Below are positions 1 to 60,391 of a stretch of DNA of 60,391 bases, in pieces. The DNA comes from Megasphaera massiliensis. Lineage in GTDB: Bacteria > Bacillota > Negativicutes > Veillonellales > Megasphaeraceae. The notes below the pieces were generated by a model. The model saw only the letters and a program-made list of their open reading frames with translations. It did no database searches and was not told the DNA's origin. The first letter of the stretch is position 1. Every line of letters starts with the position of its first letter. The stretch covers positions 29,954 through 90,344 of the forward strand of contig NZ_HF954559.1 in the NCBI RefSeq assembly GCF_000455225.1, written 5' to 3'. The position numbers and the translations under genes are program-made.

Positions 1-34
1 CCCACGCGTGCGGTCTTTCTTTGTAATGTGGATA

Positions 35-1441
35 TTAGAGCTTACTCGTGTGTTCTTGGTTGGCCATGGAGAAACCTCCGCCTCGGACGTCGTCGAAGTC
101 GAGGCTGGGGTCGTAGTCAGGGAGCTTGGACAAGCGTTTTACAAGGCCATAGGGGTTCTTTAAGGAGAGGGTTTCACCGTGGCCTGAGAGGACCCAGAGG
201 ACTTTATAGCCTCGCGGTGATGTTTGAAGTTTTTCTTCTCCTTTGCCGTCCGTGAAGTAGACCAAGAGGTCGATGTTTTGGGTGTTGGCATAGTCGAAGA
301 CCGGTGAATAGGCGGTGCCGCCGCGAATGTCCAGGCGGCCTTTCACGTCTTCGAGGTCGCGGATGCGATAGGTCCGGCGAATCTGGTCGTCGCATTCGGC
401 GACGATGATTTCATGGTCGTAGCAACGGACGAGCTGCAGGACTTCACCGATGGCCTGGCGGAATTCGGCGTCGGTGATGCTGCCGCTGATGTCAAGGCCG
501 ACGAGGATTTTTGCCGTATGAGAGCGCAGCTTGCCCGGCAGATCGAGGCGGTCCGGCTGGCGGCGGTTGCGTCGCATGGGCGTCCGTTTCCAACTGCTGG
601 TAACCGAACCGATCAGTTTTTTCAGGTACCAGTGCCAGGGAAGGCTGTCTTTGTTGTCTTTTAAAGCCTTTATCATGCTCTCTAAATAGTTGGAGAGGTC
701 GCCCTTTGACGAGGCATCGACGTATTTTTCCGTGAACTTTTTCAAGGTTTCATCGTCGACGGGATCGCTTTCATCCCAAAGTTCGTGGGTCGTAATGGGG
801 TTATAGGAGACGGCGACGGTTTCGTCAGCATCACTTTCCGGTTCCGGCAGATTTTTGTTCTCTGTCCGTATGTCCAGGGCGGTCTGAATCTTATCGACGT
901 AATATTCCAGACTTTCGAAGGGCTTTAGGAGGAGGGAAAAATTGGTGTTGACCCATTCCAAGGTCGTCGAAAAAGGCGGCAGATGGTCGAGGTAGGTATT
1001 GACGACGACGTCCATGGCCAGGGTGATGGCTTGCTTGCTGTAGTTTTCTCGCAGTTCCTTGGCTCGGATGAGGTGCAGGGAGACGATGTGAAGGATTTCG
1101 TGCTTGATGGTGCTTTCCATCTGTTCCGGCGACAGAGTCAGGAACAGGAGGGGATTGAAGTAGATTTGATAGCGGGTGCCCTTAAAGTTGACACCTGTCG
1201 GGGACGCCAAATCGAAGCGGATACTCTTTGTCATCTGGAAGAGAAAGTATCCGAAAAAATTATCCTTGTCTTCCATGAGGTGGCCGTTGATGCGGCCCAG
1301 GAAGGCGAAAAATTCATTTTGAAAATCAGCCGGTATCTCCGCTTCCGGATCGGGCCGGACCGAATCTTGGAGAATATTGTCGGCGATTATCGATGCCTGC
1401 TGGTAGAGGAGAGTGGCTTCAACGGAAATGGACTGTTTCAT
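35..1441 (-). CDS. VWA-like / DUF2201-type putative metallopeptidase
   Basis: A 468-residue cytoplasmic protein with no signal peptide. The N-terminal half holds an HExxH-like stretch (KHEILHIVSLHL near residue 118) and a second acidic/His-rich helix typical of the DUF2201 putative metallopeptidase domain. The C-terminal part has the VWA-like signature VGLDISGS (MIDAS-type DxSxS) near residue 325. Proteins of this architecture are partners of MoxR-type AAA+ ATPases, and the gene directly upstream on the same strand encodes one, 5 bp away. The family is thought to act in chaperone-like remodelling or metal insertion; no substrate is known here. The stop codon lies at 35-37, so the gene is complete. 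Family call is firm; protease activity is uncertain. Confidence 0.85.
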   Translation of the reverse strand: MKQSISVEATLLYQQASIIADNILQDSVRPDPEAEIPADFQNEFFAFLGRINGHLMEDKDNFFGYFLFQMTKSIRFDLASPTGVNFKGTRYQIYFNPLLFLTLSPEQMESTIKHEILHIVSLHLIRAKELRENYSKQAITLAMDVVVNTYLDHLPPFSTTLEWVNTNFSLLLKPFESLEYYVDKIQTALDIRTENKNLPEPESDADETVAVSYNPITTHELWDESDPVDDETLKKFTEKYVDASSKGDLSNYLESMIKALKDNKDSLPWHWYLKKLIGSVTSSWKRTPMRRNRRQPDRLDLPGKLRSHTAKILVGLDISGSITDAEFRQAIGEVLQLVRCYDHEIIVAECDDQIRRTYRIRDLEDVKGRLDIRGGTAYSPVFDYANTQNIDLLVYFTDGKGEEKLQTSPRGYKVLWVLSGHGETLSLKNPYGLVKRLSKLPDYDPSLDFDDVRGGGFSMANQEHTSKL

Positions 1442-1446
1442 CCGTT

Positions 1447-2520
1447 TTACCGCAGGGAGCGAAAGGCCGCAAAGTAACTGTCGATGAAGTCGGCGTTATC
1501 CAAAGCGCAGGCATAGACTTTGGGGTTGGCGGCTTTCATGTCTTTCATGACACCTAAACGAAGATCGACGGGATAGAGGGAAAGGAAGGCGACGAAGCGC
1601 GATAATAAGGCCTGATTGTCGCTGTCTTGGGAAAGGTGGTAGTCTAATTGTTTTAGGACGTTTTTGGCCGTAAGGTAGAGGCGGGTATGGCTTTCGCCGG
1701 CAACGCGGCCGCTCAATTCCGGAGCCAGGGTTTCGCCGCTGAATACGTCATTATAGGTGATGAGGGGAGAGGCATCGGAGTTGACGAATTGGATGAATTC
1801 TTCGGCGATGAGTTTTCCGACGTTGCCGCGGATGACGTTGTGGAAGACGGATTTTGGAATGCTGCCGGAATCATTTTTATAGATGGTGTAGAGCTTTGAA
1901 ATTCGTTCATAGCTGCGAGGGGTGGCGTTGATATCGTCTTCGTTGGTCTTATCGAGGTACTCCGGATAGGTGGAAATGAATTCCATGACCTTTTCTTCAA
2001 TGCCGGCCGACGAGGCCCAATCGAGCCACTGCAGGTAATCGGGCTCCATGTACAGCCAAACGAAGCGGTTCTCTTGGGCGGCGTCCATTTCGACGACTTC
2101 ATAGTCGTAGGCATCGGAGGGGTTCATGGCGGCGATGATGTGGACCGACGGCGACAGGGCGTATCCGTTGATTTCGCGGTTCAAGATGAGGTTCATCAAT
2201 TCTTGCTGGACGGCGTGGTCGCAGCGATTGATTTCATCGATGAACAAGAGGACCGTTTTGCCCTTAGCGATTTCTTCGTCGATGGTACGAAGTTTATGAT
2301 GGACGGCGTAGACCGTCGTTCCATTTTCGACGGTCGGAAGGCCGCCGATTTCCCCTTCTTTTAATAAGTTTCCGTCGATTCCGACGAGGCTCCAGTCGTG
2401 ACGACGGGCCAGTTCGCGGGCAAGGGAGGTCTTGCCGATACCCGTTTCACCGACGAGAAGGGGAACTTCACCGGCAGTGAGAACGAGTTCTACGCTTTTA
2501 TAGGTATCTGTAAAGTTCAT
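1447..2520 (-). CDS. MoxR-type AAA+ ATPase
   Basis: A 357-residue AAA+ ATPase. Walker A is GETGIGKT (about residues 24-31), Walker B is LLFIDEINR (about 92-100), and a sensor-1 region reads IIAAMNPSD. These are features of the MoxR/RavA branch, which remodels partner proteins and is nearly always encoded beside a VWA-domain protein. That pairing is seen here: the VWA gene follows after 5 bp and the repeat protein precedes by 10 bp, so the three are probably one transcript. The start at 2520 has an upstream AGGAGTAACGAC Shine-Dalgarno region. The partner protein or process remodelled cannot be read from sequence. Confidence 0.9.
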   Translation of the reverse strand: MNFTDTYKSVELVLTAGEVPLLVGETGIGKTSLARELARRHDWSLVGIDGNLLKEGEIGGLPTVENGTTVYAVHHKLRTIDEEIAKGKTVLLFIDEINRCDHAVQQELMNLILNREINGYALSPSVHIIAAMNPSDAYDYEVVEMDAAQENRFVWLYMEPDYLQWLDWASSAGIEEKVMEFISTYPEYLDKTNEDDINATPRSYERISKLYTIYKNDSGSIPKSVFHNVIRGNVGKLIAEEFIQFVNSDASPLITYNDVFSGETLAPELSGRVAGESHTRLYLTAKNVLKQLDYHLSQDSDNQALLSRFVAFLSLYPVDLRLGVMKDMKAANPKVYACALDNADFIDSYFAAFRSLR

Positions 2521-2530
2521 GTCGTTACTC

Positions 2531-3328
2531 CTATTTCATGGTCAATTTTTCATCTACAGTAATGCGTCGGGCCTTTGGGCTGCCATAGTCATCGACGAGG
2601 AGTACCTTGTCGACAGGCGATAAGTCGACGGCGCTGCAGGTAATGAAGTTGCGGACGTATTCTTCGGATACGTCTTCTTGGGCGAGGATAGCCTTGAGGG
2701 TATCGCGCCAGTCATCCGGCGTGAGGCTGATATCTTTGGGGATGTATTTACTGACCAGGACGTTGAGGCCCAGGTAGTGGAGAAAATCTTCTTTCCCCAA
2801 ATTGCGGATGAGCCGCAGGGCTTGGGCATCTTCGACGATGGCCAGGTCCTTTGCTTCGTCCGTCGGATTTTCGATGTAGCGAAGGGCTTCGTAGTTGCCT
2901 CGGACGGCGGCCAGTTGGACGTCTTCTGCCGGATCTTTGATGTATTTGACGGCGTCGTAGTTTTTGTTGACGGCGCGGAGCTGCAAATCGTGGCCGGCAT
3001 CTTTGATGTATTTAATGGCCCAGCCGGACTGGTCTAAGGCGGCGTCGATGAGTTCCTGCGACGGATTTTCGAGGTAGCTTAAATTGTTCCAGCCGGCGCG
3101 TACGGCTTGAAGTTTGATGTCTTCTGAGGGATTGTCGATAAACTGGATCGCCCGGGCCGTGTTGGCAATGGCTGCTTCCTGGACGGCAGGCGAAGGATTG
3201 GTAATATATTGGAGAGCCTGGCCGTTTAACTGTACGGCCAGAAGCTGCATTTCTTCTGTTGGATTTTCGATTCGCCCAATGACATAAGGATTGTTACGAA
3301 TCATATTCATATATTGTTCTGTTGTCAT
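2531..3328 (-). CDS. Tandem 22-residue repeat protein (DUF4116-like)
   Basis: A 265-residue soluble protein. Residues 22-175 consist of seven consecutive repeats of exactly 22 residues, each starting with N/D-P-x-x-x and ending in a YIE/YIK/FID-type hydrophobic turn, with AV or AL in the middle. The pattern resembles DUF4116 repeats, which form short helical hairpins. The last 90 residues are non-repetitive. It is the first gene of the MoxR/VWA operon and a reasonable candidate for the adaptor or substrate-recognition part. The start is supported by AAGGAAAGG 8 bases upstream. Function unknown; DUF4116 assignment is from pattern only. Confidence 0.8.
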   Translation of the reverse strand: MTTEQYMNMIRNNPYVIGRIENPTEEMQLLAVQLNGQALQYITNPSPAVQEAAIANTARAIQFIDNPSEDIKLQAVRAGWNNLSYLENPSQELIDAALDQSGWAIKYIKDAGHDLQLRAVNKNYDAVKYIKDPAEDVQLAAVRGNYEALRYIENPTDEAKDLAIVEDAQALRLIRNLGKEDFLHYLGLNVLVSKYIPKDISLTPDDWRDTLKAILAQEDVSEEYVRNFITCSAVDLSPVDKVLLVDDYGSPKARRITVDEKLTMK

Positions 3329-3649
3329 ATCGGGTACCTTTCCTTGAAATAACAGTTTTTTTTATTTCTATTATACAATAATCATTATTAATAAGATATA
3401 TTTTGTTGTTATCGATTATAGTTAATATATATTACATCTATTAATAGGGGTACGGCTAAGGATCGTTTGGATATGAAAAAAACAAGAGTAGAGGGAAGCG
3501 GTGATTTGGCAGGCCCTTGTTGAGAATACGTTCCATTGGGAACGATGTCGTCCCATCAGTATACGGAAATTGCCCACTTTGTTCTTGATAAAACGACTGA
3601 AATATCATAAAATTATCTTATGGAAAACGCAAAGAAAGGAAAGGGTGCC
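3329..3649. other. Intergenic region between divergent operons
   Basis: About 320 bp separate the leftward MoxR operon from the rightward LysR gene. The left third is very AT-rich and holds the candidate promoter described separately. A 6-4-6 inverted repeat, CGTTCC-ATTG-GGAACG, lies at 3529-3544 and could be an operator for the adjacent LysR protein. Nothing else was recognised. Confidence 0.4.
3370..3390 (-). promoter_or_regulatory. Candidate promoter with Fur-family-like box
   Basis: On the minus strand a TATAAT -10 hexamer (3375-3370) is directly preceded by TAATAATGATTATTG (3390-3376). This is a 7-1-7 inverted repeat close to the Fur box TGATAATNATTATCA, with 12 of 14 fixed positions the same. 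A repressor bound there would cover the promoter of the repeat-protein/MoxR/VWA operon. No clear -35 was found. AT-rich DNA gives such matches by chance, so confidence is moderate. Confidence 0.4.
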
Positions 3650-4522
3650 ATGTTAGATTTTCGTATCCATACATTTTTGTGCGTTTGCCGTCACATGAAT
3701 TATACCCGGGCTGCCGCTGAACTCCATATTACGCAGCCTGCCGTTTCTCAGCATATTCGATATTTAGAACGCGAATACGGGGCCAAACTTTTTAGTTACA
3801 AGGGGAAACATCTGCAGTTGACACAAGCCGGGCACATTCTCTGGAATGCTGCGACGGCTATTAGTCATGATGATACGCTTTTAAAAGAGCATCTGCATGA
3901 CTTGCAGCAGCATAACCGCTCCTTGTCTTTTGGCGCGACGCCAACAGCCGGCATGGGAATTCTCGATAAATTGTCACTCATTCTCAAGCAGAATGGAGAC
4001 ATGAATCTTCATATGGAAATTGCCGATGCCGATAAACTGCTCCAGTCCTTAGATAAGGGAAACATTGATTTTGCCATTGTCGAAAGTTCGTTTGATCAAG
4101 GGCATTACGATTCGCTTTTATTTTCTACGGAACCCATCGTTGCCGTCTGTTCGGACGGGTACGATACGCCCGTCGAAATGACCTTGTCGGATCTTATGCA
4201 CCATCGTCTCATCATCGGCGAACGCCATGCCGGTGTCCGGCGGATCTTAGAACGGAAGTTGGCGGAAAAAGGGTACACCCTGGAGCATTTTCCGTCCCGC
4301 TATGAAGTGGGCAGCCTGTCCGCTGTAAAAGGGCTGGCCTGCCGCGACTGCGGTATTGCATTCTTATATGAAAAATCAGTTCAAAAGGAACTGGCTGAGG
4401 GAAGGCTCAGACGCATCGCCATTACGGACTTTTCCGTTATGCACGCATTTTCATTCTTGTGGCGCAAGGGCAGCATGTACCGCGCTTTGTTTACACAGAT
4501 ATATGACCAGTTGAAAGATTGA
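3650..4522 (+). CDS. LysR-family transcriptional regulator
   Basis: A 290-residue LysR-type regulator with an N-terminal winged helix-turn-helix (MNYTRAAAELHITQPAVSQH, about residues 17-36) and a C-terminal effector-binding domain of usual length. The start at 3650 is preferred over the in-frame ATG at 3620, because GAAAGGAAAGG precedes it by the usual distance whereas 3620 has no ribosome binding site. It is 52 bp upstream of, and in the same direction as, the NifU-like/GGGtGRT pair, so it may control and be transcribed with them. The inducer is unknown. Confidence 0.9.
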   Translation: MLDFRIHTFLCVCRHMNYTRAAAELHITQPAVSQHIRYLEREYGAKLFSYKGKHLQLTQAGHILWNAATAISHDDTLLKEHLHDLQQHNRSLSFGATPTAGMGILDKLSLILKQNGDMNLHMEIADADKLLQSLDKGNIDFAIVESSFDQGHYDSLLFSTEPIVAVCSDGYDTPVEMTLSDLMHHRLIIGERHAGVRRILERKLAEKGYTLEHFPSRYEVGSLSAVKGLACRDCGIAFLYEKSVQKELAEGRLRRIAITDFSVMHAFSFLWRKGSMYRALFTQIYDQLKD

Positions 4523-4574
4523 GTCGTATACTTGCTGCCGTTTATTTCATAGATTTTGAAAGGGTGAAGAGAAC

Positions 4575-5267
4575 ATGTTGTATTCAACAGAAGTTAAGAA
4601 TATGTGTCCTGTCACAAAGGGAGCATATCATGGACCAGCACCGATTCCGGAAGAAGGCGAATGGGTACAAGTAAAGGAAATTAAAGATGTCAGCGGTTTG
4701 ACACACGGTGTAGGCTGGTGTGCCCCTCAGCAGGGTGCCTGTAAGCTGACCCTCAATGTCAAAGACGGCATTATCGAAGAAGCCCTCGTCGAAACGATCG
4801 GCTGTTCCGGCATGACTCATTCTGCAGCCATGGCTTCGGAAATCCTCCCGGGCAAGACCCTTCTCGAAGCCCTTAATACGGACTTAGTATGTGACGCTAT
4901 TAACGTAGCTATGCGCCAGCTTTTCCTCCAGATCGTATACGGCCGCACACAGACGGCATTTTCTGAAGGCGGTCTCCCGATTGGCGCCAGCCTCGATGAC
5001 CTCGGCAAAGGCCTTCGCAGCCAGACCGGCACCATGTTCGGTACGAAAGCGAAAGGCACTCGTTACCTCGAAATGACCGAAGGCTATGTCACCCGCATGG
5101 CCCTTGATGAAGAAAATCAGGTCATCGGCTATGAATTCATCCACCTCGGAAAAATGATGGAAGCCATTAAAAAAGGCATTGAACCGGCTAAAGCTATGGA
5201 AGATGCTAAAGGTCATTATGGCCGCTTTGAAGAAGCAGCTTCGTACATCGATCCGAGACAGCAATAG
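4575..5267 (+). CDS. NifU-like iron-sulfur scaffold protein (GGGtGRT partner)
   Basis: A 230-residue protein related to the IscU/NifU N-terminal scaffold. It carries conserved cysteines in HGVGWCAP, QGACKL and TIGCSGM (about residues 45-80), the places where scaffold proteins hold a cluster. Homologues are regularly encoded next to GGGtGRT proteins, as seen here with a 12-bp gap. The start at 4575 has AAAGGGTGAAGAG upstream; an internal ATG (residue 10) is a weaker alternative. It probably builds or hands an Fe-S cluster to its neighbour, but no biochemical role is established. Confidence 0.8.
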   Translation: MLYSTEVKNMCPVTKGAYHGPAPIPEEGEWVQVKEIKDVSGLTHGVGWCAPQQGACKLTLNVKDGIIEEALVETIGCSGMTHSAAMASEILPGKTLLEALNTDLVCDAINVAMRQLFLQIVYGRTQTAFSEGGLPIGASLDDLGKGLRSQTGTMFGTKAKGTRYLEMTEGYVTRMALDEENQVIGYEFIHLGKMMEAIKKGIEPAKAMEDAKGHYGRFEEAASYIDPRQQ

Positions 5268-5279
5268 GAGGGCAAAACA

Positions 5280-6290
5280 ATGGAATTATTTGAAAGCTAC
5301 GACAGAAGAATCGATAAAATCCTCGGCGTACTGAAAGAATACGGTATCGGCAGTGTTGAAGAATGCCGCGATATCTGTGCAGCTGCCGGTTTGGATCCTT
5401 ATAAAATCGTCAAAGACGTACAGCCTATTGCCTTTGAAAACGCCGGCTGGGCTTACACCGTCGGTGCCGCTATTGCCATTAAAACCAATGCGCGGACGGC
5501 TGTAGAAGCTGCCAAAGCTATCGGTATCGGTCTCCAGTCCTTCTGTATCCCCGGCTCGGTTGCGGAAGACCGTAAAGTCGGCCGCGGCCACGGCAACCTG
5601 GCTGCCATGCTCCTTCAGGATGAAACGAAGTGTTTCTGCTTCCTCGCCGGCCATGAATCCTTTGCCGCTGCTGAAGGCGCTATCGGTATCGTCCGCAACG
5701 CCAATAAAGCCCGCAAGGTACCCCTTCGCGTTATCTTGAACGGTCTTGGCAAAGATGCAGCGCAGATCATTTCCCGCATCAACGGCTTCACCTATGTTCA
5801 GACCCAGTTCGACTACAAGACCGGCGAATTGAACATCGTTCGTGAAGTACCGTATTCCAAGAGTGAACGGGCTAATGTCCGCTGCTTCGGGGCTGACGAC
5901 GTCCGCGAAGGCGTTTCCATTATGCACCACGAAGGCGTTGACGTTTCCATTACGGGCAACTCGACCAACCCGACCCGTTTCCAGCATCCCGTTGCCGGTA
6001 CTTACAAAAAAGAATGTATCGAAATGGGTAAAAAATACTTCTCCGTTGCTTCCGGCGGTGGTACAGGCCGTACCCTCCATCCGGACAACATGGGTGCAGG
6101 CCCTGCTTCGTACGGCATGACCGATACCATGGGCCGTATGCACAGTGACGCTCAGTTCGCCGGTTCTTCGTCGGTTCCGGCTCACGTTGAAATGATGGGC
6201 TTCCTGGGCATGGGCAACAACCCCATGGTCGGTGCTTCCGTCGCCGTTGCTGTTGCTGTTGAAGGCGCTGCCAAGGCCGGTAAGTTCTAA
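5280..6290 (+). CDS. GGGtGRT protein
   Basis: A 336-residue protein of the GGGtGRT family, named for the motif present here at residues 259-265 (GGGTGRT). It has other glycine-rich loops, several conserved Cys residues and a glycine/alanine-rich C-terminus. The family is widespread in anaerobes and has no assigned reaction as far as I know. Linkage to the NifU-like gene 12 bp upstream suggests a metal-cluster protein. A ribosome binding site GGAGGG precedes the start, and a strong terminator follows the stop. Confidence 0.88.
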   Translation: MELFESYDRRIDKILGVLKEYGIGSVEECRDICAAAGLDPYKIVKDVQPIAFENAGWAYTVGAAIAIKTNARTAVEAAKAIGIGLQSFCIPGSVAEDRKVGRGHGNLAAMLLQDETKCFCFLAGHESFAAAEGAIGIVRNANKARKVPLRVILNGLGKDAAQIISRINGFTYVQTQFDYKTGELNIVREVPYSKSERANVRCFGADDVREGVSIMHHEGVDVSITGNSTNPTRFQHPVAGTYKKECIEMGKKYFSVASGGGTGRTLHPDNMGAGPASYGMTDTMGRMHSDAQFAGSSSVPAHVEMMGFLGMGNNPMVGASVAVAVAVEGAAKAGKF

Positions 6291-6309
6291 TTCACCTTCG
6301 ATCCTTAAG

Positions 6310-6342
6310 AGACTTCACAACTCGGTTGTGAAGTCTTTTTTT
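6310..6342 (+). terminator. Rho-independent terminator of the GGGtGRT operon
   Basis: A perfect 12-bp stem (AGACTTCACAAC / GTTGTGAAGTCT) with a three-base TCG loop, followed by six or more T residues, lies 19 bp after the GGGtGRT stop codon. Confidence 0.93.
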
Positions 6343-6438
6343 CGTATTCACGATAAAGATTAACCTGAAATCTACTAAAAAAGAGAAAAAACTGGTATAA
6401 TAAACGTATATTTTACAAAGCGGAGAAAGGGGTATTCG

Positions 6439-7365
6439 ATGAATACGACAAAGAAAATAGCAGCCGCACTGGGATTCTGCGTCCTGACTTCCGTATCGGT
6501 CGTCGGCGCCACCTTCCATCCCGGTGACCGAGGCGACCAGATTGTCACCATCCAGCAGGCACTGTCCAGTAGAGGCTATGCCGTCGCTGCTGACGGTGAT
6601 TACGGGGTCTCGACGCAGGCTGCTGTCCGGAAGTTCCAGGAGGACCAGGGCCTGGATTCCGATGGAATCGTCGGAGCTGCGACGTATGCAGCGCTCACCG
6701 GTTCATCTATGCCGGAAAATGATGCTGTCGCTTCAGCCTTTGTTACCAAGGCGACGGCAGACAATGAAATCCTCCTTATTCAACAGGCTCTGGTAAATGC
6801 CGGATACAATGTCGATGTAGACGGTATTTTTGGCGCCGGCACAGAACGGGCTGTCCGTTCTTATCAAGGCGACCATGGACTTGAAACGGACGGTATCGTC
6901 GGTCCGTCGACCTTTTATGCCTTGACGGGGCAGCAGCTTCCGACAGGTCCCATACGCCGTTTCGGCAACGGCGGCTATAACGGTGTACCCCGTATTGCCA
7001 GTTCGGAAGCAACCCATATTCTCGACATTGCCAATCAGTATATCGGCGTTCCTTACGTCTTTGGCGGCTCGACGCCGTCGGGCTTCGACTGCTCCGGCTT
7101 TACGCGCTATGTCTATTCGGCAGCCGGTATCGACCTGCCCCGGGCCGCGGATGAGCAGTATGACGTCGGTGAATCGGTATCCATGGCCAATTTAGAACCC
7201 GGTGACTTGGTCTTCTTCTCGACCTATGAGGCCGGAATTTCTCACGTCGGAATCTATATCGGCAACCATCAGTTTATCAATGCTGCCAGTGACGGAGTCA
7301 GCGTATCTGATATGGACAGCAGTTACTGGTCTGCCCGATACGTAGGCGCGAAGCGCATCATGTAG
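6439..7365 (+). CDS. Secreted peptidoglycan-binding NlpC/P60 hydrolase
   Basis: A 308-residue exported cell-wall hydrolase. It has a signal peptide (about residues 1-24), two PG_binding_1 domains (about 28-87 and 107-165) that each show the DGDYG/DGIFG..T..AVR..Q pattern, and a C-terminal NlpC/P60 domain. Catalytic Cys218 lies in GFDCSGF and His269 in ISHVGIY; the third polar residue is probably His277. Such enzymes cleave peptide stems of peptidoglycan, often gamma-D-Glu-diaminopimelate bonds. It is a single gene with GGAGAAAGGGG ahead of the start. Confidence 0.92.
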   Translation: MNTTKKIAAALGFCVLTSVSVVGATFHPGDRGDQIVTIQQALSSRGYAVAADGDYGVSTQAAVRKFQEDQGLDSDGIVGAATYAALTGSSMPENDAVASAFVTKATADNEILLIQQALVNAGYNVDVDGIFGAGTERAVRSYQGDHGLETDGIVGPSTFYALTGQQLPTGPIRRFGNGGYNGVPRIASSEATHILDIANQYIGVPYVFGGSTPSGFDCSGFTRYVYSAAGIDLPRAADEQYDVGESVSMANLEPGDLVFFSTYEAGISHVGIYIGNHQFINAASDGVSVSDMDSSYWSARYVGAKRIM

Positions 7366-7382
7366 TGTAAGAAAAACTCCTA

Positions 7383-7404
7383 CAGAAAAATCAGAATTTT
7401 TCTG
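7383..7404 (+). terminator. Weak hairpin after NlpC/P60 gene
   Basis: A 9-bp perfect stem (CAGAAAAAT / ATTTTTCTG) with a 4-base loop lies 18 bp downstream of the stop. There is no T-tract beyond the stem itself, so termination would be inefficient. AT-rich stem, low confidence. Confidence 0.35.
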
Positions 7405-7426
7405 CTACCGTTGTTAGAATTTGTTT

Positions 7427-7451
7427 ATTATAATAAAGCCGTACCATACGG
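7427..7451 (+). promoter_or_regulatory. Candidate promoter and operator of the antiporter gene
   Basis: A TATAAT hexamer near 7430 has no recognisable -35 element at the right distance, as expected for an activator-dependent promoter. It is followed by an inverted repeat CCGTA-CCA-TACGG (7439-7451) in the leader. A UhpA-like regulator encoded 4 kb downstream would be a natural activator; its site was not identified. Confidence 0.35.
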
Positions 7452-7494
7452 ATTTATCATTATTCGGATTCATGCAACGGAAGGAGTTTTTTTT

Positions 7495-8844
7495 ATGCTC
7501 AATTTAATCTGGAACTTTTTCAGAACGGCACCGGACGCCGTACCAATGACGGATGGCGAGGCCATCAAGAAAAAGTTTAACGCCATGCGTTGGCGCGTAT
7601 TTGCTTCCATCACAATCGGATATGCTTTTTATTACATCATCCGCCAGAGTTATTCGGTTATTAAGAAGCCGCTTCTGGCATCGGGGATCGTTACGCCGAC
7701 GGAAATCGGGATCATCGGCTCGGTATTCTTCGTAACCTACGGTCTTGGGAAATTTACCAACAGTTTCCTGGCAGACCGCATGAATAACAAGCGATTCTTT
7801 TCCTTTGGCTTGTTCATTTCTTCACTCACTATGGTCGGCATGGGGCTTGTCAATTCCTTCGTTCCCTTAGCCGTCTTGTGGGGTCTTAATGGCTGGTTCC
7901 AGTCTTATGGTGCCGGTCCGTCCATTGTCTCCCTGAATCAGTGGTTCAGCAATAAACAGCGCGGAACCTTGTATGGCATCTGGTTTACGAGTCACAACCT
8001 AGGCTCATCTTTCGCTTACTTTGCCATTGCTGCCATCGTTTCCATGTACAACTGGTCTATGGGCTTCATTGCGGCCGGCATCATCTCCCTTATTGGGACG
8101 GCCTTCATTTACTTCGGTATGAGCGACCGTCCGGAAACGCAGGGACTGCCGAACGGCGCCGTCTATTACGGAGAAAAGACGCAGGAACAGATCGATGCGG
8201 AAAAAGAAAAATCAGTCGGCACCATGCAGTGGAATGCCGTCGTCAAGAATCCTGCCGTTTGGATTCTCGGTCTTTCCTCACTCTGTGTCTATATTGCCCG
8301 CTATGCCATTGAAAGCTGGGGCGTCGTTTATCTGACGTCGCAGAAGGGCTATGATATGATGGGGGCTGCCGGCGTCATGGCTTATATGCAGGTGGCCGGT
8401 ATCTTCGGGGCGCTCTTGTGCGGTGTTATTTCAGACAAGTTCTTCAATCACAAGCGCAATATGCCGGCCTTGTTATATGGGATCTTCTATTCCCTGTCCA
8501 TTGCAGGCTTCCTCTGGGCACCGCAGTCCTTTACTATGGATATGCTGTGCATGACCTTCTACGGCTTCACCATGGGGGCTTTGGTTTGCTACATGGGCGG
8601 TCTCATGGCTGTCGATATCGTGCCCAAACGCGTTACCGGTGCGGCTATGGGGATGATCGGTCTCCTCAGCTATGCCGGCGCGGCCCTGCAGGAATTCATT
8701 ACGGGGAAACTCATGACCATCACCGTCGTCAATGGCGTTAAAGTCTATGACTTCGGACTGGCTACGGAATTTTGGGTCGGTGCAGCCGTCGTCTCGACGC
8801 TGCTGGCTCTCCTCGTTTGGAATGCAAAACCGAAAGAAGACTAA
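7495..8844 (+). CDS. Organophosphate:phosphate antiporter (UhpT/GlpT family)
   Basis: A 449-residue major-facilitator protein of the OPA family, with about 12 membrane segments. The RQSYSVIKKPL region (about residue 42), the GLGKFTNSFLADR loop and the GWFQSYGAGPSI segment match sugar-phosphate antiporters such as UhpT and GlpT, which swap hexose- or glycerol-phosphate for inorganic phosphate. The start at 7495 is preferred over an upstream in-frame codon because GGAAGGAG precedes it. It is followed by a terminator and then a PhnD-like lipoprotein, sensor kinase and regulator, so the substrate is probably a sugar phosphate sensed outside the cell. It could also be a UhpC-type receptor. Confidence 0.88.
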   Translation: MLNLIWNFFRTAPDAVPMTDGEAIKKKFNAMRWRVFASITIGYAFYYIIRQSYSVIKKPLLASGIVTPTEIGIIGSVFFVTYGLGKFTNSFLADRMNNKRFFSFGLFISSLTMVGMGLVNSFVPLAVLWGLNGWFQSYGAGPSIVSLNQWFSNKQRGTLYGIWFTSHNLGSSFAYFAIAAIVSMYNWSMGFIAAGIISLIGTAFIYFGMSDRPETQGLPNGAVYYGEKTQEQIDAEKEKSVGTMQWNAVVKNPAVWILGLSSLCVYIARYAIESWGVVYLTSQKGYDMMGAAGVMAYMQVAGIFGALLCGVISDKFFNHKRNMPALLYGIFYSLSIAGFLWAPQSFTMDMLCMTFYGFTMGALVCYMGGLMAVDIVPKRVTGAAMGMIGLLSYAGAALQEFITGKLMTITVVNGVKVYDFGLATEFWVGAAVVSTLLALLVWNAKPKED

Positions 8845-8850
8845 TGATGA

Positions 8851-8882
8851 AGGCGTTGTCCCAGGGGACAGCGCCTTTTTTT
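8851..8882 (+). terminator. Rho-independent terminator after the antiporter gene
   Basis: A GC-rich stem AGGCGTTGTCC / GGACAGCGCCT, with a single internal mismatch and a short loop, is followed by seven T residues. It separates the antiporter transcript from the lipoprotein/sensor genes. Confidence 0.88.
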
Positions 8883-8973
8883 CGCATAGCCTTGCGGCAG
8901 ATTGTAAAACCCTACTCAGCCGGGCCGATTCAGGGTATAATAAATGATATAAATTGTATGCAGGGGAGGCATT

Positions 8974-9894
8974 ATGAAACGGGTTATTTCTATGATGCTG
9001 CTGACCTTAGCCTGTCTTTTCAGTGCGGCCTGCGCCCATCCTCAGGGCTATATCGACTTTACGCAGCCTGAGGGCACTCGCCCGGCTGTAGAGCAGTCCG
9101 GTGTAAAACCGCTTCGCATCGCCTTTGCGTCGGTCATGTCGCCGAGGGAAACGAGGCAGGTGTATCAGCAGATCGTTACTTATATTGCTCAAAAGCAGCA
9201 GCGGCCGGCTGTTCTCATCCAGCGCCGGACCTATGAGGAACTGAATGCCCTCTTGGCCAACGGCGACGCCGATATTGCCTTTTCCTCGACAGGCGCTTAT
9301 GCTGCCTATCAGGGGCAGGTTCCAATCGAACTGTTGGCGATGACCGAGACCAATGGCACGTCCCATTACCAAACGTATATCATCACGGCGGCTGACAGCG
9401 ATATCCATGATTTTAGTCAGCTTCGGGGCAAGGTTTTTGCTTTTACGGACCCTTTGAGCTATTCAGGCTGTTTGGCCATTAAATTTTTGCTGGCCCGAGA
9501 TGGAACGACGCCGGAAATCTTTTTCAACCGCTTTTTCTATACCCATGGTCATGACAAATCACTGTGGTCTGTTGCCAATCATCTGGCCGATGCAGCCGGT
9601 ATCGACAGCCAAATTTATGAGCTCATGGCGGATACCAATCCGGCCCTTTCCAAGGAAGTACGCATCATTGACGCCTTGCCGGAAGCGCCGACCGGACCGA
9701 TCGTCGTCCGCAGTGATTTGGATCCGGCGGAAAAAGAAGAGCTCCGCCATATCTTTTATACGATGCATGAAGATGCGGATTTAGCCAAGGCCATGAAGAA
9801 CATCGTCATCGACCGGTTTATTCCGCCGGATTCTGAGGCCTATGAAGCGTTCAAACAGCAGTATCAGGCACAAAAACGATTGGCAGGAACGTAA
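8974..9894 (+). CDS. PhnD-like substrate-binding lipoprotein (HptA-like sensor)
   Basis: A 306-residue exported lipoprotein. The signal peptide ends in a lipobox LFSAAC with Cys20 as lipid anchor. The remainder is a PhnD/phosphonate-type periplasmic binding fold (RIAFASVMSPRE, DADIAFSSTGAY, GKVFAFTDPLSYSG). No ABC permease or ATPase is near. Instead the next genes, 1 bp apart and overlapping, are a sensor kinase and a regulator, and a sugar-phosphate antiporter lies upstream. In Staphylococcus aureus HptA is a PhnD-like protein that presents glucose-6-phosphate to the kinase HptS. The same job is inferred here. A TATAAT hexamer at 8936-8941 may start the transcript. Confidence 0.8.
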   Translation: MKRVISMMLLTLACLFSAACAHPQGYIDFTQPEGTRPAVEQSGVKPLRIAFASVMSPRETRQVYQQIVTYIAQKQQRPAVLIQRRTYEELNALLANGDADIAFSSTGAYAAYQGQVPIELLAMTETNGTSHYQTYIITAADSDIHDFSQLRGKVFAFTDPLSYSGCLAIKFLLARDGTTPEIFFNRFFYTHGHDKSLWSVANHLADAAGIDSQIYELMADTNPALSKEVRIIDALPEAPTGPIVVRSDLDPAEKEELRHIFYTMHEDADLAKAMKNIVIDRFIPPDSEAYEAFKQQYQAQKRLAGT

Positions 9895-9895
9895 G

Positions 9896-11338
9896 ATGAG
9901 AAACTACACGTTATACGTAAAATTTAATGCCCTCATCGTCGGCACGATTTTTATCTGCGGACTGCTGACGGCGTCGCTGTTCCTCTATTCGACGAGTGAG
10001 TACATGAGCCATGAACTCGAGGCATCCGGGAAGGAACTGGCCGTGTCCATCGGACAGGTCGTCAGCAATGACATCCTCGTCGACGACCGTTTTGATATGA
10101 CCGAGCAGCTGCTCCATGCTCAAAAGACGAACGACCAGGTCCGCTACATTCTGGTGACCTATCCGGACGGACGTATTCTGGCCAGTACTTTTACGGACGG
10201 ACTGCCGAAGGGCCTTCCGGAACGGCGGGATATGACTATGGAAGGCGTCGGGCAGGCAGTGACTTTTGACAGCACCGAAGGCTATATCCGAGAAATTCTC
10301 GTTCCCATCGACGGCGGTTTAGTCGGATATTTTCGAGTCGGTCTGTCCGAGCGGCCCATGATGCAGCTCATGTGGAAGCGCTTTGTCGAGACGATGCTGA
10401 TTATCCTGGCAATCTGTCTGGTGGCCTCTGCTTTGGCTACGCGATATGCCCGGGCTTTTCTGCGCCCCGTTCAAGCTTTGGCGAAAGCCATTCGTCAAAT
10501 CGGCCGCGGGAATTACAATGTTCGCGTTTCCGTCGAAACGAAAGACGATGTCGGTCAGTTGGCTAAGGCTTTCAATGTCATGAGCAACCGTCTGTCGGTC
10601 AAGGATCGGGAAAACTCGAAACTTTTGACGGCCCTTCGGGAAAAGGAGAAGAATCGAGTTTGGCTCATCGATCAGCTGTTTTCGGCTCGTGAAGATGAAC
10701 GGCGCCGTATTTCACGAGAGCTCCACGATGAAACGAGTCAGTCTATGGTATCGATCTTAGCCTACCTGCGGCTCATTCAGGACCGGACTGAAAGTCCCGA
10801 CGTGCGGGAATTGGTGACCGGTGTCCGTGAATTGACGAGAGAGACTCTGGAAAGCCTGCGCCATTTGGCGGTCAACCTCCATCCGCCGCTCCTCGACGAT
10901 TTAGGCCTCATCGTAGCCATTGAAAAATATCTCGATACGTATCGGCAGACCCAGCCGAATCTTTCCGTGTCTTTCTGTCATGACGGCGATATTGCTAAAG
11001 TGTCGCGGCCAGTTGCTTTATTTTGTTACCGCATGGTGCAGGAAGGGCTGACCAACATCGCTCGCCATGCCCAAGCTCATACAGTGACGATTGAACTGAA
11101 CATTCTGCCGTCGTCCTTGTCTTTACGTATTGCCGATGACGGCGTCGGTTTCAGTGCCGCCCGGGCTGAGCAGGCACGGCTTGATAATCATTTAGGGCTG
11201 GTCAGCATGCAGGAACGGACTGACGTGTTGAATGGCACTTTTTATATCGACGGCCGACCGGGGAAGGGAACGACCCTGACCATAATGCTGCCGTTACATC
11301 TGAGTGAGGAGATAGAAGATGAACATACTATTGGCTGA
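9896..11338 (+). CDS. Two-component sensor histidine kinase (HisKA_3 type)
   Basis: A 480-residue membrane kinase. Membrane segments are near residues 11-31 and 166-182, with an external domain of about 130 residues between them. A HAMP domain follows (about 183-236), then a HisKA_3 dimerisation domain with phospho-acceptor His277 in RRISRELHDETSQ, and an HATPase_c domain with DDGVGF. The start at 9896 lies 1 bp after the lipoprotein stop and is preferred over an in-frame upstream codon inside that gene. The C-terminus overlaps the regulator gene by 20 bp. Kinases of this class pair with NarL/FixJ regulators, as here. The signal is probably relayed by the lipoprotein. Confidence 0.92.
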   Translation: MRNYTLYVKFNALIVGTIFICGLLTASLFLYSTSEYMSHELEASGKELAVSIGQVVSNDILVDDRFDMTEQLLHAQKTNDQVRYILVTYPDGRILASTFTDGLPKGLPERRDMTMEGVGQAVTFDSTEGYIREILVPIDGGLVGYFRVGLSERPMMQLMWKRFVETMLIILAICLVASALATRYARAFLRPVQALAKAIRQIGRGNYNVRVSVETKDDVGQLAKAFNVMSNRLSVKDRENSKLLTALREKEKNRVWLIDQLFSAREDERRRISRELHDETSQSMVSILAYLRLIQDRTESPDVRELVTGVRELTRETLESLRHLAVNLHPPLLDDLGLIVAIEKYLDTYRQTQPNLSVSFCHDGDIAKVSRPVALFCYRMVQEGLTNIARHAQAHTVTIELNILPSSLSLRIADDGVGFSAARAEQARLDNHLGLVSMQERTDVLNGTFYIDGRPGKGTTLTIMLPLHLSEEIEDEHTIG

Positions 11339-11939
11339 TGACCACCGCATTTTGCGGACGGGCCTCAAATTATTGTTAGCTTCGCAGGACGACTGCAAGG
11401 TCGTTGCCGAGGCCTCTAACGGACAAGAAGTCCTCGATATACTGGAAGAGACAGACGTCGATGTCGTCCTTCTTGATCTATCGATGCCGGTCATGAACGG
11501 CATCGACTGTTTACGGGAAATCCGTCGCCGCCATTATGCAGTGAAGGTCCTGGTCCTTACCATGTACAGCGAGCAGGAGTACGTGACTGAATTGATGCAG
11601 CTCGGTGCTGACGGGTACTTGTGCAAAGATACCCTTGATGCAGAGCTCTTTAAAGGCCTTCGTGCCGTCGCTTCCGGCGAGCGTTATCTAAGTGAACGCG
11701 AAGCCCGGAGTCTCCTTAACGGTGTCTTAGCAGAGAAAAAAGATATGCCGACCTTGTCGGAACGGGAGCAGGAAGTCCTCGTTGCCTTAGTACACGGCCA
11801 TTCGCTGTCGTCTATCGGGGATACGCTGCACCTTTCGGTAAAGACCGTGTCGACGTATAAAACGAGGCTTATGCAAAAGCTCAATTGTAAGACGAAGTCA
11901 GAGCTTGTAGATTATGCCTTAAAACACCACTTGATGTAA
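11319..11939 (+). CDS. NarL/FixJ-family response regulator
   Basis: A 206-residue response regulator. The receiver domain has the acidic pair D7-D8, phospho-acceptor Asp53 (LLDLSMP) and Lys103. The C-terminal LuxR-type helix-turn-helix reads LSEREQEVLVALVHG...VKTVSTYKTRLMQKL. It overlaps the kinase gene, so the two are translationally coupled. The staphylococcal HptR is an AraC-type regulator, whereas this NarL type is like enterobacterial UhpA. A likely target is the antiporter gene at 7495. Confidence 0.93.
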   Translation: MNILLADDHRILRTGLKLLLASQDDCKVVAEASNGQEVLDILEETDVDVVLLDLSMPVMNGIDCLREIRRRHYAVKVLVLTMYSEQEYVTELMQLGADGYLCKDTLDAELFKGLRAVASGERYLSEREARSLLNGVLAEKKDMPTLSEREQEVLVALVHGHSLSSIGDTLHLSVKTVSTYKTRLMQKLNCKTKSELVDYALKHHLM

Positions 11940-11952
11940 GTCTTTTGGGCAT

Positions 11953-11990
11953 AAAGAAAGCATTGCCCGCAGGCAATGCTTTCTTTATTG
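11953..11990. terminator. Bidirectional terminator
   Basis: A perfect 15-bp stem (AAAGAAAGCATTGCC / GGCAATGCTTTCTTT) with a CGCA loop lies between the convergent response regulator and LysR genes. A-rich and T-rich flanks allow it to work on both strands. Confidence 0.88.
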
Positions 11991-12008
11991 ATATTTACGG
12001 CAGACAGC

Positions 12009-12962
12009 TTAGTCTTCACTAGGCGTGTCCGACAGGAAAGGCTGGTCGGCAGCTTCATTTTGAATCATCGTACTGGCATCTTTGAAATACTCTTTAAAGG
12101 ACTGGACCCAGGTCCGGGACGGATGGGAGAGGTATCCCTTGCTTTTCCAAATGAGGGCCAGCGTCCAGTACAGGTGTGGTTTGACCAAGGGAACGGATAC
12201 AGCAAGATCCGGCGAAATGCGCTGACAAATGGTGTGCGGCATGAGGGAAATGCCCAGTTTGCCCGATACCATCTGGGCCAGGAAGTCCCAGTTGCTGGAA
12301 CGGCAGACGATTTTCGGATGGGCCATGATTTCCTGAAACGCCGAGCGCAGATAGGGATTCAGCGAAAATCCATTGGGATAGAAGACGAAGGTTTCGTCTT
12401 TGATATCGGATAAGGTCAGGGACGGACGGGAGGCCAGGGGATGATCCGGCCAGAGGACGACGTCGAGAGGCTCTTCATGGAAAATGAAGAATTCATAAGG
12501 GATTTCCGTCGTAATCGGCAGGGCGACGAAGCCGACCTGGATGAGCCCATCGTCGATGGCTGAGACGACGTCTTGGGAGCCGACTTCCTTCATTTCCAAT
12601 TCGATTTTGGGATAGGTATTGATGAAATGAGCGATAAACGGCGCGATGACAGACGACCCGATCATGGGCGGGACCCCGACGGACAACTTGCCGGAATTGA
12701 GGAGCTGCGGCGATTCCATTTCTTCATTCAACTGGGTAAAGCCCTTGATGAGTTCTTCGATTTTAGGAAGCAAATAGGAACCCGTTTCCGTCAGCTCTAC
12801 ATTTTTACCCTTGCGGTCAAATAATTGCACACCCCAATGTTCTTCCAGGGCCTTGATGCCCTTGCTGATAGACGGCTGGCTGATGTGCAGGGATTTTGAA
12901 GCCTTTGTGAAGCTTTTTTTGTGAGCGACTTCGATGAAGTATGTCAATTGGAATAAATCCAT
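12009..12962 (-). CDS. LysR-family transcriptional regulator
   Basis: A 317-residue LysR-type regulator with an N-terminal helix-turn-helix (KSFTKASKSLHISQPSISKG, about residues 16-35) and a substrate-binding-like effector domain. It stands alone: the gene to the right (dinB) is divergent and 224 bp away, so its target could be a distant locus. A GGATT-GAA-AATCC inverted repeat lies in the divergent gap at 13012-13024. AGAGAGGTGAAA precedes the start. The inducer is unknown. Confidence 0.9.
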   Translation of the reverse strand: MDLFQLTYFIEVAHKKSFTKASKSLHISQPSISKGIKALEEHWGVQLFDRKGKNVELTETGSYLLPKIEELIKGFTQLNEEMESPQLLNSGKLSVGVPPMIGSSVIAPFIAHFINTYPKIELEMKEVGSQDVVSAIDDGLIQVGFVALPITTEIPYEFFIFHEEPLDVVLWPDHPLASRPSLTLSDIKDETFVFYPNGFSLNPYLRSAFQEIMAHPKIVCRSSNWDFLAQMVSGKLGISLMPHTICQRISPDLAVSVPLVKPHLYWTLALIWKSKGYLSHPSRTWVQSFKEYFKDASTMIQNEAADQPFLSDTPSED

Positions 12963-13011
12963 AATATACTATTTCACCTCTCTTTAGTATTCTTATAGTT
13001 TACCATATTAC

Positions 13012-13027
13012 GGATTGAAAATCCAAT
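13012..13027. promoter_or_regulatory. Candidate LysR operator
   Basis: GGATTGAAAATCCAAT contains a GGATT-GAA-AATCC inverted repeat and fits the T-N11-A rule of LysR sites (ATTG-N6-CAAT). It lies 50 bp upstream of the LysR start, a typical place for autoregulation. Confidence 0.35.
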
Positions 13028-13134
13028 GATGTGCAGTCTCGTTAATTAGCGTAATGACGCCATTTTTACAGAAAATTTGATTTCCGGCACCGGTCCCAAA
13101 GTCTTGCGGCCGAGCCGTACCGGGAAGCGCCGTA

Positions 13135-13163
13135 TTTACAAGATGTCTCTCGTGTATCATAAT
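13135..13163 (+). promoter_or_regulatory. dinB: Candidate sigma-A promoter of dinB
   Basis: TTTACA (13135-13140) and CATAAT (13158-13163) are separated by 17 bases. The start codon follows 23 bases after the -10, with AAAGGAGGGAG as ribosome binding site. I looked for a Gram-positive LexA box (CGAAC-N4-GTTCG) here and saw none. Confidence 0.5.
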
Positions 13164-13186
13164 AGAGAGTATAAAGGAGGGAGCTT

Positions 13187-14362
13187 ATGGCAACGCGATG
13201 GATTATGCACGTCGATATGGATGCGTTTTACGCGTCTATTGAACAAAGAGACAATCCGGCCTTGAAGGGACTGCCCGTCGTTGTCGGCGGCCTTATGGAC
13301 CGCGGCGTCGTAGCAACTGCATCCTATGAAGCGCGGCGCTATGGCATCCATTCGGCCATGAGCATGAAGGCGGCACGGAGACGCTGCCCGAACGGCGTCT
13401 TTTTACCGGTACGGATGGCGGCCTATCGACGGGTGTCGCATCAGATCCGCTTGATTTTATCTCACTATTCTCCCTATATCGAACCCTTGGCTCTGGATGA
13501 AGCTTTTTTGGACGTATCCGGCATGGAACGCCACTATCCCAATATCGTCGATATCGGAAAAGCCGTCAAAGACGAGATTTTTCGGACGACGGGCCTCGTC
13601 GCCTCGGCAGGGATTGCGCCCAATAAATTTTTAGCGAAACTGGCTTCGGATTTAAGAAAACCGGATGGCTTAGTTTGGATTCCCTATGGGACGGAACAAG
13701 CGGTATTGGCGCCGCTGCCGATCAGTCGATTATGGGGCGTCGGCAAGGTGACGGAAGAAGCTTTAAAGAAGGGCGGATACCATAGGATCGGCGATATTTC
13801 GGCGTCCAGCCCGGAGGCCTTAAAACCCCTCTTAGGCAATCAGGCCGAGCGCATTTACCGATTATCTCTCGGTCAGGATAAGCGACCTTTGGAGGTACGG
13901 CGGCGGCCTCAGTCGGTTGGAAATGAGCATACGTACAGCCGTGATTTGACCCTGCCTTCTGAAGTCGATGAACAGTTCCGCCTCTTAGCCAATGAAGTGG
14001 CCTGGCGGCTGCGTCAGAGCCGGCTCATGGGACGGACGATTACGATCAAGATCCGCTATGCGTCCTTTAAGACCGTTACCCGGTCGCTGACTCTTAGCGA
14101 TATGGGGACGGCGTCGGAAGAACAATTATATTTTTCGGCAAAAAGATTGTATAATAAGGATAAAGGACATGAGCCAATCCGACTGCTGGGTCTCACCGTC
14201 AGCCAGCTTCAGCCGTATCAAGTCCAGGGCGATTTATTTTCCGAAGACGAGGAAACGAAGGAGAAAGTCATCGAGGCCATCGATAAACTGCAGCAGCGAT
14301 TCGGTCGTACGGCCATTATGAAAGGGTTTTTGTGGGAAATGTCCCATGAGAAGGATACGTAA
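13187..14362 (+). CDS. dinB: DNA polymerase IV (Y family)
   Basis: A 391-residue Y-family translesion polymerase. It opens with the metal-binding motif MHVDMDAFYASIEQ and has the second acidic motif LALDEAFLDV (about residue 103). Palm, fingers, thumb (SRLWGVGKVTEEAL, helix-hairpin-helix-like) and little-finger domains are complete, and the length is normal. It copies past DNA lesions with low fidelity. The next small gene starts 16 bp after the stop and is probably on the same transcript. Confidence 0.95.
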   Translation: MATRWIMHVDMDAFYASIEQRDNPALKGLPVVVGGLMDRGVVATASYEARRYGIHSAMSMKAARRRCPNGVFLPVRMAAYRRVSHQIRLILSHYSPYIEPLALDEAFLDVSGMERHYPNIVDIGKAVKDEIFRTTGLVASAGIAPNKFLAKLASDLRKPDGLVWIPYGTEQAVLAPLPISRLWGVGKVTEEALKKGGYHRIGDISASSPEALKPLLGNQAERIYRLSLGQDKRPLEVRRRPQSVGNEHTYSRDLTLPSEVDEQFRLLANEVAWRLRQSRLMGRTITIKIRYASFKTVTRSLTLSDMGTASEEQLYFSAKRLYNKDKGHEPIRLLGLTVSQLQPYQVQGDLFSEDEETKEKVIEAIDKLQQRFGRTAIMKGFLWEMSHEKDT

Positions 14363-14378
14363 AAAAGGAGTTTTAGCC

Positions 14379-14666
14379 ATGGCAATTTTTAAAGTCGTCG
14401 CCCATACCGGTGACAATAACAACGGGTATATCGAGTATAATACGGAAACGAAGGAGCTGGGCGTTCATCTGAATGATGAAGCTGTCAACGAACGCGCCCG
14501 GGAGTATTTGACGACCGAGCGGGTCCTGCATCAGTATACGGACCTTTCGCAGTATAAAACCATCAGTGCCGTTCCGACGTCGAGCTTGGAAACGTTGAAA
14601 TTGGCCATGTGTTATATGTGGCGGGCGACAGGTGTCCACATCGATTGGAGCCGTCCCGTCGAATAA
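14379..14666 (+). CDS. Small conserved-looking protein of unknown function
   Basis: A 95-residue soluble protein that I do not recognise. The start at 14379 follows AAAAAAGGAG; an in-frame ATG at 14346 lies inside the dinB end and lacks a ribosome binding site. The N-terminus (FKVVAHTGDNNNGYIEYN) looks like a beta hairpin and the C-terminus is helical with one CYMW segment. It lies 16 bp after dinB and just before the DnaA-box-like cluster. No function is inferred. Confidence 0.7.
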   Translation: MAIFKVVAHTGDNNNGYIEYNTETKELGVHLNDEAVNERAREYLTTERVLHQYTDLSQYKTISAVPTSSLETLKLAMCYMWRATGVHIDWSRPVE

Positions 14667-14690
14667 GACAGCTTTAAAAGCATTCACAAT

Positions 14691-15062
14691 GTATCCACAT
14701 TTTCTGTGTACAACAGTGACAGAAATGTGGATATTTTTTTGGAATCCGCATAGTTGCGCTGATTTTTTTCAGTGGATACTTATATCAAGTGATGTTGGGA
14801 AATGTGGATAAGTCGCGCGGATAAATATATATCCCCAGAGGAAACACAACGATAACGGCATGGTTGAGCGATTGTACGTGGGAGAACAAATGAACAAAGT
14901 GATGTGTATAATTCCTGTAGAAATGTGGATAAGTTGATTCGGAGATTTACACACAATATGTGGATAGATTGTGGAAAGATATCCACAGGAGGACAAAGCA
15001 TAAAAACGCCATTTACGGACCTATTCACAAGTTATCCACTTTACATATCCACAATTTCCACA
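14691..15062. promoter_or_regulatory. Dense cluster of DnaA-box-like sites
   Basis: Within about 370 bp there are two perfect DnaA boxes (TTATCCACA on the minus strand at 14803-14811 and 14924-14932). There are also seven one-mismatch copies, at 14691-14699, 14726-14734, 14903-14911, 14959-14967, 14979-14987, 15032-15040 and 15045-15053. Further two-mismatch sites lie at 14771, 14970, 15021 and 15054. Boxes occur in both orientations in AT-rich DNA with no gene. No dnaA or dnaN lies in the window, so this may be a DnaA-titrating or regulatory cluster, or an origin separated from dnaA. Confidence 0.8.
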
Positions 15063-15078
15063 GATTTTACGTTTGTGG

Positions 15079-15084
15079 TATACT
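15079..15084 (+). promoter_or_regulatory. nagA: Extended -10 promoter of nagA
   Basis: TGGTATACT forms an extended -10 hexamer (TATACT at 15079-15084) 35 bases before the start codon. The -35 region is poor and coincides with the last DnaA-box-like sequence at 15054-15062, so DnaA could affect this promoter. Confidence 0.5.
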
Positions 15085-15119
15085 GGAAATAGTGAATACG
15101 ATTTTAGGAGGAATTTATT

Positions 15120-16277
15120 ATGAAAGCAATTTTCGACGGACTGATTGTCCTGCCGAATGAAATTGTCAACGGACATGTTATTCTGTATGAAAAGGATATA
15201 TGGCGCATCGTTCCGCGTAAGCAGTTCAGAGCCGGCATGTGCTCGGAATTCATCGATGCCAACGGCGGTTTTGTCGTCCCCGGCTTTATTAATGAACATA
15301 TTCACGGCTGTGCCGGTGCCGACGTCATGGATGACGACGATCAGGCTTTGCCGACGATTCAGCAGGCCCTGCCGGCGACGGGCGTTACGTCCTTTGCAGC
15401 GACGACGATGACCATGGAACAAGGTGTCATTGAAACTGCTTTGAAACGGATTAAAGCTGCAAAAGAAAATTACACCGGCGGGGCGCAGGTCCTCGGCGCT
15501 CATCTGGAAGGCCCTTTTGTAAGCCCCCTCTATAAGGGGTCCCAGTCCGAAGACTGTATACAGGATCCGGATTTTTCCTGGTTGGAACCCTATGGGGACA
15601 TCATTAAAATCATTACCTTGGCTCCGGAACAGTTAAAGAATAAGCAATTTTTAAAGGCTTGTAAGGATCGGGGCATCGTCGTATCTCTCGGCCATTCGGG
15701 GGCTTCTTTTGAACAGGCTATGGATTGTATGGACACCCTCGGCGACTGCCATGTCACCCATCTGTATAATGCCATGACGCCCTTCCGCCACCGCGAACCG
15801 GGCCTTGTCGGAGCGGCTCTTCTCCATAAAAACGCCTGCTGTGAATTGATTTGTGATGACCTCCATGTTCACCCGGCGGCACAGAAGTTGGCCTATCAGA
15901 TAAAAGCCCGCGACGGACTCATCTTGGTCACCGATTCGATGCGGGCCTGTCTCCAAGGCGACGGCGAATCGAGTCTTGGCGGCCAGAAGGTCTTTGTAAA
16001 GAATGGTGAAGCCCGATTGGCTGACGGGACTTTGGCTGCTAGTGTGGCCCCCATGAACGAAGTTGTCCTCCATTTCCTTATCAATTCGGGGGCATCCCTT
16101 CCCGATGTCGTAGCTATGGCTACCATCAACCCGGCGAAAGCCCTCGGGGTGTACGATCGGATCGGCTCTCTGGAAGCAGGCAAACAGGCCGATATCGTCG
16201 TCTTGGACAGCAACGACTTCCATGTAAAATCGACGGTCGTCGCCGGTGAATTGGTTTATAACGAACCGATACAATAA
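15120..16277 (+). CDS. nagA: N-acetylglucosamine-6-phosphate deacetylase
   Basis: A 385-residue amidohydrolase-fold enzyme that removes acetate from N-acetylglucosamine-6-phosphate to give glucosamine-6-phosphate. Family marks are the metal-binding GFINEHIHGC segment (about residues 57-66), HLEGPFVSP with the metal-ligand Glu (about 128), LGHSGAS and THLYNAM with metal-binding His residues, and the catalytic Asp in LVTDSM (about 270; usually TDAM). The start follows AGGAGGAATTTATT. It is convergent with a ROK-family kinase; nagB is not in the window. The single-base change TDAM to TDSM keeps the Asp. Confidence 0.95.
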   Translation: MKAIFDGLIVLPNEIVNGHVILYEKDIWRIVPRKQFRAGMCSEFIDANGGFVVPGFINEHIHGCAGADVMDDDDQALPTIQQALPATGVTSFAATTMTMEQGVIETALKRIKAAKENYTGGAQVLGAHLEGPFVSPLYKGSQSEDCIQDPDFSWLEPYGDIIKIITLAPEQLKNKQFLKACKDRGIVVSLGHSGASFEQAMDCMDTLGDCHVTHLYNAMTPFRHREPGLVGAALLHKNACCELICDDLHVHPAAQKLAYQIKARDGLILVTDSMRACLQGDGESSLGGQKVFVKNGEARLADGTLAASVAPMNEVVLHFLINSGASLPDVVAMATINPAKALGVYDRIGSLEAGKQADIVVLDSNDFHVKSTVVAGELVYNEPIQ

Positions 16278-16296
16278 AATCTATTATATGTAATGA

Positions 16297-16340
16297 AAAG
16301 AAGGCCAAGGTGCTTTGTTCCCTTGACCTTCTTTGTTGTC
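16297..16340. terminator. Bidirectional terminator between nagA and ROK kinase
   Basis: A 14-bp stem with one mismatch (AAAGAAGGCCAAGG / CCTTGACCTTCTTT) and a 10-base loop lies between the two convergent genes. Confidence 0.75.
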
Positions 16341-16349
16341 GGAAAGAAT

Positions 16350-17228
16350 CTATCCGAGCGCTGATTTTTTATTTTTCAATACATATAGAGCGCCTAACAA
16401 GCCGGCGTCGTTTTGGAGTCTTGCAAAGGCGAGGCCTTTTGGGGGAAGCATCCGTTCCGGCAGACGGTCTGACAGGGCCTCTTCAAGGGGCTGGCGGATG
16501 ATGGATTCCCGGTTCATGATGCCGCCGCCGAGGATGATTCGTTCGGGATTGAAGAGACTGATGATATTGGTGAGGCCGTCGGCCAGATTCTGACAGAAGA
16601 TATGAAAACAGCGAAGGGCCTGAGCATCGTCGCTTTCAATCAGTTGGAAGGCCCGGTAGCCGTCCATTTCGTTGGGAGGAATGCCTTTTTTGCTGGCGAT
16701 TTCACGGCAGAGAAAGGACGCCGAGGCGACGTCGTGGAACCGGCCTGTCGGGAGGCTCATATAGGCGATTTCTCCGGCAGCATGAGTGGCGCCGTGGAGT
16801 ACCCGACCTTCTTCGATGATGGCTCCGCCGATGCTGGTGCCGACGGTTACGGCAAAGAAAGACGAGACGTCCTTTCCGGCTCCGAGCCAATATTCGCCAA
16901 GGGCGGCGCAGTTGGTATCGTTTTCGACGCTGACCGTGAGTTTAAATTCTTCCTCTAACATCGTTTTCCACTGCGTTCCCGTATAGCCGGGGATGGAGAG
17001 GGCGTGCTCTACCGTGCCGGATTCGGTGTTTACAATGCCTGCCGTCGACAGGGCGATGCCGGCAAGAGATACTTCTTTCTGCTGCTGTCGGACAAGGTTT
17101 CGGACCGCAGCGACGATGGCCGGGCCGTCTCCGGAAGGGATGAGGCCTCTTTTGTGGAAGCGGCCTTCTTCATCGATAAGGCCGAATTTGATTGCCGTTC
17201 CGCCGACATCGAAGCAACTGTACATCAT
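16350..17228 (-). CDS. ROK-family sugar kinase
   Basis: A 292-residue kinase of the ROK family. The ATP-binding motif DVGGTAIKFG lies at residues 7-16, the catalytic region is SVENDTNCAALGE (about 105), and a glycine-rich VGTSIGGAII follows. The usual ROK zinc motif CxCGxxGCxE is not visible; the region after GEIAYM reads quite differently. That is seen in some glucokinase and N-acetylmannosamine kinase relatives. Being convergent with nagA it may phosphorylate glucose or an amino sugar, but specificity cannot be assigned. ATG codons at 17228 and 17225 are both possible starts behind GGATGTGA. Confidence 0.85.
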   Translation of the reverse strand: MMYSCFDVGGTAIKFGLIDEEGRFHKRGLIPSGDGPAIVAAVRNLVRQQQKEVSLAGIALSTAGIVNTESGTVEHALSIPGYTGTQWKTMLEEEFKLTVSVENDTNCAALGEYWLGAGKDVSSFFAVTVGTSIGGAIIEEGRVLHGATHAAGEIAYMSLPTGRFHDVASASFLCREIASKKGIPPNEMDGYRAFQLIESDDAQALRCFHIFCQNLADGLTNIISLFNPERIILGGGIMNRESIIRQPLEEALSDRLPERMLPPKGLAFARLQNDAGLLGALYVLKNKKSALG

Positions 17229-17264
17229 TATAGTTCACATCCTTTTTACGAAAGAAAGTTAACT

Positions 17265-17318
17265 TATACAAATATTATACATGGATTTGACAATTTCTAT
17301 GTAAAAGGCCCCTATACT
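17265..17318 (+). promoter_or_regulatory. PhoP-box-like array and promoter of alkaline phosphatase
   Basis: Hexamers TATACA (17265-17270), TATACA (17276-17281), TTGACA (17287-17292) and TATGTA (17298-17303) repeat with an exact 11-bp period. This resembles the Gram-positive PhoP box (TT[ATC]ACA direct repeats, 11-bp period). A TATACT -10 lies at 17313-17318 with no separate -35 at the right spacing, as in PhoP-activated promoters. TTGACA could instead be a -35, but the 20-base spacer argues against it. Confidence 0.5.
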
Positions 17319-17353
17319 GTTCTTATCAATGTAGTCTTTTAGGAGGTCATGAT

Positions 17354-19198
17354 ATGAAACGACAATGGTTAAAAAGAGCAATTCTTTCTATGGTAGCTTG
17401 TGGTTCCCTGTTGGGCGTCGTCCCGGGCGTACAGGCAGCCGATGTCCGGATTTTACCGGTAGATACGGCTAAATTCTTGGCAGGTGCTAAATTCGACTTT
17501 GATGTTGAAGTTTCTAACGCGAAAGACTTGAAGAACGTCGATATTACGATTAATGGTCAGAATGCCAATCAATTTTTCGGACAGAAAGTAGAAGGAAAAG
17601 ATTTGGGCAACGGTGTTGTTTCTTATCGTGTCAACCAGGTAAATTTCCCGAAGACCGGTAAATATACGGTCCGTGTTTCGGCTACCGATGCTGACGGCAC
17701 CAATTCTGCCGATGCACGCTATACGGTTGTTCAGGAAAAAGCTCAGAAACAGGCTAAAAACGTCATCCTCTTCGTCGGTGACGGCATGTCCCTGCAGGCT
17801 AGAGAAATGGCTCGTATCATTTCCAAAGGCCTGACCAACGGGAAATACAACGATCTCTTGGCTATGGAAAAAATGCCCCATAACGCACTGATCACGACCA
17901 GCGGATACGATTCCTTGACGACGGACAGCGCTAACTCGGCATCGGCTTATGCTACGGGTCATAAATCGGTCGTCAACGCCATGGGCGTTTATGAAGACTC
18001 GACAAAGGATCCTATGGATGATCCCCGCGTTGAAAACGTTGCCGAAATCCTGAAGCGTACGCGCGGCATGTCCATCGGTGTCATCACTCAGGCTGAATCT
18101 ACAGATGCTACGCCGGCCGCTATGATTGGTCATACGCGCCGTCGTGCTAACCAGGATTTATTAGCTTCTCAGTACTTGGAAGACTATCATCGTCCGGACG
18201 TCATCATGGGCGGCGGTTCCAGCCGTTACATTCCGCAGACGGAAAAAGGTTCCAAACGCCATGACAATGAAAACGTCATCCAGGAATTCAAAAATAAAGG
18301 CTACACCTTCGTTACGAACTCGAAGGAAATGATGGCTGCCGACAGTAATAAACCGCTCTTGGGCCTCTTCCATCCGAGCACGATGAACGTTTATATCGAT
18401 CGTGAAATGCTCAAGAATCCTGAAGTATTAGGTAAATATACGGATCAGCCGAACCTCATCAACATGACGAAAAAATCCTTGGATATCCTCAGCAAGAATC
18501 CGAAGGGCTTCTTCGCTATGATCGAAGGCGCATCCATCGATAAACAGCTCCATGCCATGGATTGGCAGCGTGCTACGTACGATACGATCGAATTCGATAA
18601 GGCTATCGAATATGCTCAGAAATGGAATAAGGAACACGGCGATAATACCTTGATCATCGTCGTTGCTGACCATGCTCACGGTGCTTCCATTACCGGTACC
18701 TACCATGAACACGACGGCAAGAAGGGCATTGAAGCTGTCCGCACCTATGCCGATTCCATCTTCCCGACCTTCAAGGATGCCGACCACGACGGTTTCCCCG
18801 ATAATCCGGATCCCGATGTAACCTTGGCTGTTCAGTATGCTAACCATCCGGAATATTATGAAAACTACCACTTCCAGCAGAAACCGACCTATCCGACGAT
18901 TTCCCAGACGGTTACCAAGCAGGAAGCTCAGGTTGCCGGCGATAAGACCGAATACCATCAGGTTTCGACCGTCGTTGCTAAAGGCAATCCGGCTCGTCAC
19001 CACGCAGGCGATCCCATGGAACTCGTTCCGGCCAACATCCCTGCTACCATTGGTGATGAAACTCACGCAGCCGATGATGTACCGTTGAATGCAGAAGGCC
19101 CGGGTTCCGAATACTTCAAAGGTGTCATGGACAATACGGAAGTATTCTTCGGTATCATGCGTGCCCTTGGCGTCGACGCTACGAAAAACGCAAAATAA
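17354..19198 (+). CDS. Exported alkaline phosphatase with N-terminal Ig-like domain
   Basis: A 614-residue secreted phosphomonoesterase. It has a signal peptide ending near VQA-AD (about residue 28), an N-terminal beta-sandwich of about 100 residues, then the alkaline phosphatase core. Core marks are the metal ligand in ILFVGDGMS (about residue 141), nucleophile Ser192 in TTDSANSASAYATG, the HTRRRAN segment and ADHAHG. It would release phosphate from organic phosphoesters outside the cytoplasmic membrane. It is monocistronic, with TAGGAGGTCATGAT before the start. The upstream repeats suggest phosphate-starvation control, and the sugar-phosphate system at 7.5-12 kb is a functional companion. 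Confidence 0.93.
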   Translation: MKRQWLKRAILSMVACGSLLGVVPGVQAADVRILPVDTAKFLAGAKFDFDVEVSNAKDLKNVDITINGQNANQFFGQKVEGKDLGNGVVSYRVNQVNFPKTGKYTVRVSATDADGTNSADARYTVVQEKAQKQAKNVILFVGDGMSLQAREMARIISKGLTNGKYNDLLAMEKMPHNALITTSGYDSLTTDSANSASAYATGHKSVVNAMGVYEDSTKDPMDDPRVENVAEILKRTRGMSIGVITQAESTDATPAAMIGHTRRRANQDLLASQYLEDYHRPDVIMGGGSSRYIPQTEKGSKRHDNENVIQEFKNKGYTFVTNSKEMMAADSNKPLLGLFHPSTMNVYIDREMLKNPEVLGKYTDQPNLINMTKKSLDILSKNPKGFFAMIEGASIDKQLHAMDWQRATYDTIEFDKAIEYAQKWNKEHGDNTLIIVVADHAHGASITGTYHEHDGKKGIEAVRTYADSIFPTFKDADHDGFPDNPDPDVTLAVQYANHPEYYENYHFQQKPTYPTISQTVTKQEAQVAGDKTEYHQVSTVVAKGNPARHHAGDPMELVPANIPATIGDETHAADDVPLNAEGPGSEYFKGVMDNTEVFFGIMRALGVDATKNAK

Positions 19199-19253
19199 AA
19201 ACGGACTACGATAGCAAGGCTTATCTTGCTCGGTTACACCGCCGTTTCATAAA

Positions 19254-19291
19254 AAATGCTGCCGCAATTCATATTGCGGCAGCATTTTTTT
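19254..19291. terminator. Bidirectional terminator
   Basis: A perfect 15-bp stem AAATGCTGCCGCAAT / ATTGCGGCAGCATTT with a TCAT loop lies between convergent alkaline phosphatase and mrp genes. T-tracts on both strands support use in both directions. Confidence 0.92.
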
Positions 19292-19293
19292 GC

Positions 19294-20130
19294 TTACTGA
19301 CCGAGAACGCTGTCGAGGTAGGCAGCGGTATCCGATAAGAAGCTGGCCGGATAACCTTCGATATCGCCCTTATCGCAGTGAGCTGCGAATTCCGGATCGA
19401 TGGGCAGTTTTGCCGTATGAGGAATCGAATATTTCTGCGCCGATTCTTCGACATGGCTGTGTCCGAAGATTTCGTGTTTTTCCTGGCAGCTGGGACATTT
19501 GAAGTAGCTCATGTTTTCAATCAGGCCCAAGACGGGAACGTGCATCATTTCCGACATGTTCAAGGCCTTTTCAACGATCATGGAAACGAGTTCCTGAGGA
19601 GACGTGATGACTAAGATGCCGTCGACGGGTAAGGACTGGAAGACTGTCAAGGGGACATCTCCTGTTCCCGGCGGCATGTCGACGAACATGTAGTCGATGT
19701 CGCCCCAGATGACGTCGGTCCAGAACTGTTTAACGGCGCCGGAAATGACCGGTCCGCGCCATACGACCGGAGCCGCGACATCTTCCAACAGCAGGTTCAT
19801 GGACATGACTTTGATACCGGTCTTGGTCGTAACGGGGTTGATGCCGTCATCGTTGCCCGTGGCATGACCGGTCAAGCCGAAGACTTTCGGGATAGACGGG
19901 CCGGTGATATCGGCGTCGAGGATAGCAGTTTTAAAGCCGCGGCGCTGCATTTCTACAGCCATCAGGGACGTAACCAAGGATTTACCTACGCCGCCTTTGC
20001 CGCTGACGACGGCAATGACGTGCTTGATGTGAGAACCTTCGTGAGGCGCTGCCTGGAGGCTCTGAGGCTGGTTGCGCTGTGCGCAGGAGCTGCCGCAGCT
20101 GGAACAGTCGTGTGTACAATTTTCACTCAT
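19294..20130 (-). CDS. mrp: Mrp/NBP35-family P-loop ATPase (Fe-S carrier)
   Basis: A 278-residue Mrp/ApbC-type ATPase. An N-terminal Cys cluster (CTHDCSSCGSSC, residues 4-15) is followed by the deviant Walker A VVSGKGGVGKS (about 40-50), a MinD-like core and a CxxC (FKCPSCQ, about 216) that carries a bridging Fe-S cluster in homologues. Such proteins hold and deliver Fe-S clusters. The ATG at 20130 is chosen because AAAGGAG precedes it properly; it overlaps the upstream DUF134 gene by 8 bp. The pair is co-transcribed from the promoter at 20512-20540. Confidence 0.92.
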   Translation of the reverse strand: MSENCTHDCSSCGSSCAQRNQPQSLQAAPHEGSHIKHVIAVVSGKGGVGKSLVTSLMAVEMQRRGFKTAILDADITGPSIPKVFGLTGHATGNDDGINPVTTKTGIKVMSMNLLLEDVAAPVVWRGPVISGAVKQFWTDVIWGDIDYMFVDMPPGTGDVPLTVFQSLPVDGILVITSPQELVSMIVEKALNMSEMMHVPVLGLIENMSYFKCPSCQEKHEIFGHSHVEESAQKYSIPHTAKLPIDPEFAAHCDKGDIEGYPASFLSDTAAYLDSVLGQ

Positions 20131-20488
20131 TGGGATCATTCTCCTTTGAACTTTTCTTTCCGGCACGGCAGCAGTCGTGATGGCACGAGCCGGAACGTTC
20201 ACAAACTTGAATATGGCCGCCTTCGATGACGAGGTCTTTGCCATGAATGAGGGCGTCGGCCAGTTTGTGGCGGGCTGAATTATAAATACCGGTCACCGTC
20301 GTGCGAGCTACATTGATCTGAGCTGCACACTCTTCCTGCGTCAGTCCGACCCAGTCGATGAGTCGGATGACTTCATATTCATCGATTCCCATGGCAACCG
20401 TATCGTCCGACTGACGTCGGTCAACCGGTCCGAAGGCTGATGAAACGGGCAGTGAACAAACACGTCGGCACCGCGGTGGTCTCGGCAT
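20123..20488 (-). CDS. DUF134/UPF0251 DNA-binding protein
   Basis: A 121-residue protein of the UPF0251 (DUF134) family. It opens with the family signature MPRPPRCRRVC and has a sigma-70-region-4-like helix-turn-helix (DEYEVIRLIDWVGLTQEECA...VARTTV...YNSARHKLADAL). The C-terminus carries a CERSGSCHHDCCR cysteine cluster. Family members commonly neighbour Mrp ATPases and may regulate them. The upstream promoter is overlapped by a 12-bp palindrome, which suggests autoregulation (inference). Confidence 0.88.
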   Translation of the reverse strand: MPRPPRCRRVCSLPVSSAFGPVDRRQSDDTVAMGIDEYEVIRLIDWVGLTQEECAAQINVARTTVTGIYNSARHKLADALIHGKDLVIEGGHIQVCERSGSCHHDCCRAGKKSSKENDPNE

Positions 20489-20511
20489 AAAATCCCTCCT
20501 TTACGCTATTT

Positions 20512-20540
20512 ATTATAGTTAGATAGCTGACATATGTCAA
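20512..20540 (-). promoter_or_regulatory. Consensus sigma-A promoter with overlapping palindrome
   Basis: Minus strand: TTGACA (20540-20535), a 17-base spacer and TATAAT (20517-20512), a perfect consensus. A perfect 12-bp palindrome TGACATATGTCA (20528-20539) overlaps the -35, and another TTGACA sits just upstream. It drives DUF134-mrp, and the palindrome is a likely operator. Confidence 0.8.
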
Positions 20541-20645
20541 ATTATGTCAAGGAGGGATTTGGCGGCATCCGATGAGGAAAATAATCATAGGACGAACGTA
20601 TTTAGTATTGTAAATAAAGGCTGAATCGACAGGTGATTTGGCTCC

Positions 20646-21413
20646 CTAGCGGACGAGATAAGCCCCGTCGACGGGGATGATGGCCCCGTTTAAATAATTC
20701 GAAGCGGCACTGGCCAGGAATACCGTAATGCCCTTCATATCATCGGTGGTGCCCCAGCGTTTGGCCGGGATGCGGTCTAAGATTTCCTTTTGACGGACTT
20801 CGTCTTCAATCAGCTTGGTGTTCATTTCTGTGTCCATGTAGCCCGGCGCGATGGCGTTGATGTTGAGCCCTTTACCGGCCCATTCGTTGGCCAGGGCTTT
20901 TGTCAGTTGGGCGACACCGCCTTTACTGGCAGCATAAGCCGGGACGGTGTACCCGCCAAAGAAGCTCAGCATGGAGGCGACGTTGATGATCTTGCCGGAC
21001 TTTTGGGCCAGCATCTTGCGGCCGGCGAGCTGGCACAGTTGAAATACCGTGTTTAAATTGAGGTTCAGGACGTCATGCCAATCGCTGAGAGGGAATTCTT
21101 CACAGAAGTGACGGCGCTGCATGCCGGCGTTGTTGACCAGGATGTCGATGCGGCCGTCTAAGGCAGCCAGGGCCTTTTCGAAAATAACTGGGACCTGTTC
21201 CTGATCGAGTAAGTTGCCTTGTAAGGCCAGCATGGAAAGGCCTTTTTGCCGACATTCGGCAGCCGTTTTTTCGGCACGGGAACTCGAACCGATGATCAAT
21301 ACCGTAGCGCCGGCTTCGGCTAACCCTTCTGCCATACCGCGGCCTAGCCCGCGACCGCCGCCGGTTACAATAGCTGTTTTTCCTGTTAATGCGAAATCGT
21401 TTAAGATAGACAT
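20646..21413 (-). CDS. kduD: Short-chain dehydrogenase, KduD-like
   Basis: A 255-residue short-chain dehydrogenase/reductase with the NAD(P)-binding TGGGRGLGRGMA (about residues 17-28), NNAG at about 91 and the catalytic Ser-Tyr-Lys set (NVASM...PAYAASKGG). It is most like 2-dehydro-3-deoxygluconate 5-dehydrogenase (KduD) and gluconate 5-dehydrogenases. The divergent operon 326 bp away carries a KduI/IolB-family isomerase, the enzyme that would act just before KduD in uronate breakdown. Substrate is therefore inferred, not proven. AGGAGGAATATCTT precedes the start. Confidence 0.8.
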   Translation of the reverse strand: MSILNDFALTGKTAIVTGGGRGLGRGMAEGLAEAGATVLIIGSSSRAEKTAAECRQKGLSMLALQGNLLDQEQVPVIFEKALAALDGRIDILVNNAGMQRRHFCEEFPLSDWHDVLNLNLNTVFQLCQLAGRKMLAQKSGKIINVASMLSFFGGYTVPAYAASKGGVAQLTKALANEWAGKGLNINAIAPGYMDTEMNTKLIEDEVRQKEILDRIPAKRWGTTDDMKGITVFLASAASNYLNGAIIPVDGAYLVR

Positions 21414-21739
21414 AAGATATTCCTCCTATAAATGATATGATGAAAATGTTGGTTAATAATTGAAACATGATGTAATCATCATATGAATTATCAGCGCTTG
21501 TAACTCTATTTTATAAGATAATCGCAGAAAACTCAAGTGAAAATATGGCTTCATTTGATTAGATTCTCAGACATATAATGATATATTTAATAAAAATAGG
21601 TAAAAATACAGATAAATCATAAAGTTAATAACGTCTATTACAATATAGCAAGAATCCTACCTTTATATTGACGCCGTATATTCATCCGATGTATTATTAA
21701 AACACAGAGAGAAACATCGGACGAAAAGGAGGGGTTCTT
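21414..21739. promoter_or_regulatory. Divergent control region of the uronate-like locus
   Basis: The gap between kduD and the TRAP operon holds ATGATG-TAAT-CATCAT (21467-21482) near kduD. On the other side is a rightward promoter, TTGACG (21668-21673), 18-base spacer, TATTAT (21692-21697). A perfect 8-bp inverted repeat TCCGATGT / ACATCGGA (21685-21692 and 21714-21721) overlaps and follows that -10. These are candidate sites for the GntR regulator at 27107. Confidence 0.5.
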
Positions 21740-22759
21740 GTGAGAAAGTTTTTATGTATTTTTATTACCGGTCTGATGCTTATGACCTTGAGCGGATGTG
21801 CGGGACAAAAAGAAGCACGGGTTTATACCAAGGAAAAGCCGTTGGTCCTTCGCATGTCTCTGACGGATGGTGAAGCTACTTGTTACTACCAAGGGGCTAA
21901 AGAAGTTTCAAAGCGGGTCTATGATAAGACGGGCGGCAGAATTCAGATTAATGTCATTCCCGGTGCTGCCTTAGGCGGTGAGCGCGGGACTACAGAGTTG
22001 GCTATGAATGGGGATTTGGATATTGCTACTGCGGCAAACTCGGTCCTGAGCAACTGGATTCCTGAAATGGCAATTCTGGATCAGGCCTATCTTTGGAAAA
22101 ACAGCAAAGAAGCCCATGCTGCTGTAGACGGAGATATCGGTAAGCTGATTGAACGGGAAGCGAAAGAACGGATGGGAATCCATGTTATCGGGTATATGGA
22201 ATCGGGGTTCCGCGACGTATTTTCTGTGAAACCGATTGAAAAACCGGAAGATTTCAAGGGCGTAAAGATTCGGACGATACAGAATCGGTATCATATGGCG
22301 GCCTTTAAATCTTTTGGGGCCATGCCGATTGCCTTGCCGTTTGGGGAACAGTTTACGGCACTGCAGCAAGGCACCATCGATGCTTGTGAAAATGGTGTCA
22401 GCGGCTGCTACACCAATGGTTTTTATGAAGTTACCAAGAATATCACCAATACACATCATGTCTTCGTATATATTTTGCTGTGCATGTCTGATAAATCGTG
22501 GAATGCCATTCCGGAAGATTTGCGCCAACCCTTCTTGGAAGGGGTCAAAGAAGGCTGTGATGCAGAACGGCAGTTCTTAGTCGAAGCCAATGCAGATGCA
22601 ACGGAAAAACTGAAGGAAAAAGGCGTCGTCTTCCACGACATCGATCGGGATCAGTTGAAGGCTCTTTATCAGAAAGAAGCAGCCGCGGAAGGATTTACCT
22701 TCGATCCCGTATGGCAGCAGGCTGTTGACAAAGCTATCGAAGATGCAAAATACATGTAG
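21740..22759 (+). CDS. TRAP transporter solute-binding lipoprotein (DctP family)
   Basis: A 339-residue TRAP-type binding protein with a GTG start behind AAAGGAGGGG. The signal peptide ends in a lipobox LSGC with Cys20. The core shows DctP-family features: R-x-K-G-x-K-I-R (PEDFKGVKIRTIQ) and PFGEQFTALQQGTIDACEN. In this family an Arg near RTIQ binds a carboxylate. It delivers a sugar acid or related carboxylate to the DctQ/DctM membrane parts encoded next. Context suggests a uronate-type ligand. Confidence 0.9.
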   Translation: MRKFLCIFITGLMLMTLSGCAGQKEARVYTKEKPLVLRMSLTDGEATCYYQGAKEVSKRVYDKTGGRIQINVIPGAALGGERGTTELAMNGDLDIATAANSVLSNWIPEMAILDQAYLWKNSKEAHAAVDGDIGKLIEREAKERMGIHVIGYMESGFRDVFSVKPIEKPEDFKGVKIRTIQNRYHMAAFKSFGAMPIALPFGEQFTALQQGTIDACENGVSGCYTNGFYEVTKNITNTHHVFVYILLCMSDKSWNAIPEDLRQPFLEGVKEGCDAERQFLVEANADATEKLKEKGVVFHDIDRDQLKALYQKEAAAEGFTFDPVWQQAVDKAIEDAKYM

Positions 22760-22773
22760 GCGGAGGTGTGATC

Positions 22774-23277
22774 ATGAATGGAGTATTGAAAAAGCTGCAA
22801 TCTATTGAAAATTTGATTATCGTCATTTCTTTTGCTGTAATGGTTATCTGTTCTTTTTCATCGGTCATCAATCGTAACTTTATCAAGCTGTCTCTGCCGT
22901 GGCTCGATGAACTGTCAACCTTTGCTATGATTTACATGGTTTTGCTGGGAACAGAAGCCGGTCTTCGTGATGGTTCACAGATTGCTGTCACTGCCGTGGT
23001 GAACCGCTTCAGCGGCTTGTCAAAGGCCTTGATACAGATTCTTGCCAAAATCGTCACGACGATTTTTTCCGCTGTTGTGCTGTACTACAGCTGTTATATG
23101 ACAGCCGTACAAGCCCAATCCGGTCAGGTAACGGCAGCCTTACACGTTCCGATGGCCATTCCTTATTTGGCACTGGTAATCAGCTTTGCCATCATTACCT
23201 GTGTACAGGGAGTCAGTGCTATTATAATGATTACCCGTCTCAGGGCCTCCGGCGCTGATGTGAAGGGAGGAGAATAA
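22774..23277 (+). CDS. TRAP transporter small membrane subunit (DctQ family)
   Basis: A 167-residue protein with four membrane segments, as expected for DctQ, and the LPWLDELSTFAMIYMVLLGTEAG segment typical of the family. The ATG at 22774 is used, since CGGAGGTG precedes it at good spacing; an in-frame GTG at 22768 overlaps the ribosome binding site. It sits 14 bp after DctP and 1 bp before DctM. Confidence 0.9.
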   Translation: MNGVLKKLQSIENLIIVISFAVMVICSFSSVINRNFIKLSLPWLDELSTFAMIYMVLLGTEAGLRDGSQIAVTAVVNRFSGLSKALIQILAKIVTTIFSAVVLYYSCYMTAVQAQSGQVTAALHVPMAIPYLALVISFAIITCVQGVSAIIMITRLRASGADVKGGE

Positions 23278-23278
23278 T

Positions 23279-24553
23279 ATGGTAACAGCCTTACTGTTTG
23301 GTGGGATGATTCTGTTTTTGGCCATGGGCGTACCTATTTCGTTTACCTTAGGCGCAGCCGTCATGGTGACGATTTTCTTGGCACCTGATTTTATGGTCAC
23401 GCCGGGTATTATCCCTCAGCGTATTTTTGGCGGTCTTGAATCGACGTCTATTATGGCTATCGCCTTCTTTATACTGGCCGGCAATATCATGACGAAAGGC
23501 GGTATTTCAAGCTGTATCGTAGATTTCTGTAATTCCATTATTGGTAATATCCGCGGCGGCATGTCTTTTGTATTGGTTTTAGCCTGCGCCTTTTTTGCCG
23601 CCCTGTCGGGGTCAGCTCCGGCAACGGTCGTAGCCATTGGCGTCATGCTTTATGCTGATATGGTTAAATTAGGGTATCCCAAAGAACGCGTAGCCGGTCT
23701 TCTGGTCGTGTCCGGTGGTTTGGGGCCGGTTATTCCGCCGAGTATCATCATGATTGTTTATGGCACGATTACCGGGGCCTCTATCAGCAAAATGTTTAAA
23801 GCCGGTCTTGGCATCGGTATCCTCATCATGGCTATTTTGATGGTCGTCTGTTTCGTATATTCCCATAAAGAAAAGTGGCCTAAAAATGCCAAGCGCGTCA
23901 GCTTGAAAGAAGTATGGGGGTCTTTTATCCATGCCATTCCGGCCTTACTGCTGCCGGCTATTATTTTAGGCGGGATTTATTCCGGCATTATGACGCCGAC
24001 CGAATCGGCTTCAGTTGCCGTCGTCTGGTCCCTGATCGTCAGCTTCTTCGTATATAAAGAAATGACAATCAAAGACTTATGGCCCATTTTTCTGGATTCT
24101 GCAAAAGGGTCGGCGATGATTTTATTTATCATCGCGACTTCAACGGCCTTCTCTTGGATTTTTGCTTATTCCGGTATTTCCGGTGAGATGGTTGATTTTA
24201 TCCGCAGCCTGAATCTCAATCCGACGTTGTTCTGTATTCTCGTTGCCTTGTTGCTGCTGGCATTCGGTACTTTTTTGGAAGGCACCGCTATTTGCGTCCT
24301 CTTAGTGCCTATCCTTTGGCCATTGGCCCATGTCGTAGGGGTCGACATCATTCACTTCGGCATGATTGTTTGCATTGCCAATGTCGTCGGCACGATGACT
24401 CCGCCTGTTGCCGTCAATATCTTTGCAGCGGCATCTGTAACCAAGCTTGATATGGGCAAGATTGTCAGTGGTGAAATTCCTTTCTTCATTGGCTATGTAG
24501 CTGTTTATTTTGCGGTCGTACTATTCCCTGTATTTACGACACTGTTTTTATAA
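23279..24553 (+). CDS. TRAP transporter large membrane subunit (DctM family)
   Basis: A 424-residue integral membrane protein with about 12 helices, the Na+-coupled transport subunit of a TRAP system. Family motifs include GGISSCIVDFCNSIIGNIRGG and SGSAPATVVAIG. It works with DctP and DctQ, encoded directly upstream, and its start lies 1 bp after the dctQ stop. Confidence 0.92.
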   Translation: MVTALLFGGMILFLAMGVPISFTLGAAVMVTIFLAPDFMVTPGIIPQRIFGGLESTSIMAIAFFILAGNIMTKGGISSCIVDFCNSIIGNIRGGMSFVLVLACAFFAALSGSAPATVVAIGVMLYADMVKLGYPKERVAGLLVVSGGLGPVIPPSIIMIVYGTITGASISKMFKAGLGIGILIMAILMVVCFVYSHKEKWPKNAKRVSLKEVWGSFIHAIPALLLPAIILGGIYSGIMTPTESASVAVVWSLIVSFFVYKEMTIKDLWPIFLDSAKGSAMILFIIATSTAFSWIFAYSGISGEMVDFIRSLNLNPTLFCILVALLLLAFGTFLEGTAICVLLVPILWPLAHVVGVDIIHFGMIVCIANVVGTMTPPVAVNIFAAASVTKLDMGKIVSGEIPFFIGYVAVYFAVVLFPVFTTLFL

Positions 24554-24568
24554 GGAAAGGGGATTATA

Positions 24569-25351
24569 ATGAATATGAATGAGATGATGTCTTGGCGTGT
24601 TCAATCGCCGGACTCGATGGGGTTCCATTCGGTTATTACACCGGATACGGCAGCTTGCCGGGTTGCCCAAATGTTTCGCTTGAACCTTCCTAAGGGGGCC
24701 TCCTATCATCTGAAGGATGATGAGCGGGAATTGCATGCTGTCTTGATCCAAGGTCGGGCCGTAATCGAACAAGAGATACTGGGAAAGGTGCAGTTGGAAA
24801 AATTAGATTCTTTCTATATTCCGGCGCGGCATTCCATTCAAATCACGGCCCTTGAAGAGTGTATTTTCTATATTGCCGGGGCTGTTTTTGATGGAATCGG
24901 TGAACCTCTCGTCCGTAAGTTCGACCGATCCCTTCCCATCGGCGATATACATCAGATTCATGGAGAAGGCCCGTGCCGCCGGGAAGTCATGTTTACCCTG
25001 GCTCCGACCGATAAGGCGTCACGGTTGATTTGTGGTCTCACCTGGGGCGGTGACGGTTCATGGACGAGCTGGCCGCCGCACCAGCATGAAAAATATTTAG
25101 AAGAAGTCTACTGTTACTTTGATATGCCGAAACCTAAGTTTGGTTTCCATATCAGTTATAAGAACAGCGGCGACGTCGATGACATGGTCGTCCATCCCGT
25201 TTATTCGGGGACGATGGTCCAGGCGCCTTGCGGATATCATCCGACGATCGGCTGCCCGGGCAGTCAAAATGCCTATTTCTGGGTTTTGGCAGCCTTTGAC
25301 CCGATGGTGCGCAAATATGATTTAGCAGAATCTGATCCTATGAGAGTTTAA
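24569..25351 (+). CDS. KduI/IolB-family sugar-acid isomerase
   Basis: A 260-residue cupin-type protein of the KduI/IolB family. Metal ligands are recognisable in WPPHQHEKYLEE (His-x-His and Glu, about residues 171-182), with a further His in GYHP near residue 227. KduI isomerises 5-keto-4-deoxyuronate and IolB 5-deoxyglucuronate. The sequence has features of both (GYHP is IolB-like), so the exact substrate is open. Neighbouring TRAP genes and the divergent KduD favour uronate breakdown; no iol genes are seen. Downstream kdgK/kdgA are not in the window. Confidence 0.78.
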   Translation: MNMNEMMSWRVQSPDSMGFHSVITPDTAACRVAQMFRLNLPKGASYHLKDDERELHAVLIQGRAVIEQEILGKVQLEKLDSFYIPARHSIQITALEECIFYIAGAVFDGIGEPLVRKFDRSLPIGDIHQIHGEGPCRREVMFTLAPTDKASRLICGLTWGGDGSWTSWPPHQHEKYLEEVYCYFDMPKPKFGFHISYKNSGDVDDMVVHPVYSGTMVQAPCGYHPTIGCPGSQNAYFWVLAAFDPMVRKYDLAESDPMRV

Positions 25352-25368
25352 GAAAGGGTGTTGAAATC

Positions 25369-26337
25369 ATGGCATTTAAAGTGTATGTAACCGATTATGA
25401 TTATGGAACGTTGGATCCCGAAAAAAACGAAGTCGCTAAAATCGGAGCCGTCTTAGTTCCGACTCAGTCTAAAACGGAAGACGCGATTATTGAAAACTGC
25501 AAAGACGCAGATGGCCTGCTCAATCAATATGCACCGATTACCCGTAAAGTCATGGAATCGCTACCGAACTTGAAGGTCGTCGGCCGCTATGGCGTCGGCG
25601 TCAATACTGTCGATCTTAAGGCTGCGACGGACTTGGGGATTCAGGTTGTCAATGTACCGGATTTTTGTATGGATGAAGTGTCGAATCAGGCGATTACTTT
25701 GATGATGGCCTGCCATCGGAAATTAAACATATTGAATCATCAGACTCGTCACGGGGGCTGGGATTATCAGATTGCCAAACCGATTCACCGCCTCAACGGA
25801 CAGACCTTGGGACTTTTAGGATTTGGTCGTATTCCCAGAATGGTTGCTCAAAAGATGAAGGCCTTTGGCTTGAAAATTTTGGCTTACGATCCCTATGTTT
25901 CTCCTGAAGCGGGAGCCAAGGAAGGTGTTGAAATCCTGCCTTTGAAGGATGTTTTGATGCAGTCGGATATCGTTTCGGTTCATGTACCCTTGACGAAAGA
26001 TACGGAAAATCTGTTAAATGACGAAACCCTTTCCTGGATGAAACCGACGGCCATCGTCGTCAATACGTCGCGCGGACCTTTGATTGATGAAGCCGCGTTG
26101 TATCGGGCTTTGAAAGATGGAAAAATCGGCTATGCCGGGTTGGATGTTACGGTCCATGAACCGATTGAAAAAGATAACCCCTTGCTGACCTTGGATAATG
26201 TCATCATTACGCCACATATTGCCTGGTATTCTGAAGAATCGGAAATCGATCTGAAAACGAAGGCTGCACGAGGCGTTGCCAAGGTTTTGAATGGCGAAAA
26301 GGCAAAGTATCTCGTCAACAAGGATGTCCTTAAATAG
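25369..26337 (+). CDS. D-2-hydroxyacid dehydrogenase
   Basis: A 322-residue NAD-dependent D-isomer 2-hydroxyacid dehydrogenase (CtBP/phosphoglycerate dehydrogenase-like). The catalytic Arg lies in NTSRG, Glu in VTVHEP, and His in TPHIAWYS. The dinucleotide motif reads GFGRIPRM, with Pro in place of the usual third Gly. It follows the KduI/IolB gene by 17 bp and probably reduces or oxidises a sugar-acid-derived 2-keto/2-hydroxy acid. Specificity is unknown. Confidence 0.85.
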   Translation: MAFKVYVTDYDYGTLDPEKNEVAKIGAVLVPTQSKTEDAIIENCKDADGLLNQYAPITRKVMESLPNLKVVGRYGVGVNTVDLKAATDLGIQVVNVPDFCMDEVSNQAITLMMACHRKLNILNHQTRHGGWDYQIAKPIHRLNGQTLGLLGFGRIPRMVAQKMKAFGLKILAYDPYVSPEAGAKEGVEILPLKDVLMQSDIVSVHVPLTKDTENLLNDETLSWMKPTAIVVNTSRGPLIDEAALYRALKDGKIGYAGLDVTVHEPIEKDNPLLTLDNVIITPHIAWYSEESEIDLKTKAARGVAKVLNGEKAKYLVNKDVLK

Positions 26338-26358
26338 CAGTCGGGAGGAGATGAGACC

Positions 26359-26964
26359 ATGAACGCAGGTACGGTGATTGCCATCAGCCGCCAATATGGG
26401 AGCGGAGGCAGAGAACTGGCGCAGATTCTGGCAAAAAAATTGGGGATTCCCTTATACGACCGCCAATTGATTCATATCGCAGCTGCTAAAATTGGTATCG
26501 ACGATATGAAGGAAGGGGACTTAAAACAGCTCGAAGAAGAAATCCCGCCCCTTTCCTTGAAATTTATGCCTTTCTATATCTTTGGCATGCAAGGCGAGAA
26601 GCCTTTAAATAATAAGATGTTTGAGGCTGAATCCGAGGCCATCCGGCAATTGGCCAGAGACGGGTCCTGCATTATTTTGGGACGGTGTGCAGACTACGTT
26701 TTAAAAAATTTCCCCAATACCTATTCCTTTTATATCTGTGCCGACGATGCCTATCGGACCGAGCGCGGGAAAAGCGTATATGATGGAAAGTCGCTGCAGG
26801 AATTAAAAGAAGAAGACCGTAAGCGCGGTCAATACTATACGTATTATACGGGGAATCTGTGGGGAGATCCGGCTAATTATACGGCGGCCATGAACACCAG
26901 CCGCATGACCTTAGAAAAAGGCGCCGATTTAATTATCAATTATATTGAAACCTTACAGCAATAA
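26359..26964 (+). CDS. Cytidylate kinase-like family protein
   Basis: A 201-residue P-loop protein of the cytidylate-kinase-like family. It opens with the P-loop RQYGSGGRELA (about residues 10-20), has GRCADYVL near residue 110 and an Arg-rich lid-like DDAYRTERGK. The true housekeeping Cmk is a different, shorter-range match and is usually elsewhere. As the last gene of a carbon-catabolic operon this protein may phosphorylate a sugar-acid intermediate, which is speculation. GGGAGGAGATGAGACC precedes the start and a strong terminator follows. Confidence 0.8.
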   Translation: MNAGTVIAISRQYGSGGRELAQILAKKLGIPLYDRQLIHIAAAKIGIDDMKEGDLKQLEEEIPPLSLKFMPFYIFGMQGEKPLNNKMFEAESEAIRQLARDGSCIILGRCADYVLKNFPNTYSFYICADDAYRTERGKSVYDGKSLQELKEEDRKRGQYYTYYTGNLWGDPANYTAAMNTSRMTLEKGADLIINYIETLQQ

Positions 26965-26975
26965 GGTCATATGAG

Positions 26976-27005
26976 AAAAAAAGCTGCCTTAAGGCAGCTT
27001 TTTTT
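26976..27005. terminator. Rho-independent terminator
   Basis: A perfect palindromic stem AAAAAAAGCTGCCTT / AAGGCAGCTTTTTTT, 11 bp after the kinase-like gene. It ends the TRAP operon before the GntR gene. Confidence 0.9.
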
Positions 27006-27106
27006 ACAATGTCTGATGGATTTTCCTGTTTCTACTGTTTTTTGTCTGATATATCTGTTATCCTATAGATATTAATCAGTGATTGCATGCCAGTAAGGAG
27101 TTTTAT

Positions 27107-27805
27107 ATGGTTAATTCTAAGTCCTCAAAATCTAAAATTGAAGAAACGGCTAACAATATCATCGATTTTATTACGTCGCGACAAATGCTTCCCGGGGATA
27201 AAATGCCGACGGAGCCGGTGTTGATGGAAAATTTGAATGTCAGTCGTTCGACTCTGCGGGAGGCGATTCGAGCATTAAGCGCCCGCAACATCCTGGAAGT
27301 ACGTCAAGGTTCGGGCACCTTCATCGCCAAACGCTGCGGCGTTCCCCTGGATCCCCTGGGACTGACTTTTATCTATGATGATGACCGCCTGGCCATCGAC
27401 CTGCTCGACGTTCGCTTAATGATTGAGCCCCAGACAGCGCTATTAGCGGCCCTCCACGCGACGGAAGAACAATGTCAGGAATTATTGAAACAGTGCGCTC
27501 TGGTCGAAAAACTGATCCAAGCCAATCAAGATTACGAAGAAGAAGATATTGCCCTTCATATGATGATTGCCGAGGCCAGTGGGAATCGAGTCCTGAGTAA
27601 TTTATCCTATATCCTTCATACGTCGGTTAAAAAGAATATCGTATCGACGGAAGATGCCCTGAGGGATAATAATACCCTCGTTTACCATCGCCGTCTTGTC
27701 GATGCCATTGTCCGCCATGATGCAACCGGGGCTTATAACGCCATGACGATTCACGTAACGATGTTGTGGGAATTTATTTCGGCTAAATTAAATTCAAAGG
27801 AATAA
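27107..27805 (+). CDS. GntR-family (FadR-type) transcriptional regulator
   Basis: A 232-residue regulator with an N-terminal winged helix (PTEPVLMENLNVSRSTLREAIRAL, residues about 31-54, then RQGSGTFIAK) and a C-terminal FCD effector domain with its Asp/His metal-binding residues (DVRLMIEP, DIALHMMIAEASGN, HRRLVDAI). Such proteins often sense sugar acids. The ATG at 27107 follows AAGGAG; an in-frame TTG at 27083 is less likely. Position just after the uronate-like operon suggests it is that operon's repressor. Confidence 0.9.
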   Translation: MVNSKSSKSKIEETANNIIDFITSRQMLPGDKMPTEPVLMENLNVSRSTLREAIRALSARNILEVRQGSGTFIAKRCGVPLDPLGLTFIYDDDRLAIDLLDVRLMIEPQTALLAALHATEEQCQELLKQCALVEKLIQANQDYEEEDIALHMMIAEASGNRVLSNLSYILHTSVKKNIVSTEDALRDNNTLVYHRRLVDAIVRHDATGAYNAMTIHVTMLWEFISAKLNSKE

Positions 27806-27822
27806 TGGGCTTTAACTAATGA

Positions 27823-27891
27823 TTAGCCGCCCTCAACTTTTTGAATCGGACAGATGGTCAGCGCTTTTCTTTTTACGATTGATTTTGTCAT
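27823..27891 (-). CDS. Putative 22-residue peptide with strong ribosome binding site
   Basis: Immediately after the sigma-54 activator stop codon (27910-27908), GAAAGGAGG is followed 7 bases later by ATG at 27891. The frame is open for 22 codons and closes with TAA at 27825-27823, with a second in-frame-independent TAG close by. The predicted peptide starts MTKSIVKRKALTIC and ends in Gly-Gly, with a basic N-terminus and one Cys. The ribosome binding site is as good as any in the window and the spacing implies coupled translation. It could be a signalling or modified peptide, a leader peptide, or the broken start of a lost gene. No homologue is known to me. Confidence 0.45.
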   Translation of the reverse strand: MTKSIVKRKALTICPIQKVEGG

Positions 27892-27907
27892 GGGAAGACC
27901 TCCTTTC

Positions 27908-29353
27908 CTAATGTTGAGCCTCATATTGCTTTCGTTTTCTAACAAAGGTTGAGGGCGTTAATCCTAGGTTTTTGGACGCTGTTCGGACGTTTCCGAACAT
28001 TTTATATGCATTTTGAATATAATTATATTCAATCTTTTCCAGTACCTCTTTTAAATTGATTGGAAATTGAATGGGCGGTGCGGCAAAGTCGGCCGGTTTA
28101 TTTTCAACTTCCTTTTCTTTGATGATTACGATGGGTTTACTGGCCGGGTGAATGTGGAGATCTTCTGGTTGTATGGCGTCGGAAGAACTGATGATGATGG
28201 CCCGTTCGACAATGTTTTTTAGTTCGCGAATGTTTCCCGGCCAATCGTACTCATGGAGCAGCTGCATCGATAAAGGGGTCAAATACTTTTTCATTTGATA
28301 CCTTTGATTCAGCTTTTCTAAAAAAGATTTTGCTAAAGGCTCGATGTCTTTTTTTCGCATTCGTAATGGCGGGATCGAAATTGGAAAAACGGTGAGTCGG
28401 TAATAGAGGTCTTCCCGGAATGTTCCGTTTTTTACCATTTCTTCGAGATTTCGATTGGTTGCGGCAATGATCCGGACGTCGATTGTTATGGGTTTTGTGC
28501 CGCCTACTCGCATGATTTCCTGTTCCTGTAGGGCACGCAGCAGCTTTACCTGCATATCTTTCGGGAGTTCCCCGATTTCGTCAAGAAATAAGGTCCCATT
28601 ATTGGCGAGTTCGAAGAGGCCGATTTTACCACCTTTATTGGCACCGGTAAAAGCGCCGCCTTCATATCCGAATAACTCGCTTTCAATGAGGTTTTCCGGG
28701 ATGGCGCCGCAATTCACCTTTATGAAACTTCCTTTTGATCGCAGGCTGTGCTGGAAGATATATCGCGCCATGACTTCTTTACCGACCCCGGTTTCACCAA
28801 ATAGGATGACCGAGGTGTCCATTGAAGCAACGCGATTGGCCAGTAGCATAGCGGCCAAGGTCGTTTCATCTTTTGCGATGATTTCGTGAGTTTCTTCTGC
28901 CGTCGTTTGTAAATGCTCTAACTCTAAAGCTAAACGGTCCATAGCGGCCGTTTTTTCTTGTACAACGGCTTTCAAATTGTAAATTTCGGTTAAATCTCGG
29001 ACATTGGTCACGACCATGATAAAGTTTCCGTCTTTATCAAAAATGGGAGAGCTTGTTACTAGAGCTTCTTTTCCGGAACGAAAACATTGTTGCAAGGTAA
29101 CAGGCTGCTTGGTTTTGATGACCTGGAGCGACCCGGACTGAGATATTAATTTATCGCGGACCAAGTCGGCCATATTTTTCCCGATGACTTCCTCTTGCTT
29201 TAATCCGGTAATGATTTCATAGGCATGGTTGATGCGGAGTACGTTGGCTTTTGCATCAGTAATGAATATACCGTCAAAGGAATGCTCTATAATTGCGTTT
29301 AAACGCTCCTGGGCCTCTGAGAGCGTGGAAAAAATTTTAGCGGTAGTTGTCAT
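27908..29353 (-). CDS. Sigma-54-dependent transcriptional activator with PAS domain
   Basis: A 481-residue enhancer-binding protein. It has an N-terminal PAS sensor domain (about residues 14-125), an AAA+ domain with Walker A GETGVGKE (about 186), the sigma-54 contact loop GAFTGA, and Walker [13 protein letters not shown], and a C-terminal Fis-type helix-turn-helix ([20 protein letters not shown]). All parts needed to drive open-complex formation by sigma-54 are intact. A likely target set is the divergent promoter pair at 36.4-36.9 kb. It has its own promoter (29439-29467), so it can be made before the rest of the system. Confidence 0.93.
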
Positions 29354-29438
29354 AACTATTGTCTCCTTTAAAATGGGTAATAAAGGAGTCCCAATGGGGC
29401 TTCTATAATTTACATGATAAATATGCAGACATGATATA

Positions 29439-29467
29439 ATTATAACAATTTTTGGTTATAGTAACAA
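29439..29467 (-). promoter_or_regulatory. Sigma-A promoter of the sigma-54 activator gene
   Basis: Minus strand: TTGTTA (29467-29462), 17-base spacer, TATAAT (29444-29439), about 85 bases before the start codon. It lies between the sigma-54 gene and the activator gene, giving the activator independent expression. Confidence 0.65.
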
Positions 29468-29512
29468 GGCTGATAGTATTGAGAGAATCAACGTCGATAG
29501 ATGAAAAATGGA

Positions 29513-30784
29513 CTATTGATGACGAGAATAGGAGTTAGAAATATGCAGTATTTCTCGATATTTTTGAATTAATCTTCTTGAAAAGGAGTATTCGAACTGG
29601 TCCGTCAACAGTGCAGTTAATTGGGCATCACTGTACGGATGTTTGACGTCTTCGTTTTCAATCAGCCGAGCGAGAGACTGTTGTACGGCATCTTTCGAAA
29701 TGGTTTCTTTTGTCTTAGGAAAAGGACGCTGAAATAAATGTTTGAAGGAAATGGTTTTATGCGGCGTTTGTAGATACTTGTCTTTTATAGAACGACTGAT
29801 GGTAGAGGGATGAAGGCCTACTTTTTTGGCAATATCTGACAGCGTCATCGGCTGCAGCGGTCCTTGGTTCTGTAAATAGTCTTGCTGACAGTTCCAAATG
29901 GCATCGGTTAAGGCATGCAGCGTTTTACGGCGGCGTTCAATATTATAAAACAGTAGGCGACAGCGCGTATATTTGGTTTGGAAATATTCCTTTACACTTT
30001 CGTCGGTCGTTGTCCGCATCATCCGGACGTAGTAATCGCTCATGGAATAAGAGGCTGACCAGGAGTCGTTTAAAATGACTTCGTGGTCGGTGCCCGTGAA
30101 TTGAATGATGACATCGGGAATAATATAGGAGGCTTCTGCTTCGAAGATGCCGCTAAGTGGTGCCGGATTTAATTTCTTGATGAGAGCTATGGCGGCATCG
30201 ATCTTTGTTTTGGGACCCTTTACAGATTGGTAAATCTGTGAGCGTTTTTGTTTTCCTATATCTGAAAGATGATGGTCAATCAGTTTTTCCAATAGCGGGG
30301 TTAACTTGTGATTGCGACGTAGCTGCAATTTTAGACAGTCCTTGAGCGACGTCGCGCCTATACCGGCAGGATCCAGTTCTTGGAGACGGCATAGGCAGAA
30401 GTCAAAAAGGCCTGCCGGCAAGGGCAATTTTTCGGTTATTTCTTCTTCGGTTATGGTCAAGTATCCTCTGCTATCGACATAGTCGGCCAAATACGAAAAC
30501 AGGGCCCACTGGGGTTTTGTAAAATTCGCGGAATTTACTTGTTCCAAAATAAATTGTTTGACGCTGCGCTCTTCCGGAGCTGCTACAAAATCTAAAAAGG
30601 AAGTATCGTTGTGGGCTGACGATCTTTGATTTGGGCTATACTCCATGAAGGGGTTTTCTTCGGATTCTTTTTGAAGCAGGTTGTACAGAGATTCTGTGGA
30701 TAAGGCGAGAATATTCAACGATTGAATTTGATTGGTTGAAAGTTTTTGAAGCTCTTTCTGACTCAGTGTTAAGTTGGTGTCCAT
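29513..30784 (-). CDS. rpoN: RNA polymerase sigma-54 factor, divergent RpoN box
   Basis: A 423-residue sigma-54 factor. Region I is Gln/Leu-rich (LSQKELQKLSTNQIQSLNIL), followed by an acidic linker, core-binding region and a helix-turn-helix (TLSDIAKKVGLHPSTISRSI, about residues 318-337). The C-terminal RpoN box, usually ARRTVAKYRE, reads SRRLIQKYRE: three of the ten positions central to -24 recognition differ. It lies 4 bp after the ligase gene as the last cistron of the lux-like operon. Whether the genome has a second, standard rpoN cannot be told from the window. Confidence 0.9.
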   Translation of the reverse strand: MDTNLTLSQKELQKLSTNQIQSLNILALSTESLYNLLQKESEENPFMEYSPNQRSSAHNDTSFLDFVAAPEERSVKQFILEQVNSANFTKPQWALFSYLADYVDSRGYLTITEEEITEKLPLPAGLFDFCLCRLQELDPAGIGATSLKDCLKLQLRRNHKLTPLLEKLIDHHLSDIGKQKRSQIYQSVKGPKTKIDAAIALIKKLNPAPLSGIFEAEASYIIPDVIIQFTGTDHEVILNDSWSASYSMSDYYVRMMRTTTDESVKEYFQTKYTRCRLLFYNIERRRKTLHALTDAIWNCQQDYLQNQGPLQPMTLSDIAKKVGLHPSTISRSIKDKYLQTPHKTISFKHLFQRPFPKTKETISKDAVQQSLARLIENEDVKHPYSDAQLTALLTDQFEYSFSRRLIQKYREILHISNSYSRHQ

Positions 30785-30788
30785 TGTT

Positions 30789-32213
30789 TCACCTTCCGTC
30801 CTTTTCGGCCAGGTCGTTCAAAATTGGGTACTGGGTTTTCCCCGACGTATTTTTGGGGATTTGTTCTATTTGATGGATACTGAAGCAGTGGATATGAAGG
30901 CCGAGTTTTTCGATTAAGAAATCTTCTATTTCTGGTTGTTTGTCTGTGGTGCCCGTCATAAAAATATGCAGGTCATCATCTTTTCCGGTACAAGCAAAGT
31001 CGCTAACGTCAAAGGTGTTTTTTAAGAGTTCTTCTACTTCATCCATATTTACGCGCTTCCCCATTATTTTTAGGAAGCGTTTTTTTCGGCCGGTAATATA
31101 GTAGTATCCGTCTTGATCAACATAGGCCATATCTCCCGTATAAAGCCGTCCATGTCGTAAGTCTCCTAAGGATAAATCCTCTGCTTTCTGAGCGTACCCC
31201 ATCGTTACATTCGGACCGTCATAACAAAGTTCTCCGGTTACCTTCGGCGTCGTGATTTCCGTTTTTTCATCTTCCATGATGTGGAAGGTCCCGCCCGGGA
31301 TTGCGATGCCGATACTTCCCAATTTTTCCAAGGCTTTATCAAATGGCAGATAGGACATGCGTGCCGTTGCTTCTGTTTGGCCATACATGACGATAAAACG
31401 CTTTCCTGTTTTGTGCGCAAATTCAAGATATTCCTTTTGCAGCCGTGTCGATAAATGGCCGCCGGCTTGAATCATCAGCTTCAATTTTGGCAAATCCATA
31501 GACATGATTCCAATGCGCTTCAAACACTCAAAGGTGAAGGGAACACCTGCCAGTGAGGTGATAGATTCTTTTTTACAGATGTTCCAGAATTCTTTATCAA
31601 AGACCGTATTTTCTGTCAGGCATTCGCAGGCACCCTGGAGGACATGGCTGTTTATTACTGACAGACCGAAGGTGTAGTGCATCGGGAGAGATGAAATCGG
31701 ATGATCCAGCTCGGTGATTTTTAGATATTCAGCGATAGAGGCCGCATTTGATTGAATATTTTTATAACTTTGACGGACTAATTTCGGGCTTCCCGTACTT
31801 CCGGACGTCGTTAATAACAGGGCTAAATCCGGATGAATATGGTGGTTGATTTCATTACTATGATATAGGCCGTAATCATATAGTGTATATATTGGTTCTT
31901 CTGTATCATCTATGGGCTTAAACAGGTAATTGGGCTTATATCGCATCAATAATTGTTGCTGTAATTCTTCATCCATATCGTGATCGATGAGAAGGGGGAC
32001 GATATGGTTTTGCAGGCAGCAAAGGTAGGATAGTGCAGAGCCTATGGTATTATGGCAGATAATGGCCGCTAATTGTTTGGGTTTATTTTCGATTAGTTGA
32101 TGTACTTTTTTGCTGTGAACATACCAATCGCCATAAGTAATGGAATGGTCCATTCCATCAATAAATAAGAGATGATCTTGGTATTTAGGGTTTTCATCAA
32201 AGAAACACAACAT
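30789..32213 (-). CDS. ANL-superfamily acyl-adenylating ligase
   Basis: A 474-residue AMP-forming ligase. The phosphate-binding loop is TTSGSTGSPK (about residues 140-149), the adenylate motif YGQTEATARMSY is present, then GRLYTGDMAYVDQDGYYYITGRKKRFLKIMGKR region motifs, and the C-terminal catalytic Lys lies in NTSGKTQY. The start at 32213 follows AGGAGGG with 6 bases spacing. Upstream in the operon are a lone acyl carrier protein, LuxE and LuxC, so it probably activates a carboxylic acid for loading on that carrier. Acid specificity is unknown. Confidence 0.85.
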   Translation of the reverse strand: MLCFFDENPKYQDHLLFIDGMDHSITYGDWYVHSKKVHQLIENKPKQLAAIICHNTIGSALSYLCCLQNHIVPLLIDHDMDEELQQQLLMRYKPNYLFKPIDDTEEPIYTLYDYGLYHSNEINHHIHPDLALLLTTSGSTGSPKLVRQSYKNIQSNAASIAEYLKITELDHPISSLPMHYTFGLSVINSHVLQGACECLTENTVFDKEFWNICKKESITSLAGVPFTFECLKRIGIMSMDLPKLKLMIQAGGHLSTRLQKEYLEFAHKTGKRFIVMYGQTEATARMSYLPFDKALEKLGSIGIAIPGGTFHIMEDEKTEITTPKVTGELCYDGPNVTMGYAQKAEDLSLGDLRHGRLYTGDMAYVDQDGYYYITGRKKRFLKIMGKRVNMDEVEELLKNTFDVSDFACTGKDDDLHIFMTGTTDKQPEIEDFLIEKLGLHIHCFSIHQIEQIPKNTSGKTQYPILNDLAEKDGR

Positions 32214-32224
32214 AGGAATCCCTC

Positions 32225-33412
32225 CTAACGAATGATGCGGGTCAGTGATTCCAGTAGATTGCGGCCATCCCAAATTATATCCATATCCATGGCTTGCCCG
32301 ATTGGTACAACTCGGTCTACACCGGTTACCTGAGCTTGGATGAGCTGGTTTCGAACTTCAGTTGGGGATATATTTAAGGTCGTGATAGTCTGGACTTTAG
32401 CCGTAAGGTAGGGGAATATGTCCGATAAATCTTGTAATGGATATTGAAAAAATTGACCAAAAGTTCCTGATAATTGAGTTATATCGAAGGGAAAGTCAGA
32501 TAATGTATAGACATAAAGTCGGTTGTTGTCATATGCGATGGATTGAATTTCAGTTTCATGCATTGCAAATTTCCAGGCTTCGGTGAATTTTCGACTTACT
32601 TTAATCGGAGCCAGGTCGTATTTCTGTATTTCATGGACAACGGCTTTCCACCATCGCTGCTGCGCATCGATGAAGTCGCTTTTTGATCCAAGCCAAAAAA
32701 TAAGTCTTGGAGAGGAGCAGGCATTTTGATCTACTTCATAGGTATCTAAATAAAAATGATGAACTTTTTCTTTTAATTCTTCATCTGAACAAGTAATGAT
32801 ATAATTGCTATCGAAGACCGACAGTGAGTAGCGATCGGGAAACGGAATGTCGATAGCCTTGGGAGATAAAGGGGATTTTCTGATTTCGAGAATTGTTTTG
32901 TCTCCACCCCAAATTATGCGGCTGTCACAGCATTTTGAAAATAAATCCGTTACTTTTTTTTCGTGATCATAGGTTATGATTGCATTTTGATTAAATAGGC
33001 GTCTATACGAAGGAGCGCGTAAGAGGTGATCGAATAAGCTGCAAATGGGGGAAACTGCTGGGACTAGCTTCGGCGATATCCGAACTACATTGGCGTTGCC
33101 GGCTAACAAGGATATGAATAGACTGTATAAAAACATGACGGGCATGTTAGATGGGGCAATGTGAAAGGTTAAGCCGCGTCCCAATCGAGTTTCAAGATAG
33201 GGAAGTAATTTTTTATATTCTTCTATTTTCCTTGGTCGAAGCCAAAAGCTAAAAGCTGCCCATTCCGGATTATCTTTTACTATTGGGAGATTTAACAGTT
33301 GGCGAGAGAACTCGTTACAAAACTGTACTGTCAACGGTGAAAAAGGAGGGAATGGAGTTGTTTTTTTGGGAATCATTCCTGCGATTGTCGTGAACTTTTT
33401 AATTGTGTGCAT
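32225..33412 (-). CDS. LuxC-family acyl thioester reductase
   Basis: A 395-residue protein of the LuxC acyl-CoA/acyl-protein reductase family, an aldehyde-dehydrogenase-fold enzyme making aldehydes with NAD(P)H. Typical segments are HIAPSNMPVMFLYSLF (84-99), GNANVVRISPK (105-115), PFPDRYS (190-196), and the catalytic Cys232 in DQNACSSP. The start overlaps the LuxE end by 14 bp, and GGGGG lies upstream. No luxAB luciferase genes are present, so the aldehyde has another use, such as a fatty alcohol or a lipid or signal precursor. Confidence 0.9.
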   Translation of the reverse strand: MHTIKKFTTIAGMIPKKTTPFPPFSPLTVQFCNEFSRQLLNLPIVKDNPEWAAFSFWLRPRKIEEYKKLLPYLETRLGRGLTFHIAPSNMPVMFLYSLFISLLAGNANVVRISPKLVPAVSPICSLFDHLLRAPSYRRLFNQNAIITYDHEKKVTDLFSKCCDSRIIWGGDKTILEIRKSPLSPKAIDIPFPDRYSLSVFDSNYIITCSDEELKEKVHHFYLDTYEVDQNACSSPRLIFWLGSKSDFIDAQQRWWKAVVHEIQKYDLAPIKVSRKFTEAWKFAMHETEIQSIAYDNNRLYVYTLSDFPFDITQLSGTFGQFFQYPLQDLSDIFPYLTAKVQTITTLNISPTEVRNQLIQAQVTGVDRVVPIGQAMDMDIIWDGRNLLESLTRIIR

Positions 33413-34466
33413 CGCTGCACCCCCTTATCTCCGCCTTGGCAATACGGCCGTCAATGCGAAAATATTTGCCTAAACGACCACAAGGGCAATCATCAATGCC
33501 TAATAATGTTCCCATGTCTTCTGTCAGAATCGAATGCCCGGGATAGGATGTTGCCAGCGGTGTTAATACCTGAACTATTCCAGATTCACCAATGGCGCAA
33601 GGGGAAAAGTCTTCAGGATTGCGGATAATGATATCTGAAAAAATACTGGCATGGAGGTGGCCTTGCTCACACTCCATATAAATACATCCGGTTTGTTCAG
33701 CCATACCATAGTAATTGTGAACTTTGCTGATTTTAAACTGCTCGTATAGACGCTGCTTATAAATTGTGGGCGAAACGGCTCGATCTTGCATCTTTTTCCA
33801 GCCACCGCCATGGATGAGAATCGCATTGGATAAATCGAGCACTCCCGGGTAATCTGCCAGCGCTTCGCATAAATACTGCCAAATCATGAAAGTGAACCCG
33901 AAAATGAGCACCGGTTGATCATGATAGGTTTGGATAAAGGTTCGGATGCTCTCTAGGTCTATCGACAAATCAGACTTTAGGGCATAATATTTTCGTTTGG
34001 CAAAAATAGAAAATCCTAAAACGGCAGCCCCTCTCGCATTGAAGGCATTGCGGTTTTTTAATAAGTCCGGCGTGTCGACAATGAGCATCGGCAATCGAGC
34101 GGAACCGATGAAGTTTTCTACAATATGGTATAAGGCAAATTGTTGATTGCTTGCTGTTGTAGTATCGAGATATAGGTGGGAAGCTATACCGGATGTTCCG
34201 GACGAGGTAATCACTTTGAAAACGTCCTGGTCGCTGATACTTTTTAACTCTTCTGTCTTAAAAAGAGATATAGGGAGCATGGGAATGGTTGAAATTTTGT
34301 TATAGCGATTGCGTTTGAGCCTTAAGGTGTTCAATGCCTGTCCGTACGGTGGGCAAGCCTTGCTGTGTTGAAGTGTTAATTCGGATAAGAGGTGTATATA
34401 ATGGTGCTCTTTTTCGGATTGGGTCCAAGCAAATGGCGGCTGGTCTAGCCAAGTATTATAGTCCAT
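33399..34466 (-). CDS. LuxE-family acyl-protein synthetase
   Basis: A 355-residue acyl-protein synthetase/acyl-transferase of the LuxE family. It carries the adenylate-forming TSSGTSG loop (about residues 96-102), the YGMAEQTG motif (about 246) and the C-terminal DDCPCGRLG segment matching the region of the acyl-bearing Cys in bacterial LuxE. In luminous bacteria LuxE passes an activated fatty acyl group to LuxC, which is encoded directly downstream here with a 14-bp overlap. GGAGGTGAAGG precedes the start. Confidence 0.88.
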   Translation of the reverse strand: MDYNTWLDQPPFAWTQSEKEHHYIHLLSELTLQHSKACPPYGQALNTLRLKRNRYNKISTIPMLPISLFKTEELKSISDQDVFKVITSSGTSGIASHLYLDTTTASNQQFALYHIVENFIGSARLPMLIVDTPDLLKNRNAFNARGAAVLGFSIFAKRKYYALKSDLSIDLESIRTFIQTYHDQPVLIFGFTFMIWQYLCEALADYPGVLDLSNAILIHGGGWKKMQDRAVSPTIYKQRLYEQFKISKVHNYYGMAEQTGCIYMECEQGHLHASIFSDIIIRNPEDFSPCAIGESGIVQVLTPLATSYPGHSILTEDMGTLLGIDDCPCGRLGKYFRIDGRIAKAEIRGCSDAHN

Positions 34467-35112
34467 AGGTATCCTTCACCTCCTTTGTCAATATAAAGGG
34501 TGCTCTGTGACCGGGATATGTTTTTATTGGTGTGGGTAAACTCCGTAAAACGGGCTTACCCCATTTTTCATAGGCCTGTTCATCCCCGCCAGGGAGTCGT
34601 GTGATGACATTTTCGTTTGGAATGAAGTAGTCTCCTGAAAACAAGAGTGCTTCATCGACGATGATACAACTGCTGCCGGGAGTATGGCCGGGGGCGGATT
34701 GGCATAAAATTGTATGCCGTCGCCAGGTCGTCGTGTAAACTTTTTCAAAGGTAATATCTGCCGGTTGGCAAGTAAAAGGCGGGTATGAAACTCTCATTTT
34801 TCCATTGCTCTTAAAATATAAATACGTTTCCATAATCCTTGTCATATTTAAGGTAGTACTTTGAATTCCCCGGCTGCAGGCGTCACTGCATAAAACTTTT
34901 ACCGGATACTGTTTCCTGAGGTCGTTGAGGGCCGCTATATGGTCGCAGTGTTCATGTGTTAAAATGACAAGTTCCGGAGTTAGATTTTTCTCGGTAAGAT
35001 AGGAATGGATTTTTTGAAAATTATTTGGATCGACGATGAGAACGCGATCCCCGGAGACTAACAGATAGCAGTTGCTGTCAGTCAGGGGATCGACAATTAT
35101 TTTTTCGAGCAT
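34456..35112 (-). CDS. Metallo-beta-lactamase-fold hydrolase
   Basis: A 218-residue MBL-fold protein with the di-metal motif THEHCDHIAAL (about residues 51-61), a further His in SAPGHTPGSS, Asp in FSGDYF, and His in YPGHRAP. This layout is typical of glyoxalase-II-like thioester hydrolases. The start at 35112 lies 1 bp after the acyl carrier protein stop. In this setting it may release product from, or clear, acyl-carrier thioesters (inference). Confidence 0.85.
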   Translation of the reverse strand: MLEKIIVDPLTDSNCYLLVSGDRVLIVDPNNFQKIHSYLTEKNLTPELVILTHEHCDHIAALNDLRKQYPVKVLCSDACSRGIQSTTLNMTRIMETYLYFKSNGKMRVSYPPFTCQPADITFEKVYTTTWRRHTILCQSAPGHTPGSSCIIVDEALLFSGDYFIPNENVITRLPGGDEQAYEKWGKPVLRSLPTPIKTYPGHRAPFILTKEVKDTYGL

Positions 35113-35113
35113 T

Positions 35114-35350
35114 TTAAATATCGACGCCGTATTTTCGTAAAATATCCATTCCTTTTTCATAAGAGCTGAATGCCAGCACATCGGGGGTATCAATGGAAAT
35201 ATCGAAGGTATCTTCCATTTCTTCCATTAATGTCATATGGCCCATAGAGTCCCATAATTTAATACTGCGATACTTTAGACCGGGTAGGTCTTCTTTTTTT
35301 AGTTTGAAATTATTCATAAAAAGCTGTTCGTATTTTTCTAAGTTTGTCAT
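35114..35350 (-). CDS. Acyl carrier protein
   Basis: A 78-residue acyl carrier protein. The phosphopantetheine attachment Ser35 lies in LWDSMGHM, a variant of the usual DSL motif. Helices before and after are acidic as expected. It differs from the housekeeping AcpP and is encoded inside the lux-like operon, so it is probably dedicated to the ligase/LuxE/LuxC pathway. Its ATG overlaps the end of the upstream MaoC gene by 4 bp. Confidence 0.88.
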   Translation of the reverse strand: MTNLEKYEQLFMNNFKLKKEDLPGLKYRSIKLWDSMGHMTLMEEMEDTFDISIDTPDVLAFSSYEKGMDILRKYGVDI

Positions 35351-36084
35351 GATTTATTCTCCTGTTCTGTGTGATTGGATGTGTCGTGATAGATAAATAA
35401 TGTTTTCATCATCAATTGATGGATAGTGCCTTCTACGACTCTGGTTCCATCTGCTTTTTGGCAAATTCCTCGAAATTTGCCAATGTACCAGCGTTTTTTT
35501 TCTTCGACACGAATTAGTTCTATCGACGCATTAATGGTGTCGCCGGGATAAACGGGAGCGGTAAAGGATAATTGTTCATCCATTAAAATCGTTCCATCGC
35601 CCGGGAAAATAGTTCCCATGATAGAAGATAAGAGGCTGGCGGTCAGTACCCCGTGAACAACGGGGCGGCCAAATCCATGGAGGGCCGCAAAGGTCGAATC
35701 GGTGTGCAGCTTTCCGGAATCTCCGGTCAGTGCAGCGAATTGATAGATGTCTTCATCGGTGAATGTTTTGGTCATGGTGGCAGTTGTGCCTACCCGTATT
35801 TCTGTTTTTGCTGTTGGGGCCTGTTGAGATGAAGCCTCCATTTCTTTTGAAAAGTCCTTAAATTGTTGCGGTGTGAGGAGTTGGCGGAACTGTCGCGCTG
35901 CGATACCCGTTTTATCTGCACAGGCCGTCATACAGCCACACACGAGCAGACAGATATCACAGACTGTATTTTCCACATCATATGTAAACATATGTTGAGG
36001 AAATTTTTTTTTCAGCTTTTCTACTTCGTGGCTGCGATCGTAGCGAGGGTTGCAGCCTCCGCAATATTTTATGCCTATTTTCAT
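35347..36084 (-). CDS. Fusion of Cys-rich domain and MaoC-type hydratase
   Basis: A 245-residue two-part protein. Residues 1-60 form a cysteine-rich module with KYCGGCNPRYDR at the start and CDICLLVCGCMTAC further on, a pattern that could bind metal or an Fe-S cluster. Residues about 100-225 are a MaoC-like hot-dog hydratase with the catalytic stretch FAALTGDSGKLHTD...GRPVVHGVL; the usual Asn-Pro before the catalytic His is replaced by Gly-Lys. Such domains hydrate or dehydrate (R)-3-hydroxyacyl thioesters. The fusion is unusual, and its operon suggests action on an acyl-carrier substrate. Confidence 0.82.
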   Translation of the reverse strand: MKIGIKYCGGCNPRYDRSHEVEKLKKKFPQHMFTYDVENTVCDICLLVCGCMTACADKTGIAARQFRQLLTPQQFKDFSKEMEASSQQAPTAKTEIRVGTTATMTKTFTDEDIYQFAALTGDSGKLHTDSTFAALHGFGRPVVHGVLTASLLSSIMGTIFPGDGTILMDEQLSFTAPVYPGDTINASIELIRVEEKKRWYIGKFRGICQKADGTRVVEGTIHQLMMKTLFIYHDTSNHTEQENKS

Positions 36085-36087
36085 AGC

Positions 36088-36387
36088 TTACCTCTGCATA
36101 TGACGCATGCGTAATATATCTTTCGCTTGAGCAATGAGGGAGTTGCTGACCCCGGTTACCAGGATAATGTCTTGGACCTCGGGGATGGACTCACGAATCT
36201 TATTTCCGATGAGTTCTTCTGTCGTTAATTGGGCTGACGGACAGCCGCTGCATTTTCCGGTTAGGCGGATTCGTAAAATGTGATTAGTGTAGTCGACGAT
36301 GGCGACATCCCCTTGGTGTTCGGCTAAGATGGGTCTAATTTCTTTTTCTAATACAGATTCAATTTGTTGTTTTATAGAATCATTCAT
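36088..36387 (-). CDS. NifU C-terminal-domain protein
   Basis: A 99-residue protein of the NifU C-terminal type, with the cluster-binding GKCSGCPSAQ motif (about residues 42-51). It can hold a [4Fe-4S] cluster. The start at 36387 follows TAGGATG; a GTG at 36396 is the alternative. It is the first gene of the lux-like operon, which otherwise has no obvious Fe-S enzyme except perhaps the Cys-rich MaoC fusion 4 bp downstream, its most likely partner. Confidence 0.85.
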   Translation of the reverse strand: MNDSIKQQIESVLEKEIRPILAEHQGDVAIVDYTNHILRIRLTGKCSGCPSAQLTTEELIGNKIRESIPEVQDIILVTGVSNSLIAQAKDILRMRHMQR

Positions 36388-36425
36388 TGTATTCACATCC
36401 TATCTGATTAATTTAATTATTTATA

Positions 36426-36441
36426 TGAAATTATCGTGCCA
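36426..36441 (-). promoter_or_regulatory. Candidate sigma-54-type promoter of the lux-like operon
   Basis: Minus strand: TGGCACG (36441-36435), four bases, then TTTCA (36430-36426). The -24 element is a perfect match to TGGCACG, and the -12 reads TTTC in place of TTGC. Transcription would begin near 36415, leaving a short leader with the ribosome binding site TAGGATG. The mismatch at the critical -12 GC is the main doubt. Confidence 0.5.
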
Positions 36442-36893
36442 AAATTAAAAGGGATAATGTGTGATAAATAATAGTTCTTAATTTCACGATTTTGAAGGGG
36501 GAAAATAGGTGTATAAGTGGATATATTTTTAAATATAAAATATATCCGATATAAGCAAATACATAATGCGCGTGTGTAATGTAATGAGACAAAAATAAGA
36601 TAAAATGTTTTACTGACTAAAAGCAAGAAAATATAGAAATAAACCTAGATTAACAATGCGTTTTGACGAATTTGCCGAACCAAAAATGAAACAAAATAAA
36701 TTTGTTCCAAAATTAAAACAACATACTGTTGCAAATGTGCTAAAAGTGAAACGAATAAATGCTATAAATATAAGTAAAGCTAAATGTGAAATAGTGAACT
36801 ATATTGATTGAAAAAAATAAAAATTTATCTGGATGAGATAATTACTATGCTTTTAAAGAAATAAACGCTATATTTTTTTTCATGATCATTTAC

Positions 36894-36910
36894 TTGGCAT
36901 GATTTTTGCT
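36894..36910 (+). promoter_or_regulatory. Sigma-54 promoter of the 4-hydroxybutyrate operon
   Basis: TTGGCATGATTTTTGCT matches the sigma-54 consensus TGGCACG-N4-TTGCW at all but one position, and the invariant GG (36896-36897) and GC (36908-36909) are exactly 10 bases apart. Transcription would start near 36921, about 70 bases before the dehydratase start codon. Confidence 0.82.
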
Positions 36911-36990
36911 CTTACTATAGGCAAAGCACGTTATCGTGTGAACCAATTACTCAAAATTTATTATAAGATAAGTAGAAAGGATGATTTATT

Positions 36991-38442
36991 ATGGCATTAA
37001 TGACAGGCGAACAGTATATCGAAAGTATGAGAAAGAAAAATTTACAGGTCTATATGTTCGGTAAGAAAATTGCATGTCCTGCTGATGACCCGATTCTCCG
37101 TCCGTCCATGAATTCCGTTCGCATGACCTATGATCTGGCTCAGCAACCGGAATATCAAGAACTGATGACGGCCGTTTCTCCCTATACTGGTGAACGCGTT
37201 AACCGCTTTACCCATATTCATCAGAGCACAACGGACTTAATGAATAAAGTAAAAATGCAGCGCCTTTGTGGTCAGAAAACGGCTTCTTGCTTCCAGCGTT
37301 GTGTCGGGATGGACGCTTTTAACGCTGTATTCTCGACGACCTTTGATACGGACAAGAAATATGGAACAAAATATCATGAAAATTTCATGAAATTCTTGAA
37401 ACGTGTACAGGAAGAAGACCTTACGGTAGACGGGGCTATGACAGACCCTAAAGGTGACCGTGGCTTGGCTCCGCATGCTCAGGCAGATCCTGATATGTAT
37501 CTTCATGTTGTAGAACGTCGTCCGGATGGCATCGTCGTCCGTGGTGCTAAAGCACATCAGACTGGTTTTATTAATTCCCATGAAGTTATCGTCATGCCGA
37601 CCATTTCCATGGGGGAAGATGATAAAGATTATGCAGTATGTTTCTCTTGCTCTACGGATGCTGAAGGCATTTTCATGATTGTTGGTCGTCAGTCTTGCGA
37701 TACCCGTAAAATGGAAGGCGCTCCTATGGATACGGGCAATCCTGAATTCGGTGGGACAGAAGCTCTGGTCATCTTTGATAACGTATTTATCCCGAACGAA
37801 AACATCTACCTCAATGGTGAATATGAATTTGCCGGCGTCTTGGTTGAACGCTTTGCCGGATATCATCGTCAATCTTATGGCGGATGTAAAGTTGGTGTTG
37901 GCGACGTCCTCATCGGTGCCGCTGCCGTAGCAGCCGACTACAATGGCTGCCCGAAAGCTTCTCATGTTAAGGATAAGATTATCGAAATGCAGCACCTCAA
38001 TGAAACCCTCTTTGCCTGCGGGATTGCCTGCTCGGCCCTGGGAACGAAAACTGAAGCTGGCAACTATCTTATCGATTTGCTCTTAGCGAACGTCTGCAAA
38101 CAGAATGTAACTCGTTTCCCCTATGAAATCGTTCGGTTGGCTGAAGATATCGCCGGTGGTCTGATGGTTACGGCTCCGTCTGAAAAAGACCTTCGTGATC
38201 CGAAGATTGGGCCGTATGTCGACAAATACCTCAGAGGTGTCAACTCTGTATCGACTGAAAATCGTCTCAAAATTTTACGCCTGATTGAAAATCTAAGCTT
38301 AGGTACTGCTGCTGTCGGCTACCGTACTGAATCGATGCATGGCGCCGGTTCGCCGCAGGCACAGCGCATCATGATTTCACGCCAGGGCAACTTGCGCATG
38401 AAGAAAGAATTGGCTAAATCTATTGCACAGATCGAAGAATAA
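36991..38442 (+). CDS. abfD: 4-hydroxybutyryl-CoA dehydratase / vinylacetyl-CoA isomerase
   Basis: A 483-residue flavin and [4Fe-4S] enzyme that converts 4-hydroxybutyryl-CoA to crotonyl-CoA by ketyl-radical chemistry and isomerises vinylacetyl-CoA. The cluster ligands known from the Clostridium aminobutyricum enzyme are all present: Cys100 and Cys104 in ASCFQRC, His292 and Cys299 in GYHRQSYGGC. Full length matches the family. GAAAGGATG lies before the start. It opens the rightward operon with a CoA-transferase and a permease. The enzyme is oxygen-sensitive, consistent with an anaerobe. Confidence 0.96.
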   Translation: MALMTGEQYIESMRKKNLQVYMFGKKIACPADDPILRPSMNSVRMTYDLAQQPEYQELMTAVSPYTGERVNRFTHIHQSTTDLMNKVKMQRLCGQKTASCFQRCVGMDAFNAVFSTTFDTDKKYGTKYHENFMKFLKRVQEEDLTVDGAMTDPKGDRGLAPHAQADPDMYLHVVERRPDGIVVRGAKAHQTGFINSHEVIVMPTISMGEDDKDYAVCFSCSTDAEGIFMIVGRQSCDTRKMEGAPMDTGNPEFGGTEALVIFDNVFIPNENIYLNGEYEFAGVLVERFAGYHRQSYGGCKVGVGDVLIGAAAVAADYNGCPKASHVKDKIIEMQHLNETLFACGIACSALGTKTEAGNYLIDLLLANVCKQNVTRFPYEIVRLAEDIAGGLMVTAPSEKDLRDPKIGPYVDKYLRGVNSVSTENRLKILRLIENLSLGTAAVGYRTESMHGAGSPQAQRIMISRQGNLRMKKELAKSIAQIEE

Positions 38443-38518
38443 TGCTTGATGAAAGCTGCTTACCATCTTTTCGATAAGGTGAACAGTTGGAATAATATAG
38501 TAGAGTAGATGAGATATT

Positions 38519-38568
38519 GACTGGTGCCTGCAACTGGGCTACTCCTCCTTCGTTGCAGGCCGTCAGTC
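38519..38568 (+). other. Intercistronic hairpin
   Basis: GACTG..GCCTGCAAC (38519-38534) pairs with GTTGCAGGC..CAGTC (38552-38568). The loop contains ACTCCTCCTT, which is complementary to a Shine-Dalgarno sequence. There is no T-tract, so it is more likely an mRNA stability or translation element between dehydratase and CoA-transferase than a terminator. Confidence 0.5.
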
Positions 38569-38594
38569 GATTTATAAGAAAGTAGGTGTGTGTG

Positions 38595-39899
38595 ATGGAT
38601 TGGAGAAAAGAATATGGCAGCAAGATTGTATCTGCTGAAGAAGCGATAAGCCACGTCCAGTCCGGCAACCGTATTGTCTTTACCCATGCTTGTGGTGAAT
38701 CACAAGTTTTAACCGAAGAATTGGTTCGCCAGGCCGATCGTCTTGAAAACGTAGAAATTGTCCACATGGTTGCAATGGGACAGGCTCCCTATTGTCAGCC
38801 GGGGATGGAAAAGCATTTTAAACATAATGCCTTGTTTGTCGGCGGTTCTACACGAAAAGCTGTTGAAGAAGGCCGCGCAGACTATACGCCGTGTTTCTTC
38901 CATGAAGCTCCTCAACTTTTTGCGGATGGAACATTGCCGGTCGATGTCGTTTTCCTGCAACTTAGCGAACCCGATGAAGACGGAAATTGCTCTTATGGCG
39001 TATCTGTTGACTATACGCAGCCGGCAGCGGAAGTTGCAAAGTTGGTTATTGCTCAGATTAATAAGAATATGCCTTATACTTATGGGAATGGCATCAACCT
39101 TAAAGATATTGACTATATCGTAGAGAAGGACGAAGATCTTATTGAACTCCAGCCGCCTAAAATTGGTGAAACGGAACGTAAGATTGGGGAATATATTGCT
39201 TCCTTGATTCACGACGGAGATACGTTGCAGCTCGGTATTGGCGCGATTCCGGATGCAGTACTGTCTTTCTTGGGCGATAAAAAGGATCTCGGTATCCATT
39301 CAGAAATGTTCTCTGACGGCGTCGTTGATTTAGCCCGTAAAGGCGTTATTACCAATAAAAAGAAGACGGTTGATCCGGGAAAATTCGTTTCTTGTTTCCT
39401 CATGGGGACCAAAAAACTATATGACTTTGTAAATAACAATCCGGATGTTTTGATGAAACCCGTCGATTATACCAATGATCCCTTTGTAGTCGCCAAAATC
39501 GATAATATTATTTCGATTAATTCGGCCATGCAGGTCGACTTGATGGGCCAAGTAAATGCTGAAATGATCGGATATAAACAGTTCAGTGGTGTTGGTGGCC
39601 AGGTCGATTTTGTTCGCGGTGCATCGCGGGCTAAAGGTGGGAAGGCCATCATTGCGATGTCCTCTACTGCCGGTCACGGTAAAATTTCGAAAATTGTTCC
39701 ATTGCTGGATGAAGGTGCTGCTGTCACAACGTCTCGTAATGATATCGACTATGTCGTTACTGAATTTGGCATTGCCCATCTTAAAGGGCGCACCTTACGG
39801 CAGCGTGCTATGGAACTCATTAAGATTGCCCATCCGGATTTTAAACAAGATTTAATTGCAGTATTTGAACAGCGGTTTCATTGTAAGTATGAAGGATAA
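38595..39899 (+). CDS. abfT: 4-hydroxybutyrate CoA-transferase
   Basis: A 434-residue CoA-transferase of the Cat2/AbfT branch of the acetyl-CoA hydrolase/transferase family. The catalytic Glu is Glu237 in GIHSEMFSDG (Glu238 in the C. aminobutyricum enzyme). The CoA-binding GIGAIPDAV and GGQVDFVRGA segments are present. It makes 4-hydroxybutyryl-CoA from 4-hydroxybutyrate and acetyl- or butyryl-CoA. ATG at 38595 is preferred; a GTG at 38586 is also in frame. It follows the dehydratase by about 150 bp on the same strand. Confidence 0.92.
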   Translation: MDWRKEYGSKIVSAEEAISHVQSGNRIVFTHACGESQVLTEELVRQADRLENVEIVHMVAMGQAPYCQPGMEKHFKHNALFVGGSTRKAVEEGRADYTPCFFHEAPQLFADGTLPVDVVFLQLSEPDEDGNCSYGVSVDYTQPAAEVAKLVIAQINKNMPYTYGNGINLKDIDYIVEKDEDLIELQPPKIGETERKIGEYIASLIHDGDTLQLGIGAIPDAVLSFLGDKKDLGIHSEMFSDGVVDLARKGVITNKKKTVDPGKFVSCFLMGTKKLYDFVNNNPDVLMKPVDYTNDPFVVAKIDNIISINSAMQVDLMGQVNAEMIGYKQFSGVGGQVDFVRGASRAKGGKAIIAMSSTAGHGKISKIVPLLDEGAAVTTSRNDIDYVVTEFGIAHLKGRTLRQRAMELIKIAHPDFKQDLIAVFEQRFHCKYEG

Positions 39900-39975
39900 A
39901 AACAATACTCCTTGACATCCATGCGCCATAGCAACGATTTGGGTTATCGATAATTTCATACCGAATTGCGTTGCT

Positions 39976-39992
39976 TTGGCGCTATTTTTGTC
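39976..39992 (+). promoter_or_regulatory. Possible second sigma-54-type promoter
   Basis: TTGGCGCTATTTTTGTC resembles the promoter at 36894-36910 (shared TTGGC and ATTTTTG, same spacing), but -12 has GT in place of GC. It lies 33 bases before the permease start, so transcription could begin in the permease leader. Weak on its own. Confidence 0.35.
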
Positions 39993-40024
39993 TAAATTTA
40001 AAAGAGAAAGAAGGGAACAAGCTT

Positions 40025-41473
40025 ATGTTCGGTCCTGTTTATAAACGTAAAGAAGGCGAACTTCAACCAGGGATTAATTTGCATATCTTTAATTTGGTCC
40101 TGCGTTTGCCTTTTATCCACTATCGTTTTGAATGGCCTGATTATGTTCAGGGGTTACTCCTCTGTGCTGTTTGTCTCGGCATTATTCCGGTTTTACAGGA
40201 ATATTTAGGGATGCCTTTTGAAATTGCGATTACTATCGTTATCATGAACGGCTTTTTGTATACTTGGCATGCTCATTTGGGGGACCCGGTTGTCCCTGGG
40301 TGGATTACACCGGCTATTCCTTTGCTTTTATTATGGTTAGGTGAATTTCCGAATGATACGGCAGAACGTATGCATGCACTCATTGCCTTTGAGTTTGAGT
40401 TGGGGTTGCTTACTTTCTTCTTAGGGGCGACTGGATTAGCTAAACGTGTTGTCGATTTAGTTCCAGATGCCTTAAAATCAGGGATTCTGATTGGCGCTGG
40501 CATTGCAGCTGTCCGATTAGTATTCAATACCGGCGGTAATTTTGATAAATATCCATTTACCATTGCTATTGCCGTAGGCTTTGCTTTCTATTGCTCTTTT
40601 AGCAATCATTTTAAGAGCATCATGAATAAGAATAAAGTTTTCCGTGTTATTTCTGATTTAGGTTTATTGCCGGCAATGGTCTTGGCGGTTATTATTGCTC
40701 CTATTGTAGGCGAATTACCGTGGCCTACGATTGAAATGGGCTTTACTCATCCTCACTTTGTAGAAGTCTTTACTCAGTGGAGTCCTTTTGCGGAACGAAT
40801 TGGATTCCCTGCGATGTCTTATTATGTCCAAGCAATGCCTCTGGTTGTTGCTACCTATGTTGTTCTCTTTGGTGAATTGATTCAGGCAGATGCTTTGATT
40901 GATGAAGCCCGCGAATTTCGTCATGGGGACGAAAACATTCACTTTGATGCCAATCGTAACAACGTTATCGTTGGTGTTCGTAACATGACGATGGCTATGT
41001 TAGGTCCGGACCTGTCGATGTGTGGTCCGTTATGGGCTGCTATGCAGGTTGTTATTTGTGAACGATATAAACACGGGCGTGAAGCAATGGACAGCTTGAT
41101 TGGTGGGGTAGCTTCCTTCCGATTGGGGACTTTTACCGGGTACTGGTTGTCGCCTATTGTAAGCTTCGTAAAACCTGTTCTGCCAATTGCCTTAGCTTTG
41201 ACCATGTTGATTCAAGGCTATGTAGCTGTTCGCGTTGGCGTTCTTCGTGCTAAGACCTTTAATGATCTTGGTGTTGCCGGCATTATCGGTGGTGTCCTCG
41301 TATCTCGTGGTGCTGCAATGGCTTTAGGTGTTGGGATTGTTCTTTGCCTGCTTGTATTTGGTAAAAATTTCTTCAAACGTAAAATGTCCCTGTATAATAC
41401 CAAAGCAGATCCGATTTTCAATACAGCTGCCTTGAAAGAGCTGAATATTGAAAAAGAAGGCGCAGAAAAATAA
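40025..41473 (+). CDS. NCS2/SLC23-like membrane permease
   Basis: A 482-residue integral membrane protein with about 12-14 helices, resembling uracil/xanthine-type (NCS2) permeases in its ITPAIPLLLLWLGEF and GAGIAAVRLVFNTGG regions. I do not recognise a specific subfamily. The start at 40025 follows AAAGAAGGGAAC; an in-frame TTG upstream is unlikely. Because it sits in the 4-hydroxybutyrate operon it may import 4-hydroxybutyrate or a related small carboxylate, unusual for this fold. This is inference from position only. Confidence 0.7.
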   Translation: MFGPVYKRKEGELQPGINLHIFNLVLRLPFIHYRFEWPDYVQGLLLCAVCLGIIPVLQEYLGMPFEIAITIVIMNGFLYTWHAHLGDPVVPGWITPAIPLLLLWLGEFPNDTAERMHALIAFEFELGLLTFFLGATGLAKRVVDLVPDALKSGILIGAGIAAVRLVFNTGGNFDKYPFTIAIAVGFAFYCSFSNHFKSIMNKNKVFRVISDLGLLPAMVLAVIIAPIVGELPWPTIEMGFTHPHFVEVFTQWSPFAERIGFPAMSYYVQAMPLVVATYVVLFGELIQADALIDEAREFRHGDENIHFDANRNNVIVGVRNMTMAMLGPDLSMCGPLWAAMQVVICERYKHGREAMDSLIGGVASFRLGTFTGYWLSPIVSFVKPVLPIALALTMLIQGYVAVRVGVLRAKTFNDLGVAGIIGGVLVSRGAAMALGVGIVLCLLVFGKNFFKRKMSLYNTKADPIFNTAALKELNIEKEGAEK

Positions 41474-41506
41474 GTAGTAGAATTTTGATATCCGGAGGTT
41501 TGTGCT

Positions 41507-42121
41507 ATGCAGTATTATGGCGATCTGTTACGGAAAATGACAAAATCGAATACAACAGAAGTTTGTGAGTTTTTTGTGAGAAAATGTTTGATGAATGCGA
41601 AAAGCAGATCGACAAATGAAGGCATGAAACGTTTTTTCATGATTTGCGGAGTATCAGCTAATGATGGAATCAAAAATCTTCTGGAAAAAAATGAATTGAC
41701 TTTTAATGGATATTGGTCCCACCGGCGGTATTTTGCGAAAATTAAATCCCAGGTTCCATTGGTGGTAAAGTCATATTTATCCTGTTTACTACTTTTATTA
41801 TCTTCTCAGAAAACCCTGATTTTTCAAAAGACAGGGTTGAATGAATCCGACCTTTTGGCATATTGGTGTACTATTTTTAAATACGATGACCAGGACAAGG
41901 TTTATTTTAATGATCTTCTAAAAACAGTCAGCCAAGATACGGACGGAATCCTAAAGGTCTTTGAAGATTTAAATCGCATTTGCCATGATAATTTGAATGG
42001 TGGGGTTGAAACGAATATCCCCTGTACAAATGCAAACCGGGATATGTTGATTTGTCAAATAGAGGAAGATGTATATGTTCTTGCTCGTAGATTGGCAGAT
42101 TTGCCGGATTTGTATTCATAA
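41507..42121 (+). CDS. Unrecognised protein of the 4-hydroxybutyrate operon
   Basis: A 204-residue soluble, largely helical protein that I cannot assign to a family. It has a hydrophobic central stretch (SYLSCLLLLLS, about residues 89-99) and scattered Cys residues with no CxxC pattern. GGAGG lies 8 bases before the start. It lies 33 bp after the permease and is followed by a terminator, so it belongs to that operon. A regulatory or assembly role is possible but unsupported. Confidence 0.7.
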   Translation: MQYYGDLLRKMTKSNTTEVCEFFVRKCLMNAKSRSTNEGMKRFFMICGVSANDGIKNLLEKNELTFNGYWSHRRYFAKIKSQVPLVVKSYLSCLLLLLSSQKTLIFQKTGLNESDLLAYWCTIFKYDDQDKVYFNDLLKTVSQDTDGILKVFEDLNRICHDNLNGGVETNIPCTNANRDMLICQIEEDVYVLARRLADLPDLYS

Positions 42122-42138
42122 TTTAGTGTATATTTTTA

Positions 42139-42173
42139 TAGGCTCTCTTTTTGCAAGGAGAGCCTAGTTTTTT
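42139..42173 (+). terminator. Rho-independent terminator
   Basis: A 9-bp stem TAGGCTCTC / GAGAGCCTA with a 10-base loop is followed by a TTTTTT tract. It ends the operon before the glycerol-dehydrogenase-family gene, which must rely on read-through or an unseen promoter. Confidence 0.85.
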
Positions 42174-42203
42174 CTATGGAACATTTAAAGGTGGGGATTA
42201 TCT

Positions 42204-43295
42204 ATGTCTATTGGCATTAAAGCTCCTGGATATTATGTTCAAGGAGCGGGAGAGTTAGGTAAGTTAGGGAAATATGCTAAAAAGATGGGAGATAATTTTT
42301 TAGTGGTAATATCTCCCAACAATAAAAAAAGAGTCGGTAAAATCATTGACACTGCATTGACAGAAATAAATAAAACCGTGTTTTATGCTGAATTTTCTGG
42401 TGAGTGTACCCCAGAAGTCATTGCAGATATCCAGAGTTTAGCAGTGGATCATGGGTGTGATGTTGTTGTTGGTGTAGGTGGAGGAAAAGCGATTGATACC
42501 GCAAAAGCGGTAGCCACTAATTTAGGTGTTTTACCAGTTATTATTATTCCTACGATTGCATCTAATGATGCGCCCTGTAGCAGTGTGTCTGTCATCTATA
42601 ATAAACAGGGGATTGTTATCAAAGCACTGATGATGAAACATAATCCGGATCTTGTTTTAGTCGATACTGATATCATTGCGAAAGCGCCTAAAAAATATCT
42701 GATTTCCGGAATGGGGGATGCGTTGGCTACTTATTTTGAAGCCCGGGCTTGTCGTCGGAGTAACGCTAAAACTATGGCGCGTGGAAATTGTTCTATTACA
42801 GCGTTAGCATTATCGGAGCTGTGTTATAAAACCTTATTGCAATACTCTTTAGATGCGTTGAAAGCCGTTGATGCGAAAACCGTGACACCTGCTTTGGACG
42901 CTGTCGTTGAAGCCTGTGTATACCTTAGTGGCGTTGGTTTTGAATCAGGCGGATTGGCAGCAGCCCATGCTATTAATGATGGGCTGGCTCATGTATCTCA
43001 AGCCCATCACGCTTCTCATGGTGAAAAAGTTGCATTCGGTTTATTGGCGCAGCTTCTTCTGGAAAAATCACCAAATGATGAGTGGGAAACTGTATTGAAT
43101 TATATTAAATCTGTAGGGCTCCCGTCTTGTTTAGCTGATTTAGGGATTGTTGAAGTAAACGCTGAAGAACTGCAGGCGGTAGCGGAAGCCGCAACAGTGC
43201 CGACTCAATTCACAAAAAATGTTCGTCCTGATATTACGGCTGATGATGTATATAAGGCTATTATGGAAGCCGATGCCTTAGGACGTAAGAAATGA
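42204..43295 (+). CDS. Glycerol-dehydrogenase-family (GldA-like) enzyme
   Basis: A 363-residue metal-dependent dehydrogenase. NAD-binding GVGGGKAIDTAKAV (about residues 92-105) and PTIASNDAPCSSVSVIY are GldA-type. Metal ligands are Asp in GMGDALATYFEA, His in AAAHAINDGL and His in HHASHGEKVAFG. GldA oxidises glycerol to dihydroxyacetone, but relatives reduce other aldehydes and hydroxy-ketones. In this neighbourhood it might reduce an aldehyde from the LuxC pathway or act on a C4 hydroxyacid; no evidence separates these. The true 4-hydroxybutyrate dehydrogenase is at 54025. Confidence 0.85.
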   Translation: MSIGIKAPGYYVQGAGELGKLGKYAKKMGDNFLVVISPNNKKRVGKIIDTALTEINKTVFYAEFSGECTPEVIADIQSLAVDHGCDVVVGVGGGKAIDTAKAVATNLGVLPVIIIPTIASNDAPCSSVSVIYNKQGIVIKALMMKHNPDLVLVDTDIIAKAPKKYLISGMGDALATYFEARACRRSNAKTMARGNCSITALALSELCYKTLLQYSLDALKAVDAKTVTPALDAVVEACVYLSGVGFESGGLAAAHAINDGLAHVSQAHHASHGEKVAFGLLAQLLLEKSPNDEWETVLNYIKSVGLPSCLADLGIVEVNAEELQAVAEAATVPTQFTKNVRPDITADDVYKAIMEADALGRKK

Positions 43296-43304
43296 GGAAT
43301 CAAG

Positions 43305-43646
43305 ATGTTTACTATAACGGGACAAGCTAAAACGTATATTGAAACTAATGGCGGACAGGCTGTCGTCACCCTTGCTTTTGAACCGTCTGGCGGTTGTTGC
43401 TGCAAAGGAGATTTAATTTGGGGCAGCTATGTCCCTGAAGTTAGTTTAGGATCACCTATCAAACAAGATGGATATCCCTTCGAAAAAATTGATGATATCA
43501 TTATCTGGTATCATCCTAAATTGCAGATTCAACAAGGTTATTCAGCTATTTCTATAAATTTGAAAAAGTTTTTATTTCAACAATGGTTGACCATAGAAGG
43601 TGCACAAGGAGTTGCCATGACTCGTGATAAGGCGTTTGAACTGTAA
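43305..43646 (+). CDS. CC/Se-motif HesB-like protein
   Basis: A 113-residue small protein with an IscA/HesB-like start (FTITGQAKTYIETNGGQAVVTLAF) and the motif SGGCCCKGD (residues about 28-36). Related proteins named after a CC/Se motif occur near selenium genes, with Cys-Cys or Cys-Sec at this site; here it is the Cys form. It lies 9 bp after the dehydrogenase and is convergent with the DUF3343/YedF/YedE genes. A role in sulfur or selenium transfer is inferred. Confidence 0.7.
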   Translation: MFTITGQAKTYIETNGGQAVVTLAFEPSGGCCCKGDLIWGSYVPEVSLGSPIKQDGYPFEKIDDIIIWYHPKLQIQQGYSAISINLKKFLFQQWLTIEGAQGVAMTRDKAFEL

Positions 43647-43693
43647 CTAGTATTCACCGACGGTAGTCCAACTTCTAATTTGATTATTCTAAA

Positions 43694-43738
43694 ATAAAAG
43701 TATCGCATCTGCACGGTGTACAGATGCGATACTTTTAT
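43694..43738. terminator. Bidirectional terminator
   Basis: A long perfect stem, ATAAAAGTATCGCATCTG pairing with its complement CAGATGCGATACTTTTAT, with a 9-base loop lies between the convergent CC/Se-motif gene and DUF3343 gene. Confidence 0.88.
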
Positions 43739-43748
43739 CATTCTCATG

Positions 43749-43991
43749 TTATTCTGATTGAAAGACGGTTATATAGCCATCCTTTGTTTCTTTTACGATT
43801 TGTTCGACTTCATGACTTTCGTCAATTGTGAAGGTAAGGTCATCTGGGCCTTTAAAGCGGACGCAGGTCCCGCAAGATGCGCTTAGGGATCGGGGGACAG
43901 GCATCATCCGCTTCTCGACAATGCTTTCGGGAAGGGAATTGATGAATCGAATGGCCCCGAAATGGGAATAAAATAAAGCGACGTAGTACAT
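43749..43991 (-). CDS. DUF3343 putative Se/S carrier-like protein
   Basis: An 80-residue DUF3343 protein (YYVALFYSHFGAIRF start, ASCGTC motif near residue 41). Members lie beside YedF and YedE genes in selenium-using anaerobes and are proposed sulfur or selenium carriers. ATG at 43991 matches the family's usual beginning; a GTG at 44000 overlapping the YedF stop is possible. It closes the leftward yedE-yedF operon. Confidence 0.8.
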   Translation of the reverse strand: MYYVALFYSHFGAIRFINSLPESIVEKRMMPVPRSLSASCGTCVRFKGPDDLTFTIDESHEVEQIVKETKDGYITVFQSE

Positions 43992-43999
43992 GGCTTTCA

Positions 44000-44212
44000 C
44001 TACTTCCGTGTGATTTTTAGGAGAAAATCGTCTCCTTGTTCGGCTGATTCTACGGCATATCCTTGGTGAGTGACGAAACGAGTGATGTTTTCAAGGGCAG
44101 CGTGGTTGTCTACCAGTACTTCACAGGTTTTGTCGTCTCTTTGTTGTTCTAAAGCTTTTTTTACCATAATAACCGGTTCCGGGCAGGAATAACCTCTGGC
44201 ATCTATCATCAT
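44000..44212 (-). CDS. yedF: YedF/TusA-like sulfur (selenium) carrier
   Basis: A 70-residue TusA/SirA-fold protein with the active Cys in ARGYSCPEPVIMVKKAL. In selenium-associated clusters such proteins (YedF) are thought to carry selenium. It is 11 bp downstream of the YedE transporter gene and directly upstream of DUF3343. The ATG at 44212 with GAGGTG before it is chosen over a GTG at 44221. Confidence 0.85.
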   Translation of the reverse strand: MMIDARGYSCPEPVIMVKKALEQQRDDKTCEVLVDNHAALENITRFVTHQGYAVESAEQGDDFLLKITRK

Positions 44213-44222
44213 GTGGCTCACC

Positions 44223-45299
44223 TCAATTCATAGCTTTCTTTTGCGAATATGTGTTTACGATGGCAATGATTAAAACGACGATCAATCCGATGATAACTCC
44301 GTATTTACCGTTCATGGTCGGGCCATTTCCCGAAGCCGCTAAGGCAAAGTTATGGGCAAAGGCAGCTCCTGCAGCCAGGCCCAGGAAGGTAACGGCCGAG
44401 TCGGTGTTTCCTTCACCGGTTAAAATAAGCTGGCGCATGGGGCAGCCGCCGAGAAGGGCACAGCCGAAACCGGCTAAGAGCATGCCTAAGAAGTTCCAAA
44501 GTCCGTCGGCATGGGCGATGGGCTGTCCTGTGAAACCGGGATGGAAATTGCCGACAGCCAGATTTACGGCAAAGGCGGCGACTAAGAGGGCGATAAAGCC
44601 GAGTAATAATTTTGTTTCACGGAATAAGATGAAATCACGGATTCCGCCTACCATGCAAAAGCGGGTATATTGTGCCAAAGCGCCGACGATGAGACCGGCT
44701 CCCAATGAAATCCAAACGGCAGCATGCTTGGCCCCGGGACCGCCTCCGGCTGGGGTAAAGAGGATAAAGGCCGGTGCGAGAACTAATAAAATTAAAATGA
44801 CGATTTGCACGGCCGGCATGATAAAGCCGTCGAGTTTGGTTTGCGTGTAGGTTCTCTTTAAGGAGTAACCGCGATTCAAGAAGAAGATACCGGCACCGAT
44901 GCCGCAGGCAAAACCGGCAAGGCCGACTAAGGCATTCCAGTCACCGCCGGCAATTCGCAGAATCATTCGGAAGGGGCACCCTAAAAACATCAGGCAGCCT
45001 ATCATGACGAAGAATCCCAAAATAAAGCGAGTGATGGGTGAGGATCCGCCCCGTGAGCCGTGTTCATGACGAATTAATGAGAGGATGAATGATCCCAGTA
45101 ACAGGCCGATGATTTCAGGTCGAATATACTGTACGGCACCGGCTCTATGTAGTCCCAACCCTCCGACGGTATCACGGATAAAGCAAGCGATACAGAAACC
45201 CATATTGGCAGGATTTCCGGCAACGACTAAAAGACCGGCAATTACGCCAATGATGAGTCCTGAAATGATGATGACAATTTTTTCCCTTTCTAAACTCAT
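44223..45299 (-). CDS. yedE: YedE-family putative selenium transporter
   Basis: A 358-residue membrane protein of the YeeE/YedE family, with about 10 helices and the repeated Cys motifs MGFCIACFIRD (about residue 29), FLGCPFRM, RFCMVGGIRD and LLGGCPMRQ. Relatives import thiosulfate or, in selenium-linked operons, are proposed selenium transporters. It is the first gene of the yedE-yedF-DUF3343 operon, with AGGAGG before the start. A palindromic operator candidate lies upstream. Selenium specificity comes from neighbours, not sequence. Confidence 0.88.
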   Translation of the reverse strand: MSLEREKIVIIISGLIIGVIAGLLVVAGNPANMGFCIACFIRDTVGGLGLHRAGAVQYIRPEIIGLLLGSFILSLIRHEHGSRGGSSPITRFILGFFVMIGCLMFLGCPFRMILRIAGGDWNALVGLAGFACGIGAGIFFLNRGYSLKRTYTQTKLDGFIMPAVQIVILILLVLAPAFILFTPAGGGPGAKHAAVWISLGAGLIVGALAQYTRFCMVGGIRDFILFRETKLLLGFIALLVAAFAVNLAVGNFHPGFTGQPIAHADGLWNFLGMLLAGFGCALLGGCPMRQLILTGEGNTDSAVTFLGLAAGAAFAHNFALAASGNGPTMNGKYGVIIGLIVVLIIAIVNTYSQKKAMN

Positions 45300-45635
45300 T
45301 ATCACTACCTCCTAGAATTAATTTGACTTTTGAATCGATATATCTAATAATTAATTATTAGACCTAATAATTAATTTGATTGTAACATGAGGAATGGAAA
45401 AAGTAAATTATTTCACACGTGGATAAATTATGAATTTTCTTGACTAGAAAACACTCTGTTAATATTGATAGCAGAAGGTATGGTGGGTTGCGAGACCTTG
45501 TTTTCCTAAGTATACTAATAGATAAATATACTGCTTTTCCATGGAAAAGGTGTAGTGGCCAGAGCGTCTAACAATTTTTGGATTTTTGAAAAATTAAGTT
45601 AAGCTAAGGCTTATTTCACCTCAAGGGGGATCGTT
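45300..45635. other. Divergent intergenic region yedE / desulfurase-like gene
   Basis: About 335 AT-rich bp. Apart from the palindrome at 45344-45376 I saw no clear promoter hexamers for the rightward gene. AAGGGGGATCG before 45636 is the ribosome binding site. Confidence 0.4.
45344..45376. promoter_or_regulatory. Palindrome plus direct repeat upstream of yedE
   Basis: A perfect 18-bp palindrome CTAATAATTAATTATTAG (45344-45361) is followed after two bases by a second copy of its first 13 bases, CTAATAATTAATT (45364-45376), a 20-bp period. It lies 45 bp upstream of the yedE start, so a dimeric regulator could bind two adjacent sites on one DNA face. Confidence 0.6.
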
Positions 45636-46784
45636 ATGGACAAAATTTATATGGACAATGCTTGTACGTCTTTTCCCAAACCACCGTCGGTCGCGAAGGC
45701 GGTCGGGAAGTTTATTGCAAATTCAGGGGTCAATATTAATCGCGGTTCTTATGGACCGGCCTATGAGATGGAAAATGTTGTGTACCAGACCCGGCTAATT
45801 TTGAGTCGACTGTTTGGGTATCCCGACTGCAAGAATGTTAGCTTTACGGCCAATGTCACGACGAGTCTGAATATGATTTTAAAAGGGCTGCTTCGGCCGG
45901 GCGACCATGTACTGGTATCTTCGATGGAGCATAATGCCGTTATGCGGCCTTTAGTTCAATTAGCTCGTGAAGGCCTATCTTTTGATCGGATTCCCTGCAC
46001 GAAGCAGGGAGAATTGTGCCTGCATGAAGCGGCGGCACTAGTTCGCCCCAATACCAAAGCGGTGGTGATGACTCATGCTTCTAATGTCTGCGGGACGGTC
46101 ATGCCCTTGTCGGAAGTCGGCGCTTTTTGTCACCGCAATGGTTTGAAATTTATTGTCGACAGTGCTCAAACGGCCGGCGTTCTTCCGATTCATATGGAGA
46201 ATATGCATATTGACGCCCTTTGCTTTACCGGGCATAAGGGGCTGTTAGGTCCGCAGGGAATCGGGGGCTTTATTGTTACCGACGAGTTGGCTGCCGACCT
46301 TCGGCCTCTTATCAGCGGCGGAACGGGAAGTTTATCGTATAGCGAGGAAGTTCCTGATTTTTTACCAGATAAGTTTGAGGCAGGAACGTTGAATTTGCCG
46401 GGGATTGTAGGCCTTCACGCTTCATTAGCCTATTTGTCAGAGGTGGGAATTAAGACTATATATGCTAAGGAAATAGAATTGACCAGCCGATTTTTGGACG
46501 GACTCAGGGACATTCCAGACCTGACGATTGTTGGTAAAAAAAATCTAGCTCAGCGAGTTGCTGTCGTATCGGTATATTCTGGCAGCAAGGACAATGCACA
46601 GGTCGCTTTTGAGCTGGAAAATCAATATGGCATATTGACTCGTGTCGGACTTCATTGTGCCCCAGTGGCTCATAAAACACTGCATACCTTTCCGACGGGG
46701 ACCATCCGTTTTTCCTTCAGCCACTATAATACGGAAGAAGACGTTGATCGGTCTATTGCCGCCTTAAAAGCGATTTGTAAATAG
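45636..46784 (+). CDS. Cysteine-desulfurase-like class V aminotransferase
   Basis: A 382-residue PLP enzyme of the class V aminotransferase fold ([18 protein letters not shown] start). The PLP Lys lies in [13 protein letters not shown], Asp in [10 protein letters not shown], and a C-terminal active Cys in GLHCAP. This branch of cysteine desulfurases often accompanies YedE/YedF and selenium genes, as here (divergent from yedE). It may free selenium from selenocysteine or sulfur from cysteine for the carriers. Substrate not provable from sequence. Confidence 0.85.
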
Positions 46785-47222
46785 GATGAATGTAAAGCTT
46801 TGATCCGGTGTGACAATGCACACCCCCTTTTGCAGGCCGATACTTGAAAAAAGAATGGCAGTGATTTTGACAAGGGCTAAACAGTGGTAATGACGATAAA
46901 AGATGGCGTTCACGGTGGTGACGTCATCTTTTTTGCATCATCCGAACCTTATCGTGTAATAAATAGCAATTGAATTTTTGATTTATGCAAATACAGAGGG
47001 AGTGATTAATGGTATAATTACTATTGTTGCTTTATCACTTGCGATGTTATCATGGATAATCCGATGAAACTGGAATGGAGGGATAGGTCTTCGATTTTTC
47101 CGGATTCAAGATGGGTCATATGGATGAAAAAAAGTATAGCCGCTGATGAATTAAAGTCTTTTGCAATTATAACCTTTATTTTATACGATAAGTATATAAG
47201 ATGGTTAAAAGGTGGTGAGTCT
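46785..47222. other. Intergenic region with candidate extended -10 promoter
   Basis: After the terminator, TGGTATAAT (-10 at 47013-47018) could start a transcript with a leader of about 200 bases ahead of the small gene at 47223. The leader frame is open back to 47052, but no start codon there has a ribosome binding site. Nothing else recognised. Confidence 0.4.
46898..46934 (+). terminator. Terminator downstream of the desulfurase-like gene
   Basis: An imperfect stem AAAAGATGGCGTTCAC / GTGACGTCATCTTTT with a short GGTG loop, followed by TTTTTT. Confidence 0.8.
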
Positions 47223-47591
47223 ATGAAAACCATTGATCTGTTTTCACAAGGCTTGAACGATTTTTCTTCTTTACAGAAAGAGGATTTATCGAATGTATTT
47301 ATTTTGCACGGCATTGTTCATTGGTTTATGGATGAGTTTGATCTGGGACAGCAGGTGTTTCGCGATTATCTTTCGGAAAGTAATCCCTCGCTTGCCATTT
47401 CGTTGACCCCGAAGGAATTGATTTTGGATGCTTACGAACGGCATCTCTTTGTCGATGAATCGGTTTGGCTGTCCATGTTGAAAGATCGGTACCGTCCGGA
47501 CTGTACGGAACCTGTAGAGGCGAAGGTGCAGCGGATTACCCGCTATTATGTACCTGCTTTCGAGTCGATGATAGAAGCCCTTGAAAACTGA
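47223..47591 (+). CDS. Small acidic protein of unknown function
   Basis: A 122-residue soluble acidic protein that I do not recognise. The start at 47223 has AAAAGGTGGTG upstream; the frame stays open 57 codons further up, but without a ribosome binding site. The sequence looks helical with several Trp/Tyr residues (HGIVHWFMDEFDLGQQVF). It lies 170 bp before a LysR gene. No function proposed. Confidence 0.65.
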   Translation: MKTIDLFSQGLNDFSSLQKEDLSNVFILHGIVHWFMDEFDLGQQVFRDYLSESNPSLAISLTPKELILDAYERHLFVDESVWLSMLKDRYRPDCTEPVEAKVQRITRYYVPAFESMIEALEN

Positions 47592-47596
47592 TTAAA

Positions 47597-47620
47597 AGGC
47601 TGTCATCTCGGTGACAGCCT
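47597..47620 (+). terminator. Weak hairpin after the small acidic gene
   Basis: A perfect 9-bp stem AGGCTGTCA / TGACAGCCT with a 6-base loop but no clear T-tract. Probably a partial terminator or mRNA-end structure. Confidence 0.45.
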
Positions 47621-47761
47621 TCACTATATGGGGAGGATGAACTATTTTCATGGAGCTGATGATTGTATTTGCGTCGACGGTTATACTGATGCCGGCTTTT
47701 CGGATGGGGAATTGTCAAAAAATGATTTGATGACATATTTTATATAGAAGGAGGCATGCTT

Positions 47762-48646
47762 ATGAACATCAACCACTTTTCCTATTTTATCGAGACCGTG
47801 CGGGAAAACAGTATTACCCGAGCTGCGGAATCTCTCTTTATCAGCCAATCGACAATCAGTAAGGCCATAAAAAATCTGGAACAGACGTATAATACGGAAC
47901 TCATCGATCGTAAGGCTCGTAAGTTTAAATTGACATCTGCCGGCGAAATTTTTTACAACAGTGCCGTCAAAATCGTATCGAATTATCAGGCTGAAACGGA
48001 AGTGCTGGCGACTCTTTTGCACAGTCAGCGGGGAAAGTTGATTCTCGGGATACCGCCTGTTACGGTAACGGTCATTCATTCGCTTTTACATCAATATCAG
48101 CAGATGTATCCCGAAATCACCCTGCAAATTACGGAAATCGGAGCCCAAACCGTTTTTTCACTGATACAGGCCGGTGCCGTCGATATCGGCATTATCATCG
48201 AGCCTTTTGACCATCCGGAGGTCAATAAAATCCCCATTATGGAGTCGGAAGCGGTTTGTGTCGTCTCGACGAGTCACCGCCTGGCTAATTATGATACCGT
48301 TTCTTTTTCCCAGTTAAAGGACGAGCCGTTTTTTTCGCTCGACAAATCTTTCATGCTTCACGACCGCATGGTGGAATCTTGCAAGGAAGCCGGATTCACG
48401 CCTAAGATTCAAATGGAGAGCGCACAATGGGACTTATTGGTAGAAGCCGTTTCTCATGGCGAGGGAGTCACCATCTTACCGAAGCCGATCATTCAAAAAT
48501 TCTGCAGTAAGCGAGTAAAATCCCTGCGTCTCAGTAATCCGTCCCTTCCTTGGATTCCGTTAGCGGCGTACCATCAGGAGAAATTTCTGAGTACACCTAT
48601 GAAACTCTTTTTGGATTTAGTTCAAAAATCGAAGCTGCACATCTGA
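47762..48646 (+). CDS. LysR-family transcriptional regulator
   Basis: A 294-residue LysR-type regulator with the usual N-terminal helix-turn-helix (NSITRAAESLFISQSTISKA, about residues 14-33) and an effector domain. The start at 47762 is spaced correctly from AAGGAGG; an ATG at 47756 is too close. It stands upstream of the permease/CoA-transferase genes in the same direction with a terminator between, and is the likely regulator of that locus, perhaps sensing a hydroxyacid. Confidence 0.9.
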   Translation: MNINHFSYFIETVRENSITRAAESLFISQSTISKAIKNLEQTYNTELIDRKARKFKLTSAGEIFYNSAVKIVSNYQAETEVLATLLHSQRGKLILGIPPVTVTVIHSLLHQYQQMYPEITLQITEIGAQTVFSLIQAGAVDIGIIIEPFDHPEVNKIPIMESEAVCVVSTSHRLANYDTVSFSQLKDEPFFSLDKSFMLHDRMVESCKEAGFTPKIQMESAQWDLLVEAVSHGEGVTILPKPIIQKFCSKRVKSLRLSNPSLPWIPLAAYHQEKFLSTPMKLFLDLVQKSKLHI

Positions 48647-48652
48647 TTTTTT

Positions 48653-48685
48653 AGCACTTGACTCTTCGGAGTCAGGTGCTTTTTT
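48653..48685 (+). terminator. Rho-independent terminator with TTCG tetraloop
   Basis: Stem AGCACTTGACTC / GAGTCAGGTGCT with one mismatch, a stable TTCG loop and a T-tract, just after the LysR stop. Confidence 0.88.
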
Positions 48686-48955
48686 ACGTGAAATTTATTC
48701 ATTACAGAGATGAAATCGATGTATTTTACAAAAGCATAGCAGCGATGATACGATGTAGGCAACAAAAGCATACGAGAAATGAATCTCAATTATTTACACG
48801 TGTGATAAACCAAGTAATGCTTTGAACCCCATGAAGGTTCGTCCCTTCCGGTCCGTGTTCCCATCCTTTTATTTGGATATGTGAAATAAGGAACATTTAT
48901 CTCGGGCCAAACTTAACAACAAAATAATTTAAAAATTCGATGAGGAGTGATACGT
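48686..48955. other. Leader/promoter region of the GntP permease gene
   Basis: About 270 bp without a gene. A palindromic ACACGTGT (48796-48803) in TTTACACGTGTGATAAA is the only marked element. No convincing -35/-10 pair was seen, compatible with an activator-dependent promoter. Confidence 0.35.
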
Positions 48956-50371
48956 ATGGATTTTGGTGTAATCATTATTATTCTTAGTTTGCTGGGATTG
49001 ATTGCCTTTGCGTACCGCGGTTTTTCCGTTATCATGATGGCTCCCATTATGGCTCTCTTGGCTGCCTCATTATCGGGGCTGGCCATTATGCCTTCCTATA
49101 CGGAGTTGTTTATGGGCAAGGCCGTCACTTATATTAAGTCCTTTTTCCCGATTTTCCTGTTAGGCGCTATCTTTGGTAAGGTCATGGAAGACACGGGCCT
49201 GGCTAAAAGCATTGCCAAGGCGATCATTACCGGCCTTGGGAAAGAACCGCATAAAGCCGTCATGTCGATCGTCATTGCAGCATCTCTCTTAACCTATGGC
49301 GGTGTCAGCTTGTTCGTCGTCGTGTTTGCCGTTTATCCTTTCGCGGCTGCTCTTTTCAAGGAAGCGAATTATCCGAAACGCTTACTTCCGGGGATCATCG
49401 CCCTAGGCGCCTTCACGGCGACGATGGACTGCCTGCCCGGGACACCGCAGATTCAAAATATCATCCCGACGGCCTATTTCGGAACGACCTTGTATGCCGC
49501 TCCTGTCGCCGGCATCATCGGTGCCTGCATTATCTATGGCGGCGGTCTGGTCTATCTGACCCGCTGCTTGAAACAGGCCATCGCCAATGGGGAAGGCTAC
49601 GGGAATCATACCGTCAATGAACCGGAAGACAATCCGGATGCCGTCTTGGTTTCTTGGAAATTAGCCTGTATTCCCTTGCTGGCGGTCTTGGTCATTAACT
49701 TCCTCATTACGGAAATCGTCATTTGGCATCCGGCCATTCTCGAACCTTTCCAGTCCATGAAGGGCGTGCCTCTCGTCGTGGCTCAGGTTAAAAATGTTGC
49801 CAGCATCTGGTCCTTGATTATCGCCTTGGTCGTCGGGATTTTCTTAGCCCTTATCATCGGTAAAGGGGAGATTAAATCAATCGACCGCCTGACCAAGATT
49901 CTCAATGCCGGTGCCATCGGTTCTCTCTTGGCCATCATGAACACGGCATCAGAAGTCGGCTATGGCAATGTTATTTCGCAGCTTCCGGGCTTTTCCCACG
50001 TAGCCCACGCTTTGATCAACATCCATATTGGCGGTACGCCGTTGGTATCGGAAGCGATCAGCGTCACGACCTTGGCCGGTATTACCGGATCTGCTTCGGG
50101 CGGTATGGCCATTGCCCTTGAATTGATGTCCCAAGACTGGCTGGCATGGGCCTCGTCTATCGGCATGGGTCCTGAAATCCTTCACCGCGTAGCCTCCATG
50201 GCGTCTGGCGGTCTCGATACCCTGCCTCATAACGGCGCCGTCATTACCTTGCTCGCCGTTTGCGGATTAACTCATCGGAGTTCTTATAAAAATATTTTTG
50301 CAATTACCCTCTTGAAGACCTTTGCCGTTTTTGTAGTCATCCTTATTTACTCGGTTACAGGCCTTCACTAA
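48956..50371 (+). CDS. GntP-family permease, probably hydroxyacid importer
   Basis: A 471-residue GntP-family secondary transporter with about 12-14 helices. Family stretches include FFPIFLLGAIFGKVMEDTG and the C-terminal GGLDTLPHNGAVITLL, a segment shared with D-3-hydroxybutyrate permeases of the family. Next come a CoA-transferase, an (R)-hydratase and a hydroxyacyl-CoA dehydrogenase, so the imported substrate is probably a short hydroxyacid such as (R)-3-hydroxybutyrate. ATG at 48956 with GAGGAG upstream is used. Confidence 0.85.
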   Translation: MDFGVIIIILSLLGLIAFAYRGFSVIMMAPIMALLAASLSGLAIMPSYTELFMGKAVTYIKSFFPIFLLGAIFGKVMEDTGLAKSIAKAIITGLGKEPHKAVMSIVIAASLLTYGGVSLFVVVFAVYPFAAALFKEANYPKRLLPGIIALGAFTATMDCLPGTPQIQNIIPTAYFGTTLYAAPVAGIIGACIIYGGGLVYLTRCLKQAIANGEGYGNHTVNEPEDNPDAVLVSWKLACIPLLAVLVINFLITEIVIWHPAILEPFQSMKGVPLVVAQVKNVASIWSLIIALVVGIFLALIIGKGEIKSIDRLTKILNAGAIGSLLAIMNTASEVGYGNVISQLPGFSHVAHALINIHIGGTPLVSEAISVTTLAGITGSASGGMAIALELMSQDWLAWASSIGMGPEILHRVASMASGGLDTLPHNGAVITLLAVCGLTHRSSYKNIFAITLLKTFAVFVVILIYSVTGLH

Positions 50372-50405
50372 CGGATAGATTAGTTACGATAAAGGAGATG
50401 TTGAT

Positions 50406-51947
50406 ATGGCACAATTTATAACAGCTGCTGAGGCTGTGCAAAAGATTGAAAATGGAGCTACCTTGGCTACCAGCGGTTTTGTCGGCGGGATTATCCCCGA
50501 AGCCGTATTGAAGGCCATCCAGGCTTCTTATCTGGAAACGGGCACGCCCCGAGATTTAAACGTCGTCTTTGCCGCCGGTCAAGGGGACGGCGGTGAACGA
50601 GGACTTAATCATCTCGGCGAAGAAGGGTTGCTGCGCTGCATTGTCGGCGGTCACTTTAACTTGACGCCGCGCATCGGTAAGCTGGTTATGGACAATAAAG
50701 TAGCTGCCTATAACTTCCCGCAGGGCACGATTTCCCAGTGGTTTCGGGATATTGCCGGCCAGCGTCCGGGGACGATTACCAAGGTCGGCCTGCGCACCTT
50801 TGTCGATCCCCGCTTAGAAGGCGGAAAATTAAATGCTCAGACGACGGAAGACTTAGTGGAAGTCGTCAATATGAAGGGAGAAGAATGGCTTTGGTATAAG
50901 CCCCTGTCCCTTAACGTGGGCATCATCCGGGGCACGACAGCGGACCAGGACGGCAATATTTCCATGGAAGAAGAAATCGGGACCGGCGAAGCCCTGTCCA
51001 TTGCGGCAGCTGTCCATGCCTGCGGCGGAATCGTCATTGCTCAGGTCAAAAAAGTCGCTGCTCGCGGCACCCTCGATCCGAAAGATATTAAGATTCCCGG
51101 CGTACTCGTCGATTATATCGTTCAAAGCGATACAGCCGATCATCTCATGACTTGGGACCATGAATTCAATCCGGCCTTTAACGGCGATTTGAAAGTTCCC
51201 GTCGATTCACTGCCGGCCATGGAACTGACTAACCGCAAAATCATTGCCCGCCGCTGCGCCATGGAATTGATTCCCGATGCCGTCGTAAACCTCGGTATCG
51301 GTATGCCCGAAGGCGTTTCCTCCATTGCCGCAGAAGAAGGTGTTGAAGGCATGGTCTTGACGACGGAAGCCGGTACGATCGGCGGTGTTCCTGCCGGCGG
51401 CGGAAGCTTCGGGGCCGCGACCAATGCCCATGCCATCATCGATCAGCCCTACCAGTTTGACTTTTACGATGGCGGCGGCGTCGACCTGGCTATCTTGGGC
51501 CTGGCTGAAGCCGATGCGCACGGGAATATCAATGTCAGCAAGTTCAAAGGCCGTGTTGCCGGCTGCGGCGGTTTCATCAACATTACGCAGAACTCTAAAA
51601 AGGTCATTTATTGCGGCACCTTTACGGCCGGCGGTCTGAAAGAGTCGGTCAGGGACGGAAAATTGATCATCGATCAGGAGGGACATAACCACAAGTTCCT
51701 GAAACAGGTCGAACAAATCACCTTCAGCGGCGATTATGCCAATTCTGTCGGACAGCCCGTGCTGTACGTTACGGAGCGAGCCGTCTTTAAATTGACGCCG
51801 GAAGGCATGGAACTGATCGAAATTGCACCGGGCATCGATTTAGAAAAAGATGTATTGGCTCACATGGAATTTACGCCGATCATGAAGGATGTCAAATTGA
51901 TGGACAGCCGTATTTTTGAAGATAAGCCCATGGGCTTAGAAGTATAG
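50406..51947 (+). CDS. Propionate-type CoA-transferase
   Basis: A 513-residue class I CoA-transferase with fused alpha and beta halves, as in propionate CoA-transferase (Pct) of Megasphaera elsdenii, to which it is clearly related but not identical from memory. The catalytic Glu is Glu321 in TTEAGTIGG. GFINITQNSKKVIYCGTFTAGG is strongly family-like. These enzymes move CoA between acetyl-CoA and short acids, including lactate and 3-hydroxybutyrate. It lies 34 bp after the permease gene, so it probably activates the imported acid. AAAGGAGATG precedes the start. Confidence 0.9.
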   Translation: MAQFITAAEAVQKIENGATLATSGFVGGIIPEAVLKAIQASYLETGTPRDLNVVFAAGQGDGGERGLNHLGEEGLLRCIVGGHFNLTPRIGKLVMDNKVAAYNFPQGTISQWFRDIAGQRPGTITKVGLRTFVDPRLEGGKLNAQTTEDLVEVVNMKGEEWLWYKPLSLNVGIIRGTTADQDGNISMEEEIGTGEALSIAAAVHACGGIVIAQVKKVAARGTLDPKDIKIPGVLVDYIVQSDTADHLMTWDHEFNPAFNGDLKVPVDSLPAMELTNRKIIARRCAMELIPDAVVNLGIGMPEGVSSIAAEEGVEGMVLTTEAGTIGGVPAGGGSFGAATNAHAIIDQPYQFDFYDGGGVDLAILGLAEADAHGNINVSKFKGRVAGCGGFINITQNSKKVIYCGTFTAGGLKESVRDGKLIIDQEGHNHKFLKQVEQITFSGDYANSVGQPVLYVTERAVFKLTPEGMELIEIAPGIDLEKDVLAHMEFTPIMKDVKLMDSRIFEDKPMGLEV

Positions 51948-51971
51948 ATATTCTTTTAAGGAGGTGATATG

Positions 51972-52388
51972 ATGGCAAGAAATATTGCGTACGATGACAT
52001 CCATGTGGGCGACAGAGCTTCGGTGTCGAAGACGATTTCTGAACACGACGTGTATGCTTTTGCCGGGGTTACGGGCGATTTCAACCCGGTCCATGTCAAT
52101 GCGGAATTTGCAAAGAATTCGCTCTTTAAGCAGCGCATTGCCCACGGTATGATTTCAGCCGGTCTCATTTCGGCTGTACTGGGAACCGAACTGCCCGGTA
52201 TCGATACGATTTACATGAACCAGGAGCTCAGCTTTTTAGCGCCTGTATTGTATGGAGATACCTTGACGGCAACGGTTGAATGCATTGAAAAAGACGACGC
52301 CAAACATCGGATTGTATTCCGGACTACCGTTACCAACCAGCACGACAAGCTGGTAACTGACGGAAAAGCACGAGTTATGAAAAAATAA
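51972..52388 (+). CDS. (R)-specific enoyl-CoA hydratase (MaoC/PhaJ-like)
   Basis: A 138-residue hot-dog hydratase with the complete hydratase-2 motif FAGVTGDFNPVHVNAEFA (catalytic Asp and His) and GMISAGLIS. PhaJ-like enzymes interconvert (R)-3-hydroxyacyl-CoA and crotonyl-type enoyl-CoA. It is 24 bp after the CoA-transferase. Two ATG codons (51969 and 51972) follow AAGGAGG; the second has better spacing. In contrast to the MaoC fusion at 35347, its active site is standard. Confidence 0.9.
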   Translation: MARNIAYDDIHVGDRASVSKTISEHDVYAFAGVTGDFNPVHVNAEFAKNSLFKQRIAHGMISAGLISAVLGTELPGIDTIYMNQELSFLAPVLYGDTLTATVECIEKDDAKHRIVFRTTVTNQHDKLVTDGKARVMKK

Positions 52389-52450
52389 GTTTTGTCGGTC
52401 GGTTTCACACGCCGGCCTTCCTTTAAAAAGCTCATAGATAAAACCTGCTC

Positions 52451-52520
52451 ATAGAAATAAAAGCCTTCGAATCTTGGAGAAACCGCCCTTTTACCATGAT
52501 TTGGAGGCTTCTATTTCTAT
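52451..52520. repeat. Long imperfect inverted repeat
   Basis: Arms 52451-52473 and 52498-52520 are complementary at 20 of 23 positions (two differences become G-T pairs in RNA) around a 24-base loop. There is no T-tract after it. It may be an RNA structure downstream of the hydratase gene or a small palindromic repeat element. Confidence 0.6.
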
Positions 52521-52614
52521 AAAGGGGGGCGGCAGCCTTCGGTGCAGATGATTACGCTGTCTTTGTGTAGTGCAGCTATGCTTTAGGCGGTGTTCACTCA
52601 TCTTTATATTGAGA

Positions 52615-52644
52615 TTTACAGGCCGGTCCTTTATTATATATACT
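52615..52644 (+). promoter_or_regulatory. Candidate sigma-A promoter of 3-hydroxyacyl-CoA dehydrogenase
   Basis: TTTACA (52615-52620), 18-base spacer and TATACT (52639-52644). An inverted repeat (CCGG at 52623 to CCGG near 52654 around an AT core) overlaps the -10. It lies 85 bases before the start codon. The rest of the 341-bp gap holds only the long inverted repeat. Confidence 0.5.
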
Positions 52645-52729
52645 ATAAGGCCGGTAAGATGGTGGCTTACCCGGTTTTGTGCGGTCTTGGCCCATTCACC
52701 GGCATATCACAGCGAACGGGAGATACGAT

Positions 52730-53689
52730 ATGAAACAAGTAAACGAGATTAAACGGATTTGTAATTTAGGCTGCGGCACCATGGGTTTTGGCACGGCCAT
52801 TGACTTTGCCCGTCATGGCTATGACGTAAACATGTTTGGCCGCAAGGATGCCAGTATTGAACGGGCTATGGGAAATATTCGGGCGACGCTGGCCATCATG
52901 AAGGCCAACGGGTTATTGAATGACGAAGAGGAAGCTTCCCTGTTACAGCGCATTCACGGTGTTACGACGATTGAAGAAGCCGCCCGTGATGCCGATTTTG
53001 TCATTGAATCGGTTGCCGAAGATATGGCCGTTAAACAACAGGTGTACCGGGAATTAGAAGGATACCTTCCGGCAGATGTCATTTTTGCGACCGATTCATC
53101 GGGCTTCTCGCCGACGGAAGTGTCATCCGTCTTGGACCATCCGGAACGGTTTGTCGTCGCTCATTTTTGGAATCCCCCTCATCTCATACCCTTGGTGGAA
53201 GTCGTTCCCGGTGAAAAGACGAGCCGAGAAACGGTGGATATTACGTGGAAGCTCATGGAAAAAATCGGGAAAAAGCCGGCGGCTCTCTTAAAAGAAGCTC
53301 CGGGATTTGTCGGTAACCGCCTGCAGTTTGCCCTCCTTCGCGAGGCCATTCATTGTGTTCAGGACGGGATTGCAACGGCAGAAACGGTTGATTTTATTTG
53401 TAAATACGGTATCGGACGGCGGCTCGGCGTTACGGGGCCTCTTGAAACGGCCGATCTTGGCGGTCTCGACGTCTTCTACAATATTTCCGCCTATCTGAAT
53501 ACCGACTTGGCCGACGATAAGGAAGGCGCGGCTCTCCTGAAACAGTGCGTCGATGAAGGCCGCCTCGGTGCTAAAACGGGGACCGGCCTTTATCCCTGGA
53601 CGCCTGAAGAACTGGAGAACATCGAGAGACGGCGTGAAGATGTCCTCATTGAGTGGCTGAAAAAAGATAAGGCCGGTCAAAAATTTTGA
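52730..53689 (+). CDS. 3-hydroxyacyl-CoA dehydrogenase
   Basis: A 319-residue NAD-dependent (S)-3-hydroxyacyl-CoA dehydrogenase with the N-terminal Rossmann motif GCGTMGFGTA (about residues 13-22), FIESVAEDMAVK, the catalytic His-Glu region VVAHFWNPPHLIPLVEVV (about 139-156) and GFVGNR. The usual HxFNP reads HFWNPP. It interconverts acetoacetyl-CoA and 3-hydroxybutyryl-CoA or similar. The start at 52730 follows GGGAGATACG. It completes the hydroxyacid locus and can connect to butyrate formation. Confidence 0.88.
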   Translation: MKQVNEIKRICNLGCGTMGFGTAIDFARHGYDVNMFGRKDASIERAMGNIRATLAIMKANGLLNDEEEASLLQRIHGVTTIEEAARDADFVIESVAEDMAVKQQVYRELEGYLPADVIFATDSSGFSPTEVSSVLDHPERFVVAHFWNPPHLIPLVEVVPGEKTSRETVDITWKLMEKIGKKPAALLKEAPGFVGNRLQFALLREAIHCVQDGIATAETVDFICKYGIGRRLGVTGPLETADLGGLDVFYNISAYLNTDLADDKEGAALLKQCVDEGRLGAKTGTGLYPWTPEELENIERRREDVLIEWLKKDKAGQKF

Positions 53690-53720
53690 TTGCTCGATAA
53701 CAGCGTCTGCCGTACAAACA

Positions 53721-53749
53721 AGCCCTTTCCGATTGTACCGGAAAGGGCT
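53721..53749 (+). terminator. Terminator-like hairpin
   Basis: A perfect 11-bp stem AGCCCTTTCCG / CGGAAAGGGCT with a 7-base loop, followed by a modest T-rich stretch. It lies between the dehydrogenase gene and the convergent tRNA gene. Confidence 0.7.
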
Positions 53750-53814
53750 GTTTACTGTCTTATTGGCTGTTTTAGCGAATCACAGGCCAGGACCTGTCTC
53801 GGAGGCCTTGATTA

Positions 53815-53911
53815 TGGCGGGGAAGGGTGGGAATCGAACCCACCTGAGAAGCTGTTAACCCCTCACGCTGGTTTTGAAGACCAGAGGGAACACCAGAACC
53901 CGTCCTTTCCC
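53815..53911 (-). tRNA. selC: Selenocysteine tRNA (anticodon UCA)
   Basis: A 97-nucleotide minus-strand tRNA-Sec. The anticodon stem-loop CTGGT-CTTCAAA-ACCAG places anticodon TCA at 53877-53875. The T arm is GTGGG-TTCGATT-CCCAC and an encoded GCCA ends the 3' side. It has the long variable arm and the 8-bp acceptor stem (GGGAAAGG / CCTTCCCC, one A-C mismatch at position 4) typical of bacterial tRNA-Sec. It shows that the organism decodes UGA as selenocysteine. selA, selB and selD are not in this window. Confidence 0.92.
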
Positions 53912-54024
53912 ATAACGTATTTATTATAGCACGAATGGCATGGAGCCGATACGGTTGAAAAACGCTTTGCATTTTTGTACACTGTAGATAATAGCCATAC
54001 TGCTTTTGAAAGGAGTCTGTTCGA

Positions 54025-55137
54025 ATGATTGAATTACAGCTTAAACCGACGATTTACTCTTATGATACGTGCCGGGACTTTGCTTCTGATTTTCACCTGG
54101 GGGCAGGGGACCTGATCATTACCAATCAGTATATTTTTGAACCGAATTTTAAAGCCTTGAATCTTCCCTGCCACTTTCTTTTTCAGGAAAAATACGGCAG
54201 CGGCGAGCCGTCTGACGAGATGGCCGAAGCCATTTACCGAGATATACCGGCTGATGTGAAACGAATTATCGGCATCGGCGGCGGCACGGTCATGGACCTT
54301 TGTAAGTTATTCGTTTTGAAGAAGGTCAGCCCGATTCTCGACCTCTTTGACGGGAAGACGGCCATTGAAAAAGGAAGGGAACTGATCTTGGTTCCGACGA
54401 CGTGCGGCACAGGCAGTGAAGTGACCAACGTTTCGGTCATGGCCCTCATCAGCCGCCACACGAAAAAGGGGATTGCGAGTAACGCCCTTTATGCCGATAA
54501 GGCCGTCCTCATTTCCCAGTTATTGAAGACCCTGCCCTTTCCCGTCTTTGCGACGAGTTCTATCGATGCTCTGGTCCATGCTGTCGAATCGGCCTTGTCG
54601 CCTGATTCCAGCGCCAGTTTCCGCGTCTTCAGCTATCAGGCCATTGAACGAATCCTCAGCGGTTATTTACAGATCCGCGACCACGGTCCGGAAGCCCGCC
54701 TTCCCTTGATGAAAGATTTCCTTTTGGCCAGCACCTGGGCCGGCATCGCCTTCAGCGTTCCCGGTTGTGCTGCCGTTCACGCTATGAGTTATCCCTTGGG
54801 AGCGAACTACCACGTGCCCCACGGTGAATCGAATTACGCCATGTTTACCGGCGTCATGAAGCATTATATGACGATTAAATCGGATGGGGAAATTGCCCGG
54901 CTCAACGCCTTTATTGCGGCTATCTTAGGCTGCGATGCCGATGGCGTCTATGATGAGCTGGAAAAACTGCTCAACGTCATCCTGCCGAAGAAAGCCCTTC
55001 ATGAATATGGCGTTAAACAAGAAGAACTGGCTGAATTTGCCAAATCGGTCATGGAAAACCAAGGTCGTCTCATGGCTCATAATTTCGTCCCTTTGTCTTA
55101 TGACGATGTTTTCGAAATCTATAAATCCCTTTATTAA
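54025..55137 (+). CDS. 4hbD: 4-hydroxybutyrate dehydrogenase (iron-containing ADH family)
   Basis: A 370-residue group III alcohol dehydrogenase. The sequence follows the Clostridium kluyveri 4-hydroxybutyrate dehydrogenase closely in several places as I recall it (FQEKYGSGEPSDEM, LVPTTCGTGSEVTNVSV, RHTKKGIAS, ANYHVPHGESNY). NAD-binding GIGGGTVMD and metal-binding His residues in AAVHAMSYPLG and YHVPHGESN are present. It reduces succinate semialdehyde to 4-hydroxybutyrate or the reverse. It supplies or drains the substrate of the CoA-transferase and dehydratase 15 kb to the left. GAAAGGAG precedes the start. Confidence 0.93.
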   Translation: MIELQLKPTIYSYDTCRDFASDFHLGAGDLIITNQYIFEPNFKALNLPCHFLFQEKYGSGEPSDEMAEAIYRDIPADVKRIIGIGGGTVMDLCKLFVLKKVSPILDLFDGKTAIEKGRELILVPTTCGTGSEVTNVSVMALISRHTKKGIASNALYADKAVLISQLLKTLPFPVFATSSIDALVHAVESALSPDSSASFRVFSYQAIERILSGYLQIRDHGPEARLPLMKDFLLASTWAGIAFSVPGCAAVHAMSYPLGANYHVPHGESNYAMFTGVMKHYMTIKSDGEIARLNAFIAAILGCDADGVYDELEKLLNVILPKKALHEYGVKQEELAEFAKSVMENQGRLMAHNFVPLSYDDVFEIYKSLY

Positions 55138-55144
55138 GGGATAT

Positions 55145-55184
55145 AAAAAATGTGATGCTCCTCAAGGAGCATCACATTTTTTTT
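55145..55184. terminator. Bidirectional terminator
   Basis: A perfect 16-bp stem with arms AAAATGTGATGCTCCT (55147-55162) and the complement from 55165 lies between convergent 4hbD and PTS genes. T-tracts flank it on both strands. Confidence 0.92.
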
Positions 55185-55198
55185 GTTTAGCAATTATC

Positions 55199-57358
55199 TT
55201 AGAAGTAGACTGCCTGGTCGCCGGCTTTTACCTTGCCGCTCGCAGCGAGGTGTACTTCCGGGACTTGGTCCGTGTCGGTGAAGATGCATAAGCAAGCGTC
55301 AGAAGGCGCGTTGGCTTTGATGTATTCATCATCGAATTCCATCAGTTTATCGCCTTTCTTTACTTCCTGGCCGTTTTCGACGAAGACTTTGAAGCCCTGG
55401 CCGTTAAGGTTGACCGTGTCGATGCCGATGTGCAGCAGGTATTCGACGCCGTCGGCGGTGGTCATGCCGAGGGCATGTTTCGTATCGAAGACGAAGGTGA
55501 CGGTACTGTCCTCCGGTGCATAGACTACGCCATCTTCCGGATATACGAAGAATCCGTCGCCGGTCATTTTTCCGGCAAAGGCTTCATCCGGAGCTTCCGT
55601 AATCGGATGGAGGGCTCCTGTGAATGGCGAGTTGAAGTAGCGTTTTTCAGCATCTGATTTTTCTGGAGCTGTTTCTTTTTTCGGCTCTTCAACCGGTGCC
55701 ACTTCCGGGGCGGCTTCGATGGGGCCGTCCTGGGGATTGGTTGCCAGGTAATTTTCCAGATTGGATTTGATGACGGCAACCTGAGGACCATAGACGACCT
55801 GAACGCCGGTACCTCTCTTGATGACGCCGACGGCACCGGTTGCTTTCAAGGCTGCGTCGTTTACCCGAGCGGAATCAGCAACAGTGCAGCGCAGGCGGGT
55901 GGCGCAGGCATCGACAGAGGTGATGTTTTGGCTGCCGCCGAGGGCCTGAGTAATCGTTTGGCTGACGGCATCGCCGGAAGCCTTGTCAGCTGAGCTTTCT
56001 TTGGCTGCGGCATCGCGGGCCTTGACATCGGCTTTTGTGTAGAGCTTCGTTGCCGTATCATCGTCTTCACGGCCCGGTGTCTTTAAGTTAAAGCGCTTGA
56101 TGAGGAAGGTGAAGATGAAGTAATACAGGAAGAAGTAGATGATACCGACGGGGATGATGTACATCCAGCTCGTCTTGTCTTGGCCTTGCAGAATGCCGAA
56201 GATGAAGAGGTCGAGGAGACCGCCCGAGAAGGTAAGGCCTACGGCGATGTTCAGGATATGGGCAATCATGTAGGCTGCGCCGGCCAGGATGACCTGGACG
56301 TAGAACAGCATCGGTGCGACGAAGAGGAAGGAGAATTCAATCGGTTCGGTAATACCGGTGAACATGGACGTCAAGGCTGCGGATAAGAGCAGGCCGCCGG
56401 CGACCTTTTTCTTTTCCGGTTTTGCCGTGCGGTACATGGCAAGGGCTGCGCCGGGGAGACCGAAAATCATGAAGATGAATTCACCGGAGAAGTAGCGCGT
56501 TGCATCGGCACTGAAATGAGCGACGTTCGGCGAGGCCAGCTGAGCAAAGAAGATGTTCTGGCCGCCCTGGATGAGCTTGCCGTCGATCATCATGGAGCCG
56601 CCGACGCCGGTCTGCCAGAAGGGCAGGTAGAAGACATGGTGCAGGCCGAAAGGAATGAGGGCTCGTTTGATGATACCGAAGATGAGGGTCCCGACATATC
56701 CCGTGCCGGTTACCAAGCCGCCGAGGGCAAAGATGCCGTTCTGGACGACAGGCCAGATGAAGTACATGGCAATGCCGACGAACATGTAGACGACGGTCGA
56801 GATGATCGGAACGAAACGGGAGCCGCCGAAGAACGATAAGGCATCGGGCAGGACAATCTTATGAAAGCGGTTGTGCAGGTAGGCGACGCCGATACCGACG
56901 ATGATGCCGCCGAAAACGCCTTCTTGAAGGGACATGATACCGTTGATGTTGGCAATGGTACCTTCGAGGACGTCCGGGGAAACGGTATTGTCGGCGAGTA
57001 CCTTGCCCGTCAATTTTAAGACGGAACTCGTCGATGCGTGCATGACGAAAAAGGCAATCATAGCCGACAAGGCTGCGACTTCCTTTTCTTGTTTGGCCAT
57101 GCCGATGGCGACGCCGACGGCAAAGATGATCGGCAAGTTGCCGAAGATGATGTTGCCGGCATCACTCATGATGGTGAGCAGGGAATGAAGGATGGTCCCA
57201 TTCCCGAGAATGTTTTCCAATCCATAGGTCTGGATGGTTGTGGCGTTTGTGAAAGACGCGCCGATACCGAGAAGCAGACCGGCGATAGGTAGTATGGCTA
57301 CAGGCAGCATGAAGCTGCGACCGACAGCCTGTAAAATAGAAAAGACCTGGTCTCTCAT
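55199..57358 (-). CDS. ptsG: Glucose-family PTS transporter, EIICBA
   Basis: A 719-residue fused phosphotransferase permease in the order EIIC (about residues 1-420, about 10 helices, with FTGITEPIEFSFLF), EIIB (about 455-530, phospho-Cys in SVDACATRLR) and EIIA (about 590-719, phospho-His in LLHIGIDTV). It imports and phosphorylates glucose or N-acetylglucosamine. Linkage to nagA elsewhere in the window leaves GlcNAc open, but the fused order is common for glucose transporters of Firmicutes. It is monocistronic. Confidence 0.92.
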   Translation of the reverse strand: MRDQVFSILQAVGRSFMLPVAILPIAGLLLGIGASFTNATTIQTYGLENILGNGTILHSLLTIMSDAGNIIFGNLPIIFAVGVAIGMAKQEKEVAALSAMIAFFVMHASTSSVLKLTGKVLADNTVSPDVLEGTIANINGIMSLQEGVFGGIIVGIGVAYLHNRFHKIVLPDALSFFGGSRFVPIISTVVYMFVGIAMYFIWPVVQNGIFALGGLVTGTGYVGTLIFGIIKRALIPFGLHHVFYLPFWQTGVGGSMMIDGKLIQGGQNIFFAQLASPNVAHFSADATRYFSGEFIFMIFGLPGAALAMYRTAKPEKKKVAGGLLLSAALTSMFTGITEPIEFSFLFVAPMLFYVQVILAGAAYMIAHILNIAVGLTFSGGLLDLFIFGILQGQDKTSWMYIIPVGIIYFFLYYFIFTFLIKRFNLKTPGREDDDTATKLYTKADVKARDAAAKESSADKASGDAVSQTITQALGGSQNITSVDACATRLRCTVADSARVNDAALKATGAVGVIKRGTGVQVVYGPQVAVIKSNLENYLATNPQDGPIEAAPEVAPVEEPKKETAPEKSDAEKRYFNSPFTGALHPITEAPDEAFAGKMTGDGFFVYPEDGVVYAPEDSTVTFVFDTKHALGMTTADGVEYLLHIGIDTVNLNGQGFKVFVENGQEVKKGDKLMEFDDEYIKANAPSDACLCIFTDTDQVPEVHLAASGKVKAGDQAVYF

Positions 57359-57429
57359 GCAATAAAGCCTCCTTTAAAAATAAAAATGAGAATGAATGTA
57401 ATCCGTTATTATTGTAGCATAGCCAGCGG

Positions 57430-57522
57430 GAATGCGTACCATGAAAGTAGAGAATGACTGTATCGATATCGCATGGGCACTTGACAAAAACGTATAAAAT
57501 TGGGATCAAAAACGTTCCCAAT
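57430..57522 (-). promoter_or_regulatory. Candidate promoter and operator upstream of ptsG
   Basis: A perfect inverted repeat ATTGGGA-N10-TCCCAAT (57499-57522) lies upstream of a minus-strand TTGTCA ... GATACA pair with a 17-base spacer. It may be the binding site of a sugar-responsive repressor or activator. No PTS antiterminator site was recognised. Confidence 0.4.
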
Positions 57523-57551
57523 CGAAAAAAACAGCTAAGACATGAGAAAAG

Positions 57552-57592
57552 GGACCGCATACTGTGTCGGGTATGCAGCCCCTTTCCTAGAG
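57552..57592 (-). terminator. Terminator of the flavodoxin gene
   Basis: On the minus strand AAAGGGGCTGCATAC pairs with GTATGCGGTCCCTTT (13 of 15 positions) around a 7-base loop, followed by T-rich sequence. Confidence 0.75.
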
Positions 57593-57618
57593 GAGAATGA
57601 ATATGAAGTTAAAACAAC

Positions 57619-58032
57619 TTATGCCTTAGCGGCAAGTTCGCCCAATTCTTTGCACTCGGGAGCATTATCCGGCGTTTCGTTGACGATAGCCGTCCCGATG
57701 ATGGTGGCGCCAGCGTCTTCCGTACGCTGTTTCCAATTATCCATCCATTCGCCGGAGCCCCAGCCGTAAGAGCCGAAGAGGCCGACTTTCTTGCCTTTTA
57801 ATTTGGGAGCGAGGTCTGCAAAGAATGGTTCGACAATGGAGTCTTCCAATTCTTCAGCACCCATGGCCGGGCAGCCGAGCAAAATAACGTCTTTACCGGC
57901 TACATCATCGACGGTGGTATCTTCGAAGCGAACCGATTCTACATCTGCACCGGCAGCTTTGACAGCTGCTTCAATTTCACTTGCCATTGCTTCCGTATTA
58001 CCTGTTCCACTCCAATATGCGATTTCTACCAT
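57619..58032 (-). CDS. Flavodoxin
   Basis: A 137-residue short-chain flavodoxin carrying one FMN. The phosphate loop is WSGTGNTEAM (residues 7-16), and FMN-flanking loops GCPAMGAEELED and GSYGWGSGEW are present. As remembered, it matches the well-studied Megasphaera elsdenii flavodoxin at most positions, the best taxonomic clue in the window. It replaces ferredoxin as electron carrier when iron is short. It follows the DUF3793 gene by 13 bp. Upstream of that gene is a Fur-like box. Confidence 0.97.
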   Translation of the reverse strand: MVEIAYWSGTGNTEAMASEIEAAVKAAGADVESVRFEDTTVDDVAGKDVILLGCPAMGAEELEDSIVEPFFADLAPKLKGKKVGLFGSYGWGSGEWMDNWKQRTEDAGATIIGTAIVNETPDNAPECKELGELAAKA

Positions 58033-58045
58033 GATTAAATCCTCC

Positions 58046-58603
58046 TTATGCTACGATGAGCGATTCTAATGTTGTCCCAATTGCAAAGCGATTTAAATAA
58101 TCCTGTCGGCAGCAGGTATAGCGCTGGAACGTGCGGGCTGCGGCGTGGACATCGCCGTAGACCTTCCATTCACCACAGAGTTTGGCGTGGTTTCCCCGAT
58201 TGGTAATGAATCCGCAGACATCTTCCAAGGGATAGCCGAGAAAGATGCCTGCTTCGTGAGGAAAGCAGCCGTCTTCTGCAAAACGCGAAGCGAGACGGTC
58301 TAAAAATGCCGATATATCCTGACAGTCTGCATAGCCGAATTGCTGCAAAAATGAAGAAATGTCTCGCCGCTGTATGTACCTTAAAACTACATTTGGACGG
58401 TATACATACAGCAAGGTGCGCTTAGGACAGGCATACAAGATGCGAAAATATAATCCTTTAGCATTATATTTATGATTGTAATTTTCAATTAATTCATCAT
58501 AAGTTTGACCGTCCTCGAGCCGGGGGAGACAGAGAAGGGATGCCTGTTTAAGTCCCGCTAGAGTCGGAGAACAGTGATTAATTAGCACACAATCTAAATT
58601 CAT
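58046..58603 (-). CDS. DUF3793 protein
   Basis: A 185-residue protein of the DUF3793 family, with the characteristic FPHEAGIFLGYPLEDVCGFITN stretch near residue 115 and several Cys residues. Family members are commonly encoded next to a flavodoxin, as here (13-bp gap, same strand), but their function is unknown. A haem- or iron-status link is possible from the Fur-like box upstream. Starts at 58603 behind AAAGGAGGGC. Confidence 0.85.
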   Translation of the reverse strand: MNLDCVLINHCSPTLAGLKQASLLCLPRLEDGQTYDELIENYNHKYNAKGLYFRILYACPKRTLLYVYRPNVVLRYIQRRDISSFLQQFGYADCQDISAFLDRLASRFAEDGCFPHEAGIFLGYPLEDVCGFITNRGNHAKLCGEWKVYGDVHAAARTFQRYTCCRQDYLNRFAIGTTLESLIVA

Positions 58604-58636
58604 ATCGGTATGCCCTCCTTTCGCTTTGTTGCCTTT

Positions 58637-58688
58637 AGTATAGTTTATTTGAAATAGATTGTCAATATAAAGATGATAACCATTTTCG
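58637..58688 (-). promoter_or_regulatory. Consensus promoter with Fur-like box for DUF3793-flavodoxin
   Basis: Minus strand: TTGACA (58665-58660), 17-base spacer, TATACT (58642-58637). A 7-1-7 element lies just upstream of the -35 at 58674-58688 (plus strand TGATAACCATTTTCG, 11 of 14 positions of the Fur box). Iron control would fit a flavodoxin, which M. elsdenii is known to make when iron is low. Confidence 0.65.
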
Positions 58689-58801
58689 AATAATTAAACT
58701 TTTCGCAGCGGGTGAACCTGTTCACAATGCCTGCCGAATCTTTCACGAGACTTGCCAAATATAGTATAATAAAAGAGTATTAAAGTAGAGGAGGGTGTGT
58801 T

Positions 58802-59200
58802 ATGGAAGGCGCTAGCGCTACGAATCATTGTTTCGGCTGCGGGCGTGATAACCCGATTGGTCTGAAACTGGATATGCATATAGAAGACGGCCGCTGTGTG
58901 GCTTATTTTACACCGAAGGCAGAGCATGAAAGCTATGGAGATCGGATGCATGGCGGTCTGACCAGTACCTTATTGGATGAAGTCATGGGTGACTATGTCT
59001 TTCGCACGGAGGGGAAACCGGCCTATACGGCACGGCTTGAAATCCGCTTTCGCAGCGCCATCCGCATCGGCGAAACGATTAAAATCGAAGGTTGGCCGGA
59101 AGTACACCGTCGTCGCTTATTTATCATGAAAGGGCGTATAACCCATGCCGACGGCACGCCAGCTGCCGAAGCTACGGCAGAATTAATGCTGGCAAAATAG
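58802..59200 (+). CDS. Hot-dog-fold thioesterase (PaaI-like)
   Basis: A 132-residue hot-dog thioesterase family protein with NHCFGCGRDNPIGL at the start and the active-site helix YGDRMHGGLTSTLLDEVMG (about residues 41-59). Such enzymes cleave acyl-CoA thioesters. It is 11 bp before the LUD-domain gene in the same direction. GGAGGGTG precedes the start. Substrate unknown. Confidence 0.85.
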   Translation: MEGASATNHCFGCGRDNPIGLKLDMHIEDGRCVAYFTPKAEHESYGDRMHGGLTSTLLDEVMGDYVFRTEGKPAYTARLEIRFRSAIRIGETIKIEGWPEVHRRRLFIMKGRITHADGTPAAEATAELMLAK

Positions 59201-59211
59201 GAGGTTTTAGA

Positions 59212-59856
59212 ATGGATAGAACGGATATGACCCACCGCATGTATGACATTAAAGGACCGTTAGTGGCTAAGAAATTTGAAGCCCGTGGCTTTGAGGCGAC
59301 ATACTGTCCCACGGTTGAAGAGGCATTGAAGCAAGCGATTTCTTATATTCCGGAAACGGATGTCGTCTCTTGGGGCGGTTCGGCTTCGATCAATGAAATC
59401 GGCCTGCGTCCCTATGTCTTGGAACACAATCAGGTCATCGACCGCGACTCTGCCAAGACGCCGGAAGAACGGGTTGAATTGATGCGTAAGGCCTTGCTCT
59501 GCGATACCTTCATCATGGGGACCAACGCAGCCATTCAGGATGGTCAGCTCATCAACATCGACGGCAACGGCAACCGTGTGGCAGCTCTTTGCTACGGCCC
59601 GAAACAGGTCATCGTCATCGTAGGCATGAATAAAGTCGTTCCGACGGTTGAAATCGGTATTGAACGGGCCCATACGGTAGCGTCGCCGAAAAATATCGGT
59701 CGCTTCCCCAATGCCGGGACGCCCTGTGCTAAAACGGGCATGTGTGCTCACTGTACGACACCGGAAAGCATTTGTGCTCAAGTCGTTCGGACGCGGGTCT
59801 GTAAGCCCCAGGGACGAATTAAAGTTATCTTAGTTGGAGAAGATCTGGGCTTTTAA
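59212..59856 (+). CDS. LUD-domain (LutC/YkgG-like) protein
   Basis: A 214-residue LUD-domain protein, with DVVSWGGSASINEIGL near residue 50, TFIMGTNAAIQDGQLINIDGNG, and VIVIVGMNKVVP. The C-terminus has a Cys cluster (CAKTGMCAHCTTPESIC) that could bind metal. LUD proteins act in lactate oxidation (LutC), but standalone members like this have no fixed role, and lutA/lutB are not nearby. The ATG at 59212 follows GGAGG. Confidence 0.85.
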   Translation: MDRTDMTHRMYDIKGPLVAKKFEARGFEATYCPTVEEALKQAISYIPETDVVSWGGSASINEIGLRPYVLEHNQVIDRDSAKTPEERVELMRKALLCDTFIMGTNAAIQDGQLINIDGNGNRVAALCYGPKQVIVIVGMNKVVPTVEIGIERAHTVASPKNIGRFPNAGTPCAKTGMCAHCTTPESICAQVVRTRVCKPQGRIKVILVGEDLGF

Positions 59857-59887
59857 GCCTTAATTTACCTATCGAGGGGAGATTTAT

Positions 59888-60301
59888 ATGAGAACAGGAA
59901 CGGGTGTTATTGAAGAAGTTTGTGCCGACGGATTGGTCAAGATCCAGACCAATCGCAGTAATCTGTACTCGCCGTGCAGTGACAGCATGTGCGCTGACAA
60001 CGTCGTCATCGACGCCGTCAATACCATTGGTGCCAAGAAAGGCCAGTTTGTACAGTTTAATATTCCCGATGCCGGCATGGGGGTCAAGGGCATCGTCTGT
60101 TTCGGTGTGCCGCTGCTGCTCATCATCGTCTTCGGCATCATCGGCTACATTTTAGGCGGTCAGGTGAAGGCGACGCCGGAAATGACGGCTTTTGCCGGCA
60201 TGATCGTCGGCGGCGTCATGGGCTGCCTCATTCTGAAAGGCTACGAAAAGAAAATCAATAACAATCAAAACAAGGCGACGATTACGGGCATCATTGCCTG
60301 A
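59888..60301 (+). CDS. RseC/MucC-family membrane protein
   Basis: A 137-residue protein with an N-terminal beta-type domain (GTGVIEEVCADGLVKIQ, then CSDSMCADN with two Cys) and two membrane segments (about residues 70-90 and 98-118), typical of the RseC (SoxR-reducing system) family. In anaerobes such proteins often neighbour rnf electron-transport genes, which would have to lie beyond the window edge. GAGGGGAG precedes the start. Confidence 0.82.
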   Translation: MRTGTGVIEEVCADGLVKIQTNRSNLYSPCSDSMCADNVVIDAVNTIGAKKGQFVQFNIPDAGMGVKGIVCFGVPLLLIIVFGIIGYILGGQVKATPEMTAFAGMIVGGVMGCLILKGYEKKINNNQNKATITGIIA

Positions 60302-60391
60302 TTTCGCCGGGACTAGCTATTGGACGGACAGATGCAAAAAAGGGGCTGTAACGAAATACACCCCTAAAAGCAATAATGCGGCTTGAAGCTA
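60302..60391. other. Right edge without gene
   Basis: A weak AGGGGCTGT / ACACCCCT pairing (60341-60366) could be part of a terminator. Nothing further is supported. Confidence 0.3.

Follow-up and report, generated by a model that had tools for sequence, protein, structure and literature searches.

The stretch of DNA analysed here (the window, 60,391 nt of Megasphaera massiliensis, G000:C28:29954-90344) carries a sigma-54 gene within an operon that has a sigma-54 promoter-like site of its own, which raises the question of which sigma factor reads which promoter at this locus. Bacteria in general strongly conserve the -24/-12 element of sigma-54. This sigma is commonly regarded as one factor, and the specificity is ascribed to the activator. 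One survey reports more than one rpoN gene in about 5% of organisms (PMC12316311). Our preferred answer, of modest confidence, is that this gene encodes a true second sigma-54, RpoN2, which serves a single metabolic island, taken jointly with a different -12 element for each sigma factor and with the wiring proposed below.

The rpoN2 island and its distribution

RpoN2 is a complete sigma-54 of 423 aa with the C-terminal end ...SRRLIQKYREILHISNSYSRHQ. Its AID, CBD and DBD score 32.8, 134.1 and 133.7 bits against Pfam cut-offs of 23.8, 22.9 and 22.8, and the protein also passes the NCBIfam equivalog model rpoN_sigma (309.6 bits, cut-off 277.35), so the sequence-only reading of a sigma-54 with the box SRRLIQKYRE was correct. 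RpoN2 is predicted to bind core RNA polymerase and to need an AAA+ activator, and an activator gene adjoins it. The genome of the window (G000, 2.74 Mb in 28 contigs, 99.96% complete) encodes a second sigma-54, RpoN1, on another contig (G000:C27:127216-127695, 130.9 bits), a gene that the sequence-only reading had suggested looking for. It had also named what would count against it, namely a sole rpoN gene in the genome and a box shared by orthologues throughout; the box type is indeed common to the orthologues throughout the clade, but RpoN2 is not the sole sigma-54. An activator (EBP) gene adjoins each of rpoN1 and rpoN2, and the EBP matches in this genome comprise three strong and six weak ones. 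By NCBI taxonomy the genus belongs to the class Negativicutes of the phylum Bacillota, and a search with rpoN placed Megasphaera cerevisiae, at 58% identity, and a Megasphaera MAG, at 55%, closest among the named relatives.

Table 1. Features of the rpoN2 island, in window coordinates
Feature	Position	Strand	Evidence
EBP2: PAS + AAA+ (GAFTGA) + HTH sigma-54 activator	27908..29353	-	domain + synteny
sigma-70-like extended -10 site TTGTTA-17-TATAAT, rpoN2-EBP2 gap	29439..29467	-	motif scan
rpoN2, sigma-54 paralogue, box SRRLIQKYRE	29513..30784	-	domain + alignment
AMP-binding acyl ligase, rpoN2 operon	30789..32273	-	domain + synteny
LuxC-family acyl-CoA reductase, rpoN2 operon	32225..33412	-	domain + synteny
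LuxE-family acyl-protein synthetase, rpoN2 operon	33399..34466	-	domain + synteny
Metallo-beta-lactamase-fold (MBL) hydrolase, rpoN2 operon	34456..35193	-	domain + synteny
MaoC-like dehydratase, Cys-rich N-terminal part, rpoN2 operon	35347..36084	-	domain + synteny
NifU-like domain protein, first gene of the operon	36088..36396	-	domain + synteny
Leftward operon promoter TGGCACG-ATAA-TTTCA, RpoN1-type -12	36426..36441	-	pattern scan
Putative EBP2 enhancer copy 1, 13/16 to TGTTNCAAAAATGNAACA	36676..36693	+	consensus match
Putative EBP2 enhancer copy 2, 14/16 to TGTTNCAAAAATGNAACA	36703..36720	+	consensus match
Putative EBP2 enhancer copy 3, 12/16 to TGTTNCAAAAATGNAACA	36736..36753	+	consensus match
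Rightward abfD promoter TGGCATG-ATTT-TTGCT, classical -12, RpoN2-type	36895..36910	+	pattern scan
abfD-like gene, HpaB-family, presumed RpoN2 target	36991..38442	+	domain
CoA-transferase-like gene, 3' of abfD, presumed RpoN2 target	38586..39899	+	synteny

The operon combines relatives of the ligase, LuxC and LuxE (30789-34466), a fatty-acid-reductase-like set, in a sigma-54 operon that is tied to the abfD-like gene. The latter probably encodes a protein like 4-hydroxybutyryl-CoA dehydratase, and the gene 3' of it is presumably CoA-transferase-like. The MaoC-like protein begins with a Cys-rich segment, IKYCGGCNPRYDR, which is kept in G011, where the MaoC part is strongly diverged. The abfD paralogues at L136-L139 in G001, G010 and G012 are 84-87% identical, and three of the four are accompanied by MaoC and NifU pieces; no same-strand sigma-54 site was found just upstream of them at the scan threshold. 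The description of rpoN2 as the last cistron is not clearly right, since the gene for the activator EBP2 lies 159 nt further on the same strand.

The family sample comprised 17 genomes, namely the window's own, 14 others of the genus and two of a sister genus (G015 and G016). An RpoN2 orthologue with the SRR box is present in nine of them, LuxE is present in 9/17, among them G011, and in the RpoN tree the nine RpoN2 rows form one clade on a long stem (support 100/100). The gene order EBP2-rpoN2-ligase-LuxC-LuxE-MBL-MaoC-NifU//divergent abfD is found in the seven RpoN2 loci that lie whole within one contig, a count that leaves out G003, where the same genes are distributed over three contigs, and G009, where a contig end cuts the locus. 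A survey of 300 genomes of the class gave an rpoN match at threshold in 137, of which 16 belong to this family, and two of the other 121 have two matches. Proteins at least 45% identical to RpoN2 were confined to this family among the class genomes searched.

Only RpoN1 was found in G001, G004, G005, G010 and G013; some genomes are incomplete (G004 89%, G009 78%, G013 82%, G016 87%), so that "RpoN1 only" denotes what was found and is no proof of absence. RpoN1 was likewise not found in G008, which is 83% complete. The sister-genus genomes G015 and G016 have a third type, RpoN3, with the box ARRTLTKYRR, and four TTGCA sites in these two genomes might be RpoN3 targets. G011 has kept the whole island, with rpoN2 missing between the ligase and EBP2 (C10, about 8057-8140; L133); its sole rpoN match, of the RpoN1 type, has S379 and a box that begins SRR, and lies on a long branch that makes its placement less sure. 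G002 pairs with G016 on two RpoN trees and is not resolved on a further one. Both rpoN genes and a transporter gene of G003 are each in two pieces in different frames, which may reflect sequencing errors in the assembly.

Two classes of -12 letters

The gap between nifU and abfD has two sigma-54 promoter-like sites, one in each direction, in all nine genomes that are readable there, which bears out the claim that the operon has a -24-like promoter. The abfD promoter has TTGCT in 8/8 RpoN2 genomes, and both gap promoters of G011 have TTGCA. The leftward operon promoter is more variable, with TTTCA in the window species, G003 and G007, TTACA in G002, and TTGCT in G006, G008, G012 and G016.

The letters of other sites were obtained by scanning around EBP genes with the pattern TGG[CT]A-N6-TTNC, which leaves the tested -12 letter free. 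Strict genome-wide motif scans of the window genome gave about as many matches as reversed-pattern controls (8 vs 9 and 7 vs 5), and only activator-linked intergenic sites were therefore counted. Upstream of genes the tested letter is T at 35 sites, G at 20, A at 4 and C at 3, and inside genes it is even (G 27, C 22, T 20, A 16; G at 27/85). The 63 sites consist of 62 scanned ones and the iorA site of G005, which was added by hand as the simple gene caller had missed the start of that gene. Of these, 58 were kept, the five dropped being two from a duplicate stretch and three excluded by the rules on distance or letters; the count of 58 leaves out the iorA site of the window genome and the nifU site of G012, though both are present in the sequence.

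TTGC occurs at none of the 14 activator-linked sites in the five RpoN1-only genomes, which have TTTCA, TTACA or TTCCA instead. These sites are spread over several different targets, which we take from their translated starts to be iorA (6), adh (3), atuA (2) and others (3). The abfD sites have G in 9/9 cases, and the other loci of genomes with both RpoN1 and RpoN2 have it in 1/11. The sole G among those 11 is at iorA of G012 (TGGTACT-TATA-TTGCA, L223 5890-5905). The single other site of G008 is TTTCA, and the sister genus has G at 4/15 other sites, all of them TTGCA. Six Negativicutes genomes outside the family, most of them chosen for an RpoN resembling RpoN2, served as a control and have TTGC at 18/19 intergenic sites, counted around 30 of 56 EBP matches. 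The flanks were short in this control, and neither the distance rule nor the letter rule was applied; under the latter 17 of the 19 stay, all with G. Five f18 genomes have G at 3/3 sites (TTGCA), and the two that stay under the letter rule both have G. The base after the C also differs, being A in 37/40 non-G sites and T in 11/13 abfD and nifU G sites. Fisher tests of the RpoN1-only sites give 1.2e-6 against the abfD sites and 1.8e-8 against the outside-family control, values that overstate the case because many of the sites are orthologous and not independent.

Most likely, to judge from these letters, the -12 preference has moved to TT(T/A/C)CA in RpoN1 and has stayed at the classical TTGCT in RpoN2. 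From linkage and co-occurrence we infer that the unusual -12 goes with RpoN1 and not with RpoN2, which reverses the assignment in the sequence-only reading, where TTTC had been given to RpoN2; the RpoN1-only sites and the abfD promoters both speak against that assignment. The idea of a dedicated second sigma-54 survives in other respects, as the operon and the activator are conserved along with RpoN2, and the family does have two classes of -12. Two features of a specialised pair of the Rhodobacter sphaeroides type are present, namely two separate rpoN genes and separate letter classes, the latter with iorA of G012 and, in part, G011 as exceptions.

The leftward 16-mer of the window is identical to the iorA site of the RpoN1-only genome G005 and to the atuA site of G015, which is without RpoN2. 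TTTC as a private element of RpoN2 was rejected, as the RpoN1-linked iorA promoter of the window genome also has TTTCA. With letters of the RpoN1 class, the leftward promoter of the window is better read as an RpoN1 promoter, and the operon encoding RpoN2 appears to be a target of RpoN1 rather than of its own product. Should TTGCT be ancestral, then with the pairing of G002 and G016 the operon promoter has shifted to RpoN1-type letters on two occasions, on both of which the G and the T two places after it were replaced, and the TTGC of abfD was kept in all nine genomes. The operon promoter is outside the class of the encoded sigma in the window species, G003, G007 and G002, and its letters do match that class in G006, G008, G012 and G016. 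The positive feedback through RpoN2 that had been suggested is thus doubtful in the window species, with its TTTCA, and plausible in these four relatives.

Residues of the RpoN box and the HTH

The sequence-only reading had contrasted the RpoN box with a near-invariant ARRTVAKYRE and had suggested that a second sigma-54 with altered -12/-24 preference would explain the TTTC. This box is not near-invariant in Negativicutes, since of 42 RpoN proteins from outside the family 27 have S and 15 have A as its first letter, a sample that includes 20 extra proteins picked for low similarity. The fourth letter is T in 40 of the 42 and A in two, and the L, V or A at this position is the unusual feature of the RpoN2 box. 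In the solved closed complex of sigma-54, R455 and R456 of the box region read the -24 element, and H377, S379 and R383 of the HTH recognise the GC of the -12 element (PMC9770992), so that a change in the box is not expected to alter the -12. The arginines that match R455 and R456 are kept in RpoN2 and in all aligned RpoN rows. The -24 core is the same in both -12 classes (TGGCA, with one TGGTA). The SRR box was rejected as the cause of the -12 change on these grounds and on the frequency of S in the class.

The residues matching E. coli H377, S379 and R383 are kept in 9/9 RpoN2 proteins. RpoN1 has S377 in 14/14 and A379 in 11/14, with T379 in one more, and S379 is kept in all 42 RpoN sampled outside the family, where the A or T379 of RpoN1 is absent. 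The HTH letters fit the split between RpoN1 and RpoN2 in part only. The RpoN1 of G015 and G016 keeps S379, yet TTTCA is found at 10/15 other sites there, and the f18 genomes have lost H377, yet have TTGCA at all three of their sites.

A further position of the recognition helix, 378, varies within RpoN2, being P in the three species with a TTTCA operon, C in the species with TTACA, and I, I, I and S in the four with TTGCT. It tracks the -12 change of the operon, and RpoN2 itself may have shifted. It is conceivable on these grounds, though unlikely, that RpoN2 of the window species reads both TTGCT and TTTCA and drives its own operon, TTTCA being a weakened or re-tuned RpoN2 site. The location of rpoN2 inside the operon would suit such self-activation, and so would the TTGCT operon promoters of four species, where feedback fits. 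Against it, the altered promoters have RpoN1-class letters at both changed positions, apparently in two lineages, the leftward 16-mer recurs exactly in genomes without RpoN2, and the same species has kept TTGCT at abfD.

EBP2, the proposed wiring and related systems

EBP2 adjoins rpoN2 in the window and in eight RpoN2 loci compared, and is thereby linked to RpoN2; in G011 it is the sole strong activator match, beside an RpoN1-type sigma. The GxFTGA loop was rejected as a marker of sigma pairing, as seven EBP2 proteins have GAFTGA and the other activators are a mixture of GAFTGA, GSFTGA and GTFTGA. The gap before the EBP2 gene has a sigma-70-like site that scores 10/12 in the window, 9/12 in G007 and 10/12 in G003. 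Other candidates in this gap score 10/12 in G012 and 9/12 in G016, and only 7/12 in G006, G008 and G002, where the gaps are shorter. Extended -10 sites show no excess over shuffles in the region, which makes the window site weak evidence by itself. With such a site, some species at least could have EBP2 in place ahead of the firing of the operon.

Between the divergent promoters, each of the nine gaps has two or three copies resembling TGTTNCAAAAATGNAACA at a spacing of 27-35 bp, plus weaker matches. At 13/16 or better there are 20 sites in the nine gaps, compared with a mean of 0.19 in plain shuffles, a count that is optimistic as the consensus was derived from the same gaps. The window has two more 13/16 matches outside the gap, at 45576 and 58341, and none of at least 14/16 was seen at six RpoN1-linked loci. 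The dyad TGTT-N10-AACA is present in 8/9 gaps (maximum 6 in 30 plain shuffles), and the A-run dyad AAAA-N12-TTTT is likewise present in eight. The copies are probably EBP2 sites that serve both promoters.

It is somewhat probable that the island works by two -12 codes and one EBP2, as a feed-forward circuit in the window species and by feedback in four relatives. RpoN1 would read TT(T/A/C)CA and RpoN2 TTGCT, with the -24 TGGCA common to both, and EBP2 bound to the enhancer copies would serve the two divergent promoters. On a signal that activates EBP2, EBP2 and RpoN1 would fire the leftward operon of the window species from its TTTCA promoter, RpoN2 would accumulate, and EBP2 with RpoN2 would then fire abfD from TTGCT. 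This would be a coherent feed-forward loop from one sigma-54 to another, in which abfD needs a lasting signal. In G006, G008, G012 and G016 the TTGCT of the operon promoter would give positive feedback instead. The broader picture, in which two codes exist side by side on one enhancer and activator, RpoN1 having departed from TTGC for TTTCA, and minor alterations of the rpoN2 operon promoter rewired the island between feedback and feed-forward in separate lineages, is more tentative and falls a little short of probable.

Strict separation of the two codes has the TTGCA of G012 iorA against it, as well as the TTGCA promoters of G011. Since the latter genome is without rpoN2, its RpoN1-type protein can probably serve TTGC; this may be one sigma adapting to the promoters of the other, or, equally, RpoN1-type proteins may read TTGC. 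Taken further, RpoN1 could read all sigma-54 promoters, RpoN2 could be redundant or serve for dosage, and the letters at -12 could differ with promoter strength and not with the choice of sigma. The retention of the operon and both promoters in G011 and the G012 iorA site would agree with this, but we consider it quite improbable, as TTGC is missing from the sites of RpoN1-only genomes though it is the rule in the class sample, and the RpoN2 clade has been retained in full, its HTH contacts conserved. A split that follows the activator, with EBP2 requiring TTGCT, is very improbable: the abfD promoters do share EBP2 and the enhancer copies, but the leftward promoter of EBP2 itself has TTTCA or TTACA in four species with the same enhancer, and TTTCA is common to several different activator-target pairs.

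If the assignment of the two codes to RpoN1 and RpoN2 is correct, a common sigma-54 with a changed -12 reading and a paralogue with the old one would constitute a natural experiment that could show how a promoter code evolves, which residues set it and how two regulons stay apart. G011, with the same promoters and without rpoN2, is a built-in test case. The letters also suggest that most RpoN1 sites in the family of Megasphaera would escape a sigma-54 promoter search based on the classical TTGC motif. No description of sigma-54 promoter classes in Megasphaera was found among the titles and abstract openings listed from an open-licence library.

Pairs of rpoN genes are known from other bacteria. 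The rpoN1/rpoN2 pairs of Ralstonia and Xanthomonas resemble the present one in having two sigma-54 genes with partly distinct roles, and the openings of the abstracts on them do not mention separate -12 classes such as those found here. The ordinary sigma-54 of Clostridiales, in a study that used TTGGCATNNNNNTTGCT, has a -24 of TTGGCAT and a -12 of TTGCT (PMC6615313), the latter being the -12 of the RpoN2-linked sites, whereas the RpoN1-linked sites in the family of Megasphaera are without TTGC. In Rhodobacter (Cereibacter) sphaeroides, the -11 base and cognate activators distinguish RpoN1 from RpoN2 (PMC11999139, which cites Poggio et al. 2006). As here, several rpoN genes have separate target sets there, and the choice depends partly on one base of the -12 region (PMC11999139). 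The present pair differs in belonging to Bacillota, in having the G of the -12 GC as the most striking letter, in that the departing paralogue is the more widespread RpoN1, and in that one activator seems to serve both sigma factors. The R. sphaeroides pair is the closest known case, from which the Megasphaera pair is set apart by a different discriminating letter and a possible cascade from one sigma-54 to another.
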